From Agmasoma carcini (nom. nud.) (taxonomy: Eukaryota; Microsporidia; Thelohaniidae), in NCBI GenBank assembly GCA_029232285.1, contig JAOXFI010000034.1, forward strand, positions 1 to 35,944: a stretch of 35,944 nucleotides of DNA, read 5' to 3'. The stretch's first letter is position 1; every line of letters begins with the position of its first letter. Position numbers and translations under genes: made by a program. Below the pieces are notes generated by a model. That model made no database searches. It saw only the letters and a program-made list of their open reading frames with translations, and was not told the origin of the DNA. This document shows positions 1 through 35,944 of this stretch, in pieces.

Positions 1-385
1 AATTCTTTATTTTTGATATTGAATTTTTATTTTTGATATACATATTTTTTTTTTTTATATACATATTTTTATTTTTGATATACATATTTTTATTTTTGAT
101 ATAAATGTTTTATTTTTGATATTGATATTTAATTTTTGATATAAATAATTTTATTTTTGATATAAATGTTTTATTTTTGATATAAATGTTTTATTTTTGA
201 TATACATATTTTTATTTTTGATATAAATGTTTTATTTTTGATATAAATGTTTTATTTTTGATATACATATTTTATTTTTGATATACATATTTTTATTTTT
301 AATTTTGAATTTTTTAATTTTTATTTTTGATATTTATTTTTGATATTTAATTTTTGATATTAATATTTTTATTTTTGATATTGAA
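1..385. repeat. TTTTTGATAT-based satellite
   Basis: A run of imperfect tandem units built on TTTTTGATAT followed by a short variable spacer such as AAATGTTTTA or ACATATTTTTA, about 18-21 bases per unit. It fills the first 385 bases and runs off the left edge, so its full length is unknown. No open frame or gene is visible. It directly abuts transposon relics, which fits a heterochromatic or subtelomeric position, but that is inference. Confidence 0.85.
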
Positions 386-489
386 TCTAAGAAAATGTTA
401 TATTTTACACACTGGAGAAAGAATACTGTTACAATTATAAATATATATTACGAATTTTATAAATATGATCCCTGGAAAAAATCTTAATT

Positions 490-1090
490 AATGATTTATT
501 GTACCACCATTGACTTTAATAACTGATGTACATCTATTTATAATGTATAAATTAATTTTTAACAAAGTTGTCTGGTATATTAGATCATAATTTTAATATT
601 TCATTATTATAATCATTTAGTGATTTAAACCCATTTTTGATAAAATGAATTCATTGGGTTTATATCAAGTACTTAGCTAGCCAATTAATAACATTTTCAT
701 TAAAATATAACCTTGAAATGTGACAAGATACGTTGCCTTGTTAAAATGTAAACTGATCTAATAACATCATTTGTTTAAAGAATTTTATATTGAAAGATTA
801 ATATAACCACATGAATTTGTCCTTATAATTACAGCACTAAGTTTCATAACCCTGGCATACAACCCCAACCCTAAATTAAATCTCTTCCTCTAAATTATGT
901 AATTTAAGTGATACATTCTTCGCTCTATATTACTATCTTTTGTATTTGAAACATTCACCTTAAACAAATTTCTTTGTACATCTTAGTCAAAATGGTTTGT
1001 TAGCTGTAACTCTTACATGAATATCATTATAAAATGTATTTGTTATTACATTGAACTATAAGTTTTTAATACACTCTGTGCTGAAAAAAT
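490..1090 (-). pseudogene. Tc1-like transposase relic (C-terminal half)
   Basis: Minus-strand translation in shifting frames recovers Tc1/mariner landmarks in the right order. A GLGCMPG segment near 860 recalls the WGC motif. QQGNVSCHISRLYFNEN (about 701-750) recalls the QQDNxxxH...W/FxxN block with the second catalytic Asp altered. NIPDNFVKN (559-588) and VNGGT (500-514) match the family's C-terminal helix and glycine motif. Many stops and frameshifts interrupt it, so it is dead. The amino-terminal part is missing or unrecognisable upstream of about 1090, and I found no terminal repeat. Confidence 0.65.
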
Positions 1091-1254
1091 ACATTTTCAA
1101 ACTAGAATTAAAAATTGCAAAATATGATAAGAAGTTTTAGAAAAATAATATAATTTAATTTTTTTATTCAATCTTCTTAAGTAAGATCAAAATTTATTGA
1201 ACATAAAAGACTTCTTCTTAGAATAAATCTAAAAAATAGATGTATTTGAAAACC

Positions 1255-1579
1255 TTTAGATATTTATTTGCTTGCAATGATGTGTACCCTGCTATCAAGA
1301 GAGATACAAATTCAATAAATGTTTAACGTTCTAACATCAAAAGTGCAGGTCTTTATTCATCTGTAACAATAATTATACCTGGTAAAACATTTTCCAAAAT
1401 TACACAGGTTATAGTAGAAGCATCTAACCTTTCAAGGGGTACAATAAAACAATTTAACTATTTCTTTCAATTCAAGCAATATACCAAACACCATTTGTTA
1501 GACTCTACGATCATATTTTCTTTTAAAGAACAGCGAGTCATCAATTTCAATGATCTTCCATTCTCGTCTAAAACTAAAT

Positions 1580-1622
<43 letters not shown>

Positions 1623-1880
1623 TCATTATCAGAAATACCAGAAAGTTTAAATAAAGTCTTAAAATACATTGTAATGTAAGTTTAAAATCATAAAAATGAA
1701 TCTGCTCTTAATGAAAGATTTTTCTGTAGCTTTTAAAACAATGTCAAGTATAGCCATTTTTGTAGTGACATCAATCGACCACAACTTGGACAGACCTTTT
1801 CATCACTTATTAAATTGAGTCTTTAAGATGATGCTTCTGGATTTTTTCGTTCAGGTCTAACGATAATGTGTCTCTTCTTT
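1255..1880 (-). pseudogene. ISXO2/IS1595-type transposase relic
   Basis: Two recognisable pieces lie in order on the minus strand. A zinc-ribbon segment CPSCGRLMSL (1762-1791) is the usual amino-terminal domain. Then comes the DDE core start WKIIEIDDSLFFKRKYDR (about 1510-1565), whose IEID holds the first catalytic Asp. Downstream fragments (VFGILLELK, LENVLPG) continue the fold in several frames. The HTNTIE block holding the last catalytic residue is not found, so the copy is truncated as well as frameshifted. A (CTAA)n tract splits the two domains. Confidence 0.65.
1577..1622. repeat. (CTAA)n microsatellite
   Basis: About eleven consecutive CTAA units. It lies inside the ISXO2 relic between its zinc-ribbon and DDE segments, so it expanded after, or helped cause, the decay of that copy. 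The same TAAC unit builds the longer minisatellite at 3716-4055. Confidence 0.9.
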
Positions 1881-2500
1881 TCTAGATATATAAGATGTTT
1901 TTTTATACAGAAGTGTTTTATACACGCACCAATTTTTTATTTAGGTGTGCGACTTACATTCTGATGGATCAAACATATATCATCATTTTCTAACATAGCT
2001 TACCGACTCGAGTTATATCTTATATGAGTACCTTTCTGGGTATTTAAGAAGTTTTGTAAATTTTACCTATCGATATTATGAACAATCCAAATCAGAAACA
2101 CAAGCTAAAAACACTACAGGACAACAACAAAAGCAATAAACCCTTTTCTATTTTTATTCAGCATATATTGGGAAGCCCATACGCGTGAATCACGACAATA
2201 TAATTCTTCTTTTCTTTTAGCATTTCTCGGCTCTAAACTACAGTTCCTAATTCTTAAAAATTAACCCCAAAAAAAGGTTATTTGGTAACATATTTAATTT
2301 AAACTAAAAATATCAAATTTTTAATTATATTAATAAACTTTAACAACATAATACTTAAGTTATTATATTTTTAAAAAACGAGATTGAAAATTTACTTGGA
2401 TCGCAAGTTCAACAGCTCCATAATATTTTATTATCTTAACTAGTTTAAACTATAAAAACATGATCATTCAACTAATTAACATTAATTTATTCTTTTATAT
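1881..2500. other. spacer, nothing recognised
   Basis: AT-rich sequence between the ISXO2 relic and the stop codon of the EED-like gene. I see no open frame of note, no tRNA-like box pair and no repeat. Confidence 0.5.
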
Positions 2501-3478
2501 CTAATTATACTTTGTTCTATCAAAATATTCAGATAATTTCAACTGTTTTAGCTCTATTTTACGACCAAGTGACACAATAACTTGATCATCAACAATAATA
2601 AAATCTTCACAATTTTCATATCCAGAATTTTCTATAAATGGGGTGTTTTCATTATTTAACTCATTTAAGTCAAAATATGAAAAAAATCCACTAGGGCTAA
2701 GACTTATAAAAATATGTCCTTTAACATCAAAAACAATACTTTTACTGTACAAATTGATAGATCCTATAAAAATAGGTTCATCTGTACCCATTCCCTTGAA
2801 CTCTCTGCCATATACTCCACTTAGATCAAGATTATTGTAAATCACTGATACATTGTTGTTACATAGAGAAATTATAAAATCACCATAATATTTAATTTTT
2901 GTAATAACAGTTTGGTGTATATTAAGGAAGGAATGTGTTGGTTTTGATATTAGCTTATACTCTTTCAAAGGATATTCTATTTTCCACTGCATTATTGAAC
3001 AATCAACACCCGTGCTAACCAAATATTCACCCGTGTGATGTATATCAATACTTGTTACGCTGTCTTTATGTCCAAACATGCCACCCATTGTTAAAACACA
3101 CTCAAAGGTATTGACATCCCATGCTCTAATTGTTCTATCTTCGCTGCATGTAAAGCAATAATTTGAATATACTTTTAAATCAAAAATAGCGCCAGTGTGT
3201 CCTTTGCAATATGATTCTACAACGCCTGTTTCTAAATTTAAAAATTTAAGTATGGCGCACTCTCCTGCCAAGATCAAATAATGTTTATTGGAAATGTCTA
3301 TGAAATCACAACAAATGAATTTTTCTTTTGGATTTGAATCTAAATGATGTTGTAATATTTCCATATTTTTATTAAATAATATGCAAGTTTTGTATCCAAT
3401 GGCTGTAAAGATGTTTAAATTTGAATGAGCCTTTAATTTTTCTATTTTTGCATTTTTAAGTACCAGCTCGTTTGACAT
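2501..3478 (-). CDS. EED/ESC-like WD40 protein (PRC2 subunit family)
   Basis: A 325-aa WD40 propeller. EED/ESC is the core scaffold of Polycomb repressive complex 2, which methylates histone H3 Lys27 with a SET-domain enzyme. By eye the similarity is specific to EED rather than generic WD40. Residues 51-75 (KEKFICCDF...LILAG) fit the strand before the second blade. GHTGAIFDLKV (93-103) and GGMFGHKDSV (132-141) copy EED's GHGNAINELKF and GGVEGHRDEV. HQTVITKIKYYGDFIIS (188-204) fits HRNYVDCVRWLGDLILS. Family members are usually 360-450 aa, so this one is compact. The aromatic cage that reads trimethyl-lysine seems lost: Ile55 stands at the Tyr148 position, and Ile236/Phe237 stand near Trp364/Tyr365. 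The start is supported by an AAATTT box 13 bases upstream. No methyltransferase partner lies in this window. The alternative is another WD40 family with convergent loops. Confidence 0.72.
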   Translation of the reverse strand: MSNELVLKNAKIEKLKAHSNLNIFTAIGYKTCILFNKNMEILQHHLDSNPKEKFICCDFIDISNKHYLILAGECAILKFLNLETGVVESYCKGHTGAIFDLKVYSNYCFTCSEDRTIRAWDVNTFECVLTMGGMFGHKDSVTSIDIHHTGEYLVSTGVDCSIMQWKIEYPLKEYKLISKPTHSFLNIHQTVITKIKYYGDFIISLCNNNVSVIYNNLDLSGVYGREFKGMGTDEPIFIGSINLYSKSIVFDVKGHIFISLSPSGFFSYFDLNELNNENTPFIENSGYENCEDFIIVDDQVIVSLGRKIELKQLKLSEYFDRTKYN

Positions 3479-3491
3479 TGGCAGTCTATTT

Positions 3492-3497
3492 AAATTT
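3492..3497 (-). promoter_or_regulatory. AAATTT start-proximal box, EED-like gene
   Basis: Exact AAATTT 13 bases upstream of the ATG at 3478. It belongs to the series seen before most genes of this window. Confidence 0.5.
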
Positions 3498-3715
3498 TTT
3501 TTCAGACTTAAAAATTTTGTGTATTTTTGTAAAAATTTGATATTTTGAAATGAATGTATTAATGTAATGTCTATTGGTGAAGAAAAAGGATTGATATGGT
3601 AAATTATTAAGTTATTTTGATATAATATTATTATTTACTTATAAACTCATCTTAGATCAATAAAAGGTAGATTTAAGTATTTGATAGAATTGAAATCGAT
3701 ATTATAGAAAAATAT

Positions 3716-4055
3716 TAACTAACCTATTGACTAACTAACTAACTTAACTAACCTATTGACTAACTAACTAACTTAACTAACCTATTGACTAACTAACTAA
3801 CTAACCTATTGACTAACCTATTGACTAACCTATTGACTAACTAACTAACTTAACTAACCTATTGACTAACTAACTAAACTAACTAACCTATTGACTAACT
3901 AACTAACCTATTGACTAACTAACTAACCTATTGACTAACTAACTAACTAAACTAACTAACCTATTGACTAACTAACTAACTAAACTATTGACTAACTAAC
4001 TAACTAAACTATTGACTAACTAACTAACTAACCTATTGACTAACCTATTAACTAG
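3716..4055. repeat. TAAC/CTATTGAC minisatellite
   Basis: About 340 bases of ACTAACTAAC runs punctuated by about fourteen copies of CTATTGAC, giving units of roughly 12 to 32 bases. It lies between the 5' end of the EED-like gene and the 3' end of the 65-aa gene. It is non-coding: TAA recurs in the frames. Confidence 0.95.
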
Positions 4056-4176
4056 GCTTTGTATATAATAATAAAGGACGTAAATCATATTTATCTTTCT
4101 TATATAAAATAAAGTCAAACTTTATATAAACCACAATAAAATATTTATAATAGATGATTTTGATCATAACTTTTAT

Positions 4177-4374
4177 TTATAAGTGAGTTTTAAAGCTTTC
4201 TTCTTCTTCTTCTTTTTTATCTTCAACAATATTTATCAAATCAAATATAAAGTCTAGCGAATCATATAAAGTTTCATTCTCTTCTTCATTATTAATTTCT
4301 TTTGTTGAATTTACTACATATTTCCCTTTATTCTTTGCAAATGCAAAATTTAACAAAAAGTAAAAAATATTCAT
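4177..4374 (-). CDS. small protein with signal-peptide-like start and acidic tail
   Basis: A 65-aa frame of unknown family. Residues 1-13 (MNIFYFLLNFAFA) form a hydrophobic stretch that could be a signal peptide cut near Ala13 or a membrane anchor. The rest is charged: a lysine-rich piece, then acidic runs, one encoded by a GAA/CTT-type trinucleotide repeat near 4197-4215. The main evidence that it is a gene is an AAATTT box directly abutting the ATG, as in neighbouring genes. No homologue is recognised. A chance frame in AT-rich DNA remains possible. If real, it would be a small secreted or membrane protein. Confidence 0.42.
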   Translation of the reverse strand: MNIFYFLLNFAFAKNKGKYVVNSTKEINNEEENETLYDSLDFIFDLINIVEDKKEEEEESFKTHL

Positions 4375-4380
4375 AAATTT
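4375..4380 (-). promoter_or_regulatory. AAATTT start-proximal box, 65-aa gene
   Basis: Exact AAATTT touching the ATG at 4374. It is the closest spacing in the window. Confidence 0.4.
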
Positions 4381-4991
4381 ATTTTTTTGTATGCTTTTAT
4401 ACTAATCTAAGAACAATTGATCAAGAATTTGTTATGATTAAAATCATAGCCAAATATAAATTAAGAAGTATGTAATTTAATATATTACATATTTATTATA
4501 TTATCACATAAATTAATATATATTGATTATATATTATATACACTTATATTATATACAATTATATTATATTATGACATAATTATATCTCATAGATCATGAT
4601 CACTCTTTTTTATTGTTTATCTTTTAATCACAAAATAATTTATTTGTTGATCTTCAATCAATAATTTATAAAAACAATTTATTGAATACATAATACTTTA
4701 ATATATGAACAATTTTAATAATTTTTTTTTAAATTTATAAAATATTTTATGTTAAAATATAATTTCAAGGTTTTGACTTGCGTTTAAATATTTTATATTG
4801 TACTTAAGTTATGTTTCTATAAAAACTAACTAATTAATGACTCTAATTTGATCAATTATTACTCATAAGTAATAATAAAACACTTTCATTAACTATTACT
4901 ATAATATATTACATTAATAACTCTCTAACCAAATATCACTCTATAATATAATTATATTTTTAAAAATCATTAATATCATTTTATTTAAGCT
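4381..4991. other. AT-rich spacer, nothing recognised
   Basis: Almost pure A/T with short imperfect palindromic ATATTATATAC-type runs around 4490-4570. I see no gene, tRNA or transposon landmark. It lies downstream of the V-ATPase stop codon and probably holds that gene's 3' end and the promoter of the 65-aa frame. Confidence 0.5.
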
Positions 4992-7208
4992 TTAATTCTC
5001 TCCAAATATATCATCATGTGTTAGTTTAAAAGATAAAGGCTTAAATTCAACACCACCACCACGATAGAACTTTGAGAAAAATTCTATCCAATTTAATCTA
5101 AGCGCATGCAAACACGAACTTAACCCTTCTAATCCAATCAGTAAAAACATGGTAGAAACTAAATAAATAGGTAAACACACAATCGACACTATCCAACTCT
5201 TATTTCCTATCGTAAACTGATGAAGCACTGAAGTCAGCTGAACATGTGCTAAACTCACAGCCCATAACCTCAAATATGAACTAGTATTTGAAATCAACCC
5301 TAGTCCAAATTCTACAGTATGAATTCCAGAATTAATCCATAAATCTAAAACATCATCATCTCTAACCCTCCTCCTTGATAACAAAGTCAATGGTTTTGAA
5401 AAAAACATCCACGGTATACAAAATAAAATTATAGCTACTATAAATAGCTGCACGTACATCTGCCCGGGATACATTTGATCTTTTATATTAAAAGGATCAG
5501 TATACATACCTATCAAAGTATTAATAAGAGATGGTCTAAAACTAGTTACTGTCCATTTATATACAATAAGAAACACTAGATACCCCAAAAATAGCGTATA
5601 AGCTACAATCTGTGGTATAATAACACAGAAAAGTGTTAGCTTATCATGAAAATACACAGCGTTAATCACAGAAATACAACAACCTATTAACATATGAAAA
5701 AAACCAAGTATTATAGACATTTTCATTTTCAATGAATTTGTAAATGTTAGACTATTCGATGCCTCATGCCATATTGGATCAATACCAAACGGATAAGTCC
5801 TTTTACCTGATGAAAACAGTGAAATCGTAAGTGAAGCAAAGTCTGAATATAAAAATCCAAACCATATTGACGCAAAAGAGCAAGATAAGATGATAAATCT
5901 ACCATCCAATATTATTTGAAAGACACCACACTTATTATTAAGTGATTCATATTTATAAATCAAAGAAATTGATATTCCAAGTAATATTAAACCATGAAAT
6001 ACATCACCAAACATTGCACCAAACATAATAGGGAATGTAAATAACATGAATATAGCAGGATTGATTTCTCTATATTGAGGTATGCCAAATACATTTGTGA
6101 GATTTTGAAATCCTTCAGTAAAAGAATTTGTTGAAAAATGGGTTGGATAAGTTTCTTCTGTTTTTGTTTTTTCATAGAAAAACCGTCTTTTACCTAAAGA
6201 CTTGCACTTGCTTAGATCTTGTAGCTTATCCTCAAGGCAGAAGCCTTGTCCAACGTAAGAATCACCCTCCACCTGCTCTAAGTTGCTTATGGTCTCACAA
6301 ATCTTTCTTTCCTTATTAATGATATACTTCCAATTGACAAACTTTTTAGAAATGGTATTTTCTAATTCTTCAAATTCTAGGTCAAGATCATTTTTATGTT
6401 GAATTAATTGATCATAGACTTCCTTAAAGTCCATAATTGCTTCCTCTTCGGTGGTGTAGATGTGTGACTTATGATTGAAAATATTTTCATTATTTAAATT
6501 CAGAATATCAACAGAAGATTCCATGCCTCTGACTTCCTTCTTCTTTCCTATGTTTTGGTCCATCATCTCTAGTGGATTAAAATCATTGTTAACAGTCCCA
6601 TCACTTGTATATACTTTCTTCTCTTGGTTATAAAGTCTACCATCCATAGTTTCAAATACATTTCTAACCACTTTACGTGATGTCGTACCATAAACATAAA
6701 CAATAAACACACTTTTCTTACCATGGCTTAAGTTTTTATCAACAATATTGATGTAAATATTTCTCCTTAGCTTTTCCTTAAGAATTTTTTTAACAATAAA
6801 TTTCTTCTGTGTGTCAATGATTGCAGCTATCAATTCAGCATCACCAATATGCTTATGGAATTGATATATTTCTTTTCTCATTTTTATATTTTCAGTTTCA
6901 ATCCTAATTTTATCTTTAAGATTCTCTCTTTCCTTTTTAAATTTGATAACCTTCTCATAAACATCATTGAATTCCGTAACACAGCTTTTATAGTCAAGAT
7001 TATCTTCTATTTTATCATTTTCTATGATAAAGTGTCTCTGAAGATAAAAAAGCTGCTGCTCCAACTTTTTAACTTCCCCTGTTTCTTCTTTCTCATTTTT
7101 CTTAATAAAATGAATAATATCTTTATCAGCAATCTCTTTAATTGTTGTTTCGAGTCCTTCCTTGCTAAAATACATGTTTACGGGCGCAACCCTCTCACTT
7201 CGTAGCAT
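4992..7208 (-). CDS. VPH1: V-type H+-ATPase subunit a (Vph1/Stv1 family)
   Basis: The 738-aa membrane subunit a of the V-ATPase Vo sector, which forms the proton half-channels that acidify vacuolar and endosomal compartments. The start LRSERV copies the family's FRSExM opening, which fixes the start codon. Residues 1 to about 370 are the soluble arm, with charged helical segments around 60-110. Residues about 380-738 carry around eight membrane segments. YLRLWAVSLAHVQL (645-658) contains the essential arginine (Arg647, equivalent to yeast Vph1 Arg735), and LRLNW holds the second conserved arginine (Arg704). The end FYRGGGVEFKPLSF is also typical. Yeast Vph1 is 840 aa, and most of the shortening is in the arm. 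LSM2 lies 82 bases upstream. Unlike most neighbours it has no AAATTT box next to its start. Confidence 0.97.
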   Translation of the reverse strand: MLRSERVAPVNMYFSKEGLETTIKEIADKDIIHFIKKNEKEETGEVKKLEQQLFYLQRHFIIENDKIEDNLDYKSCVTEFNDVYEKVIKFKKERENLKDKIRIETENIKMRKEIYQFHKHIGDAELIAAIIDTQKKFIVKKILKEKLRRNIYINIVDKNLSHGKKSVFIVYVYGTTSRKVVRNVFETMDGRLYNQEKKVYTSDGTVNNDFNPLEMMDQNIGKKKEVRGMESSVDILNLNNENIFNHKSHIYTTEEEAIMDFKEVYDQLIQHKNDLDLEFEELENTISKKFVNWKYIINKERKICETISNLEQVEGDSYVGQGFCLEDKLQDLSKCKSLGKRRFFYEKTKTEETYPTHFSTNSFTEGFQNLTNVFGIPQYREINPAIFMLFTFPIMFGAMFGDVFHGLILLGISISLIYKYESLNNKCGVFQIILDGRFIILSCSFASIWFGFLYSDFASLTISLFSSGKRTYPFGIDPIWHEASNSLTFTNSLKMKMSIILGFFHMLIGCCISVINAVYFHDKLTLFCVIIPQIVAYTLFLGYLVFLIVYKWTVTSFRPSLINTLIGMYTDPFNIKDQMYPGQMYVQLFIVAIILFCIPWMFFSKPLTLLSRRRVRDDDVLDLWINSGIHTVEFGLGLISNTSSYLRLWAVSLAHVQLTSVLHQFTIGNKSWIVSIVCLPIYLVSTMFLLIGLEGLSSCLHALRLNWIEFFSKFYRGGGVEFKPLSFKLTHDDIFGEN

Positions 7209-7290
7209 GTGTTATTGTTTTACAAACCATAAAATAGAATGAAACAATGTTTCTAAATATTTATTTAGAGTTTGAAAGAGCTAACATTGT

Positions 7291-7560
7291 TTATTTTTCC
7301 AAACTAAACTTCAATCGTGTTGCGTCTGTTAACCAATCATCATGGGCATCAGTTTTATACAGAATTTTCTTTACAGATGAACCTCTTATTGAAGTTTTTA
7401 CAAGATTTAAGAAATGTGGCTTTTCAATATAAACATCCTCCAACATTATGTTTAGATAACAATCAACACCCTTGAGAACACCACAAACTTCTATATCATT
7501 CTTTAACACCACCGAAATCTGCTGGTCAATCTTTGTTTTAAATAGTTCGTAAAATAACAT
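7291..7560 (-). CDS. LSM2: U6 snRNA-associated Sm-like protein LSm2
   Basis: An 89-aa Sm-fold protein. LSm2 belongs to the Lsm1-7 ring (mRNA decapping and decay, cytoplasm) and the Lsm2-8 ring (U6 snRNA 3' end, nucleus). The first 45 residues are close to LSm2 of animals and yeast: MLFYELFK opening, VVLKNDIEVCGVLKGVDCYL as the Sm1 motif and LNIMLEDV. The Sm2 motif is SIRGSSVKKI (57-66). The length (about 95 in other species) shows it is complete. An AAATTT box lies 6 bases upstream of the start. Its presence implies that splicing-type or decay rings remain in this organism. Confidence 0.96.
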   Translation of the reverse strand: MLFYELFKTKIDQQISVVLKNDIEVCGVLKGVDCYLNIMLEDVYIEKPHFLNLVKTSIRGSSVKKILYKTDAHDDWLTDATRLKFSLEK

Positions 7561-7566
7561 GAAGTA

Positions 7567-7572
7567 AAATTT
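7567..7572 (-). promoter_or_regulatory. AAATTT start-proximal box, LSM2
   Basis: Exact AAATTT 6 bases upstream of the ATG at 7560. Confidence 0.5.
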
Positions 7573-7824
7573 TTAATCAAAAAAAAACAAAAAATATTAT
7601 AAAATGTATAAAGAAATATATTTCTATGATAATATTACTTGTAAGGCTGCTTAAATACAAACTATAATATATTACTTATAAGGTTGCTTAAATACAAAAA
7701 TATATTATTTTTAACTATATTTGAAATATTTAAATTATTGATTTTCATCATCTCACTGTTTAATAAACATACAAAAATATTTTATTTTGTTTATTTTTCA
7801 ATTACATTTATAGATATCAAATTA

Positions 7825-10800
7825 TTAATTTTTACCATCTTCAATTATATTTAAAAGAGACTTAAACAATTCAATTTTCATCATCTCATTTCTCTTCCCA
7901 AGCAAAATCAAATGGGTTTTGGCACGAGTAAGAGCAACATTAAGTCTCTCTTTACTCTCTAGAACAGAACACGAAACTACAGGATCAAAAACCACAATAA
8001 TTCTATCATCTTCACTTCCCTGAAATTTATCTATAGTAGTCACCCTATTAGATGTCAAAGACTTGATGTAACTTACTTGAGAATTAAAATAACAAAGAAT
8101 TGTAGCTTCATAATTATTAAAGAACTGAGACTCATTTATAGTTGTAGAGTCGATAAATTCACATTTAGACTCTTTATCAAAACCTTTAAGCCTATTCTTA
8201 TAGAATAGCACATTAGGCAGCCTCATGATCTCATTTCCCATTCTGTACTGATATTTCAATACATTCACCTTATCAGGGTTTGTTTTTAAGAGATACTCAA
8301 ATAAAGATAAGCTTAATGTTTTTGATGTCTTGGTTAGGGGCTTAAGCTGTAGATGATCACCAACCACACAGAATTTCTTAGATAAGCTTAGTGGAATCAA
8401 AGTCAGCAGAAGATGCTGCTGTGAACCCTCATCCACTACACAATAATCAAATTTTCGTTCTATAAACACAGGATCTGAGAAACAATAGCAAGTTCCTACC
8501 ACAAGCTGAATATTAGTAAACCTCTTCATCATCTCTTCATAGGTCTTATAGTTATTGCCTTCCTTTTTAGAATAGTAAATATTTATACTTTTAAGTTTCT
8601 TGATCAGGTTTTCAATTGCAAGATGTGTATAGCAAATCAAAAGAACTTTCTTACCATAGAAAAGTAAAATCCTTATTAAAAGTGCTATTAAAGTACTTTT
8701 ACCTGTCCCTGGCATACCATGTATAATTCTATAATCATCAGTATTTAAAGCTTTAAATAATGCTTCTTTTTGATCTTCATTCAAGTTAATAAATTCTGAT
8801 TTGAATTTATCTGGTATTTGTAGTGTATAAGAACATTTGTTTGTTTGTGGTGTGAAGTAGTCTATGTAGTCAGACGATGGTTCAGTGGTATTTTTGATAT
8901 CATTATTAATAAATATATCTTTCTTACACATATTAAATACAACTTCTTTGTCTTTATCGGATTTGACACGCTTATCAACATTAATATCAATTTCTCTTAG
9001 TTCTAAGTTTGACTTATTAACCTCCTGCCCTTTCTTTATAATCAATGGTTCTCCTAGCAATTCATCCTCTGAGGATATAGTTGGGTTGAAACTAGAATCA
9101 AGAGAACAAAAACTACTGTCGTCAACATTTGGTGACGTTTCAAATACATCGTCCAAAAATTTACATGATCTGATCGTTGTGCTACTTTTTTCTGTATCTA
9201 AAGGCTTAGCATCACCTTCATCAGTAAATATAACACTAACATCACTATCGTCTAGACTTATATGGTCTTGTTCTGACGAAAACATATCATCTACCACAAT
9301 CTCGTCAGATTCTTCAATGTTCTTCTTAGTAAATTGTTCATACTCAGTATCTAATGATGACTTAAAGTCAAATGTTACATTAAATTCTTCATCACAATAA
9401 AGAGGGACATCCATTCCAAGCTCTTCACCTGGCAAATTATAACTACCCATTCTATAAACAACATAGCGAGGATAAGCAACATAAAATAAAGAGTATCTCA
9501 TATACTTGTAAAAATTACTGTTGTTATCTATAACAACTAGTATATTCATATCACTATTCACAAATCCATCTCCAAGCAACTTTATTATGATATCATTCCC
9601 TCTTATTCTATCAACTCGTCCTTTACCTAAAAACTGTTTACTATCAGTGTAAATTCCAAGATACCCTCCTTCAAAAACTTCAATATTTGAACTGATTGTT
9701 ACAATATTCAACGATACTTCCATTATTGTTGCTTCAAAAAACCTTAAACTAACATTAGATTCATCATCTATGGCTTTGAATTGCCTCTTAAGAAAATGAT
9801 TATTATCAAGAGAATTGATCTTTTTAAAAATTGAGCATTCATTTGAACATTCACAATCTTTAAAATGGCCAGTCGCAACAACGTTTCTTTTGACAAGCAA
9901 AGCAACTATTTCTGAATGCTTAACATCAACTTTGTGAAGTTGTGAGCTTTTAAGATAATGTAAGTATGGTATAATATCAAAGTCTATATTTTCTTTAAGT
10001 AATAAATAATAAAGCAAGGCCTGTGCCCTGTGATCCATTCGATGTACAGATCCTGTCTTGATCTCAAAAAGATTTCTTGGGCTCATACAATCAATTTTAC
10101 CTTTCAAATTAAAGAGGGTAGAGAAAACAGGCTTTTCTACATCAGTAATACCACTTGTTTTCTTACAGAACTCAACAACATTTTTAATCTGTGCCTCACA
10201 CTCTATAATGAATTCCCTTAGTGATATTTTGGAGATGTACAGCAAAATAAGATTTTCTTTTGCCTGATTTCTTATTTCATTTTTCAAAAAATCTATAGAA
10301 TAATTTTCCATCAATAGAGCTTGCTCTATTACACTGTGTAATATCACACCAATTGCGATGAAAGGGTTTTGAAATTTAAAATCCAACTGTTCAATTTTTT
10401 TTTGAAATAAAGGAAAATTTGTACACTCAATGGATTTGCAGAATTGTGTTACTGACATGACATCATCATCAAAAAGTAGATAGTTATTATCATTTGACAC
10501 GTAATAATTGTGCTTTTCCTTTGTTTTTCCGTTTTCTGAATCACTTGAGAAAATTTCATCACTGTCAATGTCAAGGTTAACATCTGAACAACAAATACAG
10601 CTCGTTAGTTTTACCTTTTGGTGTGGACTGAATGATAAACTGGACCAGGCACCGCTGACATGTATGCTTCCTTCGCTAGAGTTAAGAACTACGTGATCTT
10701 CGTGCTCCTCAACACTGTCGATTGTAAAAGTTTTTGGAGTAATCCCAACTGATTCTCTATCATCACTTGAAACATATTCAGCTGTTTTAGTCCAGAAATT

Positions 10801-10890
10801 GTGGTCCGGAATGTCCAATTGTGGTGTTTTAGTACTATTTTTCGTCTCTGGCTTCTGTGTAGACATCCAGTCTATGTTTACTTCTTTCAT
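7825..10890 (-). CDS. DNA2: Dna2-type nuclease/helicase
   Basis: A 1021-aa protein. Dna2 trims long 5' flaps during Okazaki fragment maturation and resects double-strand breaks in the nucleus. The nuclease domain shows GKID (264-267) followed by EIK (276-278), the metal-binding D...ExK set, then HRAQALLYYLLL. Cysteines 151, 346, 348 and 352 probably form the family's iron-sulfur cluster, though the C-x-C-x3-C spacing looks tighter than usual. A long acidic, low-complexity linker (about 520-660) joins it to a superfamily 1 helicase: Walker A GMPGTGKST (725-733), Walker B VVDEGSQ (818-824), GDHLQLKPL, QYRMG (881-885), TIDKFQGSEDDRI and RLNVALTRA (982-990). I took the first ATG, at 10890: a frame extension two codons upstream would need TTG. 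A second ATG at 10866 is possible. The nearest AAATTT is 41 bases upstream. The length is close to human DNA2. Confidence 0.95.
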   Translation of the reverse strand: MKEVNIDWMSTQKPETKNSTKTPQLDIPDHNFWTKTAEYVSSDDRESVGITPKTFTIDSVEEHEDHVVLNSSEGSIHVSGAWSSLSFSPHQKVKLTSCICCSDVNLDIDSDEIFSSDSENGKTKEKHNYYVSNDNNYLLFDDDVMSVTQFCKSIECTNFPLFQKKIEQLDFKFQNPFIAIGVILHSVIEQALLMENYSIDFLKNEIRNQAKENLILLYISKISLREFIIECEAQIKNVVEFCKKTSGITDVEKPVFSTLFNLKGKIDCMSPRNLFEIKTGSVHRMDHRAQALLYYLLLKENIDFDIIPYLHYLKSSQLHKVDVKHSEIVALLVKRNVVATGHFKDCECSNECSIFKKINSLDNNHFLKRQFKAIDDESNVSLRFFEATIMEVSLNIVTISSNIEVFEGGYLGIYTDSKQFLGKGRVDRIRGNDIIIKLLGDGFVNSDMNILVVIDNNSNFYKYMRYSLFYVAYPRYVVYRMGSYNLPGEELGMDVPLYCDEEFNVTFDFKSSLDTEYEQFTKKNIEESDEIVVDDMFSSEQDHISLDDSDVSVIFTDEGDAKPLDTEKSSTTIRSCKFLDDVFETSPNVDDSSFCSLDSSFNPTISSEDELLGEPLIIKKGQEVNKSNLELREIDINVDKRVKSDKDKEVVFNMCKKDIFINNDIKNTTEPSSDYIDYFTPQTNKCSYTLQIPDKFKSEFINLNEDQKEALFKALNTDDYRIIHGMPGTGKSTLIALLIRILLFYGKKVLLICYTHLAIENLIKKLKSINIYYSKKEGNNYKTYEEMMKRFTNIQLVVGTCYCFSDPVFIERKFDYCVVDEGSQQHLLLTLIPLSLSKKFCVVGDHLQLKPLTKTSKTLSLSLFEYLLKTNPDKVNVLKYQYRMGNEIMRLPNVLFYKNRLKGFDKESKCEFIDSTTINESQFFNNYEATILCYFNSQVSYIKSLTSNRVTTIDKFQGSEDDRIIVVFDPVVSCSVLESKERLNVALTRAKTHLILLGKRNEMMKIELFKSLLNIIEDGKN

Positions 10891-11322
10891 CCACAAACTT
10901 GGATAAGCTTGAAAAAAGTTCTTATATTTGAAAATTTTAGAGTAAAACCCTTAGACTAGATTTATAAAAAGCTTTGAATATCCAATAATCTACGAATGGC
11001 TATGTATAAGACATTGGTCGTAATTCATATCAACCATTAGCGATAATCTAAAATATTTGATGCTGATGATGGTTAATACCAAAATGGGCATGTAAATATA
11101 TTTCATTAACCTAATAAAGTATTAATATCAATAAATTATTATATTTTTTTTCAATTTATAACAAACTAAAAAGGGAAATATCACACCATTTCTATTTAAG
11201 CTCCTAATGTATAAATTTCTGGTACACTTTACATTAATAATATATTTTTCTATAATTAAAAACTAAATGACTTCTTCTATTATAAAAAACTGAATCTTTC
11301 CTTAAAGTAAAAATATTTTTAT
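10891..11322. other. spacer between DNA2 and the UTP4-like gene
   Basis: 432 bases of AT-rich sequence with the DNA2 upstream region at its left side, including AAAATTTT at 10931-10938. No gene, repeat or structured RNA is visible. Confidence 0.5.
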
Positions 11323-12906
11323 TTATTCATGTCCGTATCTCTTTTTATGAACCGAAAAGGGTTGTTTCATCTTAACCATTACTAAATGATCATTATGAAT
11401 TGCTCCACCCACTACGATTGGTCCAACGTCTAAACTTTTATTTTTTATAAAAAGACTCTTTGAATTGTAGAAGTATTCGCTATTAATTAAGCCTATGGTT
11501 GAATGGTATTTATTTCCTATTTTTAAATTGTGCTCGTAACCATATGACTTCAAAGAGACGAGTGGTGTTATTGTATCATCAACTATCTTAACATCTGCTA
11601 AAAGTTCAGTATCTTTGTTGTATTTAACGCTTATCTTATAATATTTAAGTATTTCTTCTATATAACTGTTAATTGTACAATCAATTTCAGAAATAATTTC
11701 AAATTTATCAAGATCGAATATGATCAATTTAGTGTATGTGAACAATATAAGGTTTTGATTATAAAAATAAATCTTAACACTCCTTTCAAACTCCTTAACC
11801 TTCTCTAATTTAGGAACTTCACCGCTGTAAAAGAAAAATAAATTTGTTTTTTCACCTGATGAATAGCAAATATATTTATCATGAACACCGGCACATATCA
11901 GCGCATCATTCAAATTAAAATTTAGGTAGTGTGTGAAATCACCAGTTATAAGTGATTTATCAATTTTAAAATTAACCTTAGAATCAAAGTCTTGAACCAA
12001 TGATTTATCAAATTCTTTACTCTTATGATAAAGATCAATCGATCTACAATAAGACGTATAAAAATAGTCCTTAACATATCCAACATTTATATTTTCATAC
12101 AACCTCTTTACCTTTACAAAATCATTGCTATAGTAAAAGGCCAAATGATCAGAAACAGACATTAACCTACCATTATTTTCTAATAGACCAGTTATGGGTG
12201 TGAATGACCTGCTATTTGAGTATTTTTTGATTAATTTACCATCCTTTATAACATAATTAACAAGTTTACCTTCTGATGTAGATACATTGATCGATTTTGT
12301 GCATATGATGTCAGATATGTTGCTTTCATCAACAGAATCCAATACCACTAATGATTTAATATCAATTAATATAAGTTCAAAATCATTAAATGCTACTATA
12401 TAATCACAAAAGATATCAAAACCGGTAACTTTCAAATCAATTTCTCTGTATTTCTTAAAGTCTTTTGAAATTCTAAATAAATTAGAAGAGGTTGCCCATC
12501 CTAGGATTCCATTCTTATATTTAATATATGTTAGCTTTGTGTCCTTCAACTTTGTATTTTCTAACTCAAATTTCTCTAAAAATTTTGTATATTTTAAGAT
12601 TTCACCAAATTCGTTTACAAAAATAATACCATCATCACAGCCGCAGAACTTTATTGGACTGAAGCCAAGCTTTTCTATGTTTAGGGTGTTGATATTTATA
12701 AACATTGAGCCTATAAATATGTGATTACCAACTATATGTGAGTTAGACACTTGAAAAGGTGTTATAAACTTAAATAATGATCTTAAGGACATAGTGTTTA
12801 TGAATTCTACAGTCTTATTTTCCCTAAATACAACTATTAGATCATCGCTAGAGCATACTGAGGTAATTGAAGATCTAAAAGTCTTTACAAATGTTGTAAC
12901 CTTCAT
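11323..12906 (-). CDS. probable UTP4/cirhin-like beta-propeller protein
   Basis: A 527-aa protein made of repeating short beta strands with few canonical GH...WD repeats, which suggests a diverged double propeller. The closest match I can argue is Utp4 (cirhin), a t-UTP subunit of the small-subunit processome needed for early 18S rRNA maturation in the nucleolus. The argument is the end: PIVVGG, then DHLVMVKM, then a basic tail HKKRYGHE resembling the family's final VVVE...KKKRFG motif. The opening VTTFVKTFRSSITSVCSSDD also suits a first propeller strand. Family members are about 690-780 aa, so this would be shortened. The start is the ATG at 12906: a box AAATTT lies 7 bases upstream, and an 18-codon longer reading would need a TTG start. 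Other large WD40 proteins cannot be excluded. Confidence 0.5.
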   Translation of the reverse strand: MKVTTFVKTFRSSITSVCSSDDLIVVFRENKTVEFINTMSLRSLFKFITPFQVSNSHIVGNHIFIGSMFININTLNIEKLGFSPIKFCGCDDGIIFVNEFGEILKYTKFLEKFELENTKLKDTKLTYIKYKNGILGWATSSNLFRISKDFKKYREIDLKVTGFDIFCDYIVAFNDFELILIDIKSLVVLDSVDESNISDIICTKSINVSTSEGKLVNYVIKDGKLIKKYSNSRSFTPITGLLENNGRLMSVSDHLAFYYSNDFVKVKRLYENINVGYVKDYFYTSYCRSIDLYHKSKEFDKSLVQDFDSKVNFKIDKSLITGDFTHYLNFNLNDALICAGVHDKYICYSSGEKTNLFFFYSGEVPKLEKVKEFERSVKIYFYNQNLILFTYTKLIIFDLDKFEIISEIDCTINSYIEEILKYYKISVKYNKDTELLADVKIVDDTITPLVSLKSYGYEHNLKIGNKYHSTIGLINSEYFYNSKSLFIKNKSLDVGPIVVGGAIHNDHLVMVKMKQPFSVHKKRYGHE

Positions 12907-12913
12907 AGGAAAA

Positions 12914-12919
12914 AAATTT
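12914..12919 (-). promoter_or_regulatory. AAATTT start-proximal box, UTP4-like gene
   Basis: Exact AAATTT 7 bases upstream of the ATG at 12906. It decides between this start and a longer in-frame reading. Confidence 0.5.
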
Positions 12920-14279
12920 GTAAAAAATTGAAAATGATTATAAAAACTTAAGTAAAGCAAATAAAGAAACGTAATTATAAAATAAAAGTATGTTTGTAGG
13001 TAAATTGATATATAATAGAAGAATGTATCAGAATTACTTTACATACACACGTTTTAACGTTATATTTTATAAAATAGCAAAAATTAAGTGAAAAATTTAA
13101 GAAAATGGCTAGAACAGTATAAAATAGAGCTATTTATAAGAAATTGTTTAATAAGATTGTAAATATTGATTTCAAATCTATCTAAGTCACACCATCAGAT
13201 ATAATTTAAATATTTCGTCATTTTTTTATATTTTATCAATAATAATGGACCAACATTCAACTATATATGGTTAGTATACGAATTATATAGTGTAATGATT
13301 GAAATTTGATTCTAAATGCACATTGATAAGCTTAATTCCTTAAAAATATAATAAGAGGGATCATGAACATTTATTAAATCTTAAATAGTACAATACATAT
13401 CTTTATCAAGTGATAAGGATATTAATTAATTAAAAATAAGATTTGTAGTATAAAATATTCATCACTAACTAATTTTATTTATAAGAAGAATATACTAGCT
13501 TGTTGATTATCAAGTTTTTATATTTTTAGTTGAAATTAAAATATTTAAATGTATGTAGCTCTATAGACTTTCATTTTAAATTTAATCAAATTACACAACA
13601 ATAAAAATTTGAAAATATTTTATTGTTTTAGTTTTAAATGTCACAAAATTATATATGAACTATTGGAGTTACATCTATTATGTTAAAGTGGCTTTTTTAT
13701 TTATTTATTTGCTGTTTAATTATAATAATTGTATCTACAATTGTCATACAACTCATATTTGGATCATATTTTTCATTTTGGGTTTGGGTTATGTTCAATT
13801 CAAATAATAAATAATTTTTTTGATTTTTAAAATCTATGATTTTATCTTAAAGAATATTTTCTATGTATCCACTATATATCACATTTTATTATATCAATGG
13901 TGGTTAATATCACCCATCTTATTGCTATTTAGTAAGATACAGTCAGCTAATACCTTTTATTAATATATCAGTACCGCTTTATATGCTTCTGTTATAAGAA
14001 GAGAAACATATAGATAAAATCAATTTCGATATTTAATTATATTATATCAGATTTAAAATATAATTCTATTAGAAGAATAGGTTTAATTGAAAAAGTTTTT
14101 GTACTGTTAGTATTTTCAATCTAAAAATCATATACTGCGCGGTGTACACCTATAGGATTATTGGAAAGGGCCAGTTAGTATATATTTGAATTATTGTTAA
14201 AGATACCGGAATGCAAAGCAAGGGAAGTTAACGATAATTTTGGTGTTGTGAATTTATTTTTTCTAATTGTAATGAATTT
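12920..14279. other. gene-poor spacer
   Basis: AT-rich sequence after the 5' end of the UTP4-like gene. The only candidate is the 44-aa frame at 13680-13814, listed separately. A less AT-rich patch near 14130-14200 (GCGCGGTGTACACC, GGAAAGGGCC) has no assignable meaning. Confidence 0.45.
13680..13814 (+). CDS. possible 44-aa hydrophobic peptide
   Basis: An ATG-to-TAA frame of 44 codons. Residues 3-29 are almost all hydrophobic (LFYLFICC, LIIIIVSTIVIQLIF) and would span a membrane once. Then comes an aromatic SYFSFWVWVMF and a short polar tail NSNNK. It resembles tiny membrane subunits (Ost4- or Tom-type) only in general character. No AAATTT box sits next to the ATG, and hydrophobic frames arise easily in AT-rich DNA, so it is a weak candidate. 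Confidence 0.22.
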   Translation: MLKWLFYLFICCLIIIIVSTIVIQLIFGSYFSFWVWVMFNSNNK

Positions 14280-14520
14280 CCACCTTTAAATCAAACAAAA
14301 TACGAAGCTCTTTTATGTATAGAGAAGGTAAGAAATTTGAAATGATAGCCCATGTTTGTTCCGCTATTTATTATTGGGTGGAATTGAACAAAGCACCGAA
14401 TCTTTTATATCTTCTGAGAAGGTAAGAAATTTGAAATGATAGCCCATGTTTGTTCCGCTATTTACTATTAGGTGGAATTGAACAAAGCGCCGAATCTTTT
14501 ATATCTTTTGGTGCTTTTGT
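14280..14520 (+). pseudogene. ISXO2-type transposase relic, amino-terminal part
   Basis: One plus-strand frame reads STFKSNKIRSSFM, then EGKKFEMIAHVCSAIYYWVE. This fits the end of the ISXO2 zinc ribbon (the C..C...SIRxxSFF segment) and the next helix (IxxLIYYW). A 94-bp tandem duplication repeats the helix segment and breaks the frame. No DDE core follows in the same frame. The identification rests on a short pattern and is moderate. Confidence 0.45.
14322..14509. repeat. 94-bp tandem duplication, two copies
   Basis: Two adjacent copies of a 94-base unit that begins GAGAAGGTAAGAAATTTG, joined at 14415/14416. They differ at only a few positions, so the duplication is recent compared with the decay of the surrounding relic. 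Confidence 0.93.
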
Positions 14521-14759
14521 GAAACCAATTTGGCAGCCTTTCCTTCAATTCACTTAATACTTTTTAATAATTTATTAAATCTATATTTTTGAATAATACT
14601 AGATTTTAGCTTTTTTGGTTAGAGATGTTACCTGTATTATTTATGGATAGACGTAGATCAAACATAGCAAAACATAAGAGATAAAAACATTAAAGAAATG
14701 ATTAATTGTTAATAGAATTATAGCTAAAGAAAAGATATATAGTTTCAGATGTATTTGAA

Positions 14760-15010
14760 CCTTATAAAAGAAACACAGATGGATGTACATGAAGATGTTA
14801 TAATCATAAATTCAATTGTAATACAGATTATACCTGCTATTAAAATTCGATATTTAATTGATCAAACAAGGTGTTCACTGATTCAAAACTTTTAAAATTT
14901 AGAAATTTTTTATTTATTTAATATTTTATTGGTATTATACCATTAACAAATATGTGTTACGGGATTAGCTATAAAAGTTGATAGGGGTATAATAAATTTT
15001 AAAGCTTTAA
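14760..15010 (+). pseudogene. possible second ISXO2 amino-terminal relic
   Basis: Plus-strand fragments DGCT.RCYNHKF, SIFN and FTDSKLLKFRNFLFI resemble the WRC...SIFxxSKLxLxxxLxLIY layout of the ISXO2 amino-terminal domain, in mixed frames with stops. This may be a separate copy or a continuation of the relic at 14280. Weak. Confidence 0.28.
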
Positions 15011-15162
15011 AGATATAGAAGATGAATTACAACTAATAGAACTGATGTAATAATACAATCATAGGGACATATACGATCACAATTCCAAATAAAGAGGTAA
15101 CCTCATAATTCCGATAAATTGTAGCGCTGGTTGTGTGATTTGGATAGATGAACATAAAAGCT

Positions 15163-15215
15163 ATTAAAGACTTAATCAATATTATTTCATCTATAATATT
15201 GATTAAGTCTTTAAT
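15163..15215. repeat. perfect 23-bp inverted repeat with 7-base loop
   Basis: Bases 15163-15185 (start ATTAAAGACTTAATCAAT) are the exact reverse complement of 15193-15215. The loop is TTCATCT. No gene abuts it, so a terminator role is unsupported. It could be a hairpin RNA, a palindromic insertion remnant or a replication-generated palindrome. Confidence 0.95.
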
Positions 15216-16716
15216 ATGAATTCGTGAACCCTGTTAGTATAGTTAATTATCAGGCTGTTGTGTTATTTAATATTAATAACTACAATAAATAAGAAAAATG
15301 TATCAGCACACAAGGTAATGAAATATTTTTATAAATTACTTACAATTAAATTAAATATATTGAAGCGCTTTTATAATTGTAATCAACGAGATAAAATGTG
15401 AAATATTTGTATAAAAGAAACAAAGGCGTTAAAACCTAGAGATGCTCGAATAAATCTTGTAAAAATCATAAAATAATTTTTAATAAGAATTGATAGTTTC
15501 TTTAAATATTTTCATATGATTTAAGTCTAATTAAGTCTTTAATTATTAAATATGAAGGTCTTGTATCTAATTTTTTCTATACGTATCGAAGATTGATTTC
15601 TAAAGTAAAAAGCATACCTAAGAAACTTATTATTTCTCAAATATCCTCAGGTTGTACCAATCTTTTGTTGAAACGATACTAAACTATAAATATAAATATA
15701 ATAGACTATCACTTTTAAATTAAAATGATACATTTGGAATTGTTATGATTTAAGACAATATAAGAAGTGTATTTGTAGTTGTTATTCCTGATGATAAGAA
15801 ACCCACTATAATTATAAAATAGATAGATCTTCAATCAAACATAAAAACTGATGAACATCGATATTATGCGGCATTCACTGAGCATATTTTTAGTCCTAAA
15901 ACGATATGTCCATAAATATAAATTCATAAATCAGTTTCATAGAATTAATACAAAAACCGTTGAATCATTGAATATTGAGTTAAAGTTTTGAATTTAACAA
16001 AGAAAGGGTGTTAATGCTGAAATACAGGAATCTCCCAATTGATTTTGTTTCAATTTTAACAACAAAGATTCTTTGGTTGATCCATATTTTAAATAACTTA
16101 AATATGGGTTTTTTAGAACGCCTTAAACATTATCGCAATCTTTCTGTATTGTTTTTGTATTCAAACTGTATATTTTCATTCAAAGTACATATGATTTTTT
16201 AGTGAGTAAATTTTTCACTATATTATCAACCCTTCGTTAAATTTTACAATCAATGTACATTTTTATGAAAAAATTGAGATGATTTTTTTTGAATTCAAAC
16301 CGTATATTTACGAATCAATGTGTGGATTTTTTGCAACCAATTGTAAACTTTACCAACCAAACGCAAACCTATGAATTTTACCCTTTAAAAATTAAAAAGA
16401 AAATATCATCAAACTATTATGATTTTTTATTTAAAACCTTTAACAAATCTGTTAAATATTAAGAAAAATGAAATATATTTGATTAAATATTAAAAGGTTT
16501 GATTAAACACACCATTTAAGTGAATAATTACAATGCATTTCGCTAATTGTCAATTTTTCAGATTGTATGAATATATAACCGGTTTTAATAGGAAAATACC
16601 AATGATATTATAAGAATAGATAAAGTCTTTTAATTTCTTCTTATTTAAACTATTTTGTATTACAAAATAAAGTTTGTATTTATCCCACCTAGTTATTGTG
16701 TATAATAATTAAAATG
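15216..16716. other. gene-poor spacer
   Basis: 1.5 kb of AT-rich sequence without a credible frame. A 64-codon frame at 16008-16202 starts with GTG and looks random. No transposon landmark was recognised. Confidence 0.45.
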
Positions 16717-17034
16717 GGTTGTGGTGAAAAGTTTTCTGTCTGGAAAACACACTGGGAAAAAAACAGTAAAATACAAAATAATGAAAACCTTTCAAAGCAT
16801 ATCATAATAAGAAAGGAGATTAAAACTTTGAATATGTAATAAAACAATAAACGTGAAATAAAAAGATCATTTTATTTTTTGTCAATCAAGAAATAATCTA
16901 ATAAAGAGACTTAAATTTTTGGTATATTTTATTTTAGAAAAAAAATTAAAAACAATACAAATACTCATAGTAATTGATAAGAAGCAATGTTGTTTATATT
17001 TAAAAACCATTCAAAATTTGATTTAGGAAGAAAA

Positions 17035-17165
17035 TAAAAAACGAGTTAAAATTGATGTCACAGAAGATTTTCTGATTGAAGTGGATGAATCTGAACTATC
17101 AAAACTCAAAAACAATCAAAGCCGTAAAGTAAAAACATATCTTATATTTGGCAGTGTATGTAGAA
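17035..17165 (+). pseudogene. ISXO2 transposase DDE-core fragment
   Basis: A stop-free plus-strand stretch reads KIDVTEDFLIEVDESELSKL, then a basic QSRKVK and YLIFGSVCR. This is the IxIDES...R(R)VK...VFGG segment with the first catalytic Asp in VDES (17081-17089). Nothing else of the protein follows, so it is a truncated copy only about 360 bases from the left inverted repeat. Confidence 0.65.
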
Positions 17166-17499
17166 TGTATAATAATTTTAGATTTTTAATAATTTATAAA
17201 AAGACAATTTTACAGTAAAACAACTGATTAGAATATAATCAAAGGCCCTCGTAATATAATTTCTAATAATTTTTCAACACATATTTCTTTGTCGAATAAT
17301 GGATTAAGATACAAATTTTCTTGGATATGTTAATCATAAAAGAAAATTCATGGATCCAAACAACCCAATAATTCATACATAGAACATTGAGGACTGCTGT
17401 ATAAAACTCCGGTAAAATTAGCACTTTTTATTATTATAGAAATATTAATAAATAAAAACCTTTTTAATAATTCTAAAAACATTTTATTACAATAAGACG

Positions 17500-18420
17500 G
17501 ATTTTTTTGTTACCTCACTATATGCATCAATTTATAGTCCTTTTCAAAATTACTTAGATTATCATACGAAACATGTTTCTTGATTTCAGTTCAATTATAA
17601 GACCCGACCATACACTTTCTATAGTATTTGTATGATCTTCTCTACCTGTTCCTAAACCACTTACTGTAGTTAATTATACCATCTCGACATGCAGAGTTTT
17701 CAACAGCTGCGGGATAAGATGAAAACCCATCTGTTTTGATTAATGAACCATTCATTATGTTATTTTTATAAATATTTTTTAAGTCTCAACTAACTTATCT
17801 AGTAAAACTTCAAGAGCTATTCTTTTGTGACTTCATACATTGTACCAATGATCTATTTCGTTCTCCGTGTTTAAGTCTTCATAATTGAGGTTTAAAAATA
17901 AGCTTTCTACGGCAGCATCCTGTTTTATCGGTTTATACAGACCCTTTAATTGCTTAAATTTTCACCTTTCTGTCTAACAATATCACCAATTTCTTTGATA
18001 AAAATGTTTTTAAGTTTAATATAAGTTTTTTTCGCTTATGTAATTGCGCAACAGTTGATCAATTTGGTGTTTTATATGCATATAAATATGTGAACGATAC
18101 AATTTTGTTTTTTATTCTTGGGAAATTGATGATGAAATATTCATTGATCTTATATTCTTTAAGATATATATTGCATATTAATACAATGCCATTTAAATGT
18201 TTTTTTGACTTTAACGTCTTACACTCTCTAGTCAATACGTTTCTCGATTGACATTTTGAGTTTTACCAGTAATTTTAAAAATAAGAATGTGTTTTTTTCA
18301 TAGTTAATTCATTTATTTATGTTACGATGTCATCTTTTAGCTCCAAGGGCTGAATCATGTGCTTTCCTGTATAGAACATTGTGTGTCAATGGGGTTTAAT
18401 CAAGAAAATGTCTTATACAA
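17500..18420 (-). pseudogene. ISXO2 transposase relic, minus-strand copy
   Basis: Minus-strand landmarks occur in order. VESLF (about 17910) is a damaged V/IDESLF. SLIKTDGFSSYPAAVEN (about 17690-17745) is the second Asp block (HTDGWSSYP in relatives). DHTNTIESVW (17608-17640) is the last catalytic Glu block. RYDNLSNFEK continues near 17550. At least four frame changes or stops interrupt it. The amino-terminal zinc ribbon expected near 18350 is not clear. Confidence 0.7.
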
Positions 18421-18604
18421 ACCACAAAAACAATTATTTATACATAGAATAATATTTATTTAGAAAAAATGAGGAATAAGGCAAGATGTTAAGTTTTTTA
18501 ATTTTTCATAAATAAAATTTCATATTTTTAAATTCTACTATTTTATTTAAGTGAATGAATTTTTCACAGTGTGTTTTCCCACCGGAAACTTTGCCACCAC
18601 AACC

Positions 18605-19787
18605 TGTAAATAAATATAATATTGTTTTTTAGGATAAAATACCTATATTCATTTCTTTAACGAAACTAAACACCCTTATTCCCATTATTGTATGATATGA
18701 GACTTTTATCAACTATTTGATACAGTCTAGCACCTTGCAACAGAATCCCGTTACATTTTCTTGGACGGGTTATTGTACAATACTTAACATTTAAATTTTA
18801 AAGCATTAACAGAATATTATTACTATAGCTTATCAATTCTAATATTTGACAAATTGTGTATTTTCTTGAATAAAATCAGAAATAATAGATTAAAATATTC
18901 AATTTACGATTATCGGTGTCACATAATTACTCTTTCTAAACTTTCACCCACTGTGTTGGTATATCCTTTATTAAACAATCTTTGTTAATAACCCTTCTCT
19001 TTTTAAGAATTAAGCTATCTTAAGATTGATTCTATTATTTCAAAAAAATCAACCTACCTTATAAAATATGAAATCTTTGTTCAATTGATCCATTTATATT
19101 AGTTTAAAATATTAAAAACATGTTTTTACACTCTACATGTAGCATCACATCGCCTTAACAATTTCTATTATGATTACAACAACCCAGAATCACAATACAT
19201 TATTTTATATAAAATCTATCTACGTACAACGATTATGGGTCAACTCCTACACCTAAGACACGACAAAAAAACTAATCATAGATAAAAAGGACTCTTGAAT
19301 TAAAATATTGAGAGATAAAACCATTTATTCTAATTCATATCGAATTCTGTTAAAATCAGGACAATCAAGAGTGTGCTTATCCATTAATAGATAGTCAACA
19401 CATATATAGAACAAAGTAGGAATATCGATTAATATTTGTAGTAATATTTTTATTATTGAACTTAAATTAAAAATAACACTTTCATTTTATAATTTTCATT
19501 ATTGAAAAAATTCGTTTTTATTAAGAATATTTGTAAAATATGATCTATAAAATGACAAATTTTACAAATAATCATTAAAATGCGTCTTGTTTTAGATATT
19601 TCTAGTATTTTACCAGCAGATAGTAATTGAAATAATACTCCTGATGGAAATATTAATAAATATACGTAAGATATACCATCATTTCTTAAAAAAGACTGAT
19701 ATATGATTGCAATAGTATTTAGAAAGTTAAAAAGATCGTACCTGACGAGTATCTTTAAGGTTTGTCGTATTTCATAAGCTTCTTAAA
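18605..19787. other. gene-poor spacer
   Basis: AT-rich sequence right of the inverted-repeat element. I recognise no frame, repeat or RNA gene. Confidence 0.45.
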
Positions 19788-20243
19788 TTAAATATAACAC
19801 TTACTGTACGCATAGTAGTTTAAACCACAGATGGTTAACATATTCTTATTGATATCATATGATGTGGTTCTAGTTTTTTTGTATTTGTATAAAAGTTCTA
19901 GAAGGGATATAAGAAGATAGGTAGAGGAGATTAGTGTTATAGTATTGCAATATTCAAAAGAATTGATAACTAAGAAATAAACAACAAAGATATCGTAAAA
20001 GATATGAATCATACTGAAAGCATGCCTATATATTTCTTTACTAAGTATAGCCTCTGCAACATTGATTGTATTGAATAAGTTTAGAGTATGAAGTGTAAAA
20101 TAGTTAAGAATGCAATTGATTCTATTCACATTTGAAATGTTCTGCTTTAGATGTACGGCTATTAATAGACCTTTAACCATGAAGATGGTAAAATGTAATA
20201 AAATGTTAAGCATATCTGATTTTTTAGTTACATTTAAATTCAT
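19788..20243 (-). CDS. hypothetical multi-pass membrane protein
   Basis: A 151-aa frame with ATG start. Hydrophobic stretches lie at about 11-32, 44-66, 79-96 and 101-118, separated by short loops, with a lysine-rich loop near 120-127 (YKYKKTRTT) and a Tyr/Cys-rich end. This could be a four-helix membrane protein. I recognise no family. It stands alone between two large spacers and has no AAATTT box near its start, so its reality rests on length and the ordered hydrophobic pattern. Confidence 0.4.
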   Translation of the reverse strand: MNLNVTKKSDMLNILLHFTIFMVKGLLIAVHLKQNISNVNRINCILNYFTLHTLNLFNTINVAEAILSKEIYRHAFSMIHIFYDIFVVYFLVINSFEYCNTITLISSTYLLISLLELLYKYKKTRTTSYDINKNMLTICGLNYYAYSKCYI

Positions 20244-21009
20244 ATTTTTTATTTTCTAGTTTTTTAAATATAAAATAATTTAATCAAATTAATACAAATT
20301 TTATATCAAAACAAATAAAAAAAAGTAAATATTGATAATTTTGAATTTATTAAAACATAAAATAGTTAGTTATAACAAATATATATACTTAGTTAGTTAT
20401 AACAAATAAAAAAAGTATGAGTTTTCAATAAAGTAAACAATAAAGTATATAATAAAGTTAAATATTAAGTAAAGTGTTATATTTTATATTGTTATTTATT
20501 AACTATTTGACTTGATCAAATTTTTTTAGGTTTAGCTATAAATTTATTAAAAATATATAAAAATAATAAAGTTAATTTTTTTGATATTTAAAATTATTTT
20601 ATAAGGAACAGTAAATAAAGAATGTAATTTTTATGATAAAATTAATGTTTAATTTGAATTGATATATAGCAAATAGAATTTGACTTGATATGGCACATAA
20701 AACATGGTTTTATAATTAATAATATTAGCCCTCCCTTTTCTTTATGTATATCTTAGGAATTAAACTTGGTTTATATCTGAAAATATAAAAAATTTAAATT
20801 TATTTATTCAATATACTTGCTAAGACTAATGTATGAAAAATACAAAGAATATTATAGAGGTTCTACATCTAATTGTATAATATTAAAATATATTTACAAC
20901 TTGATGGAGAAACCTTATAAAACGAGGTAAGTAAAAACTAAAAATCAAATAATAAAATGTTGAAATTCTTTAACTTTTTTATTATTTAAATTTATACCAA
21001 AACTTAATA

Positions 21010-21134
21010 TTAGGCTATAATAAAATTACTACAATGCTATATTTATCTTATTTCATCAATACTTAAGATAAAAACCCTTAAATTAGGCTATAGTAAAATT
21101 AAAACATTTATATTCATCTTACTTCATCAATACT
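21010..21134. repeat. imperfect direct repeat, period about 73
   Basis: TTAGGCTATAATAAAATTA recurs at 21083 with one change. It is followed in both copies by TATATTTATCTTATTTCATC or a close variant and AATACT. Confidence 0.75.
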
Positions 21135-21210
21135 AATTCAAATAATAAAAGATACCATTAGCTATGTATAAATATTTATTTATTACTTGTATCTTCTAAT
21201 ACATTTATTG

Positions 21211-21296
21211 GTATAAATCTATAATATCAAGAATTGACCTAAGCTATTTCAATTATAGTATAAATCTGTAATATCAAGAATTAACTTAAGCTATTC
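21211..21296. repeat. imperfect direct repeat, period 47
   Basis: GTATAAATCTATAATATCAA recurs from 21258 with single-base changes, and both copies continue through GAATT...CTAAGCTATT or a near variant. Confidence 0.8.
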
Positions 21297-21413
21297 ATCA
21301 TAAATTATAATAATACAACTATTTTACATTATTATAACTCTTCAATAATAAAAATAAACATTCATTTGAAACTGTCATCTTTTGTTTCATTTTAAATTTT
21401 TTTACAGCTTAAA

Positions 21414-21419
21414 AAATTT
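21414..21419 (+). promoter_or_regulatory. AAATTT start-proximal box, cullin gene
   Basis: Exact AAATTT ending 4 bases before the ATG at 21424. It favours this start over a frame extension that would begin with TTG at 21382. Confidence 0.5.
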
Positions 21420-21423
21420 TCCG

Positions 21424-23256
21424 ATGGACCACTTACAACTCCTCTTGAACACTTTAGATAAAATGGACCATATTAATTCAATAAAATTAGAGCACGCTGC
21501 ATTAAATACACTCAAGTCTGGCAATAAAACTCAATTCTTCAATAATTACAAGAAAATTATATATTCTCATTTAGAAAATGAATTTAACTTGATTTTACTA
21601 CAAAAATCACCAAAATTATTCATAAGCATCTTTAAAAAATACAAAACTTACTTATGTTCATACTCCAAGTCTATAGGTCCTTTGAACAGATCTGTTTATT
21701 TCTTAAGAAGGAAAAAATCAGTGTATTTAGCTATTTTTCTAAGAAAATTCTATCAATTCATAAGAAAAAACAAAGAATTTATAGCTAAATTATACGTTGA
21801 TGAAGTCTTAAAAGAAAAATCTCGTAAAATAAAAGAATATTATGGCGAAAATACACAAAATAATAATTTAGTTCCAAAATTAAATAAAATCTTCAAAATA
21901 TTTAGAATGAAGATGAAAATAAGCAAAGATGAAGAGGCAATGGAGTTCGAGTTTATTAACAAGGTATTAAATGATGATAACCGTCTTTATACAAATTTAT
22001 CTAAGCTTGATGTTGATTTTATATCTATAGACACAATAAGAAAATATAAATTTGATCAAAATAAGGTTTTTGGTAACTTTATTTCATGTAAAGATCTTGA
22101 ATTATTGGACAAATTCACTAATATAGACCAGTTTTATCATAGTTTTTTAAAAAAGAATCAAAATTATACTTTTGAAAAATTTATTTTGTTTGATTTTTTA
22201 AATAGAAAAATATTAGAGAAAATCAATCTACATGATTTATATGAAGTATATAGAAGAAATATATCTTTTGAACTGATAAAGGATGTATTAAAGCTTATTG
22301 AAGAGTATTTGAAGTATAATACAGGTTTATTCTCTATTTATAAAGAATATGGTGATCTTCTAGATTATGATAGACCCATAGATGATACAGTTTTGGATTT
22401 AAGTGACTATAAAAAGCTTTTTGATTCTGAAAATGAGTTTAATTTTATTGTATTTTGTTTATCAGAAATAAATAAGATTATCTCAGAGACAGAAGACCTG
22501 AATTTCTTTAGAGATTCATATAATATTAATCTTTCTAATAGATTGTTGCTTAATCAAAGTGATTTAGAAAAAGAATGTTTATTTATTAACATTCTTAGAC
22601 AAAATAATTCAAATATATTTCATAAATCATTAAAGATGATTGATGATATCAAGAAAGGCAATAAATCATGTAATAATACACCAAAAAGAACAAAAACTAG
22701 TGTAAATATTGAATATATTCGTTATGGAATATGGCCAACATTTTTAAATCAAGAAAAAAATATTGATATTGAAGTTGAAAAAGTTAAAGCAAATCATTTG
22801 AACAAAAAAGGTAAACATTATTATTTTTACGATTCCTTATCAACATTAAACTTAAGGATATATGATAAGAATATAAAATTGAGTTTTTATCAATATTTGA
22901 TTATAAGTAATCAGTTAAAGGTTGAAAATAGTTTAATTGATTTTCATTTACAACCATTGCTTGAAAATAAGTTAATATATTTAGAGAATGATAAATTTAT
23001 CATAAATAAAGACTTTGATGGAAGTTTGAATTATTTACCTAAATACTTTCCTCTTAAACAGGAGAGTGATGTGATATCAACCATTCGAAAGGATAATATA
23101 CAAATATATGAAGCTAAGCTGATGAGAGTGTTGAAACAGAATAAAAAAATGAAATTAGATGAAGCACTTGAAATATTGAACATTGATAAGATTAAAGGGT
23201 TAGAAGAGAAAGAATATCTTAAGATTGATAATAATTATGTTGAATATTTAAATTAA
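21424..23256 (+). CDS. cullin (scaffold of a cullin-RING ubiquitin ligase)
   Basis: A 610-aa diverged cullin. Cullins bridge a substrate adaptor at their amino end to Rbx1 and an E2 at their carboxyl end. The cullin-homology region is recognisable: FFRDSYNINLSNRLLLNQSD (361-380) matches the FxxYYxxxLAxRLL block, RYGIWPT (433-439) matches TxGxWPT, and LNLRIYDKNIKLSFYQYLII follows. The final winged helix shows ISTIRKDNIQIYEAKLMRVL, then Lys571, at the place of the NEDD8-accepting lysine (IVRIMK in others). It ends KGLEEKEYLKI as in IEGLIEREYL. Typical cullins are 740-820 aa; the amino-terminal repeats are reduced and lysine-rich. I cannot assign the paralogue (Cul1/Cdc53, Cul3 or Cul4). A direct-repeat array starts 20 bases after the stop codon. 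Confidence 0.85.
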   Translation: MDHLQLLLNTLDKMDHINSIKLEHAALNTLKSGNKTQFFNNYKKIIYSHLENEFNLILLQKSPKLFISIFKKYKTYLCSYSKSIGPLNRSVYFLRRKKSVYLAIFLRKFYQFIRKNKEFIAKLYVDEVLKEKSRKIKEYYGENTQNNNLVPKLNKIFKIFRMKMKISKDEEAMEFEFINKVLNDDNRLYTNLSKLDVDFISIDTIRKYKFDQNKVFGNFISCKDLELLDKFTNIDQFYHSFLKKNQNYTFEKFILFDFLNRKILEKINLHDLYEVYRRNISFELIKDVLKLIEEYLKYNTGLFSIYKEYGDLLDYDRPIDDTVLDLSDYKKLFDSENEFNFIVFCLSEINKIISETEDLNFFRDSYNINLSNRLLLNQSDLEKECLFINILRQNNSNIFHKSLKMIDDIKKGNKSCNNTPKRTKTSVNIEYIRYGIWPTFLNQEKNIDIEVEKVKANHLNKKGKHYYFYDSLSTLNLRIYDKNIKLSFYQYLIISNQLKVENSLIDFHLQPLLENKLIYLENDKFIINKDFDGSLNYLPKYFPLKQESDVISTIRKDNIQIYEAKLMRVLKQNKKMKLDEALEILNIDKIKGLEEKEYLKIDNNYVEYLN

Positions 23257-23276
23257 TGTTTTTGAGTAAGTTATTT

Positions 23277-23463
23277 GAAGTCTTTTTTGTATGTAATAAT
23301 ATTTTAATATATTGTAATAGTATATGATCTTTTGGGCTCGTATAATCGAAGCCTTTATTGTATGTAATAATATTTTACATTTTTTAATATTTTTTAATAT
23401 ATTGTAATAGTGGATGATCTTTCGGGCTCGTCATTTGAAGCCTTTATTGTATGTAATAATGTC
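23277..23463. repeat. direct-repeat array just after the cullin gene
   Basis: Three units begin GAAGYCTTTWTTGTATGTAA at 23277, 23348 and 23437 (periods 71 and 89; the third is partial). The first two share ATATTGTAATAGT, then GATGATCTTT or a variant, then GGGCTCGT. The extra length of the middle unit comes from an added AT-rich insert. Possible 3' processing role, unproven. Confidence 0.85.
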
Positions 23464-23707
23464 ATATGATTGACTTTAGCTCATATTTTAATCATAATAA
23501 CATTCAAAAGAAGTATCAGCTTGAAATATTTATAAATAATCATAGTTAATTGATTTTTTTACTAATCAAATATAAGTGTAAAATCGTCATTTATTGGTAT
23601 ATTTAAAAAATCAAAGAAAAAACAAAAATATTTATTTTATAATATTTCAATTTTATAATATTTTGATATTTATAACATTAAACACAACAACAAAATATAA
23701 ATAAAAA

Positions 23708-24574
23708 TCACACCCCCTCAAACTTAAGATCTATGATCACACGTGATAATCTATCAACCTTATCATCATAATCAAAATCTATATATTTAAGACCAATTCG
23801 CCTTCTCAACCTTGTAGATATTTCATATAAGAATTCATGTATAAGTTTACCTTTCTTGATTGATGCTTCATAGCACTTCTTTGAAAACCTTATCTTAAAA
23901 TTTACACAATTCTCACCTCGGCTCACTATAAATTCTTTTGATATTTTATCAATAAATTTTGTGTCAAAATCAACACCATTGGAAGACGCCTCCTCACCTA
24001 TACTTTTATGATGAAAATAACAATTCTTTCCTTGTTTGTATTCCTTTAAAATATTTTTTTCAATAGAATCAGTCGATCTATTGTCTAAGGACAACAAATT
24101 CCTTAAGCTCTTATTTAGAAAATCAAGCTCTTTACTTTTTTCTGATAAGCTTAAATTATTTTTTAATGTTGCATCATTCAAATTAAAATCTGAAGCATAT
24201 TCATCCTCTCTATATTCTATAATAACTTCAACCTCATCAGCATCAATTCCTAATACATCTTTATCAAATATATTTCTCTCTAGCATATCAGATAATTCAA
24301 CATTATCTTTGTTTGTGTATGAGTAGAACTTATTCTCAACCTTTAATCCATTTTTATATTTAGTTATCGTCTTTATCTCACCTTTAATATTTGGTAGAAA
24401 ATCAATCTTTTTATTATTATCATTGATTTCTAGCAGTTTCCTTTGTATACCTAACAATTTACCTAGCTTAATGCTTCTATCAACGTTTTTATTTGTTTTC
24501 TTATAAAAATAACCAGCTATCTCTGAATTACATCCACTTTTTTTAACAATTTCGTTAATTTCTTTATTTGACAT
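23708..24574 (-). CDS. p47/Shp1 (UBX1)-like Cdc48 cofactor
   Basis: A 288-aa protein with the p47 domain order. Residues 5-36 look like the UBA-like helix bundle (EIVKKSGCNSEIAGYF). Residues 68-126 form a SEP domain: YKNGLKVENKFYSY matches LWKNGFSVDDGELRxY, followed by a conserved spacing to VEVIIEYREDEY (115-126). Residues about 215-288 resemble a UBX fold (VNFKIRFSKKC at its start, RVIIDLKF at its end), but the loop that carries the FPR touch-turn in UBX domains is not recognisable. Such proteins recruit Cdc48/p97 to membrane fusion and protein phosphatase-1 regulation. Yeast Shp1 is 423 aa. An AAATTT box lies 9 bases upstream of the start, and the cyclin-fold gene ends 40 bases upstream. 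Confidence 0.72.
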   Translation of the reverse strand: MSNKEINEIVKKSGCNSEIAGYFYKKTNKNVDRSIKLGKLLGIQRKLLEINDNNKKIDFLPNIKGEIKTITKYKNGLKVENKFYSYTNKDNVELSDMLERNIFDKDVLGIDADEVEVIIEYREDEYASDFNLNDATLKNNLSLSEKSKELDFLNKSLRNLLSLDNRSTDSIEKNILKEYKQGKNCYFHHKSIGEEASSNGVDFDTKFIDKISKEFIVSRGENCVNFKIRFSKKCYEASIKKGKLIHEFLYEISTRLRRRIGLKYIDFDYDDKVDRLSRVIIDLKFEGV

Positions 24575-24583
24575 AAAAGGAGA

Positions 24584-24589
24584 AAATTT
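24584..24589 (-). promoter_or_regulatory. AAATTT start-proximal box, p47/Shp1-like gene
   Basis: Exact AAATTT 9 bases upstream of the ATG at 24574, in the 40-base gap to the next gene. Confidence 0.5.
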
Positions 24590-24614
24590 ATAATTTTTAT
24601 ATAGAAAAGGAGAT

Positions 24615-25106
24615 TTATTGATCGTTAGTTAAAAAATCAATTATTTCCTTTTGATTCATCAACTTTACATCATCTAATTCTATTTTGTTGCTATTGATCG
24701 CTTCTTTTACCAAATCATCAATGTTATATTCATTAATATTAACACACATTAAGATTTTATCTAATCGTCGCTCACATTCTTTATAATTCTTCCCAGAATT
24801 AAGCAAACATCCAAGCATCTTTGAATACAAATCAACAAAATAAAAATTAAACTCAAGTTGTTTAAATGCTTCCATTTCTAAACTTAATATCAACTTTTCA
24901 TCAAAGTTTTTAAGCTTTTTCGTAATTAGTTTAATCTCACCATGTATATCTTCAAATTTACAAGCCAGTATATAACACAAGTGGGCCTTATTTATATCAC
25001 TGATATCAAAATTTAATCTATGATAGAGTTGAATGGCTGTACTTTGCACCTTAAGGGGGAATCTAAAGTGTCGATTGAGATATATCAATGTCTCTGGGAC
25101 TTTCAT
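24615..25106 (-). CDS. cyclin-fold protein, possibly cyclin H/Ccl1-like
   Basis: A 163-aa protein, largely alpha-helical. FPLKVQSTAIQLYHRLNF (16-33) and then AHLCYILACKFEDI (41-54) match the first cyclin box helices (xxTAxxYFxRF...LxCxFLACKxEE). LEMEAFKQLEFNFYFVDLY (76-94) matches the helix-4/5 segment ExxLLxxLxFxLxxxxPY. The order and spacing resemble cyclin H (Ccl1), partner of the TFIIH kinase Cdk7/Kin28, better than mitotic cyclins. At half the usual 300-390 aa, it would hold one cyclin box and a reduced second. A TFIIB-type or Orc6-type cyclin fold is an alternative. An AAATTT box lies 3 bases from the start. Confidence 0.55.
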   Translation of the reverse strand: MKVPETLIYLNRHFRFPLKVQSTAIQLYHRLNFDISDINKAHLCYILACKFEDIHGEIKLITKKLKNFDEKLILSLEMEAFKQLEFNFYFVDLYSKMLGCLLNSGKNYKECERRLDKILMCVNINEYNIDDLVKEAINSNKIELDDVKLMNQKEIIDFLTNDQ

Positions 25107-25109
25107 GAA

Positions 25110-25115
25110 AAATTT
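25110..25115 (-). promoter_or_regulatory. AAATTT start-proximal box, cyclin-fold gene
   Basis: Exact AAATTT 3 bases upstream of the ATG at 25106. Confidence 0.5.
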
Positions 25116-25454
25116 TTAAAGTTAGATTGTTATTTGTAAGTCTAAGTGATGGAAAGGTTATTTAAATAATAAGTATATGTAAAGAAAGACATAGGTTAAT
25201 TCTCAAAGCATTATATATAACTTTTGTTCTTTAAATCTATAAAATTTATACAAATTTATTTATCAAATATCAACAGTTCAATTTTTATAAATTGAAATGA
25301 CTAAATATAATTTCTAAATTATTTGTAAAAATTTAAATATCAACAGAATTTTATGAAAAATCACCTTAAAACATTTCTCATTAACAAATTTAACCTTGTT
25401 TCACTACAAAATGCATCCTAAAAATATCAAAACAAACAAAAATGTCATTACCAT
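25116..25454. other. spacer, nothing recognised
   Basis: AT-rich gap between the cyclin-fold gene and RPT6. Further AAATTT-like words occur, but there is no frame or RNA gene. Confidence 0.5.
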
Positions 25455-26618
25455 TTATTTCATGTCATTTCTTGTGTTTGTACTCTTCTTCATCACCTTA
25501 GAAACAGCCATCTCAAAATCTTCTTGCGTCACATGAACTCTCCTCTCTCTAAGAGCAAACATACCAGCTTCAGTACAAGTAGCCTTCACCTCCGCACCAC
25601 AAGAACCAACAAGTCTGTCTGCTATCTTCTCCAAATCAATATTTTTTGATAAATTCATAGCTCGGGCATGAATCTTAAGAATTTCAAGTCTTGCCGATCG
25701 CTTTGGATGAGGAAATTCAATCTTTCTATCAATTCTACCAGGCCTTAACAAAGCTGGATCTAAAATATCAATCCTGTTCGTGGCCATTATCACTTTAATG
25801 TTCTGCGTAGACTCAAACCCATCTAGCTGGTTAAGTAACTCCAACATGGTCCTTTGTACTTCACTATCAGAGTTTCTTCCACTATCTGCTCTTGTTGATC
25901 CAATAGAATCAATTTCATCCATAAAAATAATGGAAGGGGCATTCTCACGAGCCATTATAAACAACTCTCTTACCATTCTTGATCCTTCACCTATGTACTT
26001 TTGGACCAACTCAGATCCAACAACTCTTATAAAATTACAATCTGTATGATGTGCAACAGCCCTTGCAAGTAAAGTTTTACCAGTCCCAGGAGGTCCATAC
26101 AAAAGAACTCCTTTGGGTTGTGAGATACCCAAATTTTCAAAGTATTGCGGATGAACAACCGGAAGTTCAATCACCTCCTTGATTTCCTTTATCTGTTCAT
26201 CTAGACCACCAACCATTGCATATGTACAATCAGGCACTTTCTCTACCATCATTAAACTGACCAAAGGATCAACCTTAGTTGGTAATATTCTGTGTATAGC
26301 AGAGGTATCAGATTGTAAAGCAACCCTAACACCTGCTTTTATCTTTGTATAATCAACATTTTCCTCTACATTAACTATAAACTTACCATCCGGATGCTTC
26401 TTCACTAAGGCTTTTCGTCCACCCATTTGTTTTACTACAACACCAACATCAGAAGAACTTTCCTGTACAATACTAATTTCTTCTTTCATTTCACGAACCT
26501 CTTTGTTAAGTTCTGCTCTTTGTGCCTCTAAACGCTTCAATGTAGACCTCTCATCTTCTATCAGATGGTTTAATTGCCTTTCCTTGTATTCAAAATATTT
26601 TTGGGAATAGTTTGACAT
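25455..26618 (-). CDS. RPT6: 26S proteasome regulatory ATPase Rpt6
   Basis: A 387-aa AAA+ ATPase of the 19S base ring, which unfolds ubiquitinated substrates and feeds them to the 20S core. The subunit is Rpt6 (SUG1/PSMC5) by its own signatures: coiled coil with [19 protein letters not shown] (about 29-48), [16 protein letters not shown] (115-130), [20 protein letters not shown] and [13 protein letters not shown]. Catalytic elements are Walker A GPPGTGKT (175-182), Walker B IIFMDE (230-235), sensor ATN (279-281) and arginine fingers in LRPGR (Arg292, Arg295). [18 protein letters not shown] ends the C-domain. The length is near the usual 400 and only the extreme tail differs. The TrpRS stop codon lies 45 bases upstream. 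TTACCC and an AAATTT box precede the start. Confidence 0.98.
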
Positions 26619-26629
26619 TAGGGTAACAA

Positions 26630-26635
26630 AAATTT
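26630..26635 (-). promoter_or_regulatory. AAATTT start-proximal box, RPT6
   Basis: Exact AAATTT 11 bases upstream of the ATG at 26618. A CCC triplet lies between the box and the ATG, a second element I recall from microsporidian promoters. Confidence 0.5.
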
Positions 26636-26663
26636 TAAAAACAAAATTTAACTGAAAAGATTT

Positions 26664-27866
26664 TTATTCATTTTTGTTATCAAGATTCAAAGCACAAATC
26701 TTATCACCAATAAACTTGGCATCATCCATAAAATTCTTTACATCTTCATCAGTAACAAGCTTCCTCTTCTCTTGGTAATCCTTGATAAAGTTCTGAACAA
26801 CTTCAATACATTTGTTCTTCACTTCAGAAGTCAACATTTCTCCAGATTCATAACTTTTACGTATCCTTTCCAGGTCCTCATCATCATTATAGAAGAATTT
26901 AAGATATTGATATGCTACGTCAAGTTCTGTATTGGCACCAAGCTTTCTTTGTTCAGCCAATGTTTGCTTTCCACCCGAGAATGCATACTTTGTAATTTTC
27001 TTTTTGATTGTTTCCATATCATCATTCAAATAAATTGAAGAACTGGAATCTGAAGCGCTCATCTTACGGTTAGGACCTCTTAAATCGGGTAATAGACTCA
27101 CATAGATTGAGGCTGGTTTGCGCTCATTTAATTTTTCAGCTTTCTCTCTACACAACCTGAAGTATGGATCTTGATCAATAGCACATGGTATCAAACATCT
27201 TGCGTTAGGGTTTAAAAATTCAAAAGAGGTGGGGAAAGATGGAACAATTTGCTTAACTGGATAGGCAATTTGTCCTACCTTTGATTCTTCTGTGAACCCA
27301 AATACTTTGATGGCTTCATTCAAAGTAATCAATTTGCTAGTCTTACAAACATTAATGTTAAATGGTTCTTTGTGCTTTAAATTACCAAATATGTAAGTAA
27401 GTTTAGGGTCCAAACCAAATGCTATAATATCTTTGATGTTGCTATACATAAAGCCCCTAATAGTTTCTAAGCTATGATCTGACCACAAAAATTTTTCATC
27501 ATCTGTCATTTGAATAATCAGTTTACATTTGAACGTTTGTTGAAGGTACTTTGAAAGTACGAAGGGTATTGAATGACCTATATGCATACTAGAACTTGAT
27601 GGACCTCTTCCTGTATAGATATAGAAATCATCACCCTTTGAAATGGAATCCAATATCTTATCAAAGTCCCTGTGGGCAAATACGAGTTTTCTTGTAAAAA
27701 AGTGATGAGGCTTAGAATTAAGTATCTTATTCAATGTAGTTACATGTGAGTCTTCAACTTTCTTGCATCCAAATTGAGTGATCAAGTGGTCGTAGTTGAT
27801 GGTTTTCATTTCATTATCTTTACATTCAACTTTGACTTCCCATGGTGTAATCTTCTGCTCTGCCAT
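26664..27866 (-). CDS. WRS1: cytosolic tryptophanyl-tRNA synthetase
   Basis: A 400-aa class I aminoacyl-tRNA synthetase that charges tRNA-Trp in the cytoplasm. It opens with the eukaryotic/archaeal-type ITPWEV, then FFTRKLVFAHRDFDKIL. ATP-binding signatures are HIGH (95-98, in GPSSSSMHIGHSIPF) and KMSAS (268-272, a standard KMSKS variant). IQMTDDEKFLW, PCAIDQDPYFR (about 227-237) and GPNRKMSASD are diagnostic of TrpRS. Yeast Wrs1 is 432 aa, so this is a full catalytic and anticodon-binding enzyme with a minimal front end. I chose the ATG at 27866. An in-frame reading 59 codons longer exists, but its extra residues look random and an AAATTT box sits 18 bases before this ATG. Confidence 0.97.
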   Translation of the reverse strand: MAEQKITPWEVKVECKDNEMKTINYDHLITQFGCKKVEDSHVTTLNKILNSKPHHFFTRKLVFAHRDFDKILDSISKGDDFYIYTGRGPSSSSMHIGHSIPFVLSKYLQQTFKCKLIIQMTDDEKFLWSDHSLETIRGFMYSNIKDIIAFGLDPKLTYIFGNLKHKEPFNINVCKTSKLITLNEAIKVFGFTEESKVGQIAYPVKQIVPSFPTSFEFLNPNARCLIPCAIDQDPYFRLCREKAEKLNERKPASIYVSLLPDLRGPNRKMSASDSSSSIYLNDDMETIKKKITKYAFSGGKQTLAEQRKLGANTELDVAYQYLKFFYNDDEDLERIRKSYESGEMLTSEVKNKCIEVVQNFIKDYQEKRKLVTDEDVKNFMDDAKFIGDKICALNLDNKNE

Positions 27867-27884
27867 GAGAATTTTTTTTTTGAA

Positions 27885-27890
27885 AAATTT
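27885..27890 (-). promoter_or_regulatory. AAATTT start-proximal box, TrpRS gene
   Basis: Exact AAATTT 18 bases upstream of the ATG at 27866. It would lie inside the coding region if the longer frame were used, so it supports the short form. Confidence 0.5.
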
Positions 27891-28359
27891 ATAGGTAAAA
27901 AGGGGTATCTGATGATTAATGATTAGGTGCAAACGTTGGTAAATTTTGTATGTAAATATGACCTTTTTATCATTAAGAGAAATATGTTTTAGTATTATAT
28001 ACATTTGTAGTTTGTAAATATCATTATGTAGTTTAAAATACAATCACATATTTATATGTGAATATTACATGTATGTATCTCTATAATGCATATAATTTTA
28101 TGATTGATTTCTTTTCATGTACTAATTTTATTTTAAGCTATAATTTAGATTTTCGAAAATATTAGATTTTAACATATAAGGGTCACGCTATAGTAAAACC
28201 TATACCCACAATATTTAATATATTATGGATATTGCTGTAAAATTAGAATATAAAAATTAGAATTTAAACACTTTTGATTTGTGTTTTATTATTTTTTTTT
28301 GTATTATCAGCTATACTTAACATAAAGCTTTGCAAAGTGATAACACCGTTAATATAAAC

Positions 28360-28555
28360 TATAACAGGTTAGACATAGGTATACGGGTAACCTTGTTCAC
28401 TATAGGAGACTGGTTGTGGTAGATAGACATACACCTCTTCTTTAAGATATAAGCTGGTTGGTGTGTGTAATAGCACTAAGCCAGCTACAACTGCATCTTA
28501 TAGTATTGTGTCTTACTGTTGCCATCTAAGAAGGTTTAAGATAGCATGACAATAA
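28360..28555. other. GC-richer patch with three hairpins, possible structured RNA
   Basis: This stretch stands out from its very AT-rich surroundings. AACAGGTTA (28363-28371) pairs with TAACCTTGTT (28388-28397). TAAGAT plus AGCTGGTTGGTG (28443-28463) pairs with CACTAAGCCAGCT plus ATCTTA (28474-28500). TGTTGCCATCT (28517-28527) pairs with AGATAGCATGACA (28539-28551) with mismatches. I could not match it to snRNA, SRP, RNase P or tRNA motifs. The minus strand also holds a 42-codon open stretch without a start. Function and strand unknown. Confidence 0.3.
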
Positions 28556-28819
28556 AGTTTTTAACAAAGCATGATAGCGTATGATTATTATCACCATTTT
28601 TCGTCCTTTTAACTTCCATTTTGATTAATATTATTTGAACTAAGGTTTTTATTTGCAGATTTAGTTTTTCTCCTTTTGTAAATTGATTACACTTTAAATT
28701 CTTTGTAGAAAACACGAATATGAGCGGAAAGGTTAAAATCAGTTAAAAAATATTTGAAAAAAAACACTTTGATGATGTTATATTTCCGAACGAGAACCTT
28801 TTTTATATTTTTAATGATT

Positions 28820-29480
28820 TAAAATACCAAAAAACGGGTTATTAGTAAAGACCCTCCCCAGTAAATGAAATTGTTAAATTTATAAAAATAAATATATTGG
28901 TTGTGTAAGTAGATTTTGTGAATAAATTTAATTTTATTATTATAGCTAGATCTAGCGATAAATTTTAACAAGATAACGATCCTAATCATAAAAATATATG
29001 ATCAAGACCAATATTAATCTAATTATGACAACAAGACTGGATGTTTAAGTTAAGAGATAAAATACCATCTACAGTTTTTTAATATTTCAGGAGAAATATT
29101 AATATTTATAAGTTCAAAAAATATATAAAGTTTTGCTTGGAGGTGTATTAAGAACAATAAACTTATACAGTTTCTTTAGAATTTATTAAAAAATTACATA
29201 ACAATCAAGCCCTGAATTTACCTGAGTAAATTTCTGTATTAATTTTAAATAACTCATCAATTAAGTCTTTTGAATATATAAACATTAATGTAATGGATTG
29301 GGCATCACCAAATTTCTGACTATAACAATATAGAGCATCTATAGATATATTTTAAGCAAAAATTTAATAATCAAAATGAACAAAATGTAGCCGGAAATTG
29401 ACAAGGAACTATATAAAGCATTGGTTGATTATATGTATTATTGAATTATAATTATTTTCTGATAATTGGTACTCATTATT
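28820..29480 (+). pseudogene. decayed Tc1-like transposase relic
   Basis: Plus-strand Tc1 landmarks in order: GCVSRF (about 28899-28916, the WGCFS motif), QDNDPNHK (28969-28992, second catalytic Asp block) and INVMDWASPNF (about 29283-29315, the W(P)xxSPDLNPIE block). Stops and frameshifts lie between them. It points the same way as the full-length element just downstream but differs strongly, so it is an older, separate insertion. Confidence 0.55.
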
Positions 29481-29757
29481 ATGATTAATATGGTTTTTGA
29501 TATTAACGTTGTCTAACGTATAGACTTCTGGAGCAACACTTGGTTCATCTCTAAAAAAATTACATTGTGGTAATTTTATTTTAAATTCCTAATACTTCAT
29601 CCAGAATGTAAATTTTTTGTCCGAATCATGATAAAATGGTGTATTTTATACATGATATAGAATAATAGATATGTTATATTTCATATAAATGGTTTTAATA
29701 TAAATCTTTGTTTTATTACCCTTTATACTATATTTTTTAAAATTATTCAAATAATTA

Positions 29758-31072
29758 CAGTGTTGAAAAATAAAAAATAAATTTTTATATATGTTTGAAT
29801 GATGTGTGTAATCACAATTATATTTGGGTTTTCAATGATATAAAACTATATACATTTTTACAAAAAAAAATCGGAATTTTTATATATCCTTCCAAAAATG
29901 TCATATTTTTCAAATAAAAATATTTGCTAATTTGCAAACATGCATCAGATTTTATTAAATGTTAAATAATTGCTTTTAGGCACCAGAATATGAAATTTAA
30001 AGAAATGGCTGATAAAGTGGATTTACCTATCAGTATCGTATCAGATATATACAGAAAGTGTCAAAATATAGGCACATTGAGTAGAAAATGTAGTTCGGTT
30101 CGTTTTTAGATTGCAACTATTCATGAAAAGGTTTTTGAATTGATTTAATGAATAAAACCTCAATTAATTTATCATAAAAGATCAAAAAAATAGCAAAAGA
30201 AAAATTGGGGTTAAATGTAACTTCCCGTATAATTCGAAATCATCTCAATATAGAAGTGTTTAAAGGATTGTTGCTGTTCGCAAATCCTTACTGAACATAT
30301 GAAAATATTTAAATCAGATTAAGGCTTACAAAGAGGTGAATATATTATAATAATATCACTTAGGATAAAAAATTATGTCCAGCAAAATCATTTGAATTAT
30401 TTGTAGACTTCAAACGACAATTTTGCTGGCGAAGAGCTTAACATCGCTAAATCATAACCAGATTGTCCAACAGTTAAGCACGGTGAAGGTAAAGTTGTGG
30501 TTTGGGGTTGTTTTAGCTCAAATGGTGTTGGAAAGCTGGTTCTAATGAAAGGTCGAATGTATAAATATCAATATGTTGATGTATTGGTTGAAAATTTTGA
30601 TATTTCTGTGAAAAATTAAAAATGGATGAATTTATTTTTTAACAAGACAACGATCCTAAGCACACTTCCAATCACGCAACAACATTTTTTAATGAAAGAA
30701 TTATTGAGAATTTGAATGGCCAGCATAATCACCCGATTTTAACCCAGTTGAGCATCATTGGGCATATTGTGTTCAAAAATTACAAAGTTTTAGAGGTAGA
30801 AATGCTAATGAATTATTTAAAGAACTTGAAAGAATTTGGAGCGAAATACATCAAAGTTATAGTCAAAAAACCGGTAAGAAGCATGAAATCAAGTTGTAAT
30901 GATTATATCGAGGCAAGAGGTGGACATACTAAATATTAAATTATTTTTCGTAAATATATAATTATATATCATTGTGATTACATACATTATTTAAGCATAT
31001 ATAAAAAGGTAAATTATATCATTTTTCATGCATTTATATGCACTTTTTTGTCATTCCGGGTTTTTAACACTG
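29758..31072 (+). mobile_element. full-length, inactive Tc1-like element
   Basis: A 1315-bp element, the normal Tc1 size. It starts CAGTGTT (29758), ends AACACTG (31072), and is flanked on both sides by TA (29756-29757 and 31073-31074), the Tc1/mariner target duplication. Inside each end is a second matching block. The left one, at about 29786-29826 (ATATGTTTGAATGATG...TAATCACAAT), is inverted at about 30962-31008. The right repeat is about 40 bases longer, so the left end carries an internal deletion. The ends look young relative to the wrecked transposase. Confidence 0.88.
29990..30939 (+). pseudogene. Tc1-like transposase, degenerate
   Basis: Transposase of the element at 29758-31072. From an ATG at 29990 it reads KFKEMADKVDLPISIVSDIY (helix-turn-helix) to a stop near 30107. 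Later frames give VKHGEGKVVVWGCFSSNGVG (about 30476-30535), QDNDPKHTS (30643-30669, second catalytic Asp) and a final 75-codon open stretch ending VRSMKSSCNDYIEARGGHTKY (typical Tc1 C-terminus with GGxTKY). Several stops and shifts make it non-functional. The DLNPIE block is garbled to a related out-of-frame string. Confidence 0.88.
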
Positions 31073-31074
31073 TA

Positions 31075-31793
31075 GATCAGATATAATATCCTAATATAGA
31101 TAAAAATTATAATATATAGATATCCACCTAATTGTGTATATTTCAGTCTTAATTTTTAATAAATTGAATATTTTACTCATATCTTACTTGTAGCATCATA
31201 TCTCACAGGTGTGTTATTTTGAGGTTACATGAGCCTTTATAAACAAGCTCTCAGCAGTTATAAAAATTAATAATTGCCTACTGATTAGTAGTGTAAAATA
31301 AATCTATTACACTTTTATTAATGATGGTTCGAATTGGTCTATCAATCAAAAATATAAAAATGTGACTTAAGTAAGTTTTAAGATGTAATTTTTATCATAT
31401 TCTATAATTTTAGCTATTAATTTAACATTTCTAAGCAATCAATAGTTCCTGCAGTACGTTTTATATCAATTTTCATCATTTTAACTATTTTTTAAAATGA
31501 TTGAGGCTTACCCTTATAAACACGATCCTAAAATATAGTTTCTATGTTAATAATCTAAAATAATTTAAATTTAACCATCAACATTTTAAACCTCTTGACC
31601 AGCTAAAATTATCAATATTTATTAATTTATGTATTTTTAAATATATACGCAGTAAGAAAGGCTAAATATAATCCATTTTATCATCAAAACATGTAAAATC
31701 TTATCTATTTATATCAAATACTTAATAAATAACAAACTGTAACCCTTTTTATATATCTTAAAATATTAACTATAACATTTTTTATTTTTAAAA
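31075..31793. other. spacer, nothing recognised
   Basis: AT-rich sequence between the Tc1-like element and the broken ING gene. No frame or repeat of note. Confidence 0.45.
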
Positions 31794-32251
31794 TTAGCTA
31801 CATTTAGGACAAAGCCATTCCTTCTTTGGTGAGTTAATGATGTTAATCACTTAAAGTAAAACCATCTAATCATTTTACCAGTTGATGTCTGATTACAAAT
31901 ACAAAAACATTTACGTTTTATGGGTTTTTTAATATTAACAATACTCGGAATGTAATCATTTACAATATCAAGTTCAATTTGGGAACCTTCTGTCAACTTG
32001 TTATACTTGGCAAGCCTTTCATCTACAACAACTTAAAAATCATTTATTATTGTCGTCTTTTGCTCATACACTTTCTTCAGTTTATCAATATATTTCTGTG
32101 TTTTATCAGAACCAAACTTGTTCTTTAAAAGACTCATATATTTGAAATACAATTTTCTGTTCCTTTTTATTTTTCTAGAAAAAACATTGTAGTCCAATGA
32201 GAATTGTTGTAGCGAGTCTAGTATCTTGTCAAAGATAACATTTATATTCAT
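31794..32251 (-). pseudogene. broken ING-family (PHD finger) gene
   Basis: ING proteins (yeast Yng1, Yng2, Pho23) are histone acetylase or deacetylase subunits whose PHD finger binds H3K4me3. An ATG at 32251 opens 72 codons with the ING amino-terminal helix pattern (FDKILDSLQQFSLDYN, then lysine-rich helices) and a TAA at 32033-32035. The same frame continues directly with VVVDERLAKYNKLTEGSQIE, as the ING helix should. It then reads KCFCICNQTSTGKMI, the first zinc ligands of a PHD, followed by WFYFK. A frameshift then leads into SPKKEWLCPKC, the family's PKGKWYCPxC end, and TAA at 31794. The middle ligands (CDxxxC) are missing. CCC directly precedes the ATG. Either it is a true pseudogene or, less likely, several sequencing errors. 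The 72-aa part alone could still be expressed. Confidence 0.68.
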
Positions 32252-33046
32252 GGGAAAGTTTAATTTCAAAGTTTAGTAAACAAAAAAAATATTTTAAAAT
32301 TTCAAAATTAATTTAATAATTTTAATTCATCATAAAATATGTATATAAGTATTATTTATTCATAAACACATAATATTTGCTTTTGATATCACTAAACAAT
32401 ATTTTGTTCATATATTTCACTCTATGAAAATTTACAATTTATTTTATAACAGAATGATATTATGAATTATAAATCAATAAAAGAGAGTCACGTATATATT
32501 TGAATTACTTCTATTCCTCAATTGCATCTTTAAAAGTATACCAATCGAATTAAGTTGTTTATACATCAAATCAAGAAAACTACACCCAAATCTAACTATT
32601 CCTAAGATTTCATCTCTAATTGCACACGTGGTAAACATTTTATGTTATAAAGTCAGAATTTATATGACCAAATAATACTCTTCTGTGATATTATTACACA
32701 TCTAAATTGGTATTTAAACCCCTTATATCATTTACAGCCAATTATATAATAAATATTAAAGTTTTAATTGTTTCTAATGTCAAGTAACATAAATTGATAG
32801 TCTTTTTTTAAAGCTAAAAACTAGTTTTTTTTTCTAGGAAAAAAATCATATAAAAATTTTCAATTTTTTACCATCCCTTGAATCACGAACATATAATTTG
32901 TCCACCAGTGGGGGATTTGCTACACCATCAGGAATCACGATGCTTATTTGTGAGCCAAAATAGCGTAAATTTGTTATTTAACCCTTTTTTAATTAATTTA
33001 TTGGTTTACAATTTTATATAAAAATGATTTATACCATGTTGGCATA
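32252..33046. other. spacer, nothing recognised
   Basis: Intergenic region shared by the divergent broken ING gene and the RING-CH gene. A less AT-rich patch lies at 32870-32950 (CCACCAGTGGGGG with a CCAC/GTGG inverted core). No coding signal. Confidence 0.45.
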
Positions 33047-33652
33047 ATGCTGCATTGTGATGATATCAGATTATGTAGAATGTGCTATTCACTTAACAAT
33101 CCTTATAACAATAAAAGTGATCTCATCTCACCTTGCAAGTGCAAAGGCTCGATCAAGTATGTTCACAACACCTGCTTAAAGACTTGGAGATTCAAAGGAA
33201 AGTTTATTCGGGAAATAAAAAAGTGTGAACAATGCTTTGGTATTTACAATGTTGATATTGAGAGGTCACTTCACTCATATATTATTCTGATATCTACCAT
33301 TCTTGTAATGGCTTTGAGCTATTTTTCACTCTCTTTAGCTTTAAATTCCTTTTATAGAGGAATGCTTTTATTCTCCAAGTCAAAACCAACCGATCTTGAG
33401 CTTGATTCTCTATATTATTTGAGCTGCTTAATGGTTCTATTTTTCCATAATTTATATACCAATCCAAAGCCATTCATGGTTTTTAATTATATATTTACGT
33501 TCTGGAGAATCGTGCAGTTTGATTTTACCTTTGATAAATTATTGTTTATGGGGTTTACCACATACTTTACACATAAATCATTTGTTGATCTTTATGATGC
33601 AGTTGATACAACGTATATATACCTGATGAATAGTACATCATCTTCTAAATAA
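33047..33652 (+). CDS. RING-CH (MARCH-type) membrane E3 ubiquitin ligase
   Basis: A 201-aa protein. A complete RING-CH zinc finger fills residues 10-63: Cys10-x2-Cys13, Cys30-x-Cys32, His40-x2-Cys43, Cys60-x2-Cys63, with the typical SPCKCKGSIKYVH core and CLKTW after the sixth ligand. This C4HC3 type defines MARCH/Doa10 ligases. Hydrophobic stretches follow at about 76-98, 122-138 and 145-175, so the finger faces the cytosol from a membrane, likely ER or endosomal. It is far shorter than Doa10 (over 1300 aa) and similar in build to small MARCH proteins. The ATG at 33047 is the last before Cys4; nearby upstream ATGs are out of frame. No AAATTT box is adjacent. It stands alone between spacers. 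Confidence 0.9.
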   Translation: MLHCDDIRLCRMCYSLNNPYNNKSDLISPCKCKGSIKYVHNTCLKTWRFKGKFIREIKKCEQCFGIYNVDIERSLHSYIILISTILVMALSYFSLSLALNSFYRGMLLFSKSKPTDLELDSLYYLSCLMVLFFHNLYTNPKPFMVFNYIFTFWRIVQFDFTFDKLLFMGFTTYFTHKSFVDLYDAVDTTYIYLMNSTSSSK

Positions 33653-34599
33653 ATTCATAGACTTTAAATGTAGCATTTAACAACCTTTATATATCATTTT
33701 TTTCAGATATCAAAGCTGAAACATAAATATTTTAATCATACCAATACACTATATTAAATTTGATTCTTTACCTTGTTCTTCAAAAAAGAAAATAAAAATC
33801 TCGTCGTGGTGCTAAATGTAAACATCTTAATTAATGCTTATTAAATTATAAAATAAATTAAATACACTTTGAGTAAGATAAAAATATAACAATAATAGTA
33901 TTAATAAGTTTCGGATAGTAAATGTATTTGAATGTGAAGTGAAAAAAAGGAATTAATTATTATAAAATCACATTTATAACATAAATCTATAATATATTAC
34001 TATTATACTTAATTAGTTTAAAGTATATTTACTATAAAAATCATTTTTTATCAGATCACAAAATAAAAAGCGTATGGAGACATAAGCCAAATATCAAGAC
34101 TATGAATGAATATAAAGTAAAATTTTGAATATTTGTACTTAAATAACAATATTTATACATAACAAATGGTGTTTAGAAGGCTATTATCATTTTTAAGTTT
34201 TATACAATAAGATCAAAATTAATTAATGTTTATCTTCTAAAATGAAAAAAAACGATTAGTATGTAAAACACCAAAAATTGCAAAACATCAATAGTAAAAT
34301 TCAAAGGGATATAATCATACATATATCGTCTCTTGATAAAATAGGAACAAAAGCTTAACATTATTATATCTTAGAGGGTAATTTTTAACTTTGAAACCCT
34401 CAACAGGGGTTCATTATATCAGGATTTAGTGATATACACAATCCAGCCAACCTGAATGTTCCTCAACATACTCGGGCGGGTTGTGGAAGTTTAAAATTAG
34501 TTTTTTTAAAATTGAATTATATGTTATTTGAAAATTTATTTAAAATTAGAAAAAAATCAGAATACAAAAATTTGAACAATATTCATTTAATTATAATCA
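33653..34599. other. spacer, nothing recognised
   Basis: AT-rich sequence with a short GC-richer patch at 34385-34490 (CCCTCAACAGGGG hairpin; GGGCGGGTTGTGG, whose GGTTGTGG echoes the ISXO2 inverted repeat). No frame. Confidence 0.4.
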
Positions 34600-35300
34600 T
34601 AAAGGTGTAAATAGACAATAAGAAAAATATGTAGAAACAGAAAACGTTGTATACGTTTAATAATTCAAGATGATAAGATTTTAATTTCTATAACATCTTA
34701 TTTAAACCATGAAACACACTTGATGAGAAATATATTAAAGCACTTGAGTTTAAATCATAACTCAAGAAGGTGAAGAGAAACAATCAGATATAGTATATTT
34801 TTAAAATCATCAATTAGAAGTAACTGCTCTGATAACATATATGCTTTTCTATCAAAGAATAAATAAATGTATATATGGCCACAAGTGCTTATAAGAAGCT
34901 TGCCTAATTTTATGTCAACAATTCCTAAAATATCAGAGTCTTTACGTTATAATCTCAAGGTGAAATATTCTTTCAATATGATTCAGGAATATTTAATAAA
35001 TATGTTTTCTTTATATTTCATACAGATTTTTTAAAAAGAACTATACTTAGTAAAAATTATTCTCTTTTATTAATAACAGAAAATCTAAAATTATACCGTT
35101 CATTCCGATCAATTAATAAGAACAATGAGAACAAGTATATGGGAAGATTTTAAATTGTCTTACATGTTTTTAAGAAACGTAAACCAGTAATTTTTATTAA
35201 AGAATATATAGAGAAATATATATATATTAATTTTTCACCTAAGTCAATTATAATATATTTTGCAAAGGTTAAATCAACACATATGAATAATCTTTTAATC
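34600..35300 (+). pseudogene. possible Tc1-like relic, amino-terminal part
   Basis: A plus-strand stretch near 34635-34770 reads IRLIIQDDKILISITSYL, then HLMRNILKHLSLNHNSRR. This is similar in layout to the paired helix-turn-helix of Tc1 transposases (RxIxRLIxxNPxxS...ELxLxxSxRT). No catalytic landmark follows, and a plain chance match is possible. Confidence 0.25.
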
Positions 35301-35944
35301 AAGCATGTGTTTATGGGCACGTTTTCATTTTGGACAATAAAACTAGAAAAATATTCAAAGTCCTTGTCATAAAGTAGAATTCTGACATTAAATTTTTTAA
35401 CATGGTTAGAGAAGAGATAGAATCAGAGAGAAAGAAACAATGTAATAATCATAAAAATACAAATTATAGGTATAGACTCTCGCAGTAATCAAATTGAGTT
35501 TGAAGATCAATTGTCTATTGTTTGGTGTGAGAAAAGGCATAGAGCAAGACAGCAGATTCTTGAAAATACAAGAACAATAGAAAAACTGATAAGGGTTATT
35601 AAGACCAGCTAGCATTATACAAACATATAATTTGATGCTGTTTCGATTTGCGATTAATAAATTTTTCAATATCATTAATAAATAACACTAAAGTATTGTT
35701 TTTAAAGTCTTTATATCACATAAAAATATATCATTATAATCTCTTCGGGGGGTAAACCAACATAAAAAATAAATGTGATTGATATTACAAGATATTACAC
35801 CTCTCATTTTTAAATATTTTTATTTTAAATCAAACCAATTTCTTTCTATTGACCGTGTTTGGGCTCGTTATCGGGTGTACGTAGTTTATTTGATGATTAA
35901 CCGTTTAATATGAAAAATTCAAATTTGAATATGCATGCCACTCA
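35301..35944. other. terminal spacer, nothing recognised
   Basis: AT-rich end of the window. An 89-codon minus-strand frame at 35406-35675 is hydrophobic but has no AAATTT box or recognisable family, so I do not call it a gene. GGGCTCG at 35860 repeats a word from the array after the cullin gene. Confidence 0.4.

Follow-up and report, generated by a model that had tools for sequence, protein, structure and literature searches.

In the 35,944-nucleotide window of Agmasoma carcini analysed here, the gene at positions 2501-3478 probably codes for an EED that lacks the methyl-lysine cage and belongs to a reduced microsporidian PRC2, if all parts of this reading are taken together. The gene is a 325-codon ORF that runs from ATG to stop over exactly these positions on the minus strand, and the assignment of its product draws on the ORF, a reciprocal search, an AlphaFold model with its fold matches, and profile comparison. 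The following features carry the identification:

2501..3478, minus strand: EED/ESC-like WD40 protein, 325 aa
3062..3085, minus strand: EED-type loop GGMFGHKD (residues 132-139), aligned to human GGVEGHRD
2867..2920, minus strand: EED-type segment IHQTVITKIKYYGDFIIS (residues 187-204), aligned to human IHRNYVDCVRWLGDLILS

Identity of the WD40 Protein

In Pfam, the generic WD40 repeat model alone scores above cut-off for the 325-aa protein, and of the 25 models listed, those for named propeller families fall below their own cut-offs. Judged from its sequence, the protein goes beyond a generic WD40. The sequence-only reading that preceded this analysis had claimed EED-like loops outside the repeats, and these do align with human EED: the non-repeat loop MGGMFGHKDSVTSIDIH is the counterpart of human FGGVEGHRDEVLSADYD, and the non-repeat segment at residues 187-204 also has its human counterpart. 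In profile-profile comparison, human EED aligns over 258 columns (score 166), including the propeller, the GGxxGHxD loop and the blade-5/6 segments, vs. 103 columns (112.5) for WDR5 and 102 columns (66.7) for RBBP4.

Human EED is also the best fold match. With the AlphaFold model of the protein (pLDDT 85.5), EED occupies ranks 1-46 in Foldseek and rows 1-41 in VIA-align, where the Chaetomium EED chains lie only a little ahead of the best non-EED chains. In the reciprocal search, human EED finds the 325-aa gene first in the genome (59.3 vs. 27.9 bits), which favours EED, as had been claimed, and not another WD40 family. Among the 60 matches listed for the forward profile A1, EED is the sole single-stretch match (22-280) and is 19th by summed score; in the single-sequence forward search, it ranks below LIS1 and FBXW7 by summed repeat scores. 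The LIS1- or FBXW7-like identity that these sums suggest was overruled by the reciprocal search, the colinear profile alignment and the fold comparison, all of which point to EED. For the region outside the canonical repeats, the family profile finds EED in register, weakly (E 0.044-0.073), and hhalign finds it at E 6.3e-6 (probability 85); a phmmer search with residues 168-280 alone returned 17 rows, none of them EED.

Seven relatives, sharing 29-40% identity with the protein and including those of the two named microsporidians Nucleospora cyclopteri and Ecytonucleospora hepatopenaei, make up the rest of the EED family as defined here. Four of the five matches in a first relative search were kept, P0005 being left out as a generic WD40 (37 bits). 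From the best 120 of 341 matches in a wider search, P0003, P0004 and P0006-P0008 were kept (266 bits or more) and the remainder dropped (141 bits or less); P0001 and P0002, from the first search, are absent from these best 120 of 341. Fungal EED proteins are described as having a large insertion domain (PMC7348808), for which the 325-aa protein has no room, and the aligned EED chain of Chaetomium thermophilum is longer (453-481 residues). Overall, we are highly confident that the product of 2501-3478 is an EED/ESC orthologue.

The Methyl-Lysine Cage

The cage of human EED is formed by F97, Y148, W364 and Y365, whereas the protein described here has at most one aromatic for the set. Y365, Y148 and F97 are also named as EED cage residues in PMC13068663. 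Two codons are central to the comparison:

3314..3316, minus strand: codon of Ile55, at the Y148 cage position in the alignment
2729..2731, minus strand: codon of Phe250, invariant in 8/8 family members and, in the alignments, the sole aromatic near the W364/Y365 positions

In the seven of eight members that cover the Y148 site, the column reads I, C, Q, N, I, Q and Y. The counterpart of F97 is expected within residues 2-17, anchored by residue 2 (human 85 in the fold alignment) and by the shared His 18 (human 104), and this region contains no aromatic. The counterparts of W364 and Y365 are expected within residues 245-256, where F250 is the sole aromatic; it is placed at W364 by hhalign and at F368 by a second alignment. 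Of the replaced cage residues cited in the sequence-only reading, Ile55 does stand at Y148, but Ile236/Phe237 belong to the preceding strand (IFIG, human TILG) and not to W364/Y365; the F97 position, absent from that reading, is also without an aromatic counterpart.

The claim that a complete cage is absent thus holds at the level of the alignment, which leaves space for at most one aromatic of the four: the cage appears degenerate, with an aromatic possible at most at one position. We consider it likely that the cage has been lost, and infer that allosteric reading of H3K27me3 through EED would be lost as well. Because the cage aromatics are not in place, the protein is classed as an EED orthologue and not as a methyl-reading EED.

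E(z) and Its Probable Linkage to EED

A search for E(z) in the same genome had been set beforehand as a check, and it was positive. In the 4.26-Mb assembly, the SET search (E up to 10) returned two proteins, E(z) and a SET1/MLL-like protein (a 616-aa piece from a longer frame), and no third match. The E(z) orthologue was recognised by this search, profile comparison and alignment:

C51:30249-32234, minus strand: E(z) orthologue, 661 aa

The comparison with EZH2 and MLL and the E(z) relative search used a 579-aa piece of the 661-aa ORF, for which EZH2 is the best match (97 bits vs. 75 for MLL). The E(z) profiles were built with 26 of the 31 rows P0124-P0154 (P0132, P0139, P0142, P0150 and P0153 were left out), whose microsporidian-type status is the analyst's judgement. 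With profile A3 (27 sequences), EZH1, EZH2 and Chaetomium Ezh2 fill the first 19 rows at 185-230 bits, followed by SUV39H2 (121 bits) and Clr4 (102 bits). Relatives that carry the name EZH2 in their source include those of Pancytospora epiphaga, Enteropsectra breve, Encephalitozoon hellem and Astathelohania contejeani.

The E(z) domain models of Pfam have no match in the 661-aa protein. In the alignment, an MCSS-like FCxxCxxFxCxxH and the CXC cysteines can be seen, along with a region near residues 95-135 that matches EZH2, and the active-site residues Y641, F667, N688, H689, F724 and Y726 (EZH2 numbering) are kept. A natural change at EZH2 Y641 in microsporidian E(z) was considered and ruled out, as Tyr is present in 62/62 alignment rows. 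The structure model of the Nucleospora E(z) (P0138) has a mean pLDDT of 64.8 and a pTM of 0.49, its N-terminal part being too poor; with this model, Foldseek ranks 1-31 are all EZH1, EZH2 or Chaetomium Ezh2.

It is worth noting that E(z) and EED are probably linked in the chromosome. The window's contig (C56) begins with a repeat that it has in common with the E(z) contig (C51):

1..412, no strand: AT-rich tandem repeat array with a unique 30-base tail (383-412), also present at the C51 right end

The two contig ends in question, right for C51 and left for C56, share this type of repeat, and in each it leads into one and the same 30-mer, which occurs at these two sites only in the genome, with up to two mismatches allowed. 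Window positions 363-412 match the final 50 bases of C51 exactly. Since the ends overlap by 50 exact bases after the common AT-rich repeat, C51 and C56 are probably neighbours with an assembly break between them; alternatively, a duplicated element may lie at the two contig ends. On the simpler reading, an assembly break, E(z) and EED would probably lie on the same strand with some 11 kb between them, 8.9 kb of it on C51 and 2.1 kb in the window.

The relatives show a similar arrangement, if equal contig size is taken to mean the same contig. EED and E(z) relatives are both on contigs of 44,457 bases in N. cyclopteri, of 84,168 bases in E. hepatopenaei, and of 25,696 bases in one further source. 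Four of the seven EED relatives are on contigs >19 kb, and an E(z) match with the same contig size exists for three of them but not for P0004 (19,324 bases); the remaining three relatives come from fragments of roughly 2 kb, which are uninformative for linkage.

A 196-aa ORF lies between E(z) and the window (C51:38233-38823, or L011:8233-8823, minus strand); its match to the adenylate/guanylate cyclase catalytic domain is above the Pfam cut-off (40.8 bits), which is perhaps unexpected in so reduced a genome. The window also contains the following genes:

4992-7208: V-ATPase subunit a
7291-7560: LSM protein
7825-10896, minus strand: Dna2-like nuclease-helicase, 1,023 aa
25455-26618: proteasomal ATPase
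26664-28043: class I tRNA synthetase
33047-33652: RINGv protein

The 4.26-Mb assembly gave no match to microsporidian SSU rRNA in a search that was positive in 9 of 14 control genomes; within this analysis, the microsporidian origin is read from the closest protein relatives.

Other PRC2 Components and Chromatin Proteins

The whole-genome search proposed for E(z) and Su(z)12 succeeded for the former only. The Su(z)12 VEFS box has no match in the genome at E <= 10, in a search that matched no control genome either. The Bnd1 protein of Cryptococcus is held to be a diverged SUZ12 in PMC10638273, and the missing VEFS match is therefore weak evidence of absence. Likewise, CAF1C_H4-bd has no genome match at E <= 0.001 and matched no control genome; an RBBP4 candidate is located on C13, which is the best match of human RBBP4 in the genome (45.7 vs. 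27.1 bits). JmjC and BAH have no match in the genome, in searches that each matched one control genome, below the cut-off.

Two H3 genes are present, at C30:30098-30445 (L022) and C30:103395-103760 (L021), with the K27 contexts SARKT and TARKS. In the copy close to the H4 gene, the K9 context is degenerate (HSQKV) and the K27 context intact (TARKS); the second copy keeps both contexts. In addition, the genome encodes a 137-aa HP1-like protein that combines a chromo with a chromoshadow domain (C33:51812-51958, L029), although the SET matches are limited to E(z) and the SET1-like protein. A second chromo locus, on C25, has two chromo matches.

Comparison With Known Systems

The set of components resembles what is described for Cryptococcus neoformans PRC2 (Ezh2, Eed1, Bnd1, Msl1 and Ccc1; PMC8788455): E(z) and EED are present, Su(z)12 is not found, and the genome has a chromodomain protein. 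In Cryptococcus, Su(z)12 is missing and H3K27me3 is recognised by Ccc1, a subunit with a chromodomain (PMC8788455; PMC7348808). Its Ccc1 and Bnd1 subunits have no established counterpart in A. carcini: the HP1-like protein has a chromoshadow domain and is not known to be tied to PRC2. More broadly, ESC accompanies E(z) more often than canonical Su(z)12 does (PMC9018016).

For Encephalitozoon, the part of PMC10158259 that deals with these proteins lists "Clr4/EZH2" and RBBP4, argues for H3K9 methylation, and makes no mention of EED. Three Encephalitozoon SET proteins, P0144, P0145 and P0148, are related to the E(z) described here. The paper reads "Clr4/EZH2" as part of an H3K9 pathway, whereas the family profile built here falls with EZH2, and we propose an EED partner in other microsporidia.

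The sequence-only reading had presented Polycomb machinery as unexpected in such a reduced genome. This is less unexpected because E(z)-type genes have already been reported in Microsporidia (PMC9692433). For EED, no report from Microsporidia was found in the open-access literature searched, and the string "microspor" is absent from the main texts of PMC9018016, PMC10638273, PMC8788455 and PMC7348808.

Interpretation and Alternatives

We consider it very likely that EED and E(z) belong together in a PRC2. EED would still hold and activate E(z) as its structural scaffold, and the pair is predicted to methylate H3K27. The product would not be read back through EED, in which case another factor would have to provide for spreading or maintenance. 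The likeliest candidate would be a chromodomain protein, for instance the HP1-like one, by analogy with Ccc1, which recognises H3K27me3 in Cryptococcus PRC2. The earlier reading had left the choice between a stripped PRC2 and a re-used scaffold; given that E(z) is retained and seems to be linked, the likelier of the two is a stripped PRC2 that works. That the propeller is EED-derived and re-used outside PRC2, or is another WD40 protein merely resembling EED, is very improbable: the summed repeat scores for LIS1 and FBXW7 and the missing Su(z)12 would fit, but the reciprocal search, the colinear profile alignment and the fold comparison favour EED, and an apparently linked E(z) is in the genome.

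A PRC2-like pair in which E(z) methylates H3K9 besides or instead of H3K27, with EED serving H3K9/HP1-type heterochromatin, is unlikely, though it has several points in its favour. E(z) and the SET1-like protein are the only SET proteins found, an HP1-like chromo/chromoshadow protein is present, and ciliate E(z) enzymes act on both K9 and K27. H3K9 methylation by Encephalitozoon "Clr4/EZH2" has also been proposed (PMC10158259). On the other hand, the family profile scores EZH2 well above SUV39H2 and Clr4, and the H3 near the H4 gene has lost its K9 context and kept K27, the other copy keeping both. Less probable still is a rearranged but working methyl-lysine pocket, built from F250 and other residues, through which product reading would be altered, not lost. 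The invariance of F250, its placement at W364 by hhalign, and the Tyr at position 148 in one of the seven members covering the site would suit such a pocket; residues 2-17 without an aromatic, Ile at the Y148 position, the lack of a second aromatic in 245-256, and the alternative placement of F250 at F368 argue against it.

Returning to the reduced PRC2, a more far-reaching version may be put forward tentatively. It would be a minimal, write-only PRC2, with a linked E(z)-EED pair, Su(z)12 absent, EED serving as a scaffold that lacks the cage for product reading, and a lone HP1-like chromodomain protein as the reader. E(z) alone would then place repressive histone methylation, and what has been proposed as H3K9/Clr4 heterochromatin in Encephalitozoon would in fact be E(z) chromatin. 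We give this extended version less than even weight.

Reading of H3K27me3 by EED is central to current models of how PRC2 silencing spreads and is inherited. A conserved natural EED with E(z) but without the cage would set the scaffold job apart from that of the reader, in a eukaryotic genome of 4.26 Mb. The microsporidian E(z), placed by one paper in an H3K9 pathway, would also gain a likely partner in EED, and this yields a concrete prediction for gene silencing in these parasites, namely H3K27 methylation in spores.
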